A stretch of 64,000 nucleotides of DNA from Chitinophaga oryzae (GTDB lineage Bacteria; Bacteroidota; Bacteroidia; Chitinophagales; Chitinophagaceae): positions 5,766,001-5,830,000 of the forward strand of contig NZ_CP051204.2 of assembly GCF_012516375.2 (NCBI RefSeq), read 5' to 3'. Within the stretch, counting starts at the first letter, position 1; each line of letters opens with the position of its first letter. Shown piece by piece: positions 1 through 64,000 of this stretch. The position numbers were made by a program, and so were the translations under genes. The notes below the pieces were generated by a model. The model worked only from the letters and a program-made list of their open reading frames with translations, did not search any database and had not been told where the DNA came from.

Positions 1-21
1 TACCAATGATTCTTGTTGCAT
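1..21 (-). CDS. possible start of an EmrB-type MFS drug efflux pump (cut by the window edge)
   Basis: Only seven codons are inside the window, reading M-Q-Q-E-S-L-V on the minus strand from an ATG at 21-19. The call rests on position: it is the next leftward start after a TetR, TolC and HlyD-type adaptor, and DHA2/EmrB permeases usually complete such operons. From memory, EmrB-like proteins of this phylum often open with a short polar stretch like this one. The 160-nt gap to the adaptor gene is longer than the spacing between the other genes of the operon. This is an inference from context; the visible sequence alone cannot identify a pump. Confidence 0.35.
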
Positions 22-181
22 GCAGCAATTTATTTTGAATGAATGCAGGGTGACCAGGAATTAATAATCAAGCCGGTGGTTTCCTGTCTTGAGGTCTTGA
101 GATGAAGCTAATGGTTTCCGCCTAATGAATAATGTAACCGGTTTAACTATTAACCCCTGGTCAGGATGCATTCATGTATGA

Positions 182-1270
182 TTAGTTGAGATGCACGTCT
201 ACCAACACGTTCATACCCGGGCGCAACCTTTTGATCAGTTCGTTGTTCGGGTCGTCGAATTCGATCTTCACAGGGAGACGTTGTACTACTTTTACGAAGT
301 TACCGGAAGCGTTGTCCGGGGGCAGCAGGGCAAATTTAGCGCCGGTGGCCGGTGAGAAGGAAGTCAGTTTGGCTTCCAGCGGTGTGCCGGGGAAAGCGTC
401 GATATGAACGGTCACTTTCTGGCCGAGCTTCATTTTTTCCAGCTGTGTTTCCTTGAAGTTGGCCACTACCCAGGGGGCGGTGTCCATTACCACGCTGAAG
501 AGGGACTGGCCTGCGGTAATATACTGACCTGGCTGCACATAGATTTTTGACAGCACGCCATCTTCCGGAGCGGTGATCACGGTGTAGGACTGATTCAGTT
601 TAGCATCGTCCACATCGGTTTCACGTTGTTTGATGGCAGCGTTGGCCAGGTTGATCTGTTTAGCGGTAGCGCTGCTCTGGGAGGTCACTACAGAAGTCTG
701 GCGGGTGGCCGCGGCTTTCTGTCTTACCAGTACGTCGAGCTGGCGTTCGGCTGTTTGTTTGGCAGCCAGCGCCTGTTCGTATTGTTGCTGGGTGATGGAG
801 TGGTCCTTGATCAGGTTAGCATAACGTTCATAGTCCTGGTTAGCTCTCCAGATGTTTACCTTAGCGGCTTCTATCTGGGCGTCGATGGTGCTTACGTTTG
901 CCTGTGCGGTGCTGATGCCTGTTGTCGCAGCGCTGGTGGTCGCTTCAGCAGCGCCCAGGTTAGCTTTTGCGGTAGCGAGGGCGTTTTCAGCCTGTTGCAC
1001 TCTGATAGCCAGGTCGCGGTCGTCGAGGATCACGAGGGTGTCCCCTTTTTTCACGTGCTGGTTATCTTTTACTCTTACTTCTTTCACGAAACCTGATACT
1101 CTCGGAATAACGGGGCTTACATTAGCGTCGATCTGCGCGTTGTCTGTTTCTTCATGGTGCAGACTATGGATGTATTTAGAGATACCGAACGCGCCGCCAC
1201 CCAGTACCAGAGCGGCCAGTACGATCACGAACCCTTTGCTGCGCTTTTTAGGCGCGGATGTTTCCTGCAT
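182..1270 (-). CDS. HlyD/EmrA-family periplasmic adaptor of a multidrug efflux pump
   Basis: Membrane-fusion protein that would join an inner-membrane permease to the TolC-like channel encoded just upstream. The product (about 362 residues from this start) begins with a short basic segment (KKRSKG), followed by one transmembrane anchor, then the first lipoyl half-motif (around HEETDNAQIDANVSPVIPRV). A long Ala/Gln-rich coiled-coil hairpin follows, then the second lipoyl half (TVITAPEDGVLSKIYVQPGQ) and a beta-barrel domain. The reading frame is open further upstream. The ATG at 1270 was chosen because longer versions run into the TolC gene; a GTG at 1309 is a possible alternative. The start lies 64 nt after the TolC stop, so co-transcription is likely. 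Confidence 0.9.
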   Translation of the reverse strand: MQETSAPKKRSKGFVIVLAALVLGGGAFGISKYIHSLHHEETDNAQIDANVSPVIPRVSGFVKEVRVKDNQHVKKGDTLVILDDRDLAIRVQQAENALATAKANLGAAEATTSAATTGISTAQANVSTIDAQIEAAKVNIWRANQDYERYANLIKDHSITQQQYEQALAAKQTAERQLDVLVRQKAAATRQTSVVTSQSSATAKQINLANAAIKQRETDVDDAKLNQSYTVITAPEDGVLSKIYVQPGQYITAGQSLFSVVMDTAPWVVANFKETQLEKMKLGQKVTVHIDAFPGTPLEAKLTSFSPATGAKFALLPPDNASGNFVKVVQRLPVKIEFDDPNNELIKRLRPGMNVLVDVHLN

Positions 1271-1334
1271 GGTAGATGTATTATTAGTAGCTTTTGTTTG
1301 CGTTTCCACAGCTTTGTAGTTTATTGGTTTGTTG

Positions 1335-2693
1335 TTATTTGTTGTTGTCGAGTATACCCGATGCCTGTAACAATTTGTTGTAGGCCACCAGTGCATCTGC
1401 CCTTGCGAAGGTGTAGTTCAGATGGGACTGGAGGTTGGCCACGTCCGCATCCAGCAGGTCGGTGGTGGTTGCGAGATTGTTATCGTGCTTGTTCTTCGTT
1501 ATGCGGTAGTTCTCTTCTGATTGTTCTATGGCTTTGATATAAGTGTCCATTTTTTTCCTGCTCAGGAGGTAGTTTTCGTAAGACTGCACCACATCGAGGT
1601 GGATGGCGTCTGTCAGCTGCGCTTCGTTGGCCTGCAATTCTGCGAGCTGCGCTTTGGCGCTGGCTACCTTGCTACCTGTTTTCCAGAGGGAAGAGAGGCT
1701 GTATTTCAGTCCCACGCCGGCTGTTATCGCGTTCGTAACTGTGACAACGTTGGGAATGTAGGCTGCCACATAACCACCGGTGAGAGCGAGGGAGGGATAA
1801 TATTCTCCTTTCACGCCTTTTACGTTGGCGAAAGCAGCTTTCTCTTTCGCGCCGAGGGAGGCGGCATCTTTACGGTTCTGGTAGGCCAGTTGTTCGAATT
1901 CCGCTACGCCTCTGTTGTCAGCTTTGTCGGCCAGGAAGACGGTAGTGTCCAGTTGTAACTGTGTGTTGTCCGGCAGGCCCAGCATGATGTCCATGTTGAG
2001 GGTGGCTACTTTCAGGCTGTTCTGCGCGTCCATGAGGGACAGTTCGTAGTTGGACTTTTGCAGTTCCGCCTTTAAGAGGTCGTTGCGTGCCAGCAGGCCG
2101 TTCTTTTCCAGGTTGGAGAAATCTTTCACGCGCTGGGTGGACTGTTTCAGGTTTTCCTCCATCAGTTTCACCGCCTGGGTGGCTTTGTAGAGGTTACTGT
2201 AGGCGCCGATGGTGTTCTGGATCACATCATCGCGGTCTTTATCGGCGTCCAGCCTGGCTGCCTGTGCGAGGTAGCGGGCAGCTTCTTTGCCGCTCTGTAT
2301 CATCATGCCGGCAAATACGGGGATAGACACGTTGGCCATTCCGTAGGCCGCCTGATTTACTTTCGGGGCTTCGGAGGGGGTGCCGCCGCCAGGGTTGCTG
2401 TCTCCTTTTCCGAGTTTCAGATCGAGGTTAGGCTGTGTCAGTCGCAGGTAAGAGCCGGAGATGCTTACGTCGGGCAGCTGTCGTTCGTTGGCTGTTTTTA
2501 CGTTGGCGTTGGCTTCTTCGATGCGGGCCTGGCTGGCCTTCAATTGTTTGCTGTTTTGTAGACTCAGCGATATGGCTTCATTTAACGAAAGCGGTTTTAC
2601 GCTTTGTTGTGCGGATGCTGCCTGAAAAACCAGCGTCAGCACGATTCCGGATGCAAGCGCATATAATCGTTTGTATATGCTTCTAGAATTCAT
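1335..2693 (-). CDS. TolC-family outer-membrane efflux protein
   Basis: Outer-membrane factor of the efflux system, 452 residues, normal for the family. It starts with a clear signal peptide (hydrophobic run ending at ASAQQ) and continues with long amphipathic Ala/Gln/Asn-rich helices in two repeated halves, typical of OEP domains. The phrase EAISLSLQNSKQLKASQ matches the usual first OEP helix. Its start overlaps the end of the TetR gene by 11 nt, which indicates translational coupling in one leftward operon. Substrate specificity cannot be read from the sequence. Confidence 0.93.
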   Translation of the reverse strand: MNSRSIYKRLYALASGIVLTLVFQAASAQQSVKPLSLNEAISLSLQNSKQLKASQARIEEANANVKTANERQLPDVSISGSYLRLTQPNLDLKLGKGDSNPGGGTPSEAPKVNQAAYGMANVSIPVFAGMMIQSGKEAARYLAQAARLDADKDRDDVIQNTIGAYSNLYKATQAVKLMEENLKQSTQRVKDFSNLEKNGLLARNDLLKAELQKSNYELSLMDAQNSLKVATLNMDIMLGLPDNTQLQLDTTVFLADKADNRGVAEFEQLAYQNRKDAASLGAKEKAAFANVKGVKGEYYPSLALTGGYVAAYIPNVVTVTNAITAGVGLKYSLSSLWKTGSKVASAKAQLAELQANEAQLTDAIHLDVVQSYENYLLSRKKMDTYIKAIEQSEENYRITKNKHDNNLATTTDLLDADVANLQSHLNYTFARADALVAYNKLLQASGILDNNK

Positions 2694-3315
2694 GTGTTAA
2701 TATTGCTTTAAACAATTTTTTCAAATGGTTGCTCAGTCGGAGCCTTAGATATTCCTTGAATTCCTGGTCGTTCATGTGAGCGTAGGCGGTATTGGCCCTT
2801 AGCAGATGCTGGGCAGGGATCGTCTGGTGGATGGTCCCGAACAGCGTCGTCATCAGCATTTCCACGTCCACGTCTGTCGCGAAGATGCCGGCGTCCTGGG
2901 CGTTGGTCACGATGGGGCGCATCAGTCCGAGCATTTCAGCTTTCAGTTGCCAGATCAGGTCCCTGATAGGGCTTTGCTCTTTGTTGAGCTGTTCCCTGCT
3001 CATAATGCACTGAAAGTTTTGTTCATTCAGCATTTTATTGATAAACCTGTCGATCAGGGAGTATATTTTTTCGAGCGGGGCCATGGTATCGTTCTGTACC
3101 AGTTCATTGATGAAGGCGCGGGATGCATTCATGCGCAATCTGAAAACCGCTTCCAGCAGTTTATCCTTGGACCCGAAGTAGTAGGATATCATGGCTATGT
3201 TCACGTCTGCTTCCTGTGCAATATCCCTTACGGAAGTGCCATGAAAACCTTTTTCTGCAAACAACCGCTCCGCCACCGTAATGATTGAAAGTTGCTTATC
3301 GTTATAGTCTTCCAT
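2683..3315 (-). CDS. TetR/AcrR-family transcriptional repressor of the efflux operon
   Basis: About 210 residues. The N-terminal helix-turn-helix is typical (AERLFAEKGFHGTSVRDIA, then MISYYFGSKDKLLEAVF), followed by a helical ligand-binding domain. The ATG at 3315 (MEDYNDKQ) places the HTH at the usual distance from the N terminus; the longer open frame adds a leucine-rich stretch unlike the family. It is the first gene of the operon with TolC and the adaptor. Inverted repeats of TAAAC/GTTTA lie 33-76 nt upstream, so autorepression with release by a pump substrate is the natural model. The ligand is unknown. Confidence 0.92.
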   Translation of the reverse strand: MEDYNDKQLSIITVAERLFAEKGFHGTSVRDIAQEADVNIAMISYYFGSKDKLLEAVFRLRMNASRAFINELVQNDTMAPLEKIYSLIDRFINKMLNEQNFQCIMSREQLNKEQSPIRDLIWQLKAEMLGLMRPIVTNAQDAGIFATDVDVEMLMTTLFGTIHQTIPAQHLLRANTAYAHMNDQEFKEYLRLRLSNHLKKLFKAILTHEF

Positions 3316-3347
3316 GTTCCCTTTTGTTGATTTTTGACGAAGCAAAG

Positions 3348-3391
3348 TTAAACAAACGTTTAATTTAAACAATCGTTTATTTAAACGTTTA
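3348..3391. promoter_or_regulatory. cluster of TetR-operator-like palindromes
   Basis: Three palindromes built from the same half-site lie next to each other: TTAAAC-N4-GTTTAA at 3348-3363, TAAAC-N4-GTTTA at 3366-3379, and TAAACGTTTA without spacer at 3382-3391. Their centres are 14 to 17 bp apart. They lie just upstream of the TetR gene in an AT-rich stretch, where the operon promoter should be. Role as operator is inferred from position and symmetry. Confidence 0.6.
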
Positions 3392-3577
3392 TTTAAATTT
3401 TTATTTTTATAAATTTTAATAGATTGATAAATAATATTTTATAAAATAATTTTAAGGAGATTTTAAGGTCAGCGAGGAAGAGGGTGATAAAATGGGGGAA
3501 TATTGTATTAATAACACAATTTTTTTTGGGGGAGATAGGGATGCAGTGGGCGGTACAGGCCATGGTGGAGAACCGGT
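3392..3577. other. AT-rich intergenic stretch without a gene
   Basis: Part of the 511-bp gap between the TetR gene and the next rightward gene. About the first 80 bp are almost pure A/T with no hairpin of note, then base composition returns to normal and a G-rich repeat begins. Two minus-strand open frames cross this gap, but they are rich in Pro/Ser/Arg/Gln because they read the repeat, and they have no recognisable domain. No promoter of the TAnnTTTG type was found. Confidence 0.5.
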
Positions 3578-3682
3578 GGGCTGAGAACTGCGGGGCTGGC
3601 GGGTTGAGGGCTGACGGCTGAGGGCTGCGGGGCTGGCGGGCTGAGAACTGCGGGGTTGAGGGCTGGGAGCTGCGGGTTGATG
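3578..3682. repeat. degenerate G-rich tandem repeat
   Basis: The plus strand consists of variations on CTGCGGGGCTGGCGGG and GGGCTGAGAACTG. The 18-mer starting GGGCTGAGAACTGCGGGG occurs at 3578 and again at 3638, exactly 60 bp apart, with degenerate copies around and between. Strand asymmetry is strong, with runs of G on plus and few C runs. It may be a minisatellite-like element. No protein-coding role is apparent. Confidence 0.6.
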
Positions 3683-3826
3683 AACCGTTACGAAACGTCC
3701 GATGAAAATCAGCGGCGAACCGGCGCGGCAAGAGAGGTGGACCCTCAAAATTTCCTTTAGTTTTTCATAAAGAAATTTTATAATTTAAAGACACCATTTC
3801 TTTCATCGCTACATCTCTTAAACACT

Positions 3827-4306
3827 ATGGCTAACACTCGCGCTTTTCCTGTCGGCATTATCTTCCTCACCTGGTTAATAGCCGGTACCCTCGATCTTTT
3901 CTCCGCCTGCCTGCAGTTTGTGCTGGTAACAGGCAAAAGCTTTGTCAACGTACTGTTGTTCGTCGCCAGCGGCGTATTCGGCAAAGAGGCATTCAGCGGC
4001 AATCCTGCCATGGTGTGGTGGGGCGTGCTGTTCCATTACACGATCGCATTGGGATTCACCTTACTGTTCTTCTTCCTGTATCCGCGCATACCGGAAATGC
4101 GGAAAATACCTTCGGTATCAGGCCTGGTGTACGGTATTTTCGTCTGGCTGGTGATGAACCTGCTGATATTACCGCTGACCAATATTCCCAAAGGACCGTT
4201 CCACCTGGTCAACGTGCTGGTGGGCATGTGTATCCTCATGGTAGCTATTGGGTTACCGATGGGACTGATGGCAGGAAAATACTATCAATATAAAAGCGCA
4301 TCCTGA
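3827..4306 (+). CDS. small four-helix membrane protein of unknown function
   Basis: 159 residues with four hydrophobic helices (roughly 8-30, 60-82, 96-118, 126-150) and short loops, so an inner-membrane protein. General layout and the motif around NIPKGPFHLVN recall the YagU/DUF1440-type small membrane proteins, but this is only a loose resemblance. It stands alone: the preceding gap is AT-rich and G-rich repeat, and a stable hairpin follows 10 nt after its stop. Start ATG at 3827 is the first in frame and gives a sensible charged N terminus (ANTRAF). Confidence 0.75.
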   Translation: MANTRAFPVGIIFLTWLIAGTLDLFSACLQFVLVTGKSFVNVLLFVASGVFGKEAFSGNPAMVWWGVLFHYTIALGFTLLFFFLYPRIPEMRKIPSVSGLVYGIFVWLVMNLLILPLTNIPKGPFHLVNVLVGMCILMVAIGLPMGLMAGKYYQYKSAS

Positions 4307-4316
4307 ACATAAAAAA

Positions 4317-4347
4317 GGGCGGGCGTTGTCCATCTATAAGCCCGCCC
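4317..4347. terminator. GC-rich hairpin after the membrane-protein gene
   Basis: GGGCGGGC (4317-4324) pairs with GCCCGCCC (4340-4347) around a 15-nt loop. Six A residues precede it, so the U-tract is on the minus strand; read rightward it has no T-run. It is likely a transcription barrier, possibly bidirectional. The rest of the 311-bp gap up to the next start at 4618 shows no convincing gene; an 83-codon open frame at 4326-4577 has no recognisable features. Confidence 0.5.
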
Positions 4348-4617
4348 CAGCACATCTCAACAAATTGCAAGATGTTGTACCTGTTTATCAACCGTTAACT
4401 TCAAATGATATTTTACAGTACAGCAAGTCCGGCCGGCATCCACTATGTATGCCGGTAATTTTTTTCATGAAAGCCGGGGGAAAGACAGGGCGCTACTGCG
4501 GTGATCACTGCGCCCCGGTCCGGATTTTCACAGGTAATTATTTAACAGAACATGCGATTAAAATGTTCAGGAGTTGATCAAATCATACCCATGATATCCG
4601 TAAATTAGCCCCCTGTT

Positions 4618-5415
4618 ATGCAGGCAATCGAATTCATCAACCAGGAATATTTCAACGGGCAGTACCGGTATATCAGCCCTTCTCCGGACCTGGAGCCACA
4701 TGTGGTGTACTACTGGCTGCTGGACCTCCGCAGGCCGCTGCCGGAGCAGGAAGAATTCCGGGAACTGCTCCTGGCTAACATGAACGCTTCTCTCGTGCTG
4801 AACATGGGCGCCCCCTTCGATATCTGCAATGCAGCAGGGCAACTGCTGCATTCCTGCCACCACAGTGAGTTAATAGGATACCAAACTACTCCTGTCACCT
4901 ACCGCCATTACCCGAATAACTTCCTGGTAGGCATCAAGTTCAAACCCGCGAGCCTGAACTATCTTTTCCATATCAAAGGCGCTGATATGCAACGACAAAC
5001 ACTGTCGGCCTGCGATGTGATGGCGCACATGCCCGCGCTGGAATCGGCGGTGTATGAAGCCCCGGACATGCAGGCTATCAAAACCTTACTGGAGCAGTTC
5101 CTGCGCCGGCATACCAGCACCATGGCCGATCACCATCGTTTCAGCTATGTACTGCAATCCCTCAACGGCCCTGCCCTGCAGCAATCAGGCTTCCAGCTGA
5201 AAAAACTGGCCAGCCTGCTCTATGTGTCACCCCGTACGCTCGAAAGATACTTCTCCGATTCGCTGAGCATCAGCCCTAAAAAATGCCTGGCCATCCTGCG
5301 CTTCCGCCATGCTGCCGCACAATACATGCTGCATGGCTACAAAGCCGACTGGGAAGAATTAGGGTACCATGACTTCTCCCACTTCCGGAAAGAATGGACC
5401 AGGTGGTCCGCCTGA
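4618..5415 (+). CDS. AraC-family transcriptional regulator with DUF6597-like sensor domain
   Basis: 265 residues. The N-terminal half (YISPSPDLEPHVVYYWLLD, then VGIKFKPASLNYLF) resembles the DUF6597 domain common in Bacteroidota AraC proteins. The C-terminal third is an AraC-type double HTH (QLKKLASLLYVSPRTLERYFSD and a second helix pair around HDFSHFRKEW). It has no close partner: the next gene, aminopeptidase P, is on the same strand 76 nt on and has its own promoter-like sequence. The target is unknown. Confidence 0.88.
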   Translation: MQAIEFINQEYFNGQYRYISPSPDLEPHVVYYWLLDLRRPLPEQEEFRELLLANMNASLVLNMGAPFDICNAAGQLLHSCHHSELIGYQTTPVTYRHYPNNFLVGIKFKPASLNYLFHIKGADMQRQTLSACDVMAHMPALESAVYEAPDMQAIKTLLEQFLRRHTSTMADHHRFSYVLQSLNGPALQQSGFQLKKLASLLYVSPRTLERYFSDSLSISPKKCLAILRFRHAAAQYMLHGYKADWEELGYHDFSHFRKEWTRWSA

Positions 5416-5456
5416 AACTGTCGCTTTTTTACACCACTTATTCCCTGGCCTCCCGC

Positions 5457-5487
5457 TAAGTTTGTGACTTCACTAAAATAAAGTCAC
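5457..5487 (+). promoter_or_regulatory. promoter-like TAAGTTTG and small leader hairpin before aminopeptidase P
   Basis: TAAGTTTG at 5457-5464 matches the Bacteroidota -7 consensus TAnnTTTG exactly, 28 nt before the ATG at 5492. It is followed by GTGACTT (5464-5470) and AAGTCAC (5481-5487), a 7-bp inverted repeat that would form a hairpin in the short leader. No good -33 TTG is visible. Confidence 0.5.
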
Positions 5488-5491
5488 GCCT

Positions 5492-6748
5492 ATGTTTTCA
5501 GAACACCGTCAACGCCTTATCCGGCAACTGCCTGCCGGCGCCGCCGCTGTCCTTACCGCCAACGACACCATGCCCACCAATGCCGACGGAACGATGCCCT
5601 ACTACCCCAACGTGAACGTTTATTACCTGACGGGCCTCACCGAAGAAGATGCCATGCTGGCGCTCTTTCCCGGCCATCCTGATCCTGCCCTGCGGGAGAT
5701 ACTGTTCATCAAACGGGTAGACCAGATGTTTGTGAAATGGCTCGGCAGAAGGGCCGATAAAAACACCGCTTCGGAAATTTCCGGTATCCGCACCGTTTTT
5801 TATACCGATGAATTCTGGGCCGTCATGAAAAGAGTGCTGCCGCTCTGCAATGCTATCTACCTGCATACCAACGAACATGCCCGCTCAGACAATGAAACAC
5901 AAACGCGGGAAGACCGGCTGCTGCTGGACTGCAAACAACGCTATCCGCTGCATCGCTACGAACGCCTCTACCCTATCCTGGCAAGGCAACGCAACGCGAA
6001 AACGCCGGGAGAAACAGCGCTCCTGCGCAAAGCCAGCGGGATCACCGAAAAAGGCTTCCGCCGCGTACTGCAAACCATCCGTCCCGGGCAAACCGGTATG
6101 CAGGTAGCCGCAGAAATGATCCACGAATACATGCAGTATAACGCCACCTGGGCCTATGAACCCATCGTGGCTTTTGGTGCAGACGCCTGTATCCTGCACT
6201 TCCGCGCCAACGAAAGCACCGGCAAAGACGGAGACCTGGTACTGATCGATGCAGCAGCACAATTCCGCTACTACAATACAGACCTCACCCGCACCATTCC
6301 GCTGAACGGTCGTTTCTCCCCGCGTCAGAGAGCCTACTACGACGCGGTGCTGCGGGTACACCAACAGGTGGCGCAGGAAGTAAAGGCGGGCATCCTCATA
6401 AAAGATCTGTGGAAAATCTCCAACAACCTGCTGCTCGGAGAACTGGTGGGACTGGGGCTCTGCACTACCGCCGACATTAACAAACACGACGCACAGCATT
6501 ATCTCAACAAATACTGCTATCACAACGTGTCTCACTTCCTGGGACTGGACGTACACGATACCGGCTATTATGATGAAGTGATGCCCGCAGGCGCCGTCAT
6601 CACCAATGAACCGGGTATTTACAACGAAGAAGAAGGTATCGGGGTGAGAATTGAAAATGACCTGCTGGTCACTGAAAACGGCTTTGAAGATCTGATGAAA
6701 ACGATCCCGAAAGAAGCAGAAGAAATTGAGGACCTTATGAACCGGTAA
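5492..6748 (+). CDS. pepP: aminopeptidase P family protein (Xaa-Pro aminopeptidase)
   Basis: Metallopeptidase M24B, 418 residues, which removes an N-terminal residue preceding proline. An AMP_N-type N-terminal domain (about residues 5-130, with YYLTGLTEEDAMLALFPG) is followed by the pita-bread catalytic domain. Metal ligands are visible: Asp in VLIDAAAQFRYYNTDLTRT, His in HNVSHFLGLDVHD, Glu in VITNEPGIY and Glu in GVRIENDLLV. No signal peptide, so cytoplasmic. The gene is monocistronic, with a promoter-like box 28 nt upstream and a long hairpin between its stop and the convergent neighbour. Confidence 0.93.
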   Translation: MFSEHRQRLIRQLPAGAAAVLTANDTMPTNADGTMPYYPNVNVYYLTGLTEEDAMLALFPGHPDPALREILFIKRVDQMFVKWLGRRADKNTASEISGIRTVFYTDEFWAVMKRVLPLCNAIYLHTNEHARSDNETQTREDRLLLDCKQRYPLHRYERLYPILARQRNAKTPGETALLRKASGITEKGFRRVLQTIRPGQTGMQVAAEMIHEYMQYNATWAYEPIVAFGADACILHFRANESTGKDGDLVLIDAAAQFRYYNTDLTRTIPLNGRFSPRQRAYYDAVLRVHQQVAQEVKAGILIKDLWKISNNLLLGELVGLGLCTTADINKHDAQHYLNKYCYHNVSHFLGLDVHDTGYYDEVMPAGAVITNEPGIYNEEEGIGVRIENDLLVTENGFEDLMKTIPKEAEEIEDLMNR

Positions 6749-6758
6749 TCATTTATAA

Positions 6759-6839
6759 ATTTTCGGATTTCGGAATTTAGGTATTGTGGGATAATGACTC
6801 CTCAAAGTCACAAATACCTAAATTCCAAAATCCGAAAAT
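6759..6839. repeat. long intergenic inverted repeat (bidirectional terminator-like)
   Basis: Arms at 6759-6785 and 6813-6839 are 27 nt each and complementary with one mismatch. They are built from repeats of the words TTTCGGA and TTTAGG. The hairpin occupies most of the gap between two convergent genes. It is one of several intergenic hairpins in this window made of tandem short words (13004, 16764, 40604). Confidence 0.8.
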
Positions 6840-6846
6840 CCCAAAA

Positions 6847-8778
6847 TTATTTTAGAGAGTTGATCCACAGCGCGATCTTAGTGGCATCGGCCTGTGGCAC
6901 CTGCGGGAACGGTGGCATCGGCGTAGCATAGCCCGGCCAGTTCTCCGGCTTTGGATTTTTAATCAGCGCCAGAATTTTGGCGACGGAGTAATTCCTTTTG
7001 GCCACTTCCTTAAAGCCGGGCCCTACCTGTTTCTTTTCTGCATTATGGCAGGAAGAGCAGGTATATTTATTTAACAACGGCTGTATCTGTGCGAGCGTTG
7101 GTACTTTGGTGGCCTCTGCTTTGGGTGCCGCGGTTTTAGCAGGAGCTTTCGGTTCAACCACCGGCGCTTTGGCAGAATTTTTAGTGCTGACTTCAGACAT
7201 GGCCAGGGATGCGCCTTCCGGAATATTGTTCAGCGTATAGTACACATCCGGATGTACCAGTGAATAGGAACCTTCCTGGGAACGTATACCCGTGAGCGAT
7301 ACCTTATGAATATAATAACGGCGTAAACCACTGACGATAATACGCGCGCTCATGCCGTCGGCCGCTACTTTCACCCCTTTAACGGTCAGCTTTTCCGTGT
7401 TCACGGTCGGGCTGCCATACACCGGATGATATTTGTAGATAAAGCTCTCCACCTGGTAAGATGCCAGGTCTTCCGCATACTTTTTATCTACCGGCTGCGT
7501 GAAGGTGATCTCGAAGCCATCCGGTTTCGCACTTGCCGTTCTCATTTCGAAAGGTACCCGGTTGTTCCACACCAGTCGCTGCAGGCCCTGGTTAGCGTCG
7601 CCGGCAGAACCCCAGCCGCGGTTGGTTTCCCCTACGAAGAGCGAACCGTCTTTAGCCCATGCCAGCCGCAGTACGCCTGACTGGAAACCGCTTCTGAAAT
7701 CCCAGGCTGCTCCCTGGTATTCTCCGTTTACTTTTTCGAGGTATACGCGCATGATCTTACTCTGTCCCTGGTCACCTATCAGTACCTGTTTGGCAAAAGG
7801 CCCGAACACCCCTTCCGGGATGGGCAGCACCTGTGCATTGGAGATACCCAGCACGCCATGTGGTAACCATACCGCCGGCAGCTGTACTTCAGGGAAGTAT
7901 TGTTTCATATCGAACAGCGTCACGAACTTTTCGTTCTCCACGTTCTCCGGTTTGATAGCGCGGTTGTTGGCATCTCTGCGGAAGCGGGGGTCTACTTTGC
8001 TGTACAGCTGCTCGGTCGTCAGTTTCACCGGCGAGTTGGGCAGGTTGCTCCAGCGCAGGCCCGCAGGATGTCCTACGAAGCTGCCTTTTTTCACATGTAC
8101 CAGTGCGCCGGAACCCATCCAGTCGCCCTGATTTTCGGTGTAGAACAGTTCACCGTCGATGATACCGAGGCCGCAGGGAGAACGGAAGCCGGTGGCCCAG
8201 GGTTCCATTTTACCATCCGGAGAGATGTGCATCATCCATCCGCGCCAGGGAACGCGGCTTTCACCTCGCCACCATTCTTCATCGCCGAAGGCTACGTTGC
8301 CGGAAACGAAGAAAGAACCGTCCGGCGCTACTACCGGGCCAAAGCTGTATTCGTGATAGTGACCGGATAACGGCCAGGAATATACGGTTTCGAAGCGGTC
8401 TATTTTACCGTCCATATTGGTATCGGTAAGTTTGGTCAGTTCTCCGCGTTGTGCGCAGTAGAGGGAGCCGTCTTTCCAGGCGAGGCCCAGTACTTCGTGG
8501 AGGCCGGAGGCCACTTTGCGGAAGTAAGGCTGGCGGCTGGTCGGATTTTCCACGATGAAGATATCACCGCGGCGCGTAGCGATGCCCAGGTCGCCGTTGG
8601 GCAGCGTACACAGGCCGCCTACTTCCAGCAGGGTGCCTTCCGGCGAGCTGATACGCGCAATGCGGAAGAAGTCTTCCTCTTTGGGCGACTCCTGTGCCAG
8701 CGCCGGTTGAATAGCAGTCGTCATCATCAACATACCGGCTGCTATTCCGGCTGTTAATCTTTTATAAGTCAGTTTCAT
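6847..8778 (-). CDS. secreted beta-propeller dehydrogenase-like protein with C-terminal cytochrome c
   Basis: About 643 residues. A signal peptide (LTAGIAAGMLMMTTAIQPALAQ) is followed by a beta-propeller resembling glucose/sorbosone dehydrogenases (GGLCTLPNGDLGIATRRGDIF, GLAWKDGSLYCAQRGEL, SPCGLGI). A linker rich in Ala/Pro/Lys (about 545-575) leads to a class I cytochrome c with heme motif CSSCH and a likely axial Met in PMPPFP. The ATG at 8778 was chosen over one 39 nt upstream because it begins the signal peptide directly. It lies 22 nt after the DUF1080 gene and is presumably co-transcribed. Likely role: periplasmic sugar oxidation feeding electrons to the heme; the substrate is unknown. 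Confidence 0.85.
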   Translation of the reverse strand: MKLTYKRLTAGIAAGMLMMTTAIQPALAQESPKEEDFFRIARISSPEGTLLEVGGLCTLPNGDLGIATRRGDIFIVENPTSRQPYFRKVASGLHEVLGLAWKDGSLYCAQRGELTKLTDTNMDGKIDRFETVYSWPLSGHYHEYSFGPVVAPDGSFFVSGNVAFGDEEWWRGESRVPWRGWMMHISPDGKMEPWATGFRSPCGLGIIDGELFYTENQGDWMGSGALVHVKKGSFVGHPAGLRWSNLPNSPVKLTTEQLYSKVDPRFRRDANNRAIKPENVENEKFVTLFDMKQYFPEVQLPAVWLPHGVLGISNAQVLPIPEGVFGPFAKQVLIGDQGQSKIMRVYLEKVNGEYQGAAWDFRSGFQSGVLRLAWAKDGSLFVGETNRGWGSAGDANQGLQRLVWNNRVPFEMRTASAKPDGFEITFTQPVDKKYAEDLASYQVESFIYKYHPVYGSPTVNTEKLTVKGVKVAADGMSARIIVSGLRRYYIHKVSLTGIRSQEGSYSLVHPDVYYTLNNIPEGASLAMSEVSTKNSAKAPVVEPKAPAKTAAPKAEATKVPTLAQIQPLLNKYTCSSCHNAEKKQVGPGFKEVAKRNYSVAKILALIKNPKPENWPGYATPMPPFPQVPQADATKIALWINSLK

Positions 8779-8800
8779 AATTTCTCGTGCGTGTTTCTGC

Positions 8801-10660
8801 TTAGAAGATAATGGCATAGCCGATGGCTGTTTTTACCGGTACGATCAGTTCCATTTTTCCCTGTTGACGGCGGATAACGGGTTTCGTACCGTTATTGTCT
8901 ATTTTCACATACCAGGCTTTGTCCCCTATCATATAAGTGCCATCCGCCAGTTGGGAAATACTATCGGCCACGGCTATACGGGCATAGAGGCCATCCTGGG
9001 CGCCTGCCACCTGCAGGCTGCGGTGCAGCCCCGTGTTGCCGGGCAATATGCGGAAGGTGTCGGTTACTGCAGCGCCGTAAATATCGAACCGGAAAGAAGG
9101 CAGTCCTTCGGGATCGAGGTCGTATCCTTTAGGGCGGTAAGCGGTGCCCGCTGTATCCGAGGGCCATGCTGCCTCAGCGGAGGCAAGACGCGCCAGCGAC
9201 ATCGCCGGCTTGTTGTCCAGTACCCGCACCATGCCCATCGGGCGGGAGGAGCCGTCGCCGCGATCGTGCCACATAGGCGTGGTGTTCAGGAACTCGCCGC
9301 GCCATGCCTGTACCGGCGCTGCATGGTCCATATCGTAGGTGTAATGTACTTTGACCGGGCTGCCTACAGAAACGGCGTGTACTACGCGCGGACCGCCCCT
9401 GAGGTCCATAAAGCTGCGCAGTACTGTGTTTTCAGCAGCTGTAACGAGGATGGGATCTGTGGGGTCGTCGGCAGGCACGTTCAGGTCGCTGAGCACGAAC
9501 TCACGTACGGCAGCGGAACGAACGCTCAGCGTCAGGGAAGGTTTCGCCCAATCCACATTTTTAGCATACAGTACTTCTACAGGGTAGCTGCCGGGTTGCA
9601 GGGTGATGCTTCCTCTCGCCTCGCGGTTGCGGGCACCATTGAGCAGCTGATCGTTGACTTTTAGCTGTCCGCCGCCACCGGAAGTGTGCAGATTAAAATC
9701 GTACGTGCCGGCGGCCTTTACGTCCAGCGTAGTGGTATAGCGCACCAGGAACTCATTGTCGGGCAAACCGGGAAGATTGGACGTCAGTTGCGCAGCTTCC
9801 CCGGTGGTTGCCGGTTTGAGCGTTTTGAAATCCGGTGGCTGCCGGAAGGAACCTTTGTAAATAGCGTATTGCACTGCTTTCAGTTCCGGTTTGGGCGCGT
9901 TGTAGGACTGGGCCCTGATATTGCGGAAGGCCACGGTGCCGTGGTCGCCCTGGATGCGCAGCGGTCCTTCTGCCACTTCATTATTTCCCATACCGCCGCG
10001 GGTAGGGCCGGACAGTACTACGTTTTCCTGGATGGTAACGCCGTTGAGTTCTATTTTAAGGATGACGGCGTTGGCAATTTTATTACCCGCAGCATCGAAG
10101 CGGGGCGCCTGGAAGGCTATTTTCATATGTTGCCACAGGCCGGGCGCCAGGCTGGCATTCTGGCGGGGAGCATGCCCGTCGTAGCCCTGCTGCCCTTCCG
10201 GACGGCTATCGTCCCAGCGTTCGTAGATACCGCCGTTGTCAGACGACCGGGGATTTACCGCGCCCCAGCTGTCGAGCAGCTGGATTTCGTAGCGGCCTTG
10301 CAGGTAGATGCCGGAATTGGATTTGGAAGACACGAGGTAGTCCAGCTCCAGGTCCAGGTCACCATGCTGCCAGTTAGTGTACAGGTCCTGGCCGTGTTTA
10401 CCTTTCTCGGGCAGGTTGACCAGGATACCGGTGCCGTTGGTGGCGGTCAGCGTGTTTTCTTTTTGCAGGTCGGCGTTGACGTCACCGGCAATGCGCCAGT
10501 TAGCTGCCGGCTGTTTGAATCCTGACAGGTCGGTCAGGGGAATTGACTGCTGGGCCATCAGCTGCTGGCTGCAGCCAATGCCCATCATGAAGACCAAAGC
10601 TTTACCGGGACTAACCCCCAGTTGTTTCAACTTCGGACGGAACTCATACCATTTGAGCAT
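8801..10660 (-). CDS. DUF1080 (3-keto-disaccharide hydrolase-type) protein with PA14-like domain
   Basis: 619 residues with an N-terminal export signal ending near LMAQQ. The first module (about 40-255) is a concanavalin-like DUF1080 domain, with typical SNSGIYLQGRYEIQLLDSWG, GGIYERWDDSRP and GLWQHMKIAFQAPRFD. The second (about 265-385) resembles PA14 (FLVRYTTTLDVKAAGTYDF and GGGQLKVNDQLL). The last 230 residues are of unknown type. Pfam names DUF1080 as 3-keto-disaccharide hydrolase; the activity here is inferred. It is the first gene of a two-gene leftward operon with the propeller-cytochrome. Confidence 0.87.
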   Translation of the reverse strand: MLKWYEFRPKLKQLGVSPGKALVFMMGIGCSQQLMAQQSIPLTDLSGFKQPAANWRIAGDVNADLQKENTLTATNGTGILVNLPEKGKHGQDLYTNWQHGDLDLELDYLVSSKSNSGIYLQGRYEIQLLDSWGAVNPRSSDNGGIYERWDDSRPEGQQGYDGHAPRQNASLAPGLWQHMKIAFQAPRFDAAGNKIANAVILKIELNGVTIQENVVLSGPTRGGMGNNEVAEGPLRIQGDHGTVAFRNIRAQSYNAPKPELKAVQYAIYKGSFRQPPDFKTLKPATTGEAAQLTSNLPGLPDNEFLVRYTTTLDVKAAGTYDFNLHTSGGGGQLKVNDQLLNGARNREARGSITLQPGSYPVEVLYAKNVDWAKPSLTLSVRSAAVREFVLSDLNVPADDPTDPILVTAAENTVLRSFMDLRGGPRVVHAVSVGSPVKVHYTYDMDHAAPVQAWRGEFLNTTPMWHDRGDGSSRPMGMVRVLDNKPAMSLARLASAEAAWPSDTAGTAYRPKGYDLDPEGLPSFRFDIYGAAVTDTFRILPGNTGLHRSLQVAGAQDGLYARIAVADSISQLADGTYMIGDKAWYVKIDNNGTKPVIRRQQGKMELIVPVKTAIGYAIIF

Positions 10661-11020
10661 AGATCTGTTTTGTTTTTTTATTTGCTAAATCCTTTTAGCG
10701 TTATGCATCCAATGAAAATAATAGCCGGAATGTGAACTTTAAAAAGATAGGAAGGGGTATTACAACATACTGACCAAAGTGTATATACCTAACGTGGAAA
10801 ATATATACAACGCGCGCACAAGCCGGGTTCCCGTTAAACACAGGAATGGCATTTTAATAGCATCCTTCTGATATCCGGTTTCCAAAATACAATAAAATGG
10901 AAACTTTTATTTGCAAAATCGATATAGCACATAAAAAATTACACCAGCGGTAAATGCCGGGAGGTATTTGGCAGGTAAAAGCGTCCATAGCATAACAGGC
11001 GCAACAGGTGATGATACCGA
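10661..11020. other. intergenic region without an identified gene
   Basis: Start of a 491-bp gap between divergent genes. It should hold the promoters for the DUF1080 operon (leftward) and the thioredoxin-like gene (rightward). No exact TAnnTTTG box was found on either strand; the closest leftward match, around 10780-10790, has three instead of two spacer bases. An antisense open frame at 10854-11201 runs through the next gene start and has no domain features. Confidence 0.4.
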
Positions 11021-11074
11021 AGAACGGGGTAGAACGGGGTAGAACGGAAGTAGAAGAACGGGGGGAAGAACGGG
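11021..11074. repeat. short direct repeats AGAACGG(GGT)
   Basis: Five copies of AGAACGG begin at 11021, 11031, 11041, 11055 and 11067. The first two are perfect 10-bp tandem units (AGAACGGGGT). They lie 78 to 131 nt upstream of the thioredoxin-like gene. The region could be a binding array or simple slippage; nothing else distinguishes them. Confidence 0.55.
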
Positions 11075-11151
11075 TGAGGTGACCAAAGTCGGCCCGATTA
11101 TAGTATATTGTATGGCCAACACTCCACAGCCATCTTAAACAAACACCCAAC

Positions 11152-11697
11152 ATGTACCGCAATTTCATTCTCAGATTAGTATTCATCATGGCCGGTATCA
11201 CTTCCGCCTCATGGACATATGGTCAGCCACAAAATCCAACAGATACTGCTACTTTAATACACCTTGGCGACCAGGCCCCCGCTGTTTCCTTTGAGACCGC
11301 ACCTGGCAAAACGACCACCTTCGCTGATTATAAAGGGAAAATAGTCTTTATTAACTTTTTCGCCACCTGGTGCGGTCCCTGTCGTGCTGAAATGCCTTCG
11401 CTGAACGAAAAAGTATGGCAGGCGCATAAAGACGATCCCCGCTTTGTATTCCTGGCGTTCGGCAGGGAACATAACTGGACGGAAGTAAATGAATTCAAAG
11501 GCAAAATAAAGGTAGACTTCCCGCTGCTGCCGGACATGAAGAGAAATGTTTTCGGAAAATTTGCGACGGCATACATTCCCCGGAATGTGATCCTCGATGA
11601 AAACGGGAAGGTGATCTGGGAATCTTCAGGGTTTAACCCGGAGGAATTTGAAAAAATGCTCCAACTGCTGGATGAAAAGCTACAGAAAAAAGCATAG
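11152..11697 (+). CDS. TlpA/ResA-like periplasmic thioredoxin-fold oxidoreductase
   Basis: 181 residues. A signal peptide (FIMAGITSASWTYGQ) is followed by a thioredoxin fold: FINFFATWCGPCRAEMPSL carries the redox CGPC pair, and the cis-Pro region is YIPRNVILDENGKVIWESSG. Such proteins reduce disulfides in the periplasm, often for cytochrome c maturation; two multi-heme-type operons lie nearby, but no direct link is visible. It is a single-gene unit closed by a strong terminator one base after the stop. Confidence 0.9.
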   Translation: MYRNFILRLVFIMAGITSASWTYGQPQNPTDTATLIHLGDQAPAVSFETAPGKTTTFADYKGKIVFINFFATWCGPCRAEMPSLNEKVWQAHKDDPRFVFLAFGREHNWTEVNEFKGKIKVDFPLLPDMKRNVFGKFATAYIPRNVILDENGKVIWESSGFNPEEFEKMLQLLDEKLQKKA

Positions 11698-11733
11698 ATA
11701 AACAAAGGGGCCGGCATCGGCCCCTTTGTTTAT
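11698..11733. terminator. perfect bidirectional intrinsic terminator
   Basis: A 16-bp perfect stem (11698-11713 with 11718-11733), rich in G/C at the core (GGGGCCG) and A/T at the base, with loop GCAT. A/T flanks give a U-run in both directions. It separates the convergent thioredoxin-like and HAD genes. Confidence 0.9.
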
Positions 11734-11783
11734 CTTATATCATTACGGCGCTTCCCTGCACATAAGCAGGCTGTCGCAGCCGC

Positions 11784-12404
11784 CTACAACCGCAATCCAT
11801 ATTTTTCCAGCTCAGCAACGGTAGTATCATACGCCTGGTGGCAGATACCGTTAATACCCAGCCCGTTGGCCACATCCACAAACATGGAGCGGTCTTCCAG
11901 GTACACCACTTCTGCTGCGGATACCTGCGCGATATCCAGCGCAATACGGTAGATATCCGCATCCGGTTTGCGGTAATGTACAAAGCAGGAAGAGATAAAA
12001 AAGTCTACAAACTGGGCGATGCCGAAGTAATGAATACGGTGCGTGTTCAGCTCCCGCCCTTCATTGTTCACAATGGCTATTTTAAGTTTGTACTTTTCCT
12101 TGAGCTGACGTACCAGGGCTATCATTTCCGGGTACGGAGCAGACTGGGCGAACATAAAGTCGCGGAACTGTTCCCGGGTGAAAGCGCGGTCTTCATAAAA
12201 CACCACGCGGTTAAGATATTCATCGAGCGTCAGTTTGCCGACTTCGTAAGTATCAAACGTCAGGTGATGCCGCTCTTCTGTTTCTGCAGCGTCCAGCTGG
12301 AAGGTTTCCACGGCGAGCCTGCGCGCTTTGCGGTCCCACCCGTTGGTCAGCAGTACGCCGCCAATGTCGAGGAATAATGTCGTGATCGGTGTTTGGTTCT
12401 CCAT
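11784..12404 (-). CDS. HAD-superfamily hydrolase (HAD-IA)
   Basis: 206 residues, cytoplasmic. Motif I is LFLDIGGVLL, with the nucleophile Asp but Gly in place of the second Asp, as in YihX/epoxide-hydrolase-type HADs. Motif II is IVNNEGRE, motif III the Lys in YRKPDADIY, motif IV VVYLEDRSMF. The helical cap lies between motifs I and II. Probably a phosphatase of a small sugar or nucleotide phosphate; the substrate cannot be told. It is divergent from the GNAT gene across a gap with an inverted repeat. Confidence 0.9.
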   Translation of the reverse strand: MENQTPITTLFLDIGGVLLTNGWDRKARRLAVETFQLDAAETEERHHLTFDTYEVGKLTLDEYLNRVVFYEDRAFTREQFRDFMFAQSAPYPEMIALVRQLKEKYKLKIAIVNNEGRELNTHRIHYFGIAQFVDFFISSCFVHYRKPDADIYRIALDIAQVSAAEVVYLEDRSMFVDVANGLGINGICHQAYDTTVAELEKYGLRL

Positions 12405-12430
12405 CGGAATCGAGTAAATTCGTAGTCAAT

Positions 12431-12515
12431 TTACTCATTTTTTCATTTTGATATTTGTGACATGGCAGAACAGCTATCTTATTCCGCTATAAATATCAAA
12501 TATGAAAATGAGTAA
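12431..12515. repeat. imperfect inverted repeat between divergent genes
   Basis: Arms 12431-12456 and 12491-12515 share TTACTCATTTT and TTGATATTT and their complements, with a small insertion. Unlike the other long hairpins, this one lies between divergent starts (12404 and 12529), so it covers both promoter regions rather than 3' ends. Confidence 0.55.
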
Positions 12516-12528
12516 CTAACCAAATAAC

Positions 12529-13002
12529 ATGATGAACATAAGAAAGGCGGCACTCAGCGATATGCCTGTCCTGCGGGACTTGTACCAGGGTACTATCCGT
12601 ACGGTCAACAGCAAAGATTACAATCCTGAACAGGTAGCTGCATGGGCCGGCCGCGGCGACCGGCTTTCTTCGCTGGAAAGGCGTATCAACACCCAGCATT
12701 TTTACGTGGCGGAGACACCGGACAAAGTGATTACCGGCTTTGCCTCCCTGGAAGACGACGGAGAGTTCGATATGATGTTTGTGCACAAAGACTTTCAGCG
12801 GCAGGGCGTGGCCACGTTGCTGACGGAAACGATTATACGTAAAGCGGAAACATTACAACTGCCGTCACTGACCGCTTATGTAAGTATCACGGCGAAGCCT
12901 TTTTTCGAGCGGATGGGGTTCCGGGTAGTGAAGGCTCAAACAGTGGATATTGACGGGGTATTGCTCAATAACTACGAAATGATTAAACATTTAGTCATTT
13001 GA
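12529..13002 (+). CDS. GNAT-family N-acetyltransferase
   Basis: 157 residues. The fold is recognisable from RKAALSDMPVLRDLYQGTI at the N terminus, the beta4 segment FDMMFVHKDFQRQGVATLL with the acetyl-CoA loop (Q-R-Q-G-V-A), and TAYVSITAKPFFERMGFRVV. The acceptor substrate is unknown. The final codons run into a tandem-word inverted repeat that fills the gap to the convergent DUF4251 gene. Confidence 0.9.
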   Translation: MMNIRKAALSDMPVLRDLYQGTIRTVNSKDYNPEQVAAWAGRGDRLSSLERRINTQHFYVAETPDKVITGFASLEDDGEFDMMFVHKDFQRQGVATLLTETIIRKAETLQLPSLTAYVSITAKPFFERMGFRVVKAQTVDIDGVLLNNYEMIKHLVI

Positions 13003-13003
13003 T

Positions 13004-13116
13004 CATTTGGTTATTTGGATATTTGGGTATTGGGTTATTGGTTATTTGGCTATTCCAAAATTGAGAAAGCTCCATCTCCTCCAATTTTCAAATACCCAAA
13101 TAACCAAATAATTAAA
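13004..13116. repeat. tandem-word inverted repeat filling a convergent gap
   Basis: The left arm is a run of the words ATTTGGTT, ATTTGGAT, ATTTGGGT and similar (about 13005-13055). The right arm (about 13082-13116) is the complement (CAAATACCCAAATAACC). The right arm ends directly at the stop codon of the leftward gene. Same class as the elements at 40604 and, with one arm only, 27166. Confidence 0.75.
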
Positions 13117-13635
13117 TTATTTCCTGTTCTTCACTTCCTGAATATATCCGTTGAAAGTGATTGGCTGACGGTTGTTGCTGGTCACCTGTACGGTAGCATA
13201 ACCACTGCTGGTAATCGTAACATTGATATTTTGTATGTCCTTGTCGCCGGGTTTGATGCTCACGTCCCATCCATCTTTTTTGCGGGGATTGGTCGTGTAC
13301 TGAAAGTCTTTCGTTTTAAAGTCCAGCGGTGATTTGGTGGAACCGTACGGCGCGGAATAGGCCCTTCCGAAATAAGGCAGGTAACTAACGATCGAGTCCG
13401 GAGTGACGACCATATTAAAATCCGGGGTGATCTGCCGCACGCGGCCACTCATGGGTGATACGCTCTGCGGGATGAACACGTAGGTCTTGCTGTCTACCAT
13501 CGCCTTTACAGCGGCTTCTTTGGCGGCGTTTTTTGCGGCTTTCTGCTGTGCTTTTGTTTGGGCGTATCCACCGGTGAAAAGGAAGAAAGAGAGGGAGAGG
13601 AAGAACAATGCTTTTACTGCAAATGAACTTTTCAT
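13117..13635 (-). CDS. DUF4251 secreted protein
   Basis: 172 residues with a signal peptide (ALFFLSLSFFLFTGGYAQ), then an Ala/Lys-rich segment and a DUF4251 domain whose typical sentence is present: VSYLPYFGRAYSAPYG, LDFKTKDFQY and VTITSSGYATVQVTSNNRQ. The family is restricted mainly to Bacteroidota and has no known function; structures in the family suggest a small periplasmic beta-fold. Divergent from an ABC exporter gene, with a perfect palindrome between them. Confidence 0.88.
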   Translation of the reverse strand: MKSSFAVKALFFLSLSFFLFTGGYAQTKAQQKAAKNAAKEAAVKAMVDSKTYVFIPQSVSPMSGRVRQITPDFNMVVTPDSIVSYLPYFGRAYSAPYGSTKSPLDFKTKDFQYTTNPRKKDGWDVSIKPGDKDIQNINVTITSSGYATVQVTSNNRQPITFNGYIQEVKNRK

Positions 13636-13659
13636 AATATAAAGATTTACCTGCTATAA

Positions 13660-13676
13660 GGTACGAATATCGTACC
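13660..13676. promoter_or_regulatory. palindromic operator-like site between divergent genes
   Basis: GGTACGA-ATA-TCGTACC is a perfect inverted repeat with 7-bp arms, lying 24 nt from the DUF4251 start and 27 nt from the ABC gene start. Symmetry and position suggest a binding site for a dimeric regulator controlling one or both genes. No candidate regulator is adjacent. Confidence 0.5.
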
Positions 13677-13703
13677 AGATCGTAAACGCTAAACCCGAAA
13701 ACC

Positions 13704-15464
13704 ATGCCCAACCCATATATCTCGTTGTTGAAGACCGCCTGGAAATATGCGCGGAAAGAACGTAAGAAGTATATACTTGTATACCTGTTGTTTATACTCG
13801 CCAATGTTTGTTTTTCCCTGAATCCCCTGTTATTCGGCTGGTTTATTGGCCGGGTACAGCAGGATACGGCCAACCTGCCCCGATACACCCTGATGTTTGC
13901 CGGCGGTTACCTGGGACTAAAACTGCTGGAATGGGCCTTTCACGGGCCGGCGCGGGTAATGGAGCAGGGACTGTCATTCCGCCTGAGCCGGAACTTTTTA
14001 CAGGAACGTTACCACCAGGCGCTTCATTTGCCGGTAAAGTGGCACCAGGACAACCACAGCGGCAGCGTCATCAACCGTATCCGCAAAGGATATGATGCGC
14101 TGAAAGAATTTTTCTCCCGGGGATTTATGTACCTCCATGCCCTGTCCAAGCTGTTTTTCTCACTGGCGGCCATGTTGTACTTCTCTCCCCTCTACGGCGC
14201 CATCGGCGTGGTGATGGGCGTGGGCTGCATTTATTTCCTGGTCCTGTTTGACAAACCTTATATCCGTACGCTGGAAGAGATCAATGAAGGCGAACATGTG
14301 GTGTCCGCCACGCTGTTTGACAGTCTTTCCAATATCATGACGGTGATCACGCTGCGGCTGGAGAAGAGCATGGAAAGCGGCCTGCTGGGAAAAATCGCCC
14401 GCATATGGCCCTCTTTCCACAAAAATGTGGTTATCAACGAATGGAAATGGTTTGTGGCAGAAATGATGATCACCCTGATCTATTGTGTGATCACCATCGG
14501 TTATGTGTTCCAGCACTGGGTGCCGGGAGAACTGTTTTATGTAGCCGGGCTGGTGACCCTGCTGGGGTATGTGAACCAGTTCACCAGCGTGTTCCAGGAC
14601 GTCGCCTGGCAGTACACCGACATTATACAATACAATACGTCTGTGGAAACCGCCACCAATATCAGCGATGCCTATAAAGAACATCACCGCGCCGATACGG
14701 CGCCGGAGCTGCCGGGCAACTGGCAGACGGTAGACATCAGCCAGCTGAATTTCTCTCACCTGCCGTCTTACAACGAAGCCCACGCCCCGCAAAGCCTGCA
14801 TCAGCTGCAGGTACAGATAGGCCGGGGTAAAAAGATAGCACTGATCGGCGAAAGCGGCAGCGGCAAAAGCACATTGCTCGCCATATTGAGAGGGCTATAC
14901 GAACCAGAGGAAGGGACCAAAGTGATCGTCGACGGCGCGGCGTACCCGCTTTCCACCATCCACGAAAGCGTTACCCTGTTCCCGCAGGAGCCGGAGATCT
15001 TCGAAAACACCATCGAATATAACGTGACGCTGGGGCTTCCGTTTACCAAAGAGGAGATCATGGAAGTGTGCGAGGCGGCTCATTTCTCAGAGGTCGTAGC
15101 GCTGCTGCCCGACGGGCTGGCCTCCGATATCCGGGAAAAAGGCGTGAACCTCTCCGGCGGCCAGAAACAGCGGCTGGCGCTGGCACGTGGCATCCTTGCG
15201 GCGCGTGACAGTGAGGTGATCCTGCTCGATGAACCTACCAGCAGTGTGGACCCGAAGACAGAAGCCATGATCTATCATAAGATGTTCCAAACTTTCTCCG
15301 ACAAGGCGATCGTGTCTGCCATGCACCGGCTGCACCTGTTGCCCCAGTTCGACTATATCTATGTACTGCAGCAGGGCCGGGTGGTAGCCGCCGGTCACTT
15401 CCGCGAACTGCGGGAGCACAGCCCGATATTCCAGGAGTTATGGAAACACCAGGAAAACAAATAA
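13704..15464 (+). CDS. ABC transporter, fused membrane and ATP-binding domains
   Basis: 586 residues, a half-size exporter. The first 320 residues are the six-helix membrane domain (for instance YILVYLLFILANVCFSL). The nucleotide-binding domain has Walker A GESGSGKST near 381, Q-loop LFPQEPEIF, signature LSGGQKQR near 482, Walker B EVILLDEPTSSVD near 506, and H-loop His in SAMHRL. It would act as a homodimer exporting an unknown substrate. The following ankyrin-like gene is 89 nt away and may be co-transcribed. Confidence 0.93.
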   Translation: MPNPYISLLKTAWKYARKERKKYILVYLLFILANVCFSLNPLLFGWFIGRVQQDTANLPRYTLMFAGGYLGLKLLEWAFHGPARVMEQGLSFRLSRNFLQERYHQALHLPVKWHQDNHSGSVINRIRKGYDALKEFFSRGFMYLHALSKLFFSLAAMLYFSPLYGAIGVVMGVGCIYFLVLFDKPYIRTLEEINEGEHVVSATLFDSLSNIMTVITLRLEKSMESGLLGKIARIWPSFHKNVVINEWKWFVAEMMITLIYCVITIGYVFQHWVPGELFYVAGLVTLLGYVNQFTSVFQDVAWQYTDIIQYNTSVETATNISDAYKEHHRADTAPELPGNWQTVDISQLNFSHLPSYNEAHAPQSLHQLQVQIGRGKKIALIGESGSGKSTLLAILRGLYEPEEGTKVIVDGAAYPLSTIHESVTLFPQEPEIFENTIEYNVTLGLPFTKEEIMEVCEAAHFSEVVALLPDGLASDIREKGVNLSGGQKQRLALARGILAARDSEVILLDEPTSSVDPKTEAMIYHKMFQTFSDKAIVSAMHRLHLLPQFDYIYVLQQGRVVAAGHFRELREHSPIFQELWKHQENK

Positions 15465-15553
15465 TTTTTTTAACTAATATTTATTATCATTGCAGCCGTT
15501 TTTTCATCCTATGGAGGTTCTCTCCCAGCCTATCTATCACCCTATGAAAACAT

Positions 15554-16390
15554 ATGCAGGAAATTTCGCTGTACGACTTAAAGCGTCAACTGAGGACAAG
15601 CGAGAACCCGGACGAAGTGATTACCTTGTTGAGACGGCATCTGCACTTCTTCAACCGGCAGGAGTTGTCGGAGCTGTTATGCGAGTTGCTGGAGTACCAG
15701 GAGATTTTTTTTGAGGCGGCGGAACTATTGATCGAAGAAGGCGGGGCAGACATCCGCTACAAAAAGGAAGGCATGATCCCGGTCATCTTCTGCGCCGTGG
15801 GGGCCAACAAGCCCATGGCGGTGGAGTATGCGTTGAAAAAGGGCGCCACGCTGACCATCGACAGCCCGGACTACCTTTATGCCATCGCGTATATCTTCCA
15901 GCAGCACCGGCTGGCGGCCATCACCGATATGTTGCTGATACTGATCCGGCACAACATCCATTTCGACTTTGTGCTGGACAGCCTGGATACCCCGCTGTTG
16001 CTGGCCACGCGGCACAATACCAACCGGGAAGTAATAGAATTCCTGCTGGCAGAAAATGTACACAAGTATGTATATGATGAAAACGGGCTGACGGCCGTGC
16101 ATTACGCCCCTTTCGCCAAAGCGCCTAACCTGTATAAGATCATGATCACGGGGATGGCGGACATACAGGTGAAGACAAAATTTGCCACCAGCCTGGAGCC
16201 GGTGGCGGAAGTAGTGATAAAAGTCAGTGAACACAGTACATTTGAAGAATACATCTATGAATCGCTCAATACTTTCCTGGTGAACCGGCACCGGATGTTC
16301 GATGATATTTTCGAGAAGTATTACTACCGGCTGCACATGATTGCCGAGCATATTTCACAGATACGGATGAAATACGGGGAAGCGGGATGA
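15554..16390 (+). CDS. ankyrin-repeat-like protein
   Basis: 278 residues without signal peptide or membrane segment. The middle shows ankyrin-like units (MIPVIFCAVGANKPMAVEY, TPLLLATRHNTNREVIEFLL and GLTAVHYAPFAKAPNLYKI), each about 35-40 residues apart. The N terminus is helical and charged; the C terminus (ESLNTFLVNRHRMFDDIFEK onward) is also helical. Probably a protein-protein interaction module; the partner is unknown. The ATG at 15554 was preferred because the upstream ATG at 15544 is in another frame. Confidence 0.75.
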   Translation: MQEISLYDLKRQLRTSENPDEVITLLRRHLHFFNRQELSELLCELLEYQEIFFEAAELLIEEGGADIRYKKEGMIPVIFCAVGANKPMAVEYALKKGATLTIDSPDYLYAIAYIFQQHRLAAITDMLLILIRHNIHFDFVLDSLDTPLLLATRHNTNREVIEFLLAENVHKYVYDENGLTAVHYAPFAKAPNLYKIMITGMADIQVKTKFATSLEPVAEVVIKVSEHSTFEEYIYESLNTFLVNRHRMFDDIFEKYYYRLHMIAEHISQIRMKYGEAG

Positions 16391-16460
16391 ACGTTTTGTA
16401 TATTCAATTAATATTGTATATTGTTGATATACCATTTCCCAAAATCCTAAAAAGACCAAA

Positions 16461-16763
16461 ATGCTGACTACACTGACTATCCTTGCCGCTGCCTTTTTCG
16501 TGGCCCACGTTGGACTTCTCTTTACCTCCTTTGGCAAAAAAGGTTTCCAGAAAACAAAATACCTGTGGTCTCATATCACCTTGTGGATCACCGGCGTGCT
16601 GGCTTGTATCATTACCCTGCTATTTGCAGGCAAATCTGTTTCCGGTGTGATCGACGTATTTGATACGCCAATGAAGTCATCTTTATTGATCATTCTATCA
16701 CTGGTGCTGTCTTTGATTGCCCATACGATCGTGAAAACGATGGTATTGCCCAAATACCAGTAA
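16461..16763 (+). CDS. small three-helix membrane protein, unknown function
   Basis: 100 residues with three hydrophobic helices (about 2-22, 36-56 and 72-92) joined by short basic loops (FGKKGFQKTKY). No family recognised. It stands alone 70 nt after the ankyrin-like gene, and its TAA stop is directly followed by a long tandem-word hairpin. Confidence 0.7.
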   Translation: MLTTLTILAAAFFVAHVGLLFTSFGKKGFQKTKYLWSHITLWITGVLACIITLLFAGKSVSGVIDVFDTPMKSSLLIILSLVLSLIAHTIVKTMVLPKYQ

Positions 16764-16876
16764 AAATTACGAATTACGAATTACGAATTGAGGGCTGTCT
16801 TTTGGGGAGGTTATTCTGGTAACCTTGCTGTATAGAAAACCTCAATTCGTAATTCGTAATTCGTAATTCGTAATTT
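16764..16876. repeat. hairpin of tandem GAATTAC heptamers filling a convergent gap
   Basis: The left arm (16764-16793) has three units of AATTACG; the right arm (16840-16876) has four units of AATTCGT, the complement, plus a matching CCTC/GAGG at the inner end. The left arm begins right after the upstream TAA (16761-16763) and the right arm ends at the base before the leftward gene's stop. With its 46-nt loop it fills the whole gap. Confidence 0.85.
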
Positions 16877-17632
16877 CTATCGGATGGTTAGTCCCTGGTT
16901 GGGCACATACTTGTCGTATTCCATTACGCGGGCTACGCGGAGGGCTTCCTCCTCCCCTTTCAGTTTCGCTACGAGGTGCAATGCTCCGTCTATGCCTGCA
17001 GAGATGCCCGCAGTCGTAATAACGCGGCCGTTGTCCACATAACGGACATTTTCCAGCACTTTTGTACGGGGGAATCTTTCACGCAGCGCGTCAATCTTTT
17101 CATGATAGGTAGTGGCAGTCTGGTTATCCAGCAGGCCGGCATTACCGATGATGAAGGCGCCGGTGCATACGGAGAAATAGCGTTCCGTGTTCTTGTCGCG
17201 GGCTTTGATCCACGCCATTATTTCAGGGTCTTCCGAAGTGGGGCCTGCGTTACCGCCAAAGACCGCCAGGATATCAGCCGGCGGCGCATCGGCGATACTG
17301 TAGTCCGGCAGTACTTTGAGTACGCCCTGAGAAATAACCGGCTGCTTGTGTTTAGCGACGGTGAAGACCTTGAATCCGGCATCTGCGAAGACCTCCAGTG
17401 GTCCGGCAAAGTCAAGGATTTCAATATCATCGTACAGCAGGAAACACACGGAGATACGTTTTTGGAGGGTATCTTTTTTTATCAGTTTCATACCACAATG
17501 AGGACATTTTCCGGGTTGATGAAATACAAGGGTATCGCAGGGACCGCAGGGCGGGCATACGTAGTCCGTTTTACCCTGGGCAAAAAGCAGGCATGGCGCC
17601 AGCAGGAACATTAGCAACAGCAACTGTTTCAT
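16877..17632 (-). CDS. exported DJ-1/PfpI-family protein with N-terminal metal-binding motif
   Basis: About 251 residues. A signal peptide (LLLLMFLLAPCLLFAQ) is followed by a cysteine-rich segment, CPPCGPCD and CPHCGMKL, resembling the heavy-metal-binding domain found in Bacteroidota metal proteins. The rest is a DJ-1/PfpI fold with nucleophile-elbow Cys in FSVCTGAFIIGNAGLLD. The usual PfpI proteins are cytoplasmic, so this fusion and export are unusual. The start at 17632 begins the signal peptide. A GlxA-type regulator with the same fold lies 45 nt upstream on the same strand. Confidence 0.82.
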   Translation of the reverse strand: MKQLLLLMFLLAPCLLFAQGKTDYVCPPCGPCDTLVFHQPGKCPHCGMKLIKKDTLQKRISVCFLLYDDIEILDFAGPLEVFADAGFKVFTVAKHKQPVISQGVLKVLPDYSIADAPPADILAVFGGNAGPTSEDPEIMAWIKARDKNTERYFSVCTGAFIIGNAGLLDNQTATTYHEKIDALRERFPRTKVLENVRYVDNGRVITTAGISAGIDGALHLVAKLKGEEEALRVARVMEYDKYVPNQGLTIR

Positions 17633-17677
17633 GAAATAAAATTTATGCTGCAAAGCTAGGAAGGGGAGCGTATCAAA

Positions 17678-18628
17678 TCAGGACAAGGAGGCTACAGATC
17701 GGGCCAGTTCGATCGCTTTGGGGGATTGTATCAGGCGGCGGAGCTGATTGGGGCTTTTAAAGCCGCACTCTTTCGCAACCCAGGCCATTTTTTGGCCGGA
17801 TTTTAACAGTAGCAGGGCTTTCTCTTTCCGCAGTTTCTGGATATATTCGCCGATAGTGATGCCGGTGGCTGATTTAAACAGGCGGGTAAGGTTACGGGGA
17901 CTGATAAAAACCTGTTCTGCCAGCTCTTCGATCGTCATTTTCCGGTGGAGGTGGGCAATGATATAATCCTGCACCGCGTGTATTTGATGATTTATATGCT
18001 GTCTGTTTTGCAGAAAGATGCTATCTTGCGGGGAGGAACCATCACGACGCATGGGCACTACCAGGACCTTGGCCAACAGGCTGGCGAATGCGATACCATG
18101 ACGTTCTTCAATGAGAGCCAGGGCCATATCAATACCGGTAGCGATACCGGCGCTTGTATAGATACGGCCGCTTTTTACAAATAATCTGTTTTCCACCACC
18201 TTCAGGCGCGGAAATTGCTGTTGTAAGGAAGTTGTTTGAGCCCAGTGTGTAGTACATGGCTGCCCGTCGAGCAAACCGGCAGCGGCTAATGCGAAGGCCG
18301 CGGTACAAACAGAGCAAATGGTGGCGCCGCTGGCAGCGGCAGCCTGCAACCAGGGAATCCATAAGGCGTCGTCCGCCCGGTCCCACCGCCTCAGGTCCAT
18401 TCCGGCTATGATCAGGATATCTTCCTTCGTCACCGTCACGGAAGAGGGCGGGTCTACGGAAGCAAAGCCCAAACCGGAAGAACTGCCGGGTTGCGGATAC
18501 GGTGAAACATAACGCAGATCATAAGGCTGGCCGCAACAGATGGCCTCCACAAATACGGTCACCGCGCCTGCCAGATCGAGCAGGTGTACCCCGTCAAAAA
18601 GAAAAAAGATGACTCGATTGGGTATCAT
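17678..18628 (-). CDS. GlxA-type regulator: DJ-1/PfpI domain plus AraC HTH
   Basis: 316 residues. The N-terminal DJ-1/PfpI-like domain (VIFFLFDGVHLLDLAGAV, then SVCTAAFALAAAGLLDG) serves as sensor. The C-terminal AraC double HTH has MTIEELAEQVFISPRNLTRLFK as its first helix pair; the second ends atypically (SPNQLRRLIQSP) without the usual P-x-x-YR ending. It is probably co-transcribed with the exported DJ-1 gene downstream and may control it. Divergent from the CdiI-like gene by 45 nt. Confidence 0.88.
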   Translation of the reverse strand: MIPNRVIFFLFDGVHLLDLAGAVTVFVEAICCGQPYDLRYVSPYPQPGSSSGLGFASVDPPSSVTVTKEDILIIAGMDLRRWDRADDALWIPWLQAAAASGATICSVCTAAFALAAAGLLDGQPCTTHWAQTTSLQQQFPRLKVVENRLFVKSGRIYTSAGIATGIDMALALIEERHGIAFASLLAKVLVVPMRRDGSSPQDSIFLQNRQHINHQIHAVQDYIIAHLHRKMTIEELAEQVFISPRNLTRLFKSATGITIGEYIQKLRKEKALLLLKSGQKMAWVAKECGFKSPNQLRRLIQSPKAIELARSVASLS

Positions 18629-18673
18629 CTGACGAAATTAGTATATTATTGACAAAAAGTTACGAGAGGTAAT

Positions 18674-19069
18674 ATGAACAGGAAAGATGTCTGGAGATAC
18701 AAATCTCTGGAACAATTAGAAAACAAACGTTGGGAACCCGCTACAGAACATGATTCCATAGTCACTAAAAGGTGCATCGCCCTCAGCAAAGTACCCGTTA
18801 TCAAATTAACAGCCAGCGACCTAAGGGTGTTGATAGGCCAATCCTTTAACCCAAACTATCTGGTACCATTGGCGATCGAGAAACTGAAAGATGACCTTTT
18901 TGTTGAAGCAGACCTGTACCCGGGCGATCTGTTAAAGAATGTACTCGATGTTCCCCCTCCCTTCTGGGAAGAGCACCAGGAGCTGCATCAGGACATGAAA
19001 CAAATGATCAGTTCCCGTGCGGTGGAAGTAGCATCGGAGATTGACTTACCCGGCTATTGGCAATCATAG
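18674..19069 (+). CDS. CdiI-type contact-dependent inhibition immunity protein (orphan)
   Basis: 131 residues. The wording SLEQLENKRWEP, RCIALSKVPVIKLTASDLRVLIGQ, YLVPLAIEKLKDD and YPGDLLKNVL is characteristic of the CdiI_2-like immunity family, which neutralises CDI or related polymorphic toxins in the cytoplasm. No toxin or two-partner secretion gene lies within the window. The neighbours are a GlxA regulator and DNA polymerase IV, so this is an orphan immunity gene. Confidence 0.78.
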   Translation: MNRKDVWRYKSLEQLENKRWEPATEHDSIVTKRCIALSKVPVIKLTASDLRVLIGQSFNPNYLVPLAIEKLKDDLFVEADLYPGDLLKNVLDVPPPFWEEHQELHQDMKQMISSRAVEVASEIDLPGYWQS

Positions 19070-19092
19070 GCCAGTCGGCATGCAGGACATGA

Positions 19093-20205
19093 TCACCCCT
19101 CAAAATCGAAAAGTGATAACTGTGGATTAACAGGCTTATCCGAAACAGGACCCGCTTCTCCGAAATTAGACAACGTTATACCCAACAAACGTATCTGCTT
19201 ATCTTCAGGCCCGGTAGCTGCCAACAACTGTTTGGCCGTGTGTAGTATCGTGTCCAGGTCTCCCACCGGATAAGGGAACGACTGGTTGCGGGTGATCTGC
19301 TTAAAATCGCTGTACTTGATTTTCAGTGTAACAGTACGCCCTTTCAGGCTGTAGCGCTCTAACCTGCCGTATACGGTGCGGGCTATCTTTTCCAGCTCCG
19401 CATGCATGTCTTCCACCACCGTCAGGTCGTGGGGAAAGGTATCTTCTGCGCCCAGTGATTTGGTTTCGCGGTGCGGCTGCACGGCACGATGGTCTATGCC
19501 CCGCACTATCTGGTAATAAAAAGCGCCTACCTTGCCGAAATACTGCTTCAGCTCCTGCTCGGAGAGCTTCTTTAAATCACCGCCCGTAAAAAGCCCCATG
19601 CGCTTCATTTTATCAGCCGTCACCTTCCCTACCCCATGGAACTTTTCCACCGGCAGCTGCTCCATAAAAGCTTCGATAGCGGAAGGACCGATAAATGTAA
19701 ATCCATCCGGCTTGTTCAGATCGGACGCTATTTTAGCTACAAACTTATTGACCGAAATGCCCGCGGAAGCCGTCAGCTGCAACTCCTCCCGGATAGCCAG
19801 TTTGATCTGCCGCGCTATCTCAATGGCAGAGCCTATGTTCAGCTTGTCTTCCGTCACATCCAGGTAGGCTTCGTCCAGCGACAACGGCTCTATCAGGTCC
19901 GTATAACGCGCGAAGATTTCCCGTATCCTGCGGGACACCTCCTTGTAAGCATCAAAACGGGGACGCACAAAAATCAACTGGGGAAACAACTGCAACGCCC
20001 TCCTGGAAGACATGGCCGACCGGATGCCGTATTTCCGCGCTTCGTAACTGGCCGTGGCCACCACTCCCCGCCCCTCCGGTGATCCTCCCACGGCAATCGC
20101 TTTGCCACGGTATTCCGGATGGTCACGCTGTTCCACCGACGCATAAAAAGCGTCCATATCGATGTGAATAATTTTACGCGGTATGTTGTTTTCTGTCTGT
20201 TCCAT
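19093..20205 (-). CDS. dinB: DNA polymerase IV (Y-family translesion polymerase)
   Basis: About 370 residues. Palm motifs are clear: IIHIDMDAFYASVEQ (first metal Asp) and PLSLDEAYLDVT (Asp-Glu pair). The little-finger domain follows. The C terminus has QLSLF, a beta-clamp binding peptide. The ATG at 20205 gives the standard N terminus; the longer open frame adds an unlikely Cys-rich extension. No LexA box was recognised. A terminator of the upstream hydrolase gene lies 35 nt before this start, so transcription is independent. Confidence 0.95.
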   Translation of the reverse strand: MEQTENNIPRKIIHIDMDAFYASVEQRDHPEYRGKAIAVGGSPEGRGVVATASYEARKYGIRSAMSSRRALQLFPQLIFVRPRFDAYKEVSRRIREIFARYTDLIEPLSLDEAYLDVTEDKLNIGSAIEIARQIKLAIREELQLTASAGISVNKFVAKIASDLNKPDGFTFIGPSAIEAFMEQLPVEKFHGVGKVTADKMKRMGLFTGGDLKKLSEQELKQYFGKVGAFYYQIVRGIDHRAVQPHRETKSLGAEDTFPHDLTVVEDMHAELEKIARTVYGRLERYSLKGRTVTLKIKYSDFKQITRNQSFPYPVGDLDTILHTAKQLLAATGPEDKQIRLLGITLSNFGEAGPVSDKPVNPQLSLFDFEG

Positions 20206-20239
20206 TGATGCTGCCGCAGGCCCTGTAAAGATACAACAA

Positions 20240-20271
20240 AACAGGCTGCTGAAACGGTTCAGCAGCCTGTT
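20240..20271 (-). terminator. intrinsic terminator of the alpha/beta hydrolase gene
   Basis: A 14-bp perfect stem (20240-20253 with 20258-20271, core AGGCTGCTGAA) with a 4-nt loop. Read leftward it is followed by a T-rich run (TTTTGTTG). It lies 24 nt after the stop of the leftward hydrolase gene. Confidence 0.85.
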
Positions 20272-20294
20272 AATAAGCAGTGTTATCCGTATTG

Positions 20295-21227
20295 TCAAAA
20301 CATAGGAGGCGGCGCATTCAGATCACCATCCAGGAAATTCTTCACCATGGGAATCCACAGATCCGTGTTCACCATCATGCCGATATGGGTGGTACCCGGC
20401 AAGATGGCCAGCCGGGACTGCGGCAGCCCGTGCATATCGCCCATTTTCCCGCCGCCTTTGGCGCGGAACAGCTCCAGCGCATGTTCGTAGCGCACGCCAT
20501 CAGCATCGCCGATGGCCATAAATATCGGCGCCTTGATATTTTTCACTTCTTTGGTCCAGTCATAAGGCTGCACATCAATGCTCAGCACTTTTTTGATGTA
20601 ATCCGGGAAACGGGCCGGGTCATTGCCCAGACTGTCATACTGCTTTTCAATCGGCGAACCTTTGAACATCTCCGCATTCATACCAGCAAAGCTGGCTTCC
20701 ACATCCGGCCACCAGCCGTTATGGGCATATGTCCCCGACAGGATCACCAGCCGGCGCAACTGCTCCGGATGACGCACGGCAAACTGGAAAGCAATACCGC
20801 CCCCCATGCTGTAACCCAACACATCCGCACTGTCAGCCTTCAAATGTTTCAGTAAGGCGGACACATCGTCTGCCATGCTTTCATAGCTCATCTTACGGTC
20901 AGTATCTTTGGTACGGCCGTGGCCCTGCATCTCCGCAACGATCACCTTACGGTCTTTCGCCAGTACCGGGATGGCCTTCGCCCAGTTCATGGGAATATTC
21001 ATAAAAGAACCATGCAGCAACACCAGCGGTTTACCACTGCCATACACTTCATAGTACATCTTTAATCCGTTTACATCGGCATAACCACTCTCTGCCGGTT
21101 TTATATCGTTTTGAACACTGCTGTCTTTTGCGGGAACAGCCGTGCTGTGCGGATGCGAGGGCTGCTGCTGACAGGCGGCCATGAACAATACTGCTGCAAA
21201 GGAGAAAAAGGTGATCAGGTACTTCAT
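20295..21227 (-). CDS. alpha/beta-fold hydrolase, predicted lipoprotein
   Basis: About 310 residues. A lipoprotein signal ends at FMAAC. The hydrolase domain shows the oxyanion segment VLLHGSFMNIPMNW, nucleophile elbow GYSMGGG, an acid near GDADGV and catalytic His in PGTTHIGMM. Acts on an unknown ester or related substrate in the periplasm or outer membrane. The start at 21227 gives the lipobox at the expected place. Divergent from an AraC regulator by 119 nt, a common regulator-target arrangement. Confidence 0.88.
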   Translation of the reverse strand: MKYLITFFSFAAVLFMAACQQQPSHPHSTAVPAKDSSVQNDIKPAESGYADVNGLKMYYEVYGSGKPLVLLHGSFMNIPMNWAKAIPVLAKDRKVIVAEMQGHGRTKDTDRKMSYESMADDVSALLKHLKADSADVLGYSMGGGIAFQFAVRHPEQLRRLVILSGTYAHNGWWPDVEASFAGMNAEMFKGSPIEKQYDSLGNDPARFPDYIKKVLSIDVQPYDWTKEVKNIKAPIFMAIGDADGVRYEHALELFRAKGGGKMGDMHGLPQSRLAILPGTTHIGMMVNTDLWIPMVKNFLDGDLNAPPPMF

Positions 21228-21346
21228 ACGATGTCTTTTTTTATGACACAAATATCTGCAACTATCTGTTTTCAGGTGCTGTACAGATGCGACTTTCTGG
21301 TGGGGCAAATGCGACCCGTATGCATTGAATGTTGTAATTTTAAGCC

Positions 21347-22249
21347 ATGGTCAAAATAGAAACACTGGAAATTTTTTACCGCGACAAAATCGGACGGACG
21401 CCTGAAAACCTCCGCCAGGGCGCCGGCCACTTCAATGTGTTTAAGACCGATTACACCTCCGGCCTGCCGCTGCCTCCACAGGAAGCTTACCGGCGGAGGG
21501 ACTTCTATAAGATCATCCTCACCCATGGCAGGAGTCAAATACAGTTCGCCGACAAAACAGTGCAGGTGCAACGACAGGCGCTCCTCTTTCTGAATCCGCA
21601 GATACCCTACAGCGCCGACCGTTCGCAGATACACCAAAGTTTTTGCGTCGTTTTCAACCAGCACTTTTTTCACCGTTATGGTAACCTGTACGAATATCCT
21701 GTTTACCAGCCGGGCGGCACGCATATCTTCGAGCTGACCGACGAACAGGTGGGCCAGGCGGAGGAAATTTTCCGGCGTATGCTGGAAGAAAAAGCATCCG
21801 ACTATATCTACAAATACGATGTGTTAAGAAACCTGGCCATGGAGTTGATCCACTTCGCGCTGAAAACGCAACTCAGTGCTGCCATACAGGTCAAACAACC
21901 ACAAAACGCCGCCGACCGGATCAACACGCTTTTCACCGAACTGCTGGAACGCCACTACGCTATAGACGACACCACCCAGCAGGTAGTCCTTCGCTCCGCA
22001 GCCGACTTTGCCCGGCATATGAACATCCATGTCAACCATCTTAACCGTGCGCTGAAAGCGGCAACAGGCAGCACCACCTCGCAGCTCATCGCCGCACGCT
22101 GCCTGCGCGAAGCCCAATCCCTGCTCTCCCAAAGCAACTGGACCGTGGCCGAAATAGCCTACGCACTGGGATTCGTGGAGCCCGCCCACTTCAACGCCTT
22201 CTTCAAAAAACAAACCGGCATCACTCCCCGGCAATTCAGAATGGTTTGA
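21347..22249 (+). CDS. AraC-family transcriptional regulator
   Basis: 300 residues. The N-terminal cupin-like sensor region (RRDFYKIILTHGRSQIQFAD and ALLFLNPQIPYSA) is typical of Bacteroidota AraC proteins. The C-terminal double HTH has SAADFARHMNIHVNHLNRALKAATG and WTVAEIAYALGFVEPAHFNAFFKKQTGITPRQFR. The aldo/keto reductase lies 97 nt downstream on the same strand, and the lipoprotein hydrolase is divergent; either could be its target. Confidence 0.92.
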   Translation: MVKIETLEIFYRDKIGRTPENLRQGAGHFNVFKTDYTSGLPLPPQEAYRRRDFYKIILTHGRSQIQFADKTVQVQRQALLFLNPQIPYSADRSQIHQSFCVVFNQHFFHRYGNLYEYPVYQPGGTHIFELTDEQVGQAEEIFRRMLEEKASDYIYKYDVLRNLAMELIHFALKTQLSAAIQVKQPQNAADRINTLFTELLERHYAIDDTTQQVVLRSAADFARHMNIHVNHLNRALKAATGSTTSQLIAARCLREAQSLLSQSNWTVAEIAYALGFVEPAHFNAFFKKQTGITPRQFRMV

Positions 22250-22346
22250 ATTTCGATACAGATTGTTTGCATCCTGCTTTTTCCCCTCCTGCCGGTAAAA
22301 GACCTTTGCTTCTCCATCAGCCATCGCGCTATAAAAATTGAAAAGC

Positions 22347-23336
22347 ATGAAAACAAGGAAATTAAGAGACCTCGAAGTATCGGCTATCGGCTACGGCTGT
22401 ATGGGCCTCAGCATGGGATACGGCACCGCGCCGGACAAAGCGGAAGCGATAGCGTTATTGCGTTACGCTCACGAGCAGGGCTGTACGTTTTTTGATACTG
22501 CGGAAAGATACGCCATGGGCGACAACGAAGCACTGATTGGTGAAGCACTGCAGGACATACGCAACAACGTGGTGATCGCCACCAAGTTCCTCATCGACAA
22601 AAACGACATCGGCAACTATTCCCGGGATAGCCTGTTCCTTCATATCAAAGGCAAGCTGGAAGCGTCCCTGCGCCGGCTGCGTACCGATCATGTGGAACTC
22701 TACTATCAGCATCGCGTCAATAAAGACATCCCGGTGGAAGACATCGCCTGGGTGATGGGCACACTGATAAAGGAAGGTAAAATCCTGGGCTGGGGACAGT
22801 CACAGGCTACGGCCGATGAAATCAGGCGGGCACACGCTATCACACCGCTGACAGCGGTGCAAAGTGAGTATTCCATGATGGAACGGACCTTTGAAGCGGA
22901 AGTGATCCCCACCTGCGAAGCGCTGCATATCGGTTTCGTGCCTTTTTCCCCGCTGGCCAACGGTTTCCTTTCCGGAAAAATCAACGCAGACACCACTTTC
23001 AAAGGAATCGACGCCCGGCGGGTGATCACCCGTTTTGATAAGGCGAACATCAAAGCCAATCAACCTTTGCTGGACCTGCTGCAGCAGTTTGCGCGGGAAA
23101 AAAGTGCCACACCGGCGCAAATATCGCTGGCGTGGATGCTGCATAAAAAAGAGTTTATCGTACCTATTCCAGGCTCCCGCCATCGGGACCGGATACACGA
23201 AAATTTCGGTGCTGCCGCTGTAACGCTGACGCCTCAGGAGTTTGTAGCCATTGAAACCGCGCTGTCCAGCGTACGGATATTTGGTAACCGCACTGATGAA
23301 GATCTCGCTAAACTGCAGACGCTGCCTGCGGAATGA
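22347..23336 (+). CDS. aldo/keto reductase
   Basis: About 329 residues, NADPH-dependent carbonyl reductase of the TIM-barrel AKR family, cytoplasmic. The catalytic tetrad is readable: Asp in FFDTAERYAMGDNE, Tyr in the same segment, Lys in VIATKF, His in LYYQHRVN. The C-terminal NADPH-binding part has FIVPIPGSRHRDR. The ATG at 22347 is used; a TTG nine bases upstream is in frame but less likely. The AraC gene upstream may control it. Confidence 0.93.
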   Translation: MKTRKLRDLEVSAIGYGCMGLSMGYGTAPDKAEAIALLRYAHEQGCTFFDTAERYAMGDNEALIGEALQDIRNNVVIATKFLIDKNDIGNYSRDSLFLHIKGKLEASLRRLRTDHVELYYQHRVNKDIPVEDIAWVMGTLIKEGKILGWGQSQATADEIRRAHAITPLTAVQSEYSMMERTFEAEVIPTCEALHIGFVPFSPLANGFLSGKINADTTFKGIDARRVITRFDKANIKANQPLLDLLQQFAREKSATPAQISLAWMLHKKEFIVPIPGSRHRDRIHENFGAAAVTLTPQEFVAIETALSSVRIFGNRTDEDLAKLQTLPAE

Positions 23337-23470
23337 TCACCGCCCTTACCACTGTGAGCTTCCAGTCTGTGAAAGCGGCCGTTTCCAATCCGCTTAAAAA
23401 CCTGCGCAGCGAATAGCCTTTCTTTGACTGATGGATTTTCTTACTTTTATCGGAAAGAAATTCCGTTTCC

Positions 23471-24358
23471 ATGATCAGAAAAGGAGAAGGCTTTAAAGGG
23501 CAGCGCGCGATAGTGATACCCCGTAATATCCTGCAGGAGAAATGCGCGGCCGACCCGGTGATGCAAACCATGTATATCACCGACATCGGTTATTATCCGA
23601 AGGCGAAGTTTCACTACCGCAAACGCCCCGGCGGTGCGCCGGAGCATATCCTGATCTATTGCCTGGAGGGCAGGGGCAACATCCGTCTCAGTAAAAAAGA
23701 CCATCCCATCAAGGCCGGCGATTGTTTTATTATCCCGCGGGACTGGCCCCATGCCTACCAGGCGCACGATACCGACCCATGGACCATCTACTGGGCGCAT
23801 TTTGCAGGCCATAGCGCCGATGCCATTGTGCACACGTCGCTGCAGCAACTTAACAGTCACCAGACATTCCTGCCGCACGCCCACGAGCGGCTGGCCTTAT
23901 TCGATAATATTTACCAGCAGCTGGAAAGAGGTTACCGTACAGACAACCTGTTGTATGCCAACATGAGTTTCTGGGCTTTCCTGGCTTCCTGTATCTACCC
24001 CGGCTCCTATCATCCGGGGAAAACGAAGCCGGAACAGGATACGATCGACCACGCTATTGACTATATGAACCAGCACCTGGACCGTATGCTGACACTGGAA
24101 CAGATGGCACGGTCCATCAATTTGTCCATCTCCCATTTCTCCGCCCTGTTTAAAAGCAATACCGGGTATTCACCCATCGAATACTTCAACCACCTGAAAG
24201 TACAGAAAGCCTGTCAGTACCTGCATTTCACCCATTTACGGGTAAAAGAGATCGCGTCGTTGCTGGGCATGGAAGACCCTTATTATTTCTCCCGGTTGTT
24301 TACCAAAGTCATGGGCCTTTCACCGGCACAATACCGCACCAAAAAACAGGAACCATAA
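23471..24358 (+). CDS. AraC-family regulator with cupin sensor domain
   Basis: 295 residues. The cupin-like AraC_binding domain is clear (HILIYCLEGRGNIRLSKK, GDCFIIPRDWPHAYQAHD), and the C-terminal HTH reads LEQMARSINLSISHFSALFKSNTGYSP then VKEIASLLGMEDPYYFSRLFTKVMGLSPAQYR. It resembles sugar-responsive regulators (RhaS/XylS-like layout). It is 71 nt upstream of the PSD1/DUF1501 operon on the same strand, so it probably controls that operon. Confidence 0.92.
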   Translation: MIRKGEGFKGQRAIVIPRNILQEKCAADPVMQTMYITDIGYYPKAKFHYRKRPGGAPEHILIYCLEGRGNIRLSKKDHPIKAGDCFIIPRDWPHAYQAHDTDPWTIYWAHFAGHSADAIVHTSLQQLNSHQTFLPHAHERLALFDNIYQQLERGYRTDNLLYANMSFWAFLASCIYPGSYHPGKTKPEQDTIDHAIDYMNQHLDRMLTLEQMARSINLSISHFSALFKSNTGYSPIEYFNHLKVQKACQYLHFTHLRVKEIASLLGMEDPYYFSRLFTKVMGLSPAQYRTKKQEP

Positions 24359-24429
24359 AATAATCCATCATATTCCGCAGATCCTCTATCCGCTTAGTAC
24401 ATGCGGACGATTACTTTTACAGTGGTTCA

Positions 24430-27162
<2,733 letters not shown>

Positions 27163-27165
27163 CCA

Positions 27166-27209
27166 TTGGGTTATTGGGGTATTTAGTTATTTGGATATTG
27201 GGGTATTGA
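27166..27209. repeat. one-armed tandem-word repeat between operon genes
   Basis: A run of the words ATTGGGTT, ATTGGGGT, ATTTAGTT, ATTTGGAT and ATTGGGGT, the same words as in the long hairpins at 13004 and 40604, but no complementary arm follows. It lies between two co-directional genes of the PSD1 operon, just after the first stop. Confidence 0.65.
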
Positions 27210-27277
27210 CAAATGGAAATATTAACGCTCATTCACTCGTCATAAATAATAAAATGTCAAAATATAAAAATAACGAA

Positions 27278-28753
27278 ATGAGATTGCTCCGGGAAGCCAA
27301 TGAAGAAACATTGCGCTTCATCACCCGTCGGCATTTCCTGCTGGATTGCGTGACCGGCCTCGGCGCCGCCGCACTGGGCTCTTTTCTGACCAGCTGCGGC
27401 AGCAGTGCCGCCGCCAGGCCCGATTTCAGCGCAGATCCCATGGCGCCCCGCGCCCCGCACTTTCCCGGCAGGGCTAAAAGCGTGATATACCTGCATATGG
27501 CGGGCGCTCCTTCACAACTGGAACTTTTTGACTATAAACCGGACCTGCAAAAGCTGCATAATCAGCTCTGCCCACAGTCATTACTGGAGGGCAAAAAATT
27601 TGCGTTCATCCGTGGCGTACCCAAAATGCTGGGGCCGCAGGCCGTTTTTGCGCAGCATGGCGAATCACGGGCATGGGTATCCGATCATATGCCCCATTTC
27701 GCCACCATGGCCGACGAGGTAAGTTTTCTGAAAGCCGTGCAGACCGACCAGTTCAACCACGGCCCTGCGCAGCTGCTGATGCAAACCGGCAGCGCGCGGC
27801 TCGGCAGGCCGAGCATCGGTTCATGGGTGACTTATGGTCTCGGTACGGAAAACAGCAACCTGCCCGGCTTTGTAGTGCTCACCTCCGGCGGTAAAACGCC
27901 CGATGCCGGCAAAAGCGTGTGGGGCAGCGGTTTCCTGCCGTCTGTTTACCAGGGCGTGCAGTGCCGCACCAAAGGCGACCCTGTGCTGTTCCTTACAGAT
28001 CCCGAAGGCATGGACCGTAATCTCCGTAAACAATCTATCGAAGCGATCAACGATATCAACCGCCAGGAGTATGAAACCTTCGGCGATCCGGAAACGATGG
28101 CCCGCATTTCACAGTATGAACTGGCGTATAAAATGCAGATCTCCGTTCCCGACGTGATGGATATCAACAAAGAACCGGCTTATATTCATGAGATGTATGG
28201 CACACAGCCCGGCAAAGAGTCTTTCGCCAACAACTGCCTGCTGGCCCGTAAACTGGTGGAGAAAGGCGTACGTTTTGTACAGCTGTACGACTGGGGCTGG
28301 GACAGCCACGGCACCGACGAAAACCTGGCCATCGACTATGGTTTCCGCAACAAATGCAGGGAGATAGACCGTCCAATTACCGCGCTGCTGAAAGACCTGA
28401 AACAACGCGGTCTGCTCGACGAAACACTCGTGGTGTGGGGTGGTGAGTTTGGCCGTACGCCGATGCAGGAAAACCGTGACGGCAAAGACACGCCTTACCT
28501 CGGCCGCGACCATCATGTGGAAGCTTTTACCATGTGGATGGCCGGCGCCGGTATCAAAAAAGGCTTCACCTGGGGAGAGACAGACGAAATCGGCTACGCC
28601 GCCGTGAAAGGCAAAGTGGCCATCAACGACATACACGCTACCATCCTGCAACAGCTGGGGTTTGACCATGAAAAGCTGACCTACCAGTTCCAGGGCCGGC
28701 CTTTCCGGCTGACAGACGTAGGCGGACATGTGATCACGCCCATCCTGGCTTAA
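27278..28753 (+). CDS. DUF1501 protein with Tat-type signal
   Basis: About 491 residues, alkaline-phosphatase/sulfatase-like fold exported by the Tat route (ITRRHFLLDCVTGLGAAALG). Family phrases are present: FPGRAKSVIYLHMAGAPSQLELFDYKP, GPAQLLMQTGSARLGRPSIGSWVTYGLG, VVWGGEFGRTPM and the C-terminal DIHATILQQLGFDHEKLTY. The ATG at 27278 gives the usual distance to the twin arginines; 27254 is a possible alternative, and the longer frame from 27191 is a TTG inside the repeat. DUF1501 genes nearly always pair with DUF1549/DUF1553 genes, as here. Confidence 0.9.
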   Translation: MRLLREANEETLRFITRRHFLLDCVTGLGAAALGSFLTSCGSSAAARPDFSADPMAPRAPHFPGRAKSVIYLHMAGAPSQLELFDYKPDLQKLHNQLCPQSLLEGKKFAFIRGVPKMLGPQAVFAQHGESRAWVSDHMPHFATMADEVSFLKAVQTDQFNHGPAQLLMQTGSARLGRPSIGSWVTYGLGTENSNLPGFVVLTSGGKTPDAGKSVWGSGFLPSVYQGVQCRTKGDPVLFLTDPEGMDRNLRKQSIEAINDINRQEYETFGDPETMARISQYELAYKMQISVPDVMDINKEPAYIHEMYGTQPGKESFANNCLLARKLVEKGVRFVQLYDWGWDSHGTDENLAIDYGFRNKCREIDRPITALLKDLKQRGLLDETLVVWGGEFGRTPMQENRDGKDTPYLGRDHHVEAFTMWMAGAGIKKGFTWGETDEIGYAAVKGKVAINDIHATILQQLGFDHEKLTYQFQGRPFRLTDVGGHVITPILA

Positions 28754-28769
28754 TATTTAAAATCAACCA

Positions 28770-29684
28770 ATGCACACCAGCAGAAGAAATTTCCTCCGGC
28801 AGTCCGCCGTTATGAGCGGGGCGATGGCCCTCGCCTCCCTTCCCTCCTTTGCAGCCCGGCCGGCCAACGGCTACCGGCTGATCGTGATGGCTACCAACTG
28901 GGGCTATCCCGGCAGTATCGGCGATTTCTGCCGCGACGCCAAACAAGCCGGCTACGACGGCATCGAACTCTGGTGGCCGTCGGAGAAAGCCGCGCAGCAG
29001 GCGCTGTTTGCCGCACTGGACCAGCACAAACTGCATGTAGGGTACCTGGCCGGGGGTCACGACAGCGACTATACGAAACATGCCGCGCAGTTTGAAACTG
29101 CGCTTACCGCCGCTACCACCACAGGTCCCAAGCCGCTATACATCAACACACAGTCCGGTAAAGACTATTTTACTTTTGACCAGAACGCTGCGCTGATAGA
29201 TATCAGCACGCGTATCACACAGCGCAACGGCGTTCCGGTGTATCACGAAACGCATCGTTCCCGTATGTTGTTTGCCGCCCATGTGGCACGCCAGTTCATC
29301 GAAAAAAAACCCGACCTGCGCCTCACGCTCGATATTTCCCACTGGTGCAACGTGCATGAGTCGCTGCTGGAAGACCAGGCCGAAACCGTTGGCAAAGCGC
29401 TGGAGCGCGCCGGTCATATCCACGCCCGTATCGGTCACCCCGAAGGACCGCAGGTCAACGATCCCCGGGCGCCCGAATGGGCCAATGCCGTGAAAGCGCA
29501 TTTCAACTGGTGGGACCAGGTAGTGCGGCGGCACCAGGAGGCGGGCAAACCGCTGACGATGCTGACCGAATTCGGTCCGGCCGATTATATGCCCACCCTG
29601 CCTTATACGCGGCTGCCGCTGGGCAACCAATGGGATATTAACGTATATATGATGCATCAACTCAAACAGCGCTACGGGAAGTAA
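28770..29684 (+). CDS. sugar phosphate isomerase/epimerase-like TIM-barrel protein, exported
   Basis: 304 residues. A Tat-like signal (SRRNFLRQSAVMSGAMALA) is followed by an AP-endonuclease-2-type TIM barrel: GYDGIELWWPSEKA, GVPVYHETHRSRM, LRLTLDISHWCNVHES and HIHARIGHPEGPQV carry the expected metal-binding Glu, His and Asp residues. In related clusters such proteins isomerise or cleave 3-keto sugars. Stop and next start overlap as TAATG. Third gene of the operon that starts at 24430. Confidence 0.87.
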   Translation: MHTSRRNFLRQSAVMSGAMALASLPSFAARPANGYRLIVMATNWGYPGSIGDFCRDAKQAGYDGIELWWPSEKAAQQALFAALDQHKLHVGYLAGGHDSDYTKHAAQFETALTAATTTGPKPLYINTQSGKDYFTFDQNAALIDISTRITQRNGVPVYHETHRSRMLFAAHVARQFIEKKPDLRLTLDISHWCNVHESLLEDQAETVGKALERAGHIHARIGHPEGPQVNDPRAPEWANAVKAHFNWWDQVVRRHQEAGKPLTMLTEFGPADYMPTLPYTRLPLGNQWDINVYMMHQLKQRYGK

Positions 29685-31129
29685 TGAAGATATTAGCAGC
29701 AACCGGAAACTGGAATCTTTTCATCGGGAGGATACACCCGCTGATCGTACATCTGCCGATAGGCATCCTGATGATCGCCTTTGTGCTGGCGCTGCTGGCG
29801 CGCAGCAGCAAACGGGCCGGCCTGCGGGCCGCGCTGCCATTGCTATTGCTGGCCGCCGCCCTTTCGGCCGTCGCCAGCTGTGTGGCGGGCTACCTGTTAT
29901 CGCTCGACGGCGGTTACGACGAACATCTGCTCAACACCCACCTGTGGCTTGGGATAGGCGTTGCCGTTAGCAGCGCCCTGCTCTGGCTGATGAGCGTTAT
30001 CCCTGCCGCCAAACGGCTGGCGCGCTTCGAGCTGCCGCTGTTTGCGCTGCTGCTGGTGCTGGTATCCGCCGCAGGGCACTATGGCGGGTCGCTCACCCAC
30101 GGCGACGATTACCTGCTGCAGGCCATGCCTCCGGCGCTGCAGTCCTTCGCCGGCAAAAAGGCTGTCGCTGATAACGAAGCCGCCTATACGAATGTAGGCG
30201 ATGCGCGGGTATATGAAGACCTGGTGGCGCCGGTGCTGTCTACCCGCTGCTATGGCTGTCACAACGCACAGAAACTAAAGGGGGGACTACGGCTGGAAAC
30301 AATTGCCCTCATCCGTGAGGGAGGCGAACACGGACCGGTATTAAAAGACAGTATGCCCGAAGAGAGTGAATTGTTTAAAAGGCTGGTGTTACCGGACAAC
30401 GACGAGCACCGTATGCCGCCCAAAGGCAAGCCGCAGCTGTCGCCCCGCGAGGTAGAGCTGCTTTACTGGTGGATTGCGCAGGGAGCGCCCACCGGTAAAA
30501 CGGTGAAAGAGCTGAAGCCCAATCCGCGTATACAGCTGGTGCTGGAAGCGATGACACCGGGCAAAGCGCTGGACCACAACGAGTTTGTTCCGGAAGGTGC
30601 GCCTTCGGCGCCGGATAGAAAAAGCATGGAAGCCCTGGAAGCCAAAGGGGTGAAAGTATTGCCCATAGCGGCCAACAGTCCTTTTGTGGCTGTCAGCTGC
30701 GTGAACGCAGCGGATTTCAGCGATGCAGATATGAAGCTGTTGCATCCCCTCCGGTCGCAGCTGATATGGCTGGACCTGTCCGGCACGCGCATTACCGATG
30801 CAGCGCTGGCCGACATCGCGCAGCTGACAGCACTTACGCGGCTGGAGCTGAAACAGACGGCTGTCAAAGGTTCCGCGGCCACGCCGCTGGCCGGCTGCGG
30901 GGAACTGCGGTACCTGAACCTGAGCGGCACCGCCTGTACGCCGGCTTTCCTGACGGCGCTGGCGAAGAATAAAAAGTTACAGCAGTTGTACCTGTACCAG
31001 GCTAACCCTGACGCCCATACGCTGCAGCAATTGCGTCAGCAGCTGCCTAAACTGTCCATCGACACCGGCGGCTACCGGTTGGAGCCACTGGCGTCAGATA
31101 CTATCATCTACAAAAGGAAAACGGTTTAG
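29684..31129 (+). CDS. membrane protein: DUF2231, cytochrome c and leucine-rich repeats
   Basis: 481 residues. The N-terminal DUF2231 domain has four transmembrane helices (HPLIVHLPIGILMIAFVLAL first). Then comes a planctomycete-type cytochrome c domain with heme motif CYGCH and KLKGGLRLET, followed by HRMPPKGKPQLSP. The C-terminal part carries leucine-rich repeats (LIWLDLSGTRITDAALADI and ALTRLELKQTAV). It probably anchors electron transfer of the operon in the inner membrane. Its end overlaps the convergent HPP gene by 4 nt. Confidence 0.88.
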   Translation: MKILAATGNWNLFIGRIHPLIVHLPIGILMIAFVLALLARSSKRAGLRAALPLLLLAAALSAVASCVAGYLLSLDGGYDEHLLNTHLWLGIGVAVSSALLWLMSVIPAAKRLARFELPLFALLLVLVSAAGHYGGSLTHGDDYLLQAMPPALQSFAGKKAVADNEAAYTNVGDARVYEDLVAPVLSTRCYGCHNAQKLKGGLRLETIALIREGGEHGPVLKDSMPEESELFKRLVLPDNDEHRMPPKGKPQLSPREVELLYWWIAQGAPTGKTVKELKPNPRIQLVLEAMTPGKALDHNEFVPEGAPSAPDRKSMEALEAKGVKVLPIAANSPFVAVSCVNAADFSDADMKLLHPLRSQLIWLDLSGTRITDAALADIAQLTALTRLELKQTAVKGSAATPLAGCGELRYLNLSGTACTPAFLTALAKNKKLQQLYLYQANPDAHTLQQLRQQLPKLSIDTGGYRLEPLASDTIIYKRKTV

Positions 31130-31743
31130 AACCATTTACGTTTATCGGGGTATTGCCGGATGTCGGTCATATTGTTTATCACCACCGCTACGAGTAACAG
31201 TATGGCCACTCCGGAGGCCACCGGCGACAGCACATACCAGAAGCCCAGCTTCCGGATGGCCGGTGAGCCCGCGACCGCCAGCAGGGCGGTAGCGCCGCCC
31301 GGCGGATGTACCGTTTTAGTGACCTGCATCACCACCAGCGATGCCGCCACCGCCAACGCACAGGCAAGCCATTCCCATTCGGGCCAGGGTACCAGGTACC
31401 CTACCGTTACCCCTACCACTGCACTTAATAAATGTCCTCCTACTAAATTACGCGGCTGCGATAGCGGACTTTGCGTATGGCCGTAAATCAACACCGCCGA
31501 TGCGCCAAAAGAGCCTATCAGGAACAGGTTATCCTTTACAGGGAGATAAAAGTGGCTTAATAAACCTATACTGGCAATGCCCGCAAAAGCGCCTATAAAT
31601 GACCAGTAAATATTCTTTTTGTCGATCAATGTCTCGCGGTACATCACATACCGGGCAACCCTTATGCCGCGCCGCAGCCGGATGAACTTCGCTTTCTGAT
31701 GATGTTCCCGGTGCGCGGCTTTCTTTTCTTGTACAGATAACAT
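31126..31743 (-). CDS. HPP-family membrane protein
   Basis: About 205 residues. After a basic N terminus (KKAAHREHHQKAKFIRLRR) there are four transmembrane helices. The family signature is VHPPGGATALLAV, with GSFGASAVLIYG in the preceding part. HPP proteins are linked in some organisms to nitrite or anion transport; no such context is visible here. The ATG at 31743 was chosen because the longer frame starts in a Phe/Lys-rich stretch. Convergent with and overlapping the DUF2231 gene. Confidence 0.87.
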   Translation of the reverse strand: MLSVQEKKAAHREHHQKAKFIRLRRGIRVARYVMYRETLIDKKNIYWSFIGAFAGIASIGLLSHFYLPVKDNLFLIGSFGASAVLIYGHTQSPLSQPRNLVGGHLLSAVVGVTVGYLVPWPEWEWLACALAVAASLVVMQVTKTVHPPGGATALLAVAGSPAIRKLGFWYVLSPVASGVAILLLVAVVINNMTDIRQYPDKRKWF

Positions 31744-31922
31744 TTTTACTTTCTTCAGTTTCCCTTTTTGGGGCTGATTTCCGGGCGCGAAGATAAGGCA
31801 GAAAAATTTTTTTACCTGCGCAAAAAGACTGCGCACATGGTCCTGCATCTTTGTATCATCGAAGCGGTCAAGTAAAAGTTACTTCATCATTTGGGATTAC
31901 TTTCACCATTATCGCTTCTCAT

Positions 31923-32042
31923 AAAGCAGTCGTCTAATCGGCGAAGACACCGGTATAGGAGCTCCGGAATTACCGTCAGCCGTCAACCGGGGCTTACTTC
32001 CTGAGGGAACCGGGGATGTTGGTTCGAATCCAGCCTGCTTTA
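31923..32042 (+). ncRNA. tRNA-like RNA with a 54-nt insert replacing the anticodon loop
   Basis: A complete tRNA core can be folded: acceptor stem AAAGCAG/CTGCTTT (31923-31929 with 32035-32041), D stem GTCT/AGAC with a 9-nt loop holding GG, anticodon-type stem CCGGT/ACCGG (31950-31954 with 32009-32013), a 4-nt variable loop, and T arm GTTGG/CCAGC with loop TTCGAAT. U8, A14, R15, G18-G19, A21 and T54-T55-C56-A58 are all in place, so the L-shaped elbow should form. But 54 nt (31955-32008) replace the 7-nt anticodon loop, so it cannot decode. The insert folds as AGCTCCGG with CCGGGGCT around a loop with two CCGTCA copies, plus a small TTCC/GGAA hairpin. No CCA is encoded. It lies 81 nt before the RING-TerD gene. 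Confidence 0.82.
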
Positions 32043-32123
32043 CTATCAAGGTCAATTGTTGCTTACTTCATTTTTCTGTTAAAAAAATAGCGGCAAAATT
32101 ATCTGATTATAAAACTTATAACG

Positions 32124-34352
32124 ATGAACAAGATTCAGAAGGTAGCATTACGTCAACAGGCCGTTTATATCCCGGCAACCGCCATGAACGGCGCTGCAGG
32201 AATGAATCCTGACACGGCCCTGCTGGTAGCCAATATGGCCAGACTGGGGTTCGGCGTGACCGAGCGGCTGTTGCGCGCCCTGGAAAAAACCGATGCTGCC
32301 ACACAGGCACAGATACTGGAGCAGCTCCGGAAAGTGATGGGTACAGACCTGAACTGGGCGCCGCTGGTAAAAAACTGGAGTGTGCCTACCGGAGAATCCT
32401 ACGCTGACCATATCATCACCTATTTCGCCAACTTGCTGGGCCTTACCGGGGGAACAAAGCTGGCCTGCGGTTGCCTGATACCGCCCCATACTTTTCCGCT
32501 GGACCGTTACAACGGTTGCCCTTTCTGCGGCACACCGCTGGAAACCGCTGCCATAGAGGACTACGGACAGAACAAAAAACTGCGCGTATTAGACCTGTGG
32601 ACGCTGGAAGATGCGGAGCAATACCTGGAAAACCTGCTGGCCTCCCGTACCGCGCTGGATGCCACCCAGCAGAGCAGCCTGCGTCGTTTGCTGACAGAAC
32701 TGCCGTTGCCGGAAGGGAAAATTGCCATGCGTGAAACAGCGGTCACCGTTATCGATATCCTGATAAAACAAGGCCGGGCAGAAAAAGCACAGGTATTGTT
32801 TAACACGCCGACGGATATACTCCGTTATCTGTGGTTTAAACATACCGGTTTCCTGCAACTGGTAGCGCCGAAAACCATTATCGCACGTATGCAGCGTAAC
32901 AACGTGGGGCCGCGCGGCGCCAGGCAGGACCAGTCCGCCAAAACCGCGGCGGCGGCTTCGCTGAAACTGAAATACCGCCGTGAAGACGCGCTGATCGCTG
33001 CGCGCTGGATCAACGGGCTGTCTATGGACGCCGCGAAGATCTGCGCCGATATGCATCCTAAAAGGCAAATGTGGGTACGTTTTATCCGCGCCCTGCGCCT
33101 GCCGGAATATAGCAAGCGTGCAGGCTTTGAGCACCTGCGTACCATCCTGGATAAATTTTACCGGGAGGACTACGACGTGTGGCAGGGACGGCTGGACCAG
33201 TTCCGGCTGCGTCATGATGCGTCCAGCACCTTTTACCTGTTGCAGCAGCGGCCGGGATTATTTGCCCGCTCTCTGTTTGCCAATATGCTGTGGTTCGGGC
33301 CGGAAGTAACGATCGAAGCGTTTTCAAAGATCGCCGACCAGGTGCCTGCCCGCCTGCTGTTCACCTTGCAGATGTACGCCGAATACTATTTCGACCCTGC
33401 TTCCACGCGCGTGGTAAGACCGCTCGGAGGTACCGCCAAAAGCCTGTCAGCCAACAGACTGCTGGCCCTGTACACCGCAGAGGAACTGGAACAGATGCAG
33501 CGCGCTGTCGCCGGTCTGTGCCTGGAAGTCACCCGTAAACGCTTTGCCGCCATACCTGCCGCCGGCCGTACCATGTACATCGATCCGGCCTTGTATAAAA
33601 TACCGCTGGCCATCGGCGACCGTAGCGAACAAATACAGGACCTGCCGGCAGCCCTGATGGGAACCCGTTTCCCGCTGCAGGGCAATACCATCCGCCTGTT
33701 CATGCAATGGGGTAAAGGACTGCCTGCCCAGCACCTGGATATGGACCTGAGCTGCCTGATCAGCTATGAAGCGCACGTGGACTACTGTTCCTTCAGCCGC
33801 CTGCAGACCACCGGTTGCAAACATAGCGGCGATATCCGCTCTATCCCCAACCAGGTAGGGACCGCAGAATACATCAACCTGGACGTGGAACAACTGGCTG
33901 CCGCCGGCGCCCGGTATGTAACGTTCACCTGCAACGCCTTCAGCTCCGGAAGCCTCGTACCGGAGATGGTCGTAGGATGGATGGATAGCCGCCATAGCAT
34001 GAAGATTTCCAATAAAACGGGCGTAGCATACGACCCGTCCTGCGTACAACACCAGGTACGCATCACGCGCGGGCTTGCCAAAGGCCTGGTCTTCGGTGTG
34101 CTGGACGTTGCCGCCCGTGACATCATCTGGCTGGAAATTCCTTACGAAGGACAGGTGATCCAACAGCTGAACGGTAACAATGTGGCCGGCCTGCTGAAAA
34201 AACTGGAACAGAAACTGACCATCGGGCAACTGCTGGAGATAAAAGCCGCCGCACAACAAATGCAGCTGGCCGGTACCACCGGGGCCGACGAGGTATACAC
34301 CGCCCAATGGGCCCTGGATACCGCCGCCGTGACACAATTGTTTGTCGATTAA
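32124..34352 (+). CDS. RING-like zinc / helical / TerD-like multidomain protein (MXAN_6230/SCO0854 type)
   Basis: 742 residues, no signal peptide or membrane segment. Residues 112-136 form a RING-like treble-clef zinc site (C115, C117, H122, C132, C135; the tail reads GCPFCGTP). Residues 160-480 are helical, perhaps HEAT- or TROVE-like (for example HPKRQMWVRFIRALRL). Residues 521-675 read like a TerD domain: HLDMDLSCLI, HSGD at 567-570, then INLDVEQLAAAGARYVTFTC. From memory this matches a family NCBI names after MXAN_6230/SCO0854. TerD proteins take part in stress responses; the function of this combination is unknown. The tRNA-like RNA just upstream is its probable partner. Confidence 0.72.
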   Translation: MNKIQKVALRQQAVYIPATAMNGAAGMNPDTALLVANMARLGFGVTERLLRALEKTDAATQAQILEQLRKVMGTDLNWAPLVKNWSVPTGESYADHIITYFANLLGLTGGTKLACGCLIPPHTFPLDRYNGCPFCGTPLETAAIEDYGQNKKLRVLDLWTLEDAEQYLENLLASRTALDATQQSSLRRLLTELPLPEGKIAMRETAVTVIDILIKQGRAEKAQVLFNTPTDILRYLWFKHTGFLQLVAPKTIIARMQRNNVGPRGARQDQSAKTAAAASLKLKYRREDALIAARWINGLSMDAAKICADMHPKRQMWVRFIRALRLPEYSKRAGFEHLRTILDKFYREDYDVWQGRLDQFRLRHDASSTFYLLQQRPGLFARSLFANMLWFGPEVTIEAFSKIADQVPARLLFTLQMYAEYYFDPASTRVVRPLGGTAKSLSANRLLALYTAEELEQMQRAVAGLCLEVTRKRFAAIPAAGRTMYIDPALYKIPLAIGDRSEQIQDLPAALMGTRFPLQGNTIRLFMQWGKGLPAQHLDMDLSCLISYEAHVDYCSFSRLQTTGCKHSGDIRSIPNQVGTAEYINLDVEQLAAAGARYVTFTCNAFSSGSLVPEMVVGWMDSRHSMKISNKTGVAYDPSCVQHQVRITRGLAKGLVFGVLDVAARDIIWLEIPYEGQVIQQLNGNNVAGLLKKLEQKLTIGQLLEIKAAAQQMQLAGTTGADEVYTAQWALDTAAVTQLFVD

Positions 34353-34363
34353 TATTCCGCCTC

Positions 34364-34423
34364 GTTTCCCCAGGGCTCACGCCCTGGGCTACGATGTGCG
34401 GCCTCCGGCTGAGCCCGGGGAAC
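34364..34423. repeat. REP-like double-hairpin element
   Basis: An inner hairpin CCCAGGGC-TCAC-GCCCTGGG (34369-34388) lies inside a longer inverted repeat whose outer arms are TTTCCCCAGGGCTCA (34365-34379) and TGAGCCCGGGGAA (34410-34422). It fills most of the gap between the RING-TerD gene and the next gene. Similar GC-rich elements recur between genes in many bacterial genomes, so copies elsewhere in this genome are likely. Confidence 0.6.
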
Positions 34424-34459
34424 CATGATTCGGAAAATTATCGTTATTTTCGGGCGATC

Positions 34460-35620
34460 ATGCGCATGCCCAGAAACCTGCTGCTTCCCATATTGCTCTG
34501 TTGTAGTGTATCAGTAAACGCCCGCCAGGCCCCTACTTCCGGCAACAGTACAGACACCACGGCCCCTAAGGGGTTGTATCAGCGTGTGCTCCATTATCTG
34601 CAGCATACCAATGACGAAAGCAAACATAAAAAAGTAGATCTGAGTTTCATCGGCGGACCGGTATACACCCCCGAAACCAGCGCCGGCATTGCGGTAATGG
34701 TGGCCGCACAATACCGCACCGACCGGGCGGACAGCCTGCTGCCGCTGTCGAATGTGGCCGTTTTTGGTTCTGTGGCGCTGACAGGTTTTTATGGTGTCGG
34801 CCTTAACAGCACCACCATTTTCCCGAAAGACCGCTTCCGGCTGATGCTGAAAGCTTCTTTCAGTTCCCGTCCCGATAAATACTGGGGAATTGGCTACGGA
34901 GCCGGTTCTGCGAAAGACGATTATACCGACTACCTGTTGCTCACGGAAAAACTGCAGGCCGACCTGGCCATCAACCTCAGCAACCGCTTCTATGCCGGCC
35001 TCAGCACCCATGTGCAGAATGCGCAGGCGAAAGACATCGATACCGGCACGGGTAAACCCCTGATGGAACCCAAACGGGTTTTCGGCATGGGCGCAGGACC
35101 TTTTGTAGTATACGACACCCGCGACTTTATCCCCAATCCCGCCCGCGGCATATACGCCCGGATAGGCTACCGCTTCTACCCTTCTTTTTTGGGCAACAAA
35201 TCGGTTTTTTCCAAGCTGGAACTACAATTTGACTGGTACAAACGTCTCTGGAAAGGCAGCATCCTTGCGATGGATTTCTACGCAGAAGAACATAGCGGTG
35301 ATGTGCCCTGGAACCTGCTGGCGCAGGCTGGCGGCTCCAACAGGTTGCGCGGCTATTATGAAGGCCGGTACCGCGACCGTAATTATTTAGCCGGCCAGGT
35401 GGAACTGCGGCAACGTATCTACCGCCGCAGCGGCGCCGTTGTATGGGTAGGCGGCGGCAACGTATTTCCCCGCTTCAATGAACTCTCCTTCCAGCGAACG
35501 CTCATCAGCTATGGCATCGGCTATCGCTGGGAATTCAAAAACCGCGTCAATATCCGGCTGGACTATGGCCGCGGACAAGACCAGTCCGGTTTCTACTTCG
35601 GGGTCAACGAAGTATTCTGA
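34460..35620 (+). CDS. BamA/TamA-type outer-membrane beta-barrel (surface antigen)
   Basis: About 386 residues. A signal peptide (LLLPILLCCSVSVNARQ) is followed by a 16-strand-like barrel with alternating hydrophobic strands. The terminal part LLAQAGGSNRLRGYYEGRYRDRNYLAGQVELR matches the bacterial surface antigen (Omp85) family, including the lid-lock R-G-Y motif. There are no POTRA domains, so it is a short Omp85-like protein, 'patatin-like associated' or similar. The start at 34460 was chosen for the signal peptide; upstream sequence is the REP-like element. Its stop abuts the convergent xseB stop. Confidence 0.82.
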   Translation: MRMPRNLLLPILLCCSVSVNARQAPTSGNSTDTTAPKGLYQRVLHYLQHTNDESKHKKVDLSFIGGPVYTPETSAGIAVMVAAQYRTDRADSLLPLSNVAVFGSVALTGFYGVGLNSTTIFPKDRFRLMLKASFSSRPDKYWGIGYGAGSAKDDYTDYLLLTEKLQADLAINLSNRFYAGLSTHVQNAQAKDIDTGTGKPLMEPKRVFGMGAGPFVVYDTRDFIPNPARGIYARIGYRFYPSFLGNKSVFSKLELQFDWYKRLWKGSILAMDFYAEEHSGDVPWNLLAQAGGSNRLRGYYEGRYRDRNYLAGQVELRQRIYRRSGAVVWVGGGNVFPRFNELSFQRTLISYGIGYRWEFKNRVNIRLDYGRGQDQSGFYFGVNEVF

Positions 35621-35833
35621 TCAGGCGCCCGGTTTGTTTTCCATCTGTTTGATGATATTGTTGACTTCCACTTCCGTAGCGCGCAGCTTTTGCTGGCAGA
35701 ACTCTATCAGTACGGAAGCCCGTTTTACTTTTTCAGCCAGTATGTCCACAGAAACGGTTTCATTTTCTATTTCCTCCGCTATTTGCTGTAGTTCGGCGTA
35801 AGCTGCTTCATATGTCAGTTCCTGATTCATCAT
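35621..35833 (-). CDS. xseB: exodeoxyribonuclease VII small subunit
   Basis: About 70 residues, the normal length. Phrases LTYEAAYAELQQIAEEIENE and LAEKVKRASVLIEFCQQKLR match XseB, a helical hairpin that binds the large subunit XseA. Two adjacent ATGs (35833, 35830) are possible starts. It overlaps the end of xseA by about 26 nt, so the two are translationally coupled. Confidence 0.93.
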   Translation of the reverse strand: MMNQELTYEAAYAELQQIAEEIENETVSVDILAEKVKRASVLIEFCQQKLRATEVEVNNIIKQMENKPGA

Positions 35834-37247
35834 GTGGTGTTTTAGCGGTAACGGTCGCCTCCAGTGAAGCATCGTGCAGCCGGACGGTGATGGGGCTGCC
35901 GGGTTCCACAGGCAGTGCGCTGTTAATGATTTTATCGCCTGCATATACAATGGCAAAGCCACGTTTCAGTATATTAACAGGACTCATAAGTTTGAATAAC
36001 GTATCGTAGTGGGCCAGCTGTCCGCGTCTGTTCTGCATATAAAGACGGTTGAACGAGCGGATGTTGGCGGTGATGTTCTGCAGGTCGTTTTGTTTGCCGG
36101 CAATCACCACCCGCGGCCTTGCCAGGATGGCGCCTGACAGCGTCAGCAGCTCCCGCTGATGGTGCTGCAACATGGACCGGGAGCCGTGCGACACCACGTT
36201 GTGGTAGTCGTGCAGCATTTCCCGCTGCCCCTGAAGAATAGTGCGTGTTTGATTAATGACGGTGGCATTCAGCTGGGACAGCGCCTGGTAGTGGCTGGAG
36301 AAAAGCTGTTGCGCCCTGATCAGGATGGTATGCTGCAAATCCGATATGCCGTCTTCAAACGCCTTGTTGTGGGCGATGATCAGTTCCGCCGCTTTGGTTG
36401 GCGTTTTCACGGGGCTGTGCGCCATCATGTCCGTGATGGTTTCATTTTTCTGGTGACCGATGCCGGTAATAATGGGAATGGGAAATTTGGCCACTGCCCT
36501 TCCCAGCAGGAAGGTATCAAACAGGAGGAAGTCTGTTTGCGCCCCCCCACCACGGATGATCACCACGGCATCGTAAGGTACGCCGCTGTTATAAACATCT
36601 ATCAGGCGTTGTTGTACCAGTTCCGCTTTTGATTCGCCCTGCACCACGGTGAAGTAGGTATCTACCTGGAAAGCATATCCGAAACGGTTATGTTCGAGCG
36701 TGTGCCGGAAGTCCTGGAAGCCGGCCGAGTTACCGGAGGTGATCACCGCCAGTTTCTGGATCACGGCCCGGAAAGACAGTTGATTGTTGCGGGTCACGTA
36801 ACGGTCGCCCACTTTGCGGATGTAATCGGAACATTCGGCCAGCAGGCGCAGCAGCGTTTGTTGTTTCTGCTGTTCCAGCATACCAATGGTGAAGTTGGTG
36901 TCTATGTCCAGCAGGGTGATCTGCAGGCCGTGCACCTGGTGATAATTGACCGACACTTTCACCAGCACATGTATATCGTTTTTGAACTGCTGTCCGGTCA
37001 CATATTCAAATTCCCGGATGCGGATGGAGCCGTTACCCCAGGCCACCGCGGCCACTTTGGCCACGATAGCGCTGGAATTCGTGTCTTTCTCCACCAGGTC
37101 GAAATAGTGATAGCCTTTCTGTGCATAGAAAGCATGGTTGGTCACGTCGGCCACTACCCAAAAGGTTTCTTCTCCAAATACATTGGAGAGGGCCTGTTGG
37201 ATCCTGCCGGTCAGCGCTGACAGTTTTATCGTCTCAGATGCAGTCAT
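35808..37247 (-). CDS. xseA: exodeoxyribonuclease VII large subunit
   Basis: About 479 residues. N-terminal OB-fold (TFWVVADVTNHAFYAQKGYHYFDLVEK), catalytic domain with the G-x-G-H-type segment (VIIRGGGAQTDFLLFD, IPIITGIGHQKNETITDMMAH, KTPTKAAE), coiled-coil region, and C-terminal ILKRGFAIVYAGDKII. It degrades single-stranded DNA from both ends together with XseB. Start ATG at 37247 begins the family's usual N terminus. Downstream of cobW-like and lgt genes in the same orientation. Confidence 0.94.
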   Translation of the reverse strand: MTASETIKLSALTGRIQQALSNVFGEETFWVVADVTNHAFYAQKGYHYFDLVEKDTNSSAIVAKVAAVAWGNGSIRIREFEYVTGQQFKNDIHVLVKVSVNYHQVHGLQITLLDIDTNFTIGMLEQQKQQTLLRLLAECSDYIRKVGDRYVTRNNQLSFRAVIQKLAVITSGNSAGFQDFRHTLEHNRFGYAFQVDTYFTVVQGESKAELVQQRLIDVYNSGVPYDAVVIIRGGGAQTDFLLFDTFLLGRAVAKFPIPIITGIGHQKNETITDMMAHSPVKTPTKAAELIIAHNKAFEDGISDLQHTILIRAQQLFSSHYQALSQLNATVINQTRTILQGQREMLHDYHNVVSHGSRSMLQHHQRELLTLSGAILARPRVVIAGKQNDLQNITANIRSFNRLYMQNRRGQLAHYDTLFKLMSPVNILKRGFAIVYAGDKIINSALPVEPGSPITVRLHDASLEATVTAKTPHDESGTDI

Positions 37248-37294
37248 GGTGGACTGTAAAGATAGGGAAAAGCGCCGGCATACCGCCGCCCCGC

Positions 37295-38260
37295 TCACTT
37301 CAGTGCAGGCCGGAGGATACGCTCTATGGTAGCGCTTTTCAGGTCTTTACCGATAAATACCAGTGTGGATGACGGCAGCGTATCGCCCCAGGGGCCTGCC
37401 GGTACAATACTGAGGTAGTTGCCGGTAGACTGTACGAGATATTTTTCGGGCTGATCTTTCACCGCTACATATCCTTTGATGCGGTATAACTGGTCGGTAT
37501 ACACGTTAAAATTCATTTCGAGCACAAAGGCCAGCATCTGCAGGTCAAACGGCCGGGGCGATTCAAACAGCACGGTGTTGATCTTATGCGGTGTTTTTTC
37601 CGCCGGCACAACGCACGCAGCACCGTCCGCTGACGGGCCCATAGCCGGCGCCGGGACCCGGCGTTCCTGCGACTGCATGTCGGCCAGGGTCACCTGGCCG
37701 TCGGCAGTAGCCGTGATGTATGCCAGGGGATTGATATTCTCCAGCAATGCCTGCAACCGCAGTTGTTCCGGCAAAGGAAGGTCTTTGGTTTTGTTCAGCA
37801 CGATCACATCGGCGCAGGAGAGCTGCTTACCCACTTCCGTCACCTGTTCGAGGCGCGTTTCCACATTCTCCGCATCTGCCACGCAGACGGTAGACACCAG
37901 CCGGAAACGGGCTTTCACGTCCGGGATGCTGAACATGCCGATGATGTTACCGGTGTCCGCGATGCCCGTCGTTTCTATAAACACCTGGTCGGGCTGCTCT
38001 TCCAGTCTCAGAATGCCTCCCAGCACCTCCAGCAATTCATTGTCGAGCGAGCAACAAATACAGCCGCTGGTCAGTTCATAGATATTTTCAATCTGCGCCG
38101 CCACCAGCGATGCATCGATGTTCACTTTACCGAATTCGTTTTCGATAACGATGTTGCGCAGGTCGCGGCTCTGTTGCAACAGCCCGTTGAGCAGCGTGGT
38201 TTTGCCAGCACCAAGGAAGCCGGTGAGCAGATATACGTTGATCGGATTATTTTTTCGCAT
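37295..38260 (-). CDS. COG0523/CobW-family GTP-binding metallochaperone
   Basis: 321 residues. Walker A GFLGAGKTTLLNGLL, the metal-binding GCICCS motif (CxCC), Walker-type FIETTGIADTG and guanine motif VLNKTKD identify the G3E GTPase family. These proteins deliver zinc, cobalt, iron or other metals to enzymes. Which metal cannot be said; no Zur box was recognised. Start overlaps the end of lgt by 14 nt, so the two are co-translated. Confidence 0.92.
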   Translation of the reverse strand: MRKNNPINVYLLTGFLGAGKTTLLNGLLQQSRDLRNIVIENEFGKVNIDASLVAAQIENIYELTSGCICCSLDNELLEVLGGILRLEEQPDQVFIETTGIADTGNIIGMFSIPDVKARFRLVSTVCVADAENVETRLEQVTEVGKQLSCADVIVLNKTKDLPLPEQLRLQALLENINPLAYITATADGQVTLADMQSQERRVPAPAMGPSADGAACVVPAEKTPHKINTVLFESPRPFDLQMLAFVLEMNFNVYTDQLYRIKGYVAVKDQPEKYLVQSTGNYLSIVPAGPWGDTLPSSTLVFIGKDLKSATIERILRPALK

Positions 38261-39065
38261 GACTTTCGTTGTAAAATCCCATAAAATAAATGCCGGCCGC
38301 TATCAGCGGTAAACTCAGCAGCTGTCCCATATTGAGCAGGTAACCGTTTTCAAAAATCTCCTGGTTCTCTTTCAGGAATTCGATCAGGAAACGGGCGCCA
38401 AACACCAGTATCAACAGGAGGCCGAAGATAAATCCCGGTTTTTGTATCCCTTTGTTTTTTTTATACAGGAAGATGAGCAGGCCGAAGATGAACAGGTAAC
38501 AGAGCGCTTCATAGAGCTGCGCCGGGTGGCGGGGCAACAGGTCATCCTGCACAAATATCACCGCCCACGGCAGGTGAGACGGTTTACCGATAATTTCCGC
38601 ATTAAAGAAGTTCCCTGTCCGCACAAAAGCGCCTGCCAGCGGAATAACGATGGCCAGCCTGTCCAGCAGCCATACCAGCGGTACGTTGTAGCGGCGGGCA
38701 AACAGCGCTGCCGCCGTCAATATGCCGATGGCGCCGCCGTGACTGGCCAGTCCCTGGTAGCCGGTCCACCTGAAGTAACCGCTCTCCCACCGGAACGGCA
38801 ATACTATTTCCGCCAGGTGGTAGCGGAAATAATCCCATTCATAAAACAGGCAGTGCCCCAGCCGGGCGCCCACAATAGTGCCCACTACCACATATACCAG
38901 CAGGCGGTCAGGCAGCGCCCTGTTTTTTCCTTCCCGGTCAAACACATACCGCATCACCATATAACTCGCTATGAAGGCGGCCATGAACGCCACACTATAG
39001 TAGCGCAATGCAAAACCACCGATGTGGAATATTTCGGGTGACGGGTCCCAGGCCAGGTATAACAT
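38247..39065 (-). CDS. lgt: prolipoprotein diacylglyceryl transferase
   Basis: About 272 residues, polytopic inner-membrane enzyme that attaches diacylglycerol to the lipobox Cys of lipoprotein precursors. Key segments are FVRTGNFFNAEIIGKPS (with the essential Arg and Asn), HPAQLYEALCYL near the C terminus, and about seven transmembrane helices. The ATG at 39065 gives the usual short N terminus (MLYLAWDPSPEIF). First gene of the leftward operon lgt-cobW-xseA-xseB. Several lipoproteins in this window are its probable substrates. Confidence 0.95.
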   Translation of the reverse strand: MLYLAWDPSPEIFHIGGFALRYYSVAFMAAFIASYMVMRYVFDREGKNRALPDRLLVYVVVGTIVGARLGHCLFYEWDYFRYHLAEIVLPFRWESGYFRWTGYQGLASHGGAIGILTAAALFARRYNVPLVWLLDRLAIVIPLAGAFVRTGNFFNAEIIGKPSHLPWAVIFVQDDLLPRHPAQLYEALCYLFIFGLLIFLYKKNKGIQKPGFIFGLLLILVFGARFLIEFLKENQEIFENGYLLNMGQLLSLPLIAAGIYFMGFYNESHAKK

Positions 39066-39128
39066 CGTACTATTTTGCAACATAGTTGCAAATATAGTAA
39101 GTTTACACAAACTTAATTTGCAACTACG

Positions 39129-39157
39129 TTGCATTTATTTCCAGGCGATTACTTTTG
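39129..39157 (+). promoter_or_regulatory. Bacteroidota-type promoter for the alkaline phosphatase gene
   Basis: TACTTTTG at 39150-39157 matches TAnnTTTG, with TTG at 39129-39131 18 nt upstream as the -33 element. The leader to the ATG at 39176 would be short. No PhoB box was recognised. Confidence 0.6.
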
Positions 39158-39175
39158 TGCACCACAAAACGATAT

Positions 39176-40603
39176 ATGAAAAGGAGAGATTTTTTCAGGA
39201 ACACCGCCATCGGCACCTTGGGAACAGCGCTGGCAGGGCCTCTAAGCGCCATAGGGCAGCCGGCGAAACAACGCGGCAACGGTAACCTGGACGCCTATGG
39301 CGACAGCACCGGCCATGCACGCAACATTATCTTTATGGTCAGCGACGGCATGAGCAACGGCACGCTCACCATGGCCAGCCTGTTGCGGCAGCGCAAGGAG
39401 GGGCGGCAGAGCCACTGGCTGCAGCTGTATGAAAGCGGTAAAGCCGCCAGGGCGCTCATGAGCACTGCCTCTGCCAGTTCGCTTATCACCGACTCCGCGG
39501 CCGGCAGCTCCGCCTGGGGCGGCGGCGTGCGCGTACCTAACGGCAGCCTGAACGTAGGCGCGGACGGCACCCACTATACGCCCATCCTGCAGAAATTCAG
39601 GAAAGCAGGCAAAGCTACCGGTTGTGTCACCACCGTACCCATTACGCACGCCACACCGGCAGGTTTTTGTATCAACAACAGTCACCGTGGCGACATGGCC
39701 GAAATTGCCCAACAGTACCTGCCTTTGCGGTTCGACGTTATGCTGGGCGGCGGCCGGGAACACTTCCTCCCCGGCACACGAAAAGACAAACAGGACCTGC
39801 TGCAGCAATATAAAACCAACGGTTACACGGTGGCAGAAAACCGCGATAGCCTCCTGCAGTTGCCCGCTTTCCCCGCCGCTCCGGTCATCGGCGCATTTTG
39901 TGAGAACGGCCTTCCCTATGCGCTGGACCGGGAGCAGGACGCCACCCTCCGGCAACAGCTGCCTACGCTCGCTGAGATGACTGCCCAGGCTATCCGACGC
40001 CTCGCCCTTCATCCCAAAGGGTTTATGCTACAGGTGGAAGGCGGTAAAGTCGACTGGGCGGCCCATGCCAACGATGCCGCCGCACTGCTCTACGATCAGC
40101 TGGCCTTTGACGATGCTATTAAAGTAGCGCTGGATTTCGCGGAAGCTGACAAAAACACCCTCGTCATCATCACCACCGATCATGGCAATGCCAATCCGGG
40201 CCTTTATTACAGCGACAAAGCCAACGACCGTTTCGATACACTGCAGCATGTACGCCATACCAATGACTGGATACTGAACGGCATTCAGCGCGACACGTCT
40301 CCCGCTGCGCTGATAGCCCGCATAGAATATGCACAGGGCATCGTGATTACGCCCGCACAAGCCAGTTCACTGCTGGCACACTATACCCGCCTGGATGGAG
40401 ATGGACTGTACAATCCCCGTAAGCTGCCGTTTAAAGAACTGGCCGCCATACAAAGCGCCCACACCGCCATCGGCTGGGGAGGCATGGACCATACCGCCGA
40501 TTACGTGGAACTGGCCATGACCGGTCCGGGAAGCGCACAGCTGCCATCGTTCATAAAAAACGCAGACCTGCACCGGTTCATGTTGCAGACAGCCAACCTA
40601 TGA
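39176..40603 (+). CDS. alkaline phosphatase, Tat-exported
   Basis: About 475 residues. Twin-arginine signal (MKRRDFFRNTAIGTLGTALAG). The alkaline phosphatase core is clear: IIFMVSDGMS holds the first metal Asp, ITDSAAGSSAWGGG the phosphorylated Ser (near residue 106), KVDWAAHANDAAALLYD and VIITTDHGNANPG the other metal ligands, and GWGGMDHTAD the final His. The Tat signal indicates export of a folded metalloenzyme. The gene has its own promoter and is followed by a long tandem-word hairpin. Confidence 0.93.
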   Translation: MKRRDFFRNTAIGTLGTALAGPLSAIGQPAKQRGNGNLDAYGDSTGHARNIIFMVSDGMSNGTLTMASLLRQRKEGRQSHWLQLYESGKAARALMSTASASSLITDSAAGSSAWGGGVRVPNGSLNVGADGTHYTPILQKFRKAGKATGCVTTVPITHATPAGFCINNSHRGDMAEIAQQYLPLRFDVMLGGGREHFLPGTRKDKQDLLQQYKTNGYTVAENRDSLLQLPAFPAAPVIGAFCENGLPYALDREQDATLRQQLPTLAEMTAQAIRRLALHPKGFMLQVEGGKVDWAAHANDAAALLYDQLAFDDAIKVALDFAEADKNTLVIITTDHGNANPGLYYSDKANDRFDTLQHVRHTNDWILNGIQRDTSPAALIARIEYAQGIVITPAQASSLLAHYTRLDGDGLYNPRKLPFKELAAIQSAHTAIGWGGMDHTADYVELAMTGPGSAQLPSFIKNADLHRFMLQTANL

Positions 40604-40712
40604 TCATTTAGTTATTTGGTTATTTGGATATTGGGTATTGGGTTATTTGGTTATTTATGTACTCAGCACCTCAATATCCAAATAACTAAATATCCAAATA
40701 ACCAAATATTTC
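40604..40712. repeat. tandem-word inverted repeat between co-directional genes
   Basis: The left arm (about 40605-40655) is a run of TTATTTGG, ATATTGGG and related words; the right arm (about 40672-40710) is a run of AAATAACT, AAATATCC and AAATAACC, its complement. Same class as 13004. Here the right arm reaches the promoter of the next gene, so transcription stop and start lie back to back. Confidence 0.75.
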
Positions 40713-40720
40713 TATCTTTG
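40713..40720 (+). promoter_or_regulatory. -7 box of the MBL hydrolase gene, possibly leaderless
   Basis: TATCTTTG matches TAnnTTTG exactly and ends only five bases before the ATG at 40726. With the usual spacing the transcript would start at or next to the A of the ATG, giving a leaderless mRNA. No clear -33 element is present, since that position lies in the repeat arm. Confidence 0.45.
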
Positions 40721-40725
40721 GCGGC

Positions 40726-41523
40726 ATGTCACTTTTTATTACGTCATTGAACTCGGGGAGTAACGGGAACTGTTATTATATCGGTAACAGTCAGGAAGCA
40801 GTGTTGATTGATGCAGGTATCTCCTGCCGGGAAACGGAAAAGCGGATGGCACGCCTCGGGCTGTCGATGACGAAAGTGAAAGCTGTTTTCATTTCCCACG
40901 AACATTCAGACCATATCAGGGGGGTAACGGTATTAGCCAAAAAACATCAGTTACCGGTGTATATCACCCAGAGCACACTGGCCGGCGGCAACCTCGCCCT
41001 GCAAAGGGTCATGCCGTTTTTGGCCTATCAGCCGGTACAGGTAGGCGGCCTTACTGTCACCGCCTTTCCCAAGCACCATGATGCCGTAGAGCCGCATAGT
41101 TTCATGGTATCCGGCAACCAGGTCAACATCGGCATCTTTACGGATATCGGCGCTCCCTGCGAGCATGTGCTCAGTCATTTCCGGCAATGCCACGCCGCCT
41201 TTCTTGAAGCCAATTACGATGAACAGATGCTGGAGCAGGGCCGTTATCCCTACTACCTCAAGAACCGTATCCGCGGCGGCAAAGGGCACCTGTCCAACCG
41301 GCAGGCGCTGGAGATTTTCACGCAGTACCGCCCTTCATTCATGACACACCTCCTGCTCTCCCACCTGTCGCAGGACAACAACAATCCTCACCTGGTACAG
41401 CAACTGTTTGACCAGCACGCCAACGGCACGCAGATCATCGTCGCTTCCCGCCACGCGGAAACAGCCGTGTTCCGGATAGAAGCTACCAGCTTTGCGGAAA
41501 ATGCTGCAACAGCCCCGCTATAA
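40726..41523 (+). CDS. MBL-fold metallohydrolase, YycJ/WalJ-like
   Basis: 265 residues. N terminus SLFITSLNSGSNGNCYYIGN and zinc motif HEHSDH (in AVFISHEHSDHIRG) identify a single-domain metallo-beta-lactamase fold close to YycJ/WalJ; further ligands are His in FPKHHDA and Asp in GIFTDIGAP. YycJ-type proteins are 5'-3' exonucleases or DNA-repair-associated in some bacteria. No signal peptide. The 3' end overlaps the convergent downstream gene by 41 nt. Confidence 0.9.
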   Translation: MSLFITSLNSGSNGNCYYIGNSQEAVLIDAGISCRETEKRMARLGLSMTKVKAVFISHEHSDHIRGVTVLAKKHQLPVYITQSTLAGGNLALQRVMPFLAYQPVQVGGLTVTAFPKHHDAVEPHSFMVSGNQVNIGIFTDIGAPCEHVLSHFRQCHAAFLEANYDEQMLEQGRYPYYLKNRIRGGKGHLSNRQALEIFTQYRPSFMTHLLLSHLSQDNNNPHLVQQLFDQHANGTQIIVASRHAETAVFRIEATSFAENAATAPL

Positions 41524-42058
41524 TGTACACCAGGGGCAGCGCCGCCAGGTAAACATATTTCCAGGCCGCCCGTTTTTTACCCCGTGACAGTCCTACCAGG
41601 ACCACCACATCTCCTATCAGCAACAGCAGCAATACCGGGCTGAAAAAAAATGACATGAACAGTAGCTCATCCCAGTAGTCCCAGATGTTGAGCGGATGAT
41701 AGGTCCGTTTCCAGAGGCGCGGGGTAAGCCTGTGCTCCGACAGGTAAGCCTTAAAAGCCGCTTCGTTGTTAAAACGCTGTACCGCGCAACGACCTTCATC
41801 GATCACGTAAAACGTGCCGTCTCCTTCCCCGATAATGTGATTTTTGTAGAAATACCAGGTTTTCAACCCCAGGGAGCTGTTGGCCGAATCACAGCCTTCC
41901 CCGTAGAAAAAAGCTATCGCGGGAGCGGTCCCGTCATATTCCATTTTATGGCCGCCGGGCGTGGGTTCATTCCAGGCTGACAAGCCTCCGGCATAGGTGG
42001 CAGTACTTAACAGCAGACTGCCGAGGCATAACAACAACAGATGTAAACAGTTTCTCAT
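41483..42058 (-). CDS. membrane protein with signal peptide, unknown function
   Basis: About 191 residues. A signal peptide (LHLLLLCLGSLLLSTATYAG), an exposed domain of about 105 residues, then two C-terminal transmembrane helices (LLFMSFFFSPVLLLLLIGDVV; YVYLAALPLVYIIAGLL) separated by GLSRGKKRAAWK. The exposed part has two cysteines (about 60 and 95) that could form a disulfide. No family recognised. The open frame continues far upstream, but the ATG at 42058 gives the signal peptide. Overlaps the convergent MBL gene by 41 nt. Confidence 0.72.
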   Translation of the reverse strand: MRNCLHLLLLCLGSLLLSTATYAGGLSAWNEPTPGGHKMEYDGTAPAIAFFYGEGCDSANSSLGLKTWYFYKNHIIGEGDGTFYVIDEGRCAVQRFNNEAAFKAYLSEHRLTPRLWKRTYHPLNIWDYWDELLFMSFFFSPVLLLLLIGDVVVLVGLSRGKKRAAWKYVYLAALPLVYIIAGLLQHFPQSW

Positions 42059-42137
42059 CTTTCTTAAAATAGCGTCGAAGATACACAAATCTGCTGGCAT
42101 ACTTATAGCGGATGGTGGGGTATAAAACCTTGCAGCT

Positions 42138-42593
42138 ATGAACACAAACACAGCCACCGTAGAAACACTCAACGATCTCATCGGGATCAACAATGACCGT
42201 ATTTCCGGGTATGAAAAAGCGCTGAAGGACATCAAAGGCAAAGACGCCGACCTGCAGGAGCTTTTCACGCATATGATCGATGAAAGCCGTACCATGCGCA
42301 ATGCATTGGGCAAAGAAGTACAGGGACTGGGCGGCGAGATGGAAACAGGCAAGACCACCGGCGGAAAGTTATACCACGCATGGATGGAGCTGAAGAGCGT
42401 CTTCACCGGTCATGACCGTCATGCGATCCTTTCCGACTGTGAGACGGAGGAAGATGCCGCCATGCGCGCCTACACGCAGGCATTACAGGAAGACCACCTG
42501 CCGGCTTATCTGCGTGAAATGCTCACACAGCAGCGGTCTACCCTAAAAACGGAACATGACAGGATAAAAAAGATGCGTGACGCACAGGCGTAA
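42138..42593 (+). CDS. PA2169/DUF2383-type four-helix-bundle protein
   Basis: 151 residues, helical throughout. ETLNDLIGINNDRISGYEKALKDI, IDESRTMRNALGKEV and YTQALQEDHLPAYLREMLTQQR match the DUF2383 (PA2169) family of ferritin-like four-helix bundles. The metal-ligand pattern (E/D-x-x-H) is only partly present. The role may be in stress or cell-envelope maintenance. It is separated by about 80 nt from genes on both sides. Confidence 0.87.
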   Translation: MNTNTATVETLNDLIGINNDRISGYEKALKDIKGKDADLQELFTHMIDESRTMRNALGKEVQGLGGEMETGKTTGGKLYHAWMELKSVFTGHDRHAILSDCETEEDAAMRAYTQALQEDHLPAYLREMLTQQRSTLKTEHDRIKKMRDAQA

Positions 42594-42684
42594 GCACATT
42601 CTGCGATATTAATCCTTTTGACGCCAATACATTAGCAGCGGGATTCTTTATCTTAGTAGCAGCATATCCCAAATTGAAGCCGTT

Positions 42685-45003
42685 ATGTTACTACTACTGA
42701 AAAACCTGCTCCGGCTGGCTGCGCACCTGCTTAAAGCCATCTGGCTGTTCTTTCCCGGGATTATCTTCCTCCTGCTGATCATTTTCATCTGCTGGTCGCT
42801 GGACCAGGGCAAAGACGTGATTGTTGCCTATACGGAAAACACCTATCGTGAACGGATCGTATTTTTCCTGGCCATCGGGTTCTGGGTATATGTAAGCTGG
42901 TATTCTTCCAGGATCATCGCTTACATCAAACGCACCCGGCTGATAGCCGATGTAAAGGACGAAGCACAGATCTCTGACGCAGCGGCCACAAGGGCCTACA
43001 ACGACCATAACGACCGTTTTCCTGTCAGCCAGCCTTTTCTCGACGAATTTCCAAGGGTATTGGGGCATTGCTGCTTCCTGTTGCTGGAACTGGCCATGTT
43101 GCAATCACCGGTATTATTCCATCCGTTGAGCAGCACCGTGAGCTGGATCATCTTTGTTGCGGTGCTTACGCTGCTGTATTTTCTCAACAGGCCGCTCAAC
43201 CGGCTATCTATGCAACCGGCTTTCCGGAAGGTGTTTATGGTGCTGCTGATCTCCTGGCTGGCCACGGTAATTGCCACCAGTTTCATACCCCGCATCAGCA
43301 TTCTGTTGCTGCTGGCGCTGCTGGTGCTGTTACACGCCCTGTTCCTGCTGTATACCCACCTGCGGCGGGTAGAACTGGATATCTCCGCCCGCAAAAGCCT
43401 GCTGCTCACGCATACGCCGCTGGACAGTATCATGAGCTACTTTTTTATCCCGCGCACGGAAAAGAGTTTTTTCCGCTGGTTTATTATCATCGGTTGCGCA
43501 GCGCTTATCACCTATGTGGCCGCTATCTATAGTCTCGGTTTTGCGAGGCGGCTGGGACCATTCCCCTTTCTGTTGCTTGCATTCGGCATGTTGTTGTTAT
43601 TTGGCAACATTGTCACCGCCTTGTCTGTCCGCTACCGCATCAGTTTCCATGTGCTTTTTATCGTCACCGCGCTGATTTTCGGGTTGAAGGAAACGCATTA
43701 CGTGAAACTGACCACCGCCAAAAACGGAAATCATTATGAAGCCAGGCCGTCGCTGGACACTTACCTGCGGGCATGGCTGCGTACCCGTCCCATTATGGCC
43801 GACAGCACCTACGAGGTGTATTTTGTGATGGCCAACGGCGGCGCTTCCCGGTCAGCCTACTGGACCGCCGCCGTGCTGGGTGAAATAGAAGACGCCAGTA
43901 TCCGCCAGCGTCCGGACGACCGTTTCTCGCGACACGTTTTTTGCCTCTCGGGCACTTCCGGCGGCGGTGTGGGCGTGGCCACCTTCTTTTCCATGCTGAG
44001 AGACAGGACGCATGAGCAGCCGCTGTATGCTAAATCAGCCATGACCTATCTGAAACAGGACTATTTCAGCTACACTTTCGCTCGGATGCTGGGACCGGAT
44101 TTTTTCCGGTACATTATCCGCACCTCCCGGGCGGCTGACCGCGCCGCAGCGCTGGAGGAGTCTTTTGAGCGCAGCGCCGACGTAGCCGGTGATTCCCTGT
44201 ACCGGGTACCCTTCGACGCCACGATGTCGTCCTTTCCCGCTATGCAGGCAGACACGGTGTTTCTGCCGGTATTATGCATCAACACCACCCGTATGCAGGA
44301 CGGCAATCCCGGCGTTGTCACCAACCTCCGGCTCGATGCAGACATCTTCAACAACCGTGTGGACGTACTCAGTTTATTACGGCATGACTCCGATATTACC
44401 ATCACCTCCGGCGCTATACTGGGCGCACGGTTCCCCTACCTGAGCCCCGCCGGCAGGATACAGGACCAGTACTTCGTGGATGGCGGCTATTTCGATAATT
44501 CCGGCGCCGGCGTTATCCAGGAAATCATCCGCGGCATTATCAACATAGGGGAAGACGACCGCCACCTGCATGGAGACAGCAGCCTGCTATACCAGCAGAT
44601 CAGCCGTCTGCACTTTAAGGTGCTGCACATTACCAACAGCCCCGTTATTCCCGGCCAGGCATCTTTCCGTTCCGTGGCGCCGGTCAAAAACGATCTGTTT
44701 GCACCGATACTGACCATCGCCGGCGCTTATGGGATGCAGACTACGGTCAACGATATACGGCTTTCACATTATGTCAGCGATATCAATGACTACTATTATA
44801 AGAAAGCATCCTATGTGCAGATACCTTTGTACAAAGACAGCCTGGAATGGCAACAGGACCCATTAAGAAAAAGGTTCCCCAAAGGAGAACCTTCCTATAC
44901 CATGAACTGGTTTATGTCGGATACGACTATACGAAGAATTAACATACGGCTGGCGGGCAACACTGCGCTCAGCGAATTTATCAGCAGTATGCAAAACAGG
45001 TAG
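42685..45003 (+). CDS. patatin-like phospholipase with multi-helix membrane domain
   Basis: 772 residues. The first 340 residues hold about eight transmembrane helices. The C-terminal half is a patatin-type lipase: oxyanion segment NGGASRSAYW near 382, nucleophile elbow GTSGGG near 423 (catalytic Ser) and catalytic Asp in DGGYFDNSG near 598. Membrane-fused patatins probably act on membrane lipids. The substrate is unknown. It lies 92 nt after the PA2169 gene; co-transcription is possible. Confidence 0.88.
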   Translation: MLLLLKNLLRLAAHLLKAIWLFFPGIIFLLLIIFICWSLDQGKDVIVAYTENTYRERIVFFLAIGFWVYVSWYSSRIIAYIKRTRLIADVKDEAQISDAAATRAYNDHNDRFPVSQPFLDEFPRVLGHCCFLLLELAMLQSPVLFHPLSSTVSWIIFVAVLTLLYFLNRPLNRLSMQPAFRKVFMVLLISWLATVIATSFIPRISILLLLALLVLLHALFLLYTHLRRVELDISARKSLLLTHTPLDSIMSYFFIPRTEKSFFRWFIIIGCAALITYVAAIYSLGFARRLGPFPFLLLAFGMLLLFGNIVTALSVRYRISFHVLFIVTALIFGLKETHYVKLTTAKNGNHYEARPSLDTYLRAWLRTRPIMADSTYEVYFVMANGGASRSAYWTAAVLGEIEDASIRQRPDDRFSRHVFCLSGTSGGGVGVATFFSMLRDRTHEQPLYAKSAMTYLKQDYFSYTFARMLGPDFFRYIIRTSRAADRAAALEESFERSADVAGDSLYRVPFDATMSSFPAMQADTVFLPVLCINTTRMQDGNPGVVTNLRLDADIFNNRVDVLSLLRHDSDITITSGAILGARFPYLSPAGRIQDQYFVDGGYFDNSGAGVIQEIIRGIINIGEDDRHLHGDSSLLYQQISRLHFKVLHITNSPVIPGQASFRSVAPVKNDLFAPILTIAGAYGMQTTVNDIRLSHYVSDINDYYYKKASYVQIPLYKDSLEWQQDPLRKRFPKGEPSYTMNWFMSDTTIRRINIRLAGNTALSEFISSMQNR

Positions 45004-45012
45004 TACGGAATC

Positions 45013-45909
45013 CTATTTTACGGAGATTTTACGATAACGCCGGTATCCCCACCAGCCCAGTACCGCCATGATCATCAGCGGCCATATGTTCACAAAAAAC
45101 AGGAGCAGATCACGCAGCATATTGGCGCCACCGGTAACAGCAGTGCGCAGCTCCGCCCCAAAGCCGGCGCGGGACACGTAATGCGGATTAACGATGGTTT
45201 CCACGCTGGCGGCCTGCGACTGGAACAGTTCCACGGTGAAGGTGGCATAAGCCACATCATCAAGGAGCTTCAGGTTGGACATGCTCCGGTCAATTTTTGT
45301 TTCCGCCTGCTGATCTTCATATTTCGCTACGTCCAGCGTAGTGGTGTTTTTGTTGGTTGCAATGGTCGCTGCGGAATGACCTGTCTTTTTATTCTTCAGT
45401 GCATTGGACAGGTACGCGAGGGTGTAATCCTGATCAGTTAATGCACGGTGATCGATAAATACCGCCATAGCAGTCAGGGTGCTTACTACGGAGTCGAGAC
45501 TGGCCACCGGTACGCGCAGCGTGAGATTGGCCGTAGGCGTATATAACTGCATGCGCCGCAGCGAGTCGCTCGTGTAAGGAAGCTCGTACTGTTTGGCGTA
45601 CTCGTTCTTCAGGGTACTTTCCACTACGATACCCTGCACCGAAGACACTACCTGTTCCATGCGGGTGGAAGCCCGGAACACGTCTGTTACACGGCAACGA
45701 ACATCTGCTGTGCGCACCCGTTTACGGGAGGCGGAAGTGAGCTGGGACATGTCCGTGGAAAAACTGGTAGAATCTGCCGTAGCCACATAATCACCGGCAT
45801 TTTTTTCAGCTGCCGGAGCGGCATTTTCATCATAATACGCTGATTTGTTATTGCTACAGGCAGCAAGAGCGAAAACGGGAATAACTAAATAACGGATCGG
45901 GATACGCAT
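45013..45909 (-). CDS. DUF4349 lipoprotein
   Basis: About 298 residues. Lipobox in PVFALAACSN; the middle is the DUF4349 domain (ADVRCRVTDVFRASTRMEQVV, SLRRMQLYTPTANLTLRVPVASLDSVV and a coiled-coil segment around EDQQAETKIDRSMSNLKLLDD), and a transmembrane helix lies near the C terminus (LLLFFVNIWPLMIMAVLGWWGY). Function unknown; the fold is shared with proteins placed at the cell envelope. The start at 45909 makes the lipoprotein signal the N terminus. Convergent with the patatin gene and 9 nt from its stop. Confidence 0.87.
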   Translation of the reverse strand: MRIPIRYLVIPVFALAACSNNKSAYYDENAAPAAEKNAGDYVATADSTSFSTDMSQLTSASRKRVRTADVRCRVTDVFRASTRMEQVVSSVQGIVVESTLKNEYAKQYELPYTSDSLRRMQLYTPTANLTLRVPVASLDSVVSTLTAMAVFIDHRALTDQDYTLAYLSNALKNKKTGHSAATIATNKNTTTLDVAKYEDQQAETKIDRSMSNLKLLDDVAYATFTVELFQSQAASVETIVNPHYVSRAGFGAELRTAVTGGANMLRDLLLFFVNIWPLMIMAVLGWWGYRRYRKISVK

Positions 45910-46017
45910 AAGGGTGATTTTTCCGTTTATACCTATGGCCCGGAAAAGGTAACCTTTCAGAAATGTTAAAAAAATCACAACCGGGAAAAAACAGAGAAAT
46001 AAAGTTATCTTTCATTG

Positions 46018-46776
46018 ATGAAAAAAAGTCTTAACCTTATCGCTATCAGTTTAAGCCTGCTGATGCTGAGCGCCTGCAGCGAAGAGCGGGACTATGGGCC
46101 TTTTACGGTCATCACCAGCAAGCAGCGGTACAACACCCGGGACACGGATAATAAAAACACGCTTTACAACTACCGTATCCGCTATAAGGGACGCAACATC
46201 TCTCCTGCTGATGTCACCAACCGGTCCAACGAATCGGGTTATTACCTCAGCGTGCAACCGTTGGACAGCCTGCCAGGCAAGCTGTTGGTACACATTGCAC
46301 AGACCTTTAATTTCCCGGTATACCTGATAGAAGAACAACAGGGGAAACCGCGTTACTGGTTTCTTTACAACAACGGCAACCAGCAGCCTTACCAATTGTT
46401 GCAGGACAAATATCTGGTGCATGAAAAAGAATTTTCCCCGGAGGAAGGATATTTTCAAAGCACTATTTTCGACCTGTCGGCAGGTAAACAATACCCCTAC
46501 CGGATGCCGGTAACTTCCGTGGCTTATGATATGTCGCCCGACAAGCGCGCCGTTGCGGCCATCAGTGGTTTCTTTGGCAAAGACACCTGCCTGATCAATA
46601 CGATTTCCCTATCCGACAACAGTATTACGAGCCAGGCGGTTCCTGCCGCCCTGCAACAGTTATTGCGCGAAAAGCTCAATGACCGTATGACGGCCACTGA
46701 GCGCAAAGCTTTTTTTGACCGGTATTTCCGCTGGGAACTGCAACAGGGTAAATACCGCGCTGTGCTTAAGCGTTAG
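46018..46776 (+). CDS. lipoprotein of unknown function
   Basis: About 252 residues. Lipobox LMLSACSE gives outer-membrane anchoring. The mature part is probably mostly beta-structure (YNYRIRYKGRNISP, YLSVQPLD, PVYLIEEQQGKPRYWFLYNNGNQQ), then a helix-rich end (QLLREKLNDRMTATERKAFFDRYF). No family recognised. The ATG at 46018 is used; a TTG three bases upstream is possible. Ends 4 nt inside the convergent AraC gene. Confidence 0.75.
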   Translation: MKKSLNLIAISLSLLMLSACSEERDYGPFTVITSKQRYNTRDTDNKNTLYNYRIRYKGRNISPADVTNRSNESGYYLSVQPLDSLPGKLLVHIAQTFNFPVYLIEEQQGKPRYWFLYNNGNQQPYQLLQDKYLVHEKEFSPEEGYFQSTIFDLSAGKQYPYRMPVTSVAYDMSPDKRAVAAISGFFGKDTCLINTISLSDNSITSQAVPAALQQLLREKLNDRMTATERKAFFDRYFRWELQQGKYRAVLKR

Positions 46777-47747
46777 TCCATCCGCGAAGGGCTTACCCCA
46801 AAATGTTTACTGAACTCCTTGCTGAAATGCTGCACTGTTGTATAACCCGTTTCATAAGCTACTGCTGTTACGGACAGTTCTTTTTTTCTCAGCAACTGCC
46901 GCGCCATCTCCAAACGGTGCTCTCTCAGATAACCAAACACACTGTTGTTAAACACTTTCCTGAAACCCGCTTTCAGTTTAAACTCATTGAGGCCGGTCAG
47001 CCGCGCCAGCTGTCCCAGTGACGGCGGATGATGAATATCTGCCAGCAGGCATTCTCGCGCAGCGTATATTTTTCGTATATCCGTTTCAGATAGTTTAATC
47101 GTTTTTCGTGCAGGGCGTTCCGGCTGGTCCTGTTGTTCGAAACGGAGCAACAGCAGTTCCAGCGCTTTGGTTTGCAGGTACAGGTCTTTCATTCTGCCCT
47201 GGAAGCGGCAGGTGTGAATATCATGGATGGCGGCCTGCATCTGCCTGGTTACCGGCAGGTTTTCCAGTTGTTGCCAGTCTTTTCCCGCCACCATATTGTT
47301 GGCTGCCTGGTAGAGCGAAGGACCGGCATCTTCCGCCAGTTGCAGGAACCGTTCCGGCGTGAACCCTACGAGCAACAACTGCAGGTCCTGCTGCTGGTAA
47401 AACACACTTGTCTGCGGGTTATAGGGATTACGGAAGAAGTTATGCTGTCCTTCCGCGAAACGGTGTGTAAGTCCGCTGTCGTGGCCTTTGGCGGTGATCT
47501 TTCCCTGCTGCACGAACACCATTCCCGGGATCGGCGCATCCATCCCGCTGACAACGTGGATATCCTGATGTACGTTGATCTTACATTGTGCCACATGTAT
47601 GCCTTCATAATAATGTTGCCGCAGGCTGATGTCCCAGAAAGGTGTTTGCGCCTTCCTGTCTGTGGTCAGCATGAGGTCTTCCATCTGCATACTTTTCTCG
47701 TCCACATATATCACATCGCCGTTGTTGTTTCTGAATGTGTTTGCCAT
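46773..47747 (-). CDS. AraC-family transcriptional regulator
   Basis: About 324 residues. The N-terminal sensor (MVFVQQGKITAKGHDSGLTHRF) has cupin-like strands. The C-terminal double HTH has SLGQLARLTGLNEFKLKAGFRKVF and VTAVAYETGYTTVQHFSKEFSKHFGVSP. The start at 47747 was chosen over an open frame that runs into the upstream repeats. Two direct repeats 5 to 38 nt upstream look like its operator, so autoregulation is likely. Divergent from the LpxL-like gene. Confidence 0.92.
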   Translation of the reverse strand: MANTFRNNNGDVIYVDEKSMQMEDLMLTTDRKAQTPFWDISLRQHYYEGIHVAQCKINVHQDIHVVSGMDAPIPGMVFVQQGKITAKGHDSGLTHRFAEGQHNFFRNPYNPQTSVFYQQQDLQLLLVGFTPERFLQLAEDAGPSLYQAANNMVAGKDWQQLENLPVTRQMQAAIHDIHTCRFQGRMKDLYLQTKALELLLLRFEQQDQPERPARKTIKLSETDIRKIYAARECLLADIHHPPSLGQLARLTGLNEFKLKAGFRKVFNNSVFGYLREHRLEMARQLLRKKELSVTAVAYETGYTTVQHFSKEFSKHFGVSPSRMD

Positions 47748-47751
47748 AAAA

Positions 47752-47785
47752 AATCCGTTTAGCGTAAAAGTCAATCCGTTTACCG
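47752..47785. promoter_or_regulatory. AraC-type operator: two direct repeats two helical turns apart
   Basis: AATCCGTTTAGCG at 47752 and AATCCGTTTACCG at 47773 differ in one base of 13 and are exactly 21 bp apart, so both face the same side of the helix. AraC proteins typically bind such direct repeats. The site lies between the AraC start (47747) and the LpxL-like start (47899). Confidence 0.6.
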
Positions 47786-47898
47786 CAACATTATACTTCG
47801 TCATTGCTGTCTCTTTGCATGATGCATCGGTCGGAGTACCGACACTTCAGCGGGGAGTTACCCTGTCTGCAGGTGATGCTTTAACTTTTTTTTAACCA

Positions 47899-48717
47899 AT
47901 GCGTATGAAGTCCAACCCTCATCCCGCGGGTTTTGCGTGGATCATTTACTTTCTGTTATACAGGGTGATGCGTTACCGCTATACGGAGGTGATACAGAAT
48001 TTGTCGCGTTCATTTCCGGAGAAGTCCTACGGGGAGATCCGGCGGACGGCGATTGATTTTTACCGGCATTTCAGCCGGTTGTTTGCCGAGATGCCGCTGA
48101 TGATGACGATGCCGCGCCGTCATATCGGGCGGCGGCTGACATTGCATAATGCGTCTTTAATTGAGGACTACCAGGCGCAGGGCCGGCCGGTGATCGTGAT
48201 GCTGGGGCATTACGGCAACTGGGAATGTTTATCGATGTTGCCGGCCTTGTTGCGCTGCCCGGTATACGGCGTATTCAAGCCGCTGAGCAATCGTTTTTTT
48301 GACCGGCTGATGAAGCGGATACGCTCCCGTTTCGGGCTGCAGTTGCTGACGATGGAAGAGGCGCCCCGGTACCTGCTACAGCGGAGACTACCGCCGGGGG
48401 CTTATGTTTTTGTGGCGGACCAGTCGCCCTCTCAGGGCAAACATGTGGTGGACTTCCTGCACCAGCCTACGCCGGTGATCACCGGTACGGAGCGGCTGGC
48501 CAAAGCGGTGGACGCCGCGGTGGTGTATGCTGTTATCCGCAGGCAGGAGGGATATTGCTGGGAGATGTCTTTTTCGCTGATCACCGATCAGCCGGCCACC
48601 GAAGCACCATTTGAAATTACCCGCATCTTTAACGCCCGCCTGGAGCAGGACATCTGCCAGTCACCCGCCTACTGGCTGTGGACGCACCGGCGCTGGAAAA
48701 AAAACCTACGGTCATGA
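47899..48717 (+). CDS. LpxL/HtrB-like lipid A acyltransferase family protein
   Basis: 272 residues. After an N-terminal membrane helix (FAWIIYFLLYRVM) the acyltransferase motif HYGNWE (H-x4-E) appears, followed by FKPLSNRFFDRLMKRIRSRFG and VADQSPSQGKHVVDFLHQP. The family adds secondary acyl chains to lipid A or related lipids at the inner membrane. An ATG at 47905 is an alternative start. The stop overlaps the start of a 38-residue membrane protein as ATGA. Confidence 0.88.
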   Translation: MRMKSNPHPAGFAWIIYFLLYRVMRYRYTEVIQNLSRSFPEKSYGEIRRTAIDFYRHFSRLFAEMPLMMTMPRRHIGRRLTLHNASLIEDYQAQGRPVIVMLGHYGNWECLSMLPALLRCPVYGVFKPLSNRFFDRLMKRIRSRFGLQLLTMEEAPRYLLQRRLPPGAYVFVADQSPSQGKHVVDFLHQPTPVITGTERLAKAVDAAVVYAVIRRQEGYCWEMSFSLITDQPATEAPFEITRIFNARLEQDICQSPAYWLWTHRRWKKNLRS

Positions 48718-48830
48718 ATACACTGTTTTTAATGCTTTCCTGTCTGGCTGTGGCCGGACTGGCCTTTTTGCTGGCGCTGGCAGCCCTGTTATACCTGATG
48801 ATGATACAGCACCAGGAAGAGCTGCAATGA
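48714..48830 (+). CDS. 38-residue single-helix membrane microprotein
   Basis: The ATG at 48714 overlaps the stop of the acyltransferase gene as ATGA, a classical coupling signal, and the frame reads a single hydrophobic helix (LAVAGLAFLLALAALLYL) followed by a short polar tail ending QHQEELQ. It is closed by a terminator right after its TGA. No family recognised. Small proteins of this kind often bind a membrane partner, here possibly the acyltransferase. Confidence 0.6.
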   Translation: MNTLFLMLSCLAVAGLAFLLALAALLYLMMIQHQEELQ

Positions 48831-48885
48831 AAAAGCTGCTGATGTCCGGCGGGGGCAATACCTCCGCTGGAACTCAGCAGCTTTT
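48831..48885. terminator. terminator after the microprotein, bidirectional
   Basis: AAAAGCTGCTGA (48831-48842) pairs with TCAGCAGCTTTT (48874-48885). The 31-nt loop contains a second GC-rich hairpin (GCGGGGG with CCTCCGC). A/T-rich ends give a U-run in both directions. It lies between convergent genes (the microprotein and the cold-shock protein). Confidence 0.8.
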
Positions 48886-48902
48886 AATTATAATAGACAG
48901 AC

Positions 48903-49373
48903 TTATTTCGATAGTTTCACCCGGACAGCATTAGGACCTTTGTGTCCCATCTCCACCTCAAAAGTGACCCTGGAATTTTCCCGTACCCGGTCCAGCAGGC
49001 CATTCACGTGCACAAAGATGCTTTCCTGTGTTTTCTGGTCTTTAATGAAGCCGTAGCCTTTGGATTCGTTGAAGAAGGTGACCACCCCGTTCCGGATCAG
49101 GCTGGCAGGTTCTTCGTCCTGCTGACGCGCCACACCGATCTGAATGTCTTCCAGGTTAACTTCTTTCTTTCTGTTGGGGTCCGGAGGCGTGGAGGTAATA
49201 TTACCATCCTCATCGATGTAGGCCATCATTTCTTCCAAACTCTTTCCTTTTTTACTGTTCGCCTGCCTTTCTTCTCTTTTCTCCTGTTTTTCTCTTTGTT
49301 TTTGCTGTTTTCTTTTTTCGACTTCTTTTTTACTGAGATTTTCCTTTTTACCGGAGTTTTCTGATTTATTCAT
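48903..49373 (-). CDS. cold-shock-domain protein with charged N-terminal extension
   Basis: 156 residues. Residues 90-155 are a cold-shock domain with RNA-binding motifs KGYGFIKD (RNP1) and SIFVHV (RNP2). The first 45 residues are nearly all Lys/Glu/Gln/Arg/Ser (KEVEKRKQQKQREKQEKREE), an unstructured or coiled-coil tail, about 80 residues longer than standard CspA. It is likely an RNA chaperone with a tail for extra RNA or protein contacts. The 277-nt gap upstream to 49650 shows no other feature. Confidence 0.9.
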   Translation of the reverse strand: MNKSENSGKKENLSKKEVEKRKQQKQREKQEKREERQANSKKGKSLEEMMAYIDEDGNITSTPPDPNRKKEVNLEDIQIGVARQQDEEPASLIRNGVVTFFNESKGYGFIKDQKTQESIFVHVNGLLDRVRENSRVTFEVEMGHKGPNAVRVKLSK

Positions 49374-49650
49374 AATTTTTTATTTGCCGGCAGATGGTCC
49401 CTGTTCAGTTTTTTTTAGGGTCCCATTACCGTCCCCCGAAGATACAAAAAAAACATATACCGCACCTTATCCCAAAGACGCTGTCAGCATAGATTTCACG
49501 GTGGCCGGCAAATCCCCGAAACGCATAAAATATAATCATATATATCTTCGGTCCCGAAGGCCGGCCAGGTGTTGTTTTTCCTGTTGGCGTCCGGGTGTTT
49601 TTCCGGCCGGCGTTTTTGGGAAACGGGCAACGGATGGCGGAAGTAAATGG

Positions 49651-50496
49651 TCACATTCCTGCGAGGATGCTCTCAAATACTACCAGTGGTTTACCACAGC
49701 CCGGGCAGCTGGCGGTACCAAACAGGTAAGGCCAATACTGCTTCAGATTGGGCATGTCCAACTGCGACAGGAAATGGTATCCCCAGGCGTAACTGTTGGC
49801 CTCCGTAATGGTAGTACCGTCCCAGGCGGGCGTTTTGTCCGGATGGGGCGTAATGGGCAACGCTTCCTGCTCTTTGTGAAACACCGGATCTTCCTGGAAA
49901 AGCAACAGCCGGTCTCCTTTGGGCCAAACAAATGTATCTGTGCCGCAGGCTTCACAATGTGCGATGTACTCCTCCCCGCCGCTATACTGTATAAACACAC
50001 GGGCGAAGGCATGCTGTCCGTGCGCTACGGCCGTCGCCGCTAAAAAGTAGGTTTTGTCGTCTTCCTCAGCGCCGGCCCGGGCCTGAGGCAACAGGGCCGC
50101 ACACAGTGCAGGTAGTTGCTGTAAGGCCAGCAGGTAGGCATTATAGATGCCGTGTACCTGCTCCGGGGTGAGATCGGTATTATCTTCATATTCTGCCGGG
50201 ATGGTATCCGGCAGCGGCGGGTTATAGTCTTCCGAAATCAGAACGGCCAGGCTGCAGAGGATATCGAGCTGCATCTCCGCGTCTGTACTGTTGACCACCA
50301 CCTCCAGCAGGTGCGGAATGGCAGCGAACGTATTTTCGTACAGCGTATTCTGATGATAAATTCTTTCCCAGATAATATCATCCAGCAGTTCTTTGGAATA
50401 AGCTGCTTTTAATCCGGCAATAGCTTCCGGCAGGCTTTCGTCTATACCATAAGGGCCGTTCAGGAATTGCCAGGCCCTGTCATCGAGTGTTAACAT
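49651..50496 (-). CDS. hypothetical protein, HEAT-like with zinc-knuckle motifs
   Basis: About 281 residues. The N-terminal part (WERIYHQNTLYENTFAAIPHLLEVV) follows a pattern seen in small HEAT-like immunity or stress proteins, where W-x-x-L/I-Y-H-Q is followed by A-A-(I/V)-P-H-L. The C-terminal part has CEACG and CPGCG, which may bind zinc. No signal peptide. Function unknown; an immunity role is conceivable but not shown by context. The start at 50496 gives MLTLDDRAW. Confidence 0.65.
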   Translation of the reverse strand: MLTLDDRAWQFLNGPYGIDESLPEAIAGLKAAYSKELLDDIIWERIYHQNTLYENTFAAIPHLLEVVVNSTDAEMQLDILCSLAVLISEDYNPPLPDTIPAEYEDNTDLTPEQVHGIYNAYLLALQQLPALCAALLPQARAGAEEDDKTYFLAATAVAHGQHAFARVFIQYSGGEEYIAHCEACGTDTFVWPKGDRLLLFQEDPVFHKEQEALPITPHPDKTPAWDGTTITEANSYAWGYHFLSQLDMPNLKQYWPYLFGTASCPGCGKPLVVFESILAGM

Positions 50497-50611
50497 GGGG
50501 GCAAGATACACATCTCCCTAAAAAAGAAAAACAGCATGGTGCTCCGTTTTGTAAATACAGGACGTTGTATTATTTTCATACCACGCTCCTGTTAAATCAA
50601 CAAGACCACTA

Positions 50612-51202
50612 TTGGACCACGATAATGAAAAACAATGGCTGCTCGCCGTTGCCAGCGGCGATGAACGCAGCTTCCGGCAGCTGGTACAGACGTACTGGCC
50701 GCAGGTGTATGGCACCGCGTTACGCCTTACCCGCTCTCCCGAACAGGCCAAAGACCTCTCACAGGATATCTTTTTGAAATTGTGGAACAACCGCCGGAAA
50801 CTTTCCGAGGTAGACAATGCAGGCACCTTTATTTATGTATGTGCACGCAACCTGATCATGGACTTCCTTTCCAAAAAAGTGCTGCGCACCGACAACCTGG
50901 ACACGCTGACGGGCCATCTGCAGGCCGACCCGCTCCCCGATGCGCAGGCCCGCATGGAATACCGGGAACTGGAGAGCCTCCTCAGCAAAGCCATCGAACA
51001 TCTCCCCGCCAAAGTGAAGGAAGTGTTTATCCTGCACCGCTTTCAGGGGTTAAGCCACCCGCAGATCGCGCAGCAGCTGAATATCTCGGTAGTCAGCTCC
51101 CAAACCTACATCGTCAGGGCCTTGCGCAGCATCCGCGATTACCTGGAGCGCCATCCGGAGCGGACTTTTACTTTACTGGTACTGCTGACCGCCTTTTTTT
51201 AA
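50612..51202 (+). CDS. ECF-type RNA polymerase sigma-70 factor
   Basis: 196 residues. Region 2 (SFRQLVQTYWPQVYGTALRLTRSPEQAKDLSQDIFLKLW) and region 4 (LPAKVKEVFILHRFQGLSHPQIAQQLNIS) are typical of ECF sigma factors in Bacteroidota. No ATG lies in frame before the conserved part, so a TTG at 50612 (reading DHDNEKQWLL) is the likely start. It is followed by a FecR gene and a SusC gene with an N-terminal signal domain, so it would activate this utilisation locus when SusC binds its glycan. Confidence 0.9.
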   Translation: MDHDNEKQWLLAVASGDERSFRQLVQTYWPQVYGTALRLTRSPEQAKDLSQDIFLKLWNNRRKLSEVDNAGTFIYVCARNLIMDFLSKKVLRTDNLDTLTGHLQADPLPDAQARMEYRELESLLSKAIEHLPAKVKEVFILHRFQGLSHPQIAQQLNISVVSSQTYIVRALRSIRDYLERHPERTFTLLVLLTAFF

Positions 51203-51293
51203 AATATTTTTTCATTTTACTGTCTTACCCTGTTCCTGTTTGCCGTCCTTTATCATACAAGGGGAAAACAGATGACCTTAAACCAGCATCCGC

Positions 51294-52496
51294 ATGTCTG
51301 ACACATCATTTGAAGCACTGTTCAGAGGATATATGAACGGTACGCTCAATGCGTCCGAAATCCACCGTTTCCGCCGGCTGGCGATGGAACGGGACAATAA
51401 GGCCGTGCTTTCCCGCCTGCTGGAAGAAGCTTTCAGTAACCCGGCCTACGCCGAAGCCGCCGATTACGATCCGGCGGAGATGGCCGACGAAATACTGCTG
51501 AAAGCGCGGCAACAGGACGCCCAGCTGTCTATGCTGCCGCCGGCGCGTAAACCGCCCGTTTTCCGGCCCTGGTTCAAATACGCCGCAGCCGCAGCCATCT
51601 TCGGCCTCCTGCTGGCCGGCACCTGGAAGTTCGCCTCCCGGCGCCAACACCCCGCCGTCCCCCTGGCCACCCGCCAGCCCGTTACGCCAGGGACAGCACA
51701 ACCCGTACTGATACTGGGCGACGGCTCGCGCCTGGCGCTCGACAGCGTGGGCAACGGCACCATCGCTCAACAAGGCAACACCCGCATCGTGAAGCTGGCC
51801 AATGGACAAGTAGCCTACCAGTTGACCGGCAACAACAACGGCAACATGCTATACAATACCATGCAAACGCCCCATGGCTGCATGTACCAGCTGACCCTGC
51901 CCGACGGCTCACGGGTATGGCTCAACGCCGCCTCCTCCATCCGCTATCCTGCCGCCTTTGCAGCCGACCGCCGGCAGGTGGAAGTGACCGGCGAGGCTTT
52001 CTTCGATATTGTTAAAGATGACCGTAAACCATTTACCGTCACCGTGCAACAGCTGGACATCCAGGTGCTCGGCACCGCTTTCAACGTGATGGCCTACCCG
52101 GATGAAACCACCATCCGCACCACCCTGCTGCAAGGCGCCATCAACGTCAGCAGCGGCGACGCCAGACACCTGCTGCACCCTGGCGAACAAGCCACCATGG
52201 CGGGCGCCGGCGGCCCCTTCAGCATCAGCAAACCCAACCTGGAGGAAATTCTCAGCTGGAAAAACGGCGAGTTCTACTTCAAGGACACCCATATCCAAAC
52301 CATCATGCGCGAAGTGGCCCGCTGGTACAATGTAGAGGTCAGCTATGAAGGCGACATGGAGGATATCACCCTCTCCGGCATCGTGTCGCGGAATGAACCC
52401 GTTGCACAGCTGCTTAAAGCCCTGGAAATGACAAAAATGGTACGGTTCCGGATGAACGGGAACAGGATTGTAGTTTCACCAGGGACCCGGGGCTAG
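51294..52496 (+). CDS. FecR-family anti-sigma factor
   Basis: 400 residues. A cytoplasmic N-terminal part (about 1-90) binds the sigma factor, one transmembrane helix follows (YAAAAAIFGLLLAGTWKF), then the periplasmic FecR domain (MQTPHGCMYQLTLPDGSRVW, EVTGEAFFDIVKD, VQVLGTAFNVMAY-type strand) and a C-terminal DUF4974 (VARWYNVEVSYEGDMEDITLSG). It would relay glycan binding by the SusC N-terminal domain to the sigma factor. Second gene of the locus. Confidence 0.93.
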   Translation: MSDTSFEALFRGYMNGTLNASEIHRFRRLAMERDNKAVLSRLLEEAFSNPAYAEAADYDPAEMADEILLKARQQDAQLSMLPPARKPPVFRPWFKYAAAAAIFGLLLAGTWKFASRRQHPAVPLATRQPVTPGTAQPVLILGDGSRLALDSVGNGTIAQQGNTRIVKLANGQVAYQLTGNNNGNMLYNTMQTPHGCMYQLTLPDGSRVWLNAASSIRYPAAFAADRRQVEVTGEAFFDIVKDDRKPFTVTVQQLDIQVLGTAFNVMAYPDETTIRTTLLQGAINVSSGDARHLLHPGEQATMAGAGGPFSISKPNLEEILSWKNGEFYFKDTHIQTIMREVARWYNVEVSYEGDMEDITLSGIVSRNEPVAQLLKALEMTKMVRFRMNGNRIVVSPGTRG

Positions 52497-52656
52497 CTCC
52501 AGGGGCAACACAGAGACAATAGCCAGCAGTATAACCGCTAACGAATATTCAATTATTAACAGAAACCAAAATCAAACGTTTTAACACAAACCAGCATTAA
52601 ACCTAAGTAGTAAAGACAACGCAAACACCAACATTTTCCGCTGAAATATTTTTAAA

Positions 52657-52701
52657 CCGGGACGATGGTCCCGGGCCGAGAAAATTGCCGGGGGCCCCCG
52701 G
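52657..52701 (+). terminator. GC-rich hairpins in the FecR-SusC gap
   Basis: CCGGGAC (52657-52663) pairs with GTCCCGG (52668-52674), and CCGGGGGCCCCCGG (52688-52701) is a 14-bp palindrome. They lie in the 276-bp gap between FecR and SusC and may reduce read-through or lie in the SusC leader. No T-run follows, so a classical terminator is uncertain. Confidence 0.4.
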
Positions 52702-52772
52702 TGCGGGACAGTATTGGGAGGAATGTCCACGTTTTATGATTGCTTCATGTATAAAATCCACGAGAAAAAGAT

Positions 52773-55700
52773 ATGAAATTCCTTGCCACGCGCATTCCCA
52801 CAGCTGTAAAAAAACAGCCGGCCAGGCCGTTGTGGGCTATACTGACCATCGCCCTGTTGCTGGCCGGTACTACCGGCTTCGCACAGAAAGTAACGGTTTC
52901 CCTGAAAAACGTGCCTTTGGAGAAAGTGTTTTCCACGCTGAAACAACAGACCGGCTATTCCTTCATCTGGCGCGGAGAACCGTCCGCCTCGTACAAAAGC
53001 GTATCGCTCGAATGTAAAGACGCCTCGCTGGAACAGGTGCTGAAACCTTTCCTCGACGGGCTTTCCCTTACCTATCAGATCACCGACAGGATCGTGGTGG
53101 TGACACGTAAAGAAAGCAGTCCCCCGCCAGACAACCTGGCGCAAGCCGCCCGCCTGCCGGTATCCGGAAAGATCACGGACGATAAGGGCCTGCCGCTGCC
53201 CGGTGTCAGTGTCCGGGTAAAGGGCACCACTACGGGCGTCACTACGGATGCACAGGGAAATTACGCTTTATCTGTACCGGGGCACAACAGCGTGCTGCTC
53301 TGCACTTCCGTAGGTTTTGAACCGAAAGAGGTCCTGGTCAACGGGCAACAAACACTGTATATTGTACTGCAACAGAAAAGCAATTCCCTGAACGACCTCG
53401 TCGTGGTGGGCTACGGCACCCAGCAGAAAAAGAACCTGACATCGTCCGTTTCCTCCATCAAAGGCAGCGAGCTGGCCGGCGTGGCCGTGACCAACCTCGA
53501 CGCCGCGCTGCAGGGAAAAGCCCCCGGCGTACAGGTAGTACAGAACTCCGGCGCCCCCGGCGATGAAACATATATCCGTATCCGTGGCAACGGTTCCCTC
53601 TTCGGGGAAAACCGCCCCCTCTACGTGATAGACGGCGTGCCCATGAGCAACCTGCCCGCCGCACAATACGGTGTTTCCGGCGACGGGCAACGGATCACCG
53701 CCACCAATAATATCAACCCCAACGATATACAGTCGGTGGAGATCCTGAAAGACGCCGCCGCTACCGCCATCTACGGCTCCAGGGGGGCCAACGGCGTCAT
53801 CCTCATTACCACTAAAAGAGGCGCTGAAGGGAAATCCCGCTTCAACTTCAGCATGTACACCGGCGTTTCTGACGTGCCCAAACGACTGCCGCTGCTCAAC
53901 GGCGACCAGTTCGTGGACCTGTTCAACGAATCCCGCGCCAACGCCGGGCTTCCGCCGGACCCTGCCATCGTGAAAACAGGCAGGAACACCAACTGGCAGG
54001 ATGCTGTTTTCCGCTCCGCACCGGTATCCAGCTACAACCTCTCCATCTCCGGCGGCACGCCACGCACCTCCCATTACGTATCTGCCGGCTACCTCGATCA
54101 AACCGGCACCATTGTGGGCGTGCAACATTTCAAACGGTTCAACGGCCGCGTGAACTTCGACTTCATGGCTACCGACAAAATAAAGATCGGCGTAAACCTC
54201 ACCGGCGTACACTCCATCAACAACCGCATGGACAACAGCTTCTCCGGGCAGTCTGTGCTGGCGCTGGCGCTGATTGAGAACCCCAATGACCCGATTTACA
54301 ATCCCAACGGCACTTTTTACACAGACCCTAACCGGCGCTGGACCAACCCGGTGATGATTGCCCATTCCCTCCGGTTCCAGTCTGTCGTAGACAGCTATAT
54401 CGGTAACCTGTATGGCGAATACACGATTATACCGGGCCTGAAGTTCAGGACCAGCTTTGGCTTCGACAATCAACACGTTACAGACGACCGGTACCAGTCG
54501 AAACTGGTCAACAACCAGTCGCCCGCCACCGGTTTTGTGTCTGTGTTCTCACAGTTCCTCTGGGTGAATGAAAATACGCTCTCCTACACGCCTGCCCTTC
54601 GCGGCAAACACAAGCTCACGATGTTGCTGGGACAGAGCGCGCAGGAAGCCAACGTGCGCCGCATCAGCGTTTCCGGTAATACCAATTCCACCGATATCAT
54701 TCAGGCCGTTACCGGTTTCACCAACCTGTTCTCTCCGCTGGACTACCGCTCACAATGGGGACTGGTGAGCTATTTCGGCCGGGCGAGCTATAATTATGAC
54801 GACCGTTATCTGCTGGAAGGGGTATTGCGTACCGACGGGTCTTCCCGCTTTGGCGCCAACAAAAAATACGGCTTCTTTCCTTCTATCTCCGCAGCCTGGC
54901 GTATTATCAATGAGCCGTTCATGAAAAGCCAGCGTTTCTTCAATGACCTGAAACTGCGTGGCAGTATAGGCGTTACCGGTAATAACGAAGGCCTGGGCAG
55001 CGACTTTCCTTCCCTCGCCACTTACTCCACCGGCTACAACTACGGCGCCGCAGCCGGTATTGCCCCCACTTCCCTCTCCAACCGCGACCTCAGCTGGGAA
55101 GCCACCACTGCCACAAACCTCGCGCTGGACATGGCTTTCCTCGACAACCGCATCAACGTTACCGTGGAAGCCTACCGCAAAATCACCAACCGCCTGATAT
55201 TTAAGCTGGAACTTCCCTATACCTCAGGATTTAACCGTACCAACGGCGCCAACATCGGACAACTCATGAATAAAGGGCTGGAGATAGGCATCAACACAGA
55301 AAATATCCGGGGCAAATTCACCTGGAACACCAACTTCAACCTCTATTTCAACCGCAATAAAATTACCAGTCTGCCTGAAACCGTGGCCGGCGACCCTTCC
55401 AGCTCCGACTTCACCGAAAGTCTGCCCGGCTCCTTCTATACCAGTCAGCCTACCAGTATTTTCCGTGTAGGCGAGCCCGTTGGCTCTTTCTTCGGATACC
55501 GCAACAAAGGCGTGGACCCTGCCACCGGCAATATGATCTACGACGACATCAACAAAGACGGCAGGATCACCGCGGCCGACCGCGTGATCCTTGGCAATGC
55601 GCTGCCCGATTTTACCGGCGGCCTGACCAACTCCTTCAGCTACAAAGGCGTAGACCTCAGCTTCTTTTTTTACTGGTCTTATGGCAACAAAGTATATAAC

Positions 55701-56120
55701 CAGACCCGCAGCATGCTGGAACGCATGAGCAACTATAATAACGGCGACGCCAAAACGCTGAACCGCTGGACGCCCACCAACACGCAAACCGATGTACCAA
55801 AGGCCATCTTCAACGATCCGGTGACACCGGGCAGCCTTACCAACGGCGAGGTGTCCCAGCGTTTTGTGGAAGACGGTTCTTTCATCCGTATGAAGAACAT
55901 CACCGTAGGTTACACATTCCCTTCCGCCCTGTTGAAACGAATCCGTTTCAGCAGCGCCCGCGTGTATGTCAGCGGCCAGAACCTGTTCCTCATCACCAAC
56001 TATTCGGGGTATGATCCCGAATCGCAGAACCAGTCTGTCAAAAACTCCCAGCTTGGCATCGACTGGGCCGTACAGCCGCAGCCACGCACATTCATGGCCG
56101 GATTAAACCTGAATTTTTAA
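52773..56120 (+). CDS. SusC/RagA-family TonB-linked outer-membrane transporter with STN domain
   Basis: 1115 residues. Signal peptide ending GTTGFAQ, then an STN (secretin/TonB N-terminal) signalling domain (about 39-112), a carboxypeptidase-like beta-sandwich (about 127-198), a TonB plug (NDLVVVGYGTQQKKNLTSSV, IYGSRGANGVILITTKRG) and a 22-strand barrel. With the SusD lipoprotein it imports a large oligosaccharide. The STN domain matches the sigma/FecR pair upstream, so this is a trans-envelope signalling utilisation locus. The next gene starts 11 nt after its stop. Confidence 0.96.
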   Translation: MKFLATRIPTAVKKQPARPLWAILTIALLLAGTTGFAQKVTVSLKNVPLEKVFSTLKQQTGYSFIWRGEPSASYKSVSLECKDASLEQVLKPFLDGLSLTYQITDRIVVVTRKESSPPPDNLAQAARLPVSGKITDDKGLPLPGVSVRVKGTTTGVTTDAQGNYALSVPGHNSVLLCTSVGFEPKEVLVNGQQTLYIVLQQKSNSLNDLVVVGYGTQQKKNLTSSVSSIKGSELAGVAVTNLDAALQGKAPGVQVVQNSGAPGDETYIRIRGNGSLFGENRPLYVIDGVPMSNLPAAQYGVSGDGQRITATNNINPNDIQSVEILKDAAATAIYGSRGANGVILITTKRGAEGKSRFNFSMYTGVSDVPKRLPLLNGDQFVDLFNESRANAGLPPDPAIVKTGRNTNWQDAVFRSAPVSSYNLSISGGTPRTSHYVSAGYLDQTGTIVGVQHFKRFNGRVNFDFMATDKIKIGVNLTGVHSINNRMDNSFSGQSVLALALIENPNDPIYNPNGTFYTDPNRRWTNPVMIAHSLRFQSVVDSYIGNLYGEYTIIPGLKFRTSFGFDNQHVTDDRYQSKLVNNQSPATGFVSVFSQFLWVNENTLSYTPALRGKHKLTMLLGQSAQEANVRRISVSGNTNSTDIIQAVTGFTNLFSPLDYRSQWGLVSYFGRASYNYDDRYLLEGVLRTDGSSRFGANKKYGFFPSISAAWRIINEPFMKSQRFFNDLKLRGSIGVTGNNEGLGSDFPSLATYSTGYNYGAAAGIAPTSLSNRDLSWEATTATNLALDMAFLDNRINVTVEAYRKITNRLIFKLELPYTSGFNRTNGANIGQLMNKGLEIGINTENIRGKFTWNTNFNLYFNRNKITSLPETVAGDPSSSDFTESLPGSFYTSQPTSIFRVGEPVGSFFGYRNKGVDPATGNMIYDDINKDGRITAADRVILGNALPDFTGGLTNSFSYKGVDLSFFFYWSYGNKVYNQTRSMLERMSNYNNGDAKTLNRWTPTNTQTDVPKAIFNDPVTPGSLTNGEVSQRFVEDGSFIRMKNITVGYTFPSALLKRIRFSSARVYVSGQNLFLITNYSGYDPESQNQSVKNSQLGIDWAVQPQPRTFMAGLNLNF

Positions 56121-56130
56121 AGCAGCAGAC

Positions 56131-57525
56131 ATGAAAAAAACAGGACTTATACTCATCGCTATTGCATTCACCGCCTGCACCAAAGTACTGGACCAGGTGC
56201 CCGAGTATACGATTGCAGAAGACAACTTCTGGCAGACCGCCAACGACGCGGAGAGCGCCGCCATCGGTATCTACCCTGCCGCACAGAGCATGGCGCAGCA
56301 GTTCCCCGTCGCCTTTGACGCCGCATCTGACGCCACTACGGCATTACTCATCAATTACGCGCCTTTCACTCAGCATGGCATCCCGGTAGACAACCCGATT
56401 GTAGCCGCTTACTGGCAGAACAACTACACCGGTATCGGAAGGGCCAACGACCTGTTGAAAAACCTGCCAGGCATGAAAGACAGCCTGTTCACCGGCAGCC
56501 GTAAGCAGGAACTGCTGGGAGAAGCGCGCTTCCTGCGTGCCTATTTTTATTTTAACCTGCTCAGGGCATATGGCCCCGTGCCACTGGTAACGCAGCCTTA
56601 CAATTCGTTCAATGCAGACTTTACCATAGAACGTTCTCCGGTGGAGGTTATCTTCCAACAGATCGTTGCAGACCTCACCATTGCCGAATCGTCGCTGCCC
56701 ATAAGCTACGCCAACAGCGCAGATACCCGCGGGCGCGCCACGCAGGGTACCGCCAAAGCGCTGCTGGCCAAAGCATATCTCAGCATGAAAAAATACGACT
56801 CCGCCGCCATAAAGGCGCAGGATGTGATGAATAATACCAACTACGTGCTGGTGAACGGCAGCGCCGCCTACAGCAATATGTTTACCGTCGGTGGTAAAAA
56901 CAGCACCGAGTCTGTTTTTGAGATACAATATGTCAGCTCCTCCGCACAGGCCAACGGGCTGTTCAGCTTCTATATGCCTGTCAACGGTATCCCTGCCGGA
57001 CAACAGACCGGCAGCTACCAGATAGCGCCTACCGACAAGATCGTGAACGCCTATGAAGCCGGCGATATCCGCAGGAGCGCCGCCCTCGGGCTTTCTGCTG
57101 CCACAACGCCGGTAAGTTATGTCAACAAGTATGTGCGGCTGACCAACGGCACCGAGCCCAATATCATCGCACTGCGGCTGGCCGACATCATTCTTGTCAA
57201 TGCCGAAGCACTGGATAAACTGGGTAAGCATACCGAAGCTATCGCCATGCTGAATATTATCCGCCGCCGCGCCTTTGGTCTGCCTGTCGATGCTCCTTCC
57301 GCCCATGACTTCCCTGCTGCCGGAGAAACTAATGCTGATCTGCCTCTCGCCATTGAAAACGAACGTTTCAAAGAGCTGGCTTTTGAAGGGCATCGCTTTT
57401 ATGACCTGGTACGCACCGGCCGTGCCGGCGCCGTGCTGGGCATCACCGCCGACCAGTCGTTGTGGCCCATCCCGCTGCGTGAGCTGGGCCGCAATCCGCG
57501 GCTGGTACAAAATCACGGCTACTAG
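56131..57525 (+). CDS. SusD/RagB-family glycan-binding lipoprotein
   Basis: 464 residues. Lipobox in AIAFTACTK; typical SusD wording includes DQVPEYTIAEDNFWQTANDAE, GIGRANDLLKNLP, GEARFLRAYFYFNLLRAYGPVPLVT and FKELAFEGHRFYDLVR. It caps the SusC pore outside the cell and binds the substrate glycan through TPR-based surfaces. Only 10 nt separate it from SusC. Confidence 0.95.
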   Translation: MKKTGLILIAIAFTACTKVLDQVPEYTIAEDNFWQTANDAESAAIGIYPAAQSMAQQFPVAFDAASDATTALLINYAPFTQHGIPVDNPIVAAYWQNNYTGIGRANDLLKNLPGMKDSLFTGSRKQELLGEARFLRAYFYFNLLRAYGPVPLVTQPYNSFNADFTIERSPVEVIFQQIVADLTIAESSLPISYANSADTRGRATQGTAKALLAKAYLSMKKYDSAAIKAQDVMNNTNYVLVNGSAAYSNMFTVGGKNSTESVFEIQYVSSSAQANGLFSFYMPVNGIPAGQQTGSYQIAPTDKIVNAYEAGDIRRSAALGLSAATTPVSYVNKYVRLTNGTEPNIIALRLADIILVNAEALDKLGKHTEAIAMLNIIRRRAFGLPVDAPSAHDFPAAGETNADLPLAIENERFKELAFEGHRFYDLVRTGRAGAVLGITADQSLWPIPLRELGRNPRLVQNHGY

Positions 57526-57532
57526 TCCCGTA

Positions 57533-57749
57533 AAGTGCGCTAAGAAGAATTAAGTGCGCTAAGATTAAGAAAGACTACAGGATGGATACAGAAACATAAA
57601 AAAGTTCAGGTAAAAGAAAGAATAAGAAAAGAAACCAAGAACGTAAAAAGCTTTTCCCGTTATTCCCGCAAAGAACGCCAGAGGGGGCAATAAAGTATAT
57701 TAAAAACAAACTCCTTTTGCGACTTTATTTCATACTCTGCGCTCTTTGC
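57533..57749. repeat. short direct and inverted repeats before the beta-propeller gene
   Basis: AAGTGCGCTAAGA occurs at 57533 and at 57552, a direct repeat 19 bp apart. Further on, GCAAAGAACGCCAGAG (57668-57683) is largely complementary to CTCTGCGCTCTTTGC (57735-57749). These fill the 244-bp gap after SusD and probably mark a separate transcript end or start. Confidence 0.5.
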
Positions 57750-57769
57750 GAGACAAAAACTCCACGTTT

Positions 57770-59932
57770 ATGAAAAAAACATTTACCGTACTGTCAGGCC
57801 TATTGCTGGCTTATGCCGGCGCACAGGGCCAGTATATTACCACCTGGATGGGTAATAATTTTTCTGATGAAAAGAATCATGTAGGCAACTGCGCCCGCTC
57901 GATGTGGGTGTCTCCTCAGGGAGTGGTATATACCGCGTCCATGTGGGATGAAAAAGGGCGGAACATCGGTATTTACCAGAACGGCGCCACGCTGGGTTCC
58001 ATGGGTGGCAACAAGGAATCACAGGGCAGCGCCATCGGCGGTGATGCTACTTATATCTACACGGCGCAGCAGGCGCCCAATAACGGCAAGGTGGGGCGTT
58101 ACAACCGTACCACCAAAGTGCGGGACCTGCTGATCCCTGTTAATACCGGCACCGGCGACGCCATTACGGGTATTGTTGCTTCATATGGCCGTATATACGT
58201 CAGCGATATAGTGAATAACCAGGTTAAAGTGTTCACCACCGGTGGTGTGGCTGTCCGGCAGTGGAGCGTGAGCTCACCGGGCGCGCTGGCCATCGACAGC
58301 AGCGGTCGCCTGTGGGTAGCCCAGCAAAACAGCGGTAATGTTGTCAGCTTCGATACGATAGGGGTGGCGGGTCCGGTGATAACGCTGGGCGCCGCCGCGC
58401 GGCCTTCCGCGCTCTATGCCGACAGCGCCCGCGGCCAGCTGCTGATTGGTGACCAGGGGCCTGACATGCAGATCAAAATCTACAGCAACCTGACGGGCAC
58501 GCCTGTGCCGTCCGGCACCTTCGGCGTACAGGGTGGTTACCTGAACTCATCCACCGCGCTCCGCGGTACGGTGGGCGCCAAACGTTTTACGCGGGTAGTG
58601 GGCATCAGTCGCGATGCGGCGGGCAACCTGTACGTGCTTAACAACCCGTGGGGCGGCACGTGGGACCTTGGCCGTAACGGCGCCACCGATATTCACTGCT
58701 ACAATAACGCCGGCGACCTCCAGTGGACACTGCAGGCCCTCAATTTCGAAGGCAACGCTTCCGCTGATGCAGGCAGCGACGGCACCTGCTTTTACAGCGG
58801 CAACATCCTCTACGCCTATACCGGTACCGACGGCGGCGCCTACGTGGCCAACACCGTTGACCCCTACCGTTATCCCCAGGACGCCCGCATACAGATGACC
58901 GACCATGGCAGAGGCCAGCACTTCGGACATTTCGCGCATGTAAACGGACATAACATACTCATCGCCAACAACCAGAACGCCGATGTGTTTTATACCTATT
59001 ACTTCAACGAGGCGACCGACGGCCACATTGCCATTCCGGGAGACACCATCAGCCAGATACGTAACGGCTTCTGCCTCGATTCCATCGGGGACATCTGGAC
59101 CTCGCGCGACAAGACCAATGCCATCCAGCATTACCCGCTGACCGGCTTTGCCGCCAACGGCAAACCGATCTATGGTCCTGTGGTATCCACCCCTACACCC
59201 ACCACTATTGCGCGGCTGAACAGGATAGAATATGTTCCCGCCAGCGATATGATGGTGCTGGCCGGCGGTAATACCGACTGGACGCTGATCGGGAACAGGA
59301 TAGAAGTTTACCGCGGCTGGAAAGCCGGTAACCGCACACCTGACCTGGTGATCACGCTAAGCCGCGCCGTGGCCAAATCCATGTCCGCCGCCGGCAATTA
59401 CCTCTTTGTAGGATACTACGCCATTCCCGACATCGATGTATTTGACCTCAGCACCGGCGCTCTGGTACTGACCATGAACAGCAGCAACCCCGCTGTGTAT
59501 GTGGGCAACGACGTGGACTCACAGTATGGCATCAAGGCGTATCATCGTACCACCGGGGAATACCTGGTCACCAAAGACGACTACAATGCCAACAAGATAG
59601 TGCTGTACCGCTGGACGCCGGCGCCGCCGCCAACAACCGACAGCACCGCCGCCGCTTCGGCAGTACTTGCCCGCAATACCGGCGCCGCCTTCAGGATATT
59701 TCCCAACCCGGTGGAAAAAACATTGCACATCGACCTGAAGCAGACCACCACTAAAGGGTATAAACTGGACATATTTGATTTTTCCGGCAAGACAGTAAAA
59801 ACCATGCAGGCCAGCAACACCGGCGCCTTACAGGCCGATGTGGCCACCCTGATGCCCGGCTCCTATGTGTTGCGCGTCACCGATGCCGCGAGTAACAAAG
59901 TGGTAGGGCAACAGAAATTCATCAAGCTATAA
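57770..59932 (+). CDS. secreted NHL-type beta-propeller protein with T9SS sorting domain
   Basis: About 720 residues. Signal peptide (LLLAYAGAQGQ), then beta-propeller-like repeats (GIVASYGRIYVSDIVNNQVKVF, ALAIDSSGRLWVAQQNSGNVV and others). The last 80 residues (AFRIFPNPVEKTLHIDL to GQQKFIKL) form the type A T9SS C-terminal domain that directs export and cell-surface attachment. It probably binds or processes the polysaccharide of this locus outside the cell. The ATG at 57770 begins the signal peptide. Confidence 0.85.
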   Translation: MKKTFTVLSGLLLAYAGAQGQYITTWMGNNFSDEKNHVGNCARSMWVSPQGVVYTASMWDEKGRNIGIYQNGATLGSMGGNKESQGSAIGGDATYIYTAQQAPNNGKVGRYNRTTKVRDLLIPVNTGTGDAITGIVASYGRIYVSDIVNNQVKVFTTGGVAVRQWSVSSPGALAIDSSGRLWVAQQNSGNVVSFDTIGVAGPVITLGAAARPSALYADSARGQLLIGDQGPDMQIKIYSNLTGTPVPSGTFGVQGGYLNSSTALRGTVGAKRFTRVVGISRDAAGNLYVLNNPWGGTWDLGRNGATDIHCYNNAGDLQWTLQALNFEGNASADAGSDGTCFYSGNILYAYTGTDGGAYVANTVDPYRYPQDARIQMTDHGRGQHFGHFAHVNGHNILIANNQNADVFYTYYFNEATDGHIAIPGDTISQIRNGFCLDSIGDIWTSRDKTNAIQHYPLTGFAANGKPIYGPVVSTPTPTTIARLNRIEYVPASDMMVLAGGNTDWTLIGNRIEVYRGWKAGNRTPDLVITLSRAVAKSMSAAGNYLFVGYYAIPDIDVFDLSTGALVLTMNSSNPAVYVGNDVDSQYGIKAYHRTTGEYLVTKDDYNANKIVLYRWTPAPPPTTDSTAAASAVLARNTGAAFRIFPNPVEKTLHIDLKQTTTKGYKLDIFDFSGKTVKTMQASNTGALQADVATLMPGSYVLRVTDAASNKVVGQQKFIKL

Positions 59933-59945
59933 AAAGAAAAAAGGA

Positions 59946-62900
59946 ATGAAATATTTATGGGTACTCGGGCTGTTGATCAGCAGCGGGTATAACGGTATGG
60001 CACAAATGAAAGCGCCCGCCGACTGGGTGCACTACGAACAGGTGTTAGGCGTAAAAAACAATCAGCGGCACTATGACTATGATGTCAGCATCGTCCGCGC
60101 CTCCTGCCCTACCAATGTGTTGTGGCCGGGAGAGCAACCCTCTTATACCCTGCAGGTGGTGAACCGGCTCAAAGAGCCCCTGGTAGTCAGCGGCAGCATA
60201 GAGATGATCCCTTATGGCACCCATGCCACGCCGGGAGATATCTGGTTGCCCGAGATGGTCCGCCAGGGAGAAGCGACCGCCGTTCCTGTACAGGTAAATA
60301 TCCCTGCCGGCGGATATATGAACCTTGAACATGTACCCCGCATACCTGCCCGTTTTGGCGGATATGCGCTGGTGATGGACCTTGGGAAATACGGCCGCCG
60401 TATGGTGACCAGCGTGGTGCGTACATTCGCAGCTAATCCGCAGCGGTTGCAGTATCCCAAACAATCGCTGGACGATATGGGCGCAGATTTCCTGCAGCGG
60501 GTAGGCGTGCAGGCCATCCGGATGGGCGTGGATTATACGCCTACTACCGCGCCCGACTATACGCAAAAGATGCAGGCGCTGGATGCCAAACTGAAAGAGT
60601 ATCAATCCAAAAACATCACGGTATTACTGATGTTTGGCGCAGGCACGGCGCCTCTGCCACTGGGCATGCCGCGCTCTTTCCTCGATTCCAACCGGGTGAT
60701 GAAAAAAACCAAGCAGGACTTCGTATGGGCGCCCGCTTCCGACACCGACTTCCGGCAGTTCGTTCACCGGCTGTGCGTGCAATATGGCTGGCCTAAAGGG
60801 CCGGTCACCGCAGTATCTCTCTGGAACGAACCGTGGGAAGGCGCTTCCATCTCCGGATGGCAGTCCGATATTCTGCGTTACCGCGAAATATACCAGGTGA
60901 TGGCACAGGCCGTGCTGGACGCGCGTAAAAAAGGCGCCGACGTGCTGGTAGGCGGCGGTGACTCCAATTCCAACGCCTGGGACAAACTGTTTGCTGACGG
61001 CAAAATGACTTTCCTGCCAGTTTTCGATTTCTGTTCCATCCACTACCAGGGGATGGAATCGCCGGCCATTTATCCGGAGTGGGTTAACCGCCAATCCCCC
61101 AAAGGCCGCGTAAAAATCTGGGATACCGAAAGCTGGGTAGGCAATACGGATGATCGTATAGGCCTTACCGTAGCCACGAACCGGTCTTCCGGTTACGACC
61201 GGTCCATGGGTATTTACGCCGGTTACATGTACACCGGCGGCCGCGGCAGCGAACATTTTACGCAGAAAGTGCTGACACCTGAAGGCGTCAAAGAAATCAC
61301 CCGCATTCCCGATACCTGGTCGCAAGCTGCTGCGCTGGGTGCGGTACAACACCTGGTAGGCGAGCGCAGTTTCAACCGGCTGCTGTTTACCAACGGGCTG
61401 CCATGGATCATGATATTTGACGGCCGGCAACACCCGGATGACGGTACCGCCGTCATCAGCGGTGACATTGGGGATGCCTTTGGTGCGGAAAGGGTATTGT
61501 TCCGCGGGGTAAGAGGCCTGTCTGAAATAGCGGAAAAGGAAAAGATAAGAGCCGCCATCGCAGCAGGCAGCCCCCAAGCCGACAGCCTGCAACAGGTACT
61601 GCAAAAATACTATCCGCTTACCGGCGGCCGTATGCTGCTGCCCGCCGCTTCGTACCTGCGGTTGTATGACTTTTACGGCAACCCGCTGTACGCAAAGAAC
61701 GGTCAGCTGGAAATACCGCTTAACAGCCAGGGTTACTACCTGCGTACCGACGGCTCCAAAGGCTCTTTCAGCAAATTGCTGGCAGCCCTGAAAACCGCCC
61801 GTATAGAAGGTTATGAGCCGGTGGAGATTATCCCTAAAGATATGACCGCCCGCATCTCCCAATCTCCTGTAATGCGGCTGCAGCTGACCAACATCCTGAA
61901 CCGCGCGGTAAAAGGGCGGCTTCAGGTAACCTTAAAAGGACTGCGTATCACTGCGCCGGATACGGTGTCGCTGGCGGCGCATGAAACCCGCACCATCCCT
62001 GTGCAGATTACCGGCGGTGTTGCCGCGGCCAGCAATACCTACCCTCTCGCCGTACATTTCGATGCGGGCGCTGACGGCATCGCTGCTCACTATGAAGATA
62101 TGCATGTGAATGTAATCTCCCGGTTAAGCATCAACGTAGACGGGCAGCTGGACGACTGGCAGCAGGCTATACCGCAGACCGTCAGCAGCAAAGGCACCGC
62201 TGCCGTCAGCGTGACGGAAGCAGCGTGGTATCCGTTCAAAAACTTCGACACTAACGCCAACGGTTATGCCAGCGGGTACTTCGCTTACGACGACCGTTAC
62301 TTTTACTTTGCCGCCAAAGTAGCCGACAGCACGCCGCATCCGGGCACCTATCGTTTTGCGCAGCGTCCGGACGACACGTTCTTTTATCCCGATACCTCTT
62401 ATGTCCTGGACATGCAGGAATCGCTGATCACCAGGGAAAGCAGCGCACCTGCCACTGATGCCGGCGCCTTACAGCTGCCCGACGGCGACGGCCGCATCCT
62501 GCATTACTGGGAAAGCGGCGACAACACCAATTCCTTCGGGGTAGACCTCCGGCTGCCGAAGCCCACGCAGGTAGCGCTGTACCTGCCTTCGCTAAAGGTA
62601 TCTTCCCTGCGGCTGGAAGTATATGACAACGAGAGCGGCAAAAATCTGTTCCGCCGTACCCTCACCAACCTTTGGGGCGGCGCCTGGGAAGTGCTGCGTC
62701 TCGAAGGCAACGTACGCATCGTGCTGCACGCCAACGCATGGTGGTATACGCCCAAACTGGCGGCGCTGCTGTTTGACCAGCCATCATCTGACAGCATTTT
62801 TGTGAAAGAAGATTTTGATACCCGCGGCAACTGGAAAGGGGTGTACGGCGCTTCAGGGCACTACATCGTGGGAACGGATTCCCGTTTACCCGCCGGCGTT

Positions 62901-63524
62901 ACCCTTACGCAGGCCTTCAAAGAGATCAGGCAGCCGTTGATATGGCCGGCAGGCGTACGACACTATACCTATCAGAAGAACCCCGTTACACCCGACAACT
63001 CAGGGCTTGGTTATTCGTATGACAACGTATTGCTGGCCTTTAACGTGGTCCCGGAGGGCAAAGACGGTATGCTGGCGCATCCGCCGGGCACCATGCCACG
63101 GTATACCGGTTATAAATGCACCGATTACGAGTATGCGTTCAACCCTGTGGCCGCGGAGTATGGCGGAGGGACCGAAATATGGCGGCTGCTGGCGCCAGGG
63201 CTTAACAGGAAACATTTTTTCCCGAGGCAGCCCAAATCAGCCAAAGAAGGACCGGTGAGCAACGGCCGGCTGGCGATCCGGCGCGAAGGCAATACCGTGA
63301 TCACCGAATGCGCTATTCCGTGGGAGGAGATACCCGACGTAAAAGCCGCGGTGGACAAAGGACAGCTGGTAAAACTTTCTTTCCGGGTGAATGACAACGG
63401 CGCCCCCGGCAGTTGTATGGAGCTGGCTAAAGAGCGGAGCGTGTCCAAACAGAATGCCCGGGCGTTTCACCCTGACTGGAAGGTGCATTGGTCCAATGAA
63501 GTGGAGTTCGGCATAGAAAAATGA
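59946..63524 (+). CDS. large clan GH-A glycosidase-like protein with CBM9-like modules
   Basis: 1192 residues. A short signal peptide ends near GMAQ. Residues 160-480 form a TIM barrel of clan GH-A type: acid/base Glu in VSLWNEPWEG, nucleophile Glu in KIWDTESWVG, and HYQG after the seventh strand. C-terminal parts resemble CBM9-like sugar-binding domains (about 725-830, INVDGQLDDW and YFAYDDRYFYFAAKV; and about 1000-1190). Which GH family it belongs to cannot be fixed by eye. Located 13 nt after the propeller gene with AAAAAGGA before the ATG, so co-expressed. Likely cleaves the glycan imported by SusCD. Confidence 0.75.
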   Translation: MKYLWVLGLLISSGYNGMAQMKAPADWVHYEQVLGVKNNQRHYDYDVSIVRASCPTNVLWPGEQPSYTLQVVNRLKEPLVVSGSIEMIPYGTHATPGDIWLPEMVRQGEATAVPVQVNIPAGGYMNLEHVPRIPARFGGYALVMDLGKYGRRMVTSVVRTFAANPQRLQYPKQSLDDMGADFLQRVGVQAIRMGVDYTPTTAPDYTQKMQALDAKLKEYQSKNITVLLMFGAGTAPLPLGMPRSFLDSNRVMKKTKQDFVWAPASDTDFRQFVHRLCVQYGWPKGPVTAVSLWNEPWEGASISGWQSDILRYREIYQVMAQAVLDARKKGADVLVGGGDSNSNAWDKLFADGKMTFLPVFDFCSIHYQGMESPAIYPEWVNRQSPKGRVKIWDTESWVGNTDDRIGLTVATNRSSGYDRSMGIYAGYMYTGGRGSEHFTQKVLTPEGVKEITRIPDTWSQAAALGAVQHLVGERSFNRLLFTNGLPWIMIFDGRQHPDDGTAVISGDIGDAFGAERVLFRGVRGLSEIAEKEKIRAAIAAGSPQADSLQQVLQKYYPLTGGRMLLPAASYLRLYDFYGNPLYAKNGQLEIPLNSQGYYLRTDGSKGSFSKLLAALKTARIEGYEPVEIIPKDMTARISQSPVMRLQLTNILNRAVKGRLQVTLKGLRITAPDTVSLAAHETRTIPVQITGGVAAASNTYPLAVHFDAGADGIAAHYEDMHVNVISRLSINVDGQLDDWQQAIPQTVSSKGTAAVSVTEAAWYPFKNFDTNANGYASGYFAYDDRYFYFAAKVADSTPHPGTYRFAQRPDDTFFYPDTSYVLDMQESLITRESSAPATDAGALQLPDGDGRILHYWESGDNTNSFGVDLRLPKPTQVALYLPSLKVSSLRLEVYDNESGKNLFRRTLTNLWGGAWEVLRLEGNVRIVLHANAWWYTPKLAALLFDQPSSDSIFVKEDFDTRGNWKGVYGASGHYIVGTDSRLPAGVTLTQAFKEIRQPLIWPAGVRHYTYQKNPVTPDNSGLGYSYDNVLLAFNVVPEGKDGMLAHPPGTMPRYTGYKCTDYEYAFNPVAAEYGGGTEIWRLLAPGLNRKHFFPRQPKSAKEGPVSNGRLAIRREGNTVITECAIPWEEIPDVKAAVDKGQLVKLSFRVNDNGAPGSCMELAKERSVSKQNARAFHPDWKVHWSNEVEFGIEK

Positions 63525-63525
63525 G

Positions 63526-64000
63526 CTAGTCCTTTGCGAACCGTATAATTATTTCCGTTACCTGGAAACTGCTGCGTGCCGGTTTTTTCTCTCCCGGCAC
63601 CACCAGTCTGAAAGGTCCTTTCCCGGCGGGCAGCGGTTGTCCGCCGGATTCATCTGCCAGTATCACTACCCTGTCGGTAAAGCTGCTGTCCAGCTCAGCC
63701 AGCGAGAACAGCACCTCATAGCCGTCGGCACAACGCACCAGCAGGTATTTGCTGAGGTTTTCACCTCTCAGCGTTTTACCGGTGGTGACGCCCGCCTGCT
63801 CCAGGATAGCCTGTACCGGCACGCCGGTATAGGCGTGATCGTTACCATCGCGGTCTTTCAGGGAAACAGTGGCGCGCTTCATCTGGCGCAGCGTTTCAGG
63901 ATAGAGCGTCAGCGGGCGGGTAACCTCGCCGGAGACTTTCACCGCAGGCCGCTGTTGCGCCATGGCAGTGATGCCGGTGAGCAGCAGCAGCGCTATACAA
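63526..64000 (-). CDS. molybdopterin-binding oxidoreductase domain protein (5' end cut off)
   Basis: The C-terminal 158 residues are inside the window. An apparent signal peptide (IALLLLTGITAMAQ) runs into the right edge, so the true start lies beyond 64000. The mature part has the oxidoreductase molybdopterin-binding (sulfite-oxidase-like) wording PLTLYPETLRQMKRATVSL, HAYTGVPVQAILEQAGV and GYEVLFSLAELD. Only a small domain without a visible Moco-binding Cys is present here. Convergent with the glycosidase gene, one base between stops. Confidence 0.85.
   Translation of the reverse strand, partial: CIALLLLTGITAMAQQRPAVKVSGEVTRPLTLYPETLRQMKRATVSLKDRDGNDHAYTGVPVQAILEQAGVTTGKTLRGENLSKYLLVRCADGYEVLFSLAELDSSFTDRVVILADESGGQPLPAGKGPFRLVVPGEKKPARSSFQVTEIIIRFAKD

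Follow-up and report, generated by a model that had tools for sequence, protein, structure and literature searches.

A tRNA-like RNA with a motif helix in place of its anticodon loop, linked to a RING-like protein gene in Chitinophaga oryzae

The window analysed here, a stretch of 64,000 nucleotides from the genome of Chitinophaga oryzae, encodes an RNA with the stems and elbow of a tRNA and a structured insert in place of the anticodon loop (Table 1). Such RNAs are encoded in many Bacteroidota, ahead of a gene often found among those for RNA repair. Two of its features went unnoticed in the original prediction of this RNA: the insert is a motif-bearing helix common to both flanking hairpins, and the RNA is tied to the gene downstream, which encodes a RING-like protein of 742 amino acids. 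From the order of its arms, the RNA is best read as a topological isomer of YrlA, a bacterial Y RNA, in un-permuted form, and it is probably the tRNA-mimic scaffold of a ribonucleoprotein (RNP) similar to that of Ro60 and Y RNA, with the 742-aa protein as the protein component. Neither the RNA nor its link to the protein is named in the literature searched; Burroughs and Aravind (2016), which lay outside that search, may describe how the gene is placed in RNA-repair operons, or even this RNA.

Table 1. Features of the RNA, its promoter region and the downstream gene, in window coordinates
Feature	Position	Strand	Evidence
Palindrome TGCGCAAAAAGACTGCGCA	31817..31835	.	19-mer identical in the host's WYL/TROVE intergenic region
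CATCTTTG, candidate -7 element	31846..31853	+	10 nt past palindrome
Stand-alone hairpin 1, GGTCAA-GTAAAAG-TTACTTC ... CTTTCAC-CATTATCG	31866..31914	+	6/7 pairs
tRNA-like RNA	31923..32042	+	RF00005 44.9 bits; own model R1; covariation
Acceptor stem	31923-31929/32035-32041	+	AAAGCAG/CTGCTTT, 7/7 pairs
D stem	31932-31935/31945-31948	+	4/4 pairs
Anticodon-type stem	31950-31954/32009-32013	+	CCGGT/ACCGG, 5/5 pairs
54-nt insert	31955..32008	+	helix 7/7 pairs; double changes at 7/7 positions, 31 relatives
Insert strand N7' GCTCCGG	31961-31967	+	pairs with N7 CCGGGGC
Insert motif AATTACC	31968-31974	+	sequence
Insert loop	31975-31980	+	sequence
Insert motif CGTCAA	31981-31986	+	sequence
Insert strand N7 CCGGGGC	31987-31993	+	pairs with N7'
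Insert motif TTACTTC	31994-32000	+	sequence
T arm	32018-32034	+	stem GTTGG/CCAGC, 5/5 pairs
Discriminator base	A32042	+	sequence
Stand-alone hairpin 2, GGTCAA-TTGTTGC-TTACTTC ... GCGGCAA-AATTATCT	32050..32104	+	7/7 pairs
742-aa RING-like protein gene	32124..34352	+	NF041916 160.9 bits; Prok-RING_4 weak match

Fold of the tRNA-like RNA

The four stems pair throughout, as had been predicted, and the elbow nucleotides U8, A14, A15, G18-G19, A21, T54-T55-C56 and A58 are all present. The Rfam tRNA model (RF00005) aligns to the whole RNA with 44.9 bits (gathering score 29) and places the 54 nt in the anticodon loop, where the original prediction had them; our own covariance model, R1, scores it at 91.7 bits, the window RNA being one of the rows on which R1 was trained. 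A functional tRNA has a 7-nt anticodon loop with U33 and an anticodon, a site filled here by the insert. ARAGORN reports no tRNA gene across the window, so no better standard cloverleaf was found, and the earlier view that the RNA cannot decode as it stands holds. CCA is not encoded 3' of the discriminator base.

Folded as a single sequence, the RNA is no better than its shuffles (z -0.77), and its minimum free energy structure (-40.0) differs from the cloverleaf, which together with the insert helix evaluates to -30.4 kcal/mol. Support for the tRNA-like fold is comparative, not thermodynamic. Among 31 aligned relatives, 97.6% of the cells in 26 pairs are paired, and 20 pairs show double changes (159 cells). 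Neither statistic was reached in any of 500 shuffles, although kinship between aligned sequences can itself beat shuffles. Because the row search demanded stem pairing, part of the paired percentage follows from the selection itself, which affects the double changes less. Sliding the partner strand by one column lowers pairing to about 50%. The insert had been described as structured, and its helix indeed shows double changes at every pair. RNAalifold, unaided, recovers the same helices with the exception of the anticodon stem. This stem is not in register in the 31-row alignment; scored apart, it pairs 5/5 in 14 of the relatives (swapped control mean 2.3, maximum 7) and at least 4/5 in 27 (mean 13.3, maximum 22). 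Covariation of this strength means that the window RNA is real, and on this point too the original prediction stands.

Relatives were filtered by an acceptor stem of at least 6/7 and a T stem of at least 4/5, plus a D-arm score. From 77 raw rows, 41 RNAs were parsed and 31 aligned, all single-module and at most 132 nt long; left out were nine RNAs of 149-195 nt, which were nested, mis-parsed or had long inserts of another kind, and, from the 32 of at most 132 nt, one of 117 nt in which the parsing gave no insert helix.

The insert helix and the stand-alone hairpins

The insert is a variable 7-bp helix between fixed motifs, AAUUACC and GGUCAA-N7-UUACUUC. Its order in the window RNA is N7'-AAUUACC-loop-CGUCAA-N7-UUACUUC, with CGTCAA in place of GGTCAA. 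On both sides of the tRNA body lie hairpins that join these two strands at the opposite end, in the order GGUCAA-N7-UUACUUC-loop-N7'-AUUAUC. Such motif units number 233 and occur in 87 of 102 regions upstream of homologues of the 742-aa gene (the window, 78 of 80 homologue loci, 13 family loci and 10 of another genus, with three genomes counted twice). At least 6/7 pairs are formed by 203 units (swapped-N7 control mean 39.7, maximum 58) and 7/7 by 134 (mean 9.2, maximum 20), with 123 distinct N7 strings among the 233. Units that pair at least 6/7 divide into 148 that fit the hairpin connectivity better and 48 that fit the insert connectivity better. The flanks are nearly invariant, and the letters of the helix differ yet still pair, as would be expected if a protein reads the motif around the helix.

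An intron-containing or degenerate tRNA would also have an insert within the anticodon loop and could score above the gathering score of the tRNA model. An ordinary or intron-containing tRNA was rejected on the motif shared with the hairpins, the strong covariation, and a search of 274 nt that matched no Rfam intron family at E<=10. The host genome (8.36 Mb, one contig) has 66 other matches to the tRNA model, a further point against a degenerate or intron-containing tRNA, which we regard as very improbable.

The unit varies between loci. In many Prevotella-type loci there is no tRNA body and at most one hairpin; among L046-L098, mostly loci of this type, many keep a single GGYC(C)AA-N7-TTACTTC hairpin in front of the gene and no tRNA body. 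R1 scores 82 bits at L072 and 83 at L096. Upstream in L002, L003, L004 and L032 are tRNA-like RNAs of 149-197 nt, apparently with two nested copies of the motif helix inside the anticodon loop. Reduced forms occur at L091 (3715-3769; about 55 nt, with acceptor, D and T arms and no anticodon arm) and upstream in L013 (acceptor plus T-arm mini-helices). Repeated hairpin-like stretches with CCTTCCTTC, seen by eye downstream of the Variovorax relative of the protein (L154, about 5540-5750), are possibly a diverged version of the unit array.

The RING-like protein and its link to the RNA

The 742-aa protein is a distant relative of MXAN_6230/SCO0854, the family model of which (NF041916) it matches under the curated cut-off (160.9 bits against 600). 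It has no Pfam match above cut-off. Prok-RING_4 reaches 13.3 bits (cut-off 27) and is found at E<=1 in all 58 aligned relatives, at best with 1.1e-5. Profile searches of the PDB gave weak matches, nearly all of them RING fingers (best E 0.69 and 0.012). Homologues at E<=0.001 number 3969 among the 7999 candidates scored, Chitinophaga eiseniae being the closest named relative found (92% identity). Some relatives carry the name TerD family; no match to the TerD profile was seen for the protein or its relatives. TROVE/Ro60 proteins have a HEAT-ring fold. TROVE is absent from the 23 Pfam families matched by the 58 relatives at E<=1, and homology to TROVE found no support, hhalign giving 0.2% and 0.35% for two alignment pairs. 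No described function for the RING-protein family was found in the literature searched.

The RING-protein gene in the window is followed by a gene for an Omp85-domain protein (34307-35620, + strand), found by tblastn at 10 Chitinophaga loci and in no other sequence searched, many of these with short flanks. In L028, genes for vWA_CoxE and DUF5682 (6259-9623) follow the RING-protein gene on the opposite strand.

A covariance-model search across the family, suggested with the original prediction, bore out the RNA and revealed its partner. In 195 genomes of the host's family (18 candidates per genome scored, with strict filters), R1 gave 14 matches above 58 bits in 11 genomes, all of them adjoining the 742-aa gene. 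The R1 matches listed below 58 bits are 73-75 nt long, the length of ordinary tRNAs, with one exception of 89 nt (53.4 bits) at the 742-aa gene in genome G085. The gene itself was found in 15 of the 195 genomes. Four of these are without an R1 match above 58 bits: G085 and G150 have nested modules, G177 has a reduced form with acceptor plus T arm only, and at the gene in G162 no tRNA-like RNA was seen by eye.

Beyond the family, a survey of 395 genomes of the phylum found the gene in 11, namely the host and ten of one genus. Outside the training set, R1 scored at least 90 bits in nine of the ten loci of this genus, which belongs to another family (38.4 in the tenth), and 92.3 bits at a Hymenobacter locus. 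In all, 88 sources were scanned with R1 (56 of the 80 homologue loci, 14 family loci, the window and 17 TROVE loci), giving 46 matches of at least 81 bits, of which 31 are training rows and several genomes are doubled. None of these lies in the 17 TROVE loci, where the best match has 40.8 bits and tRNA length. Neither R1 nor the YrlA model matched in the 3-kb flanks of the protein's relatives in Variovorax, Streptomyces, Vibrio and Niallia. Among viral contigs, 44 stretches matched two short patterns and none is a relative.

Promoter region

The palindrome TGCGCAAAAAGACTGCGCA is a probable operator, judging by its recurrence at the host's TROVE locus. The exact pattern TGCGCA-N7-TGCGCA has 3 sites in the host genome and the reversed-pattern control 0; the third site (C1:7960096) is where a porin-like reading frame begins and was left out of account, being probably unrelated. 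A degenerate box is found up to 1200 nt upstream of 54 of 102 homologues. This upstream sequence (118 kb) contains 81 boxes, as against 14 in the other 778 kb of the loci, and most of the 48 loci without a box are Prevotella-type. The CATCTTTG sequence, which we take to be a candidate Bacteroidota -7 element, has a counterpart at the same 10-nt distance past the palindrome in the host's TROVE locus. Homologues of WYL-domain genes flank the 742-aa gene in 32 loci and TROVE in 7 (113 sequences searched, three genomes counted twice); in the window there is no WYL gene near the RNA. On the minus strand, an HPP-family reading frame (31126-31848) overlaps the RNA's promoter region with its longest start, and its true start is likely further in.

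In loci with a box, 182 of 188 units are situated between that proximal box and the gene, and 51 of the 54 loci have all their units there. This order would suit the main rival to the RNP, a purely cis-acting leader in which the hairpins and the tRNA-like element act on the RING-protein mRNA, regulating or processing it through autoregulation or cleavage by RNase P/Z, without any RNP acting in trans; so would the single upstream hairpin kept in many Prevotella loci that have no tRNA body. However, arrays of up to seven units (L151) and nested modules are more than a switch needs, and a complete tRNA elbow and acceptor stem are maintained. YrlA-type RNAs also lie downstream of TROVE in Chitinophagaceae and of the RING gene in genome G101, a weak argument because YrlA lies upstream of TROVE in records from Rhodococcus and Deinococcus. 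Taken together, these points leave a leader acting only in cis as an unlikely explanation, if the strongest of the rivals.

Arm order and the Ro60 loci

Bacterial Y RNA has been described as a circularly permuted tRNA (PMC11472068, which cites the YrlA structure 6CU1). In the Rfam YrlA model (RF02553), the T arm, an acceptor hairpin and the D arm follow one another between the strands of the outer stem. Like YrlA, the window RNA has a tRNA-like domain in which both the D arm and the T arm are intact, but it runs acceptor 5', D, anticodon/insert, T, acceptor 3', and it is not encoded beside Ro60/TROVE. In the comparison with Rfam that had been suggested for it, the tRNA model matches and the YrlA model does not at E<=10. 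The un-permuted order agrees with the earlier remark that this layout, its acceptor end being normal, could not be matched to known tRNA mimics; it is not that of YrlA. The accompanying idea of a new class was right in that this is a real tRNA-mimic RNA; rather than an unconnected class, it appears to be a topological isomer of YrlA.

This distinction extends to other loci when a single criterion is applied to both kinds. Among 107 T arms in 102 RING-gene loci, 65 (in 47 loci) have the un-permuted order only and none the permuted order only; 1 has both, 12 have ordinary tRNA length and 29 have neither. The 39 T arms in 17 TROVE loci comprise none with the un-permuted order only, 10 with the permuted order only (in 8 loci), 3 with both, 3 ordinary and 23 with neither.

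The host's own TROVE/Ro60 gene is separate, about 4.3 Mb from the window in contig coordinates, with a divergent WYL-domain gene beside it and a YrlA-type RNA downstream (41.2 bits, E 1.2e-5, below the gathering score of 69). Genome G101 connects the two kinds of locus, with a YrlA match downstream of its 742-aa gene (39.1 bits, E 4.9e-5, likewise below 69) and no TROVE match. In Chitinophagaceae TROVE loci, downstream tRNA-like RNAs carry an analogous motif, GCCGUA-N-UUACUUCG, which stands 5' of 16 of the 39 T arms at TROVE loci. The palindrome common to the two loci and the UUACUUC shared by the insert and the TROVE-linked motif could also mean that the window RNA is a true Y RNA serving the Ro60 encoded elsewhere in the host. 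TROVE occurs in 17 of the 195 family genomes and together with the 742-aa gene in 4, about 1.3 being expected, which points the same way. Yet no TROVE match was found in 11 of the 15 family genomes that bear the gene, nor in 8 out of 11 genomes that R1 matches strongly (one of these 8, G142, is 60% complete), and the strand-A motif is GGUCAA, not GCCGUA; we therefore consider a Y RNA of the host's Ro60 improbable.

RNA-repair neighbourhood

The original prediction had pointed to YrlA and RNA-repair operons, and this proved to be the right neighbourhood, given the palindrome common to the Ro60/WYL locus and the repair genes near relatives of the 742-aa gene. In G101, the YrlA match is followed by genes for Band_7, an RNase_T-type exonuclease, RlaP nucleotidyl transferases, a T4-type RNA ligase and PNKP. 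Nine further loci have RlaP relatives close to the 742-aa gene and two have RNA ligase there, RtcB is near or downstream of it in L041, L043, L045 and L086 (four likely RtcB reading frames were picked), and rtcR adjoins the Variovorax relative. These counts are minimum values, with 1.5-kb flanks for the family loci and neighbours tabulated for some loci. In the host itself, neither WYL nor RNA-repair genes adjoin the 742-aa gene, and the one RlaP match is 1.7 Mb from the window.

In the known system, the stem of YrlA holds Rsr and the tRNA-like domain binds PNPase (PMC8394870). The Salmonella operon has been tied to cleaved tRNAs, with YrlA suggested as a possible competitive inhibitor of an anticodon nuclease (PMC7790460). 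That proposal and the repair context would fit a decoy or substrate trap directed at toxins that cleave tRNA or at anticodon nucleases, a role raised in the original prediction. It is not the role best supported here: a decoy leaves unexplained both the motif helix shared with the bare hairpins and the fixed gene partner, and we rate it slightly below even the improbable Y RNA of the host's Ro60.

Proposed function of the RNP

The tRNA-like structure, the gene linkage, the shared palindrome and the repair context are computed; from them we infer a scheme for the transcription, processing, binding, induction and function of the RNA. A WYL regulator, perhaps sensing products of RNA or DNA damage, would control a single transcript made up of hairpin, tRNA-like RNA, hairpin and mRNA. 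The tRNA-like RNA would be freed by RNase P and 3' tRNA processing. In this proposal the 742-aa protein would bind the GGUCAA/UUACUUC helix by analogy with Ro60, which binds the stem of Y RNA. The tRNA body with its free acceptor end would be the other half of the tether and would either draw enzymes that act on tRNA (nuclease, nucleotidyl transferase, RtcB) into the complex or block them, and such recruitment or occupation would take place during RNA damage. The hairpin closest to the start codon may allow autoregulation of the 742-aa protein's mRNA. Several observations weigh against the scheme: the 742-aa protein shows no sequence similarity to TROVE, WYL and repair genes do not adjoin the gene in the host, the window copy has CGTCAA, four gene-bearing family genomes have no R1 match above 58 bits, many Prevotella-type loci have no tRNA body, and many T arms of both sets have neither order.

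More tentatively, and with a little less than even confidence, we suggest a second machine of the Ro60/Y-RNA kind, built from RING-like proteins without detectable sequence kinship to Ro60 and from un-permuted mimics with a free, possibly CCA-tailed acceptor end. Such mimics would illustrate how a Y RNA could be derived from a tRNA: the anticodon loop would gain a protein-binding helix, and the ends would then move. With the window RNA, a tRNA mimic has a naturally occurring topological isomer, a path from tRNA to Y RNA becomes testable, and two connectivities of one helix module can be compared directly. The RNA also provides a candidate RNA partner for a widespread RING-protein family that is present in gut and soil Bacteroidota, often close to RNA-repair enzymes.

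Comparison with known systems

The 742-aa protein aligns with MXAN_6230/SCO0854 (NF041916) over residues 9-678. It differs in scoring under the cut-off, and no such RNA was found in the 3-kb flanks of the four non-Bacteroidota relatives.

With tRNA (RF00005), the window RNA shares the cloverleaf stems and elbow nucleotides, but it carries a 54-nt motif helix instead of a 7-nt anticodon loop, and the discriminator base of the mimic varies between relatives.

The Ro60/Rsr-YrlA-RtcBA operons resemble the loci of several relatives in having a tRNA-mimic RNA, RtcB or other repair enzymes and a regulator of the ligand-sensing type nearby. In contrast to Ro60/Rsr, the 742-aa protein has a RING-like zinc site and no detectable similarity to TROVE.

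YrlA (RF02553) is likewise a tRNA body of D arm, T arm and acceptor helix in which the anticodon end is extended into a longer helix. The 5' and 3' ends of the window RNA are at the acceptor stem, whereas those of YrlA are on the Ro60-binding stem, and the helix of the window RNA is closed by a loop inside the anticodon loop. The strand motif is GGUCAA here and GCCGUA in the TROVE-linked RNAs, and the gene partner is a RING-like protein, not Ro60. The TROVE-linked YrlA-type RNAs nevertheless share UUACUUC and the palindrome with the window RNA, and a WYL neighbour with loci of its relatives.
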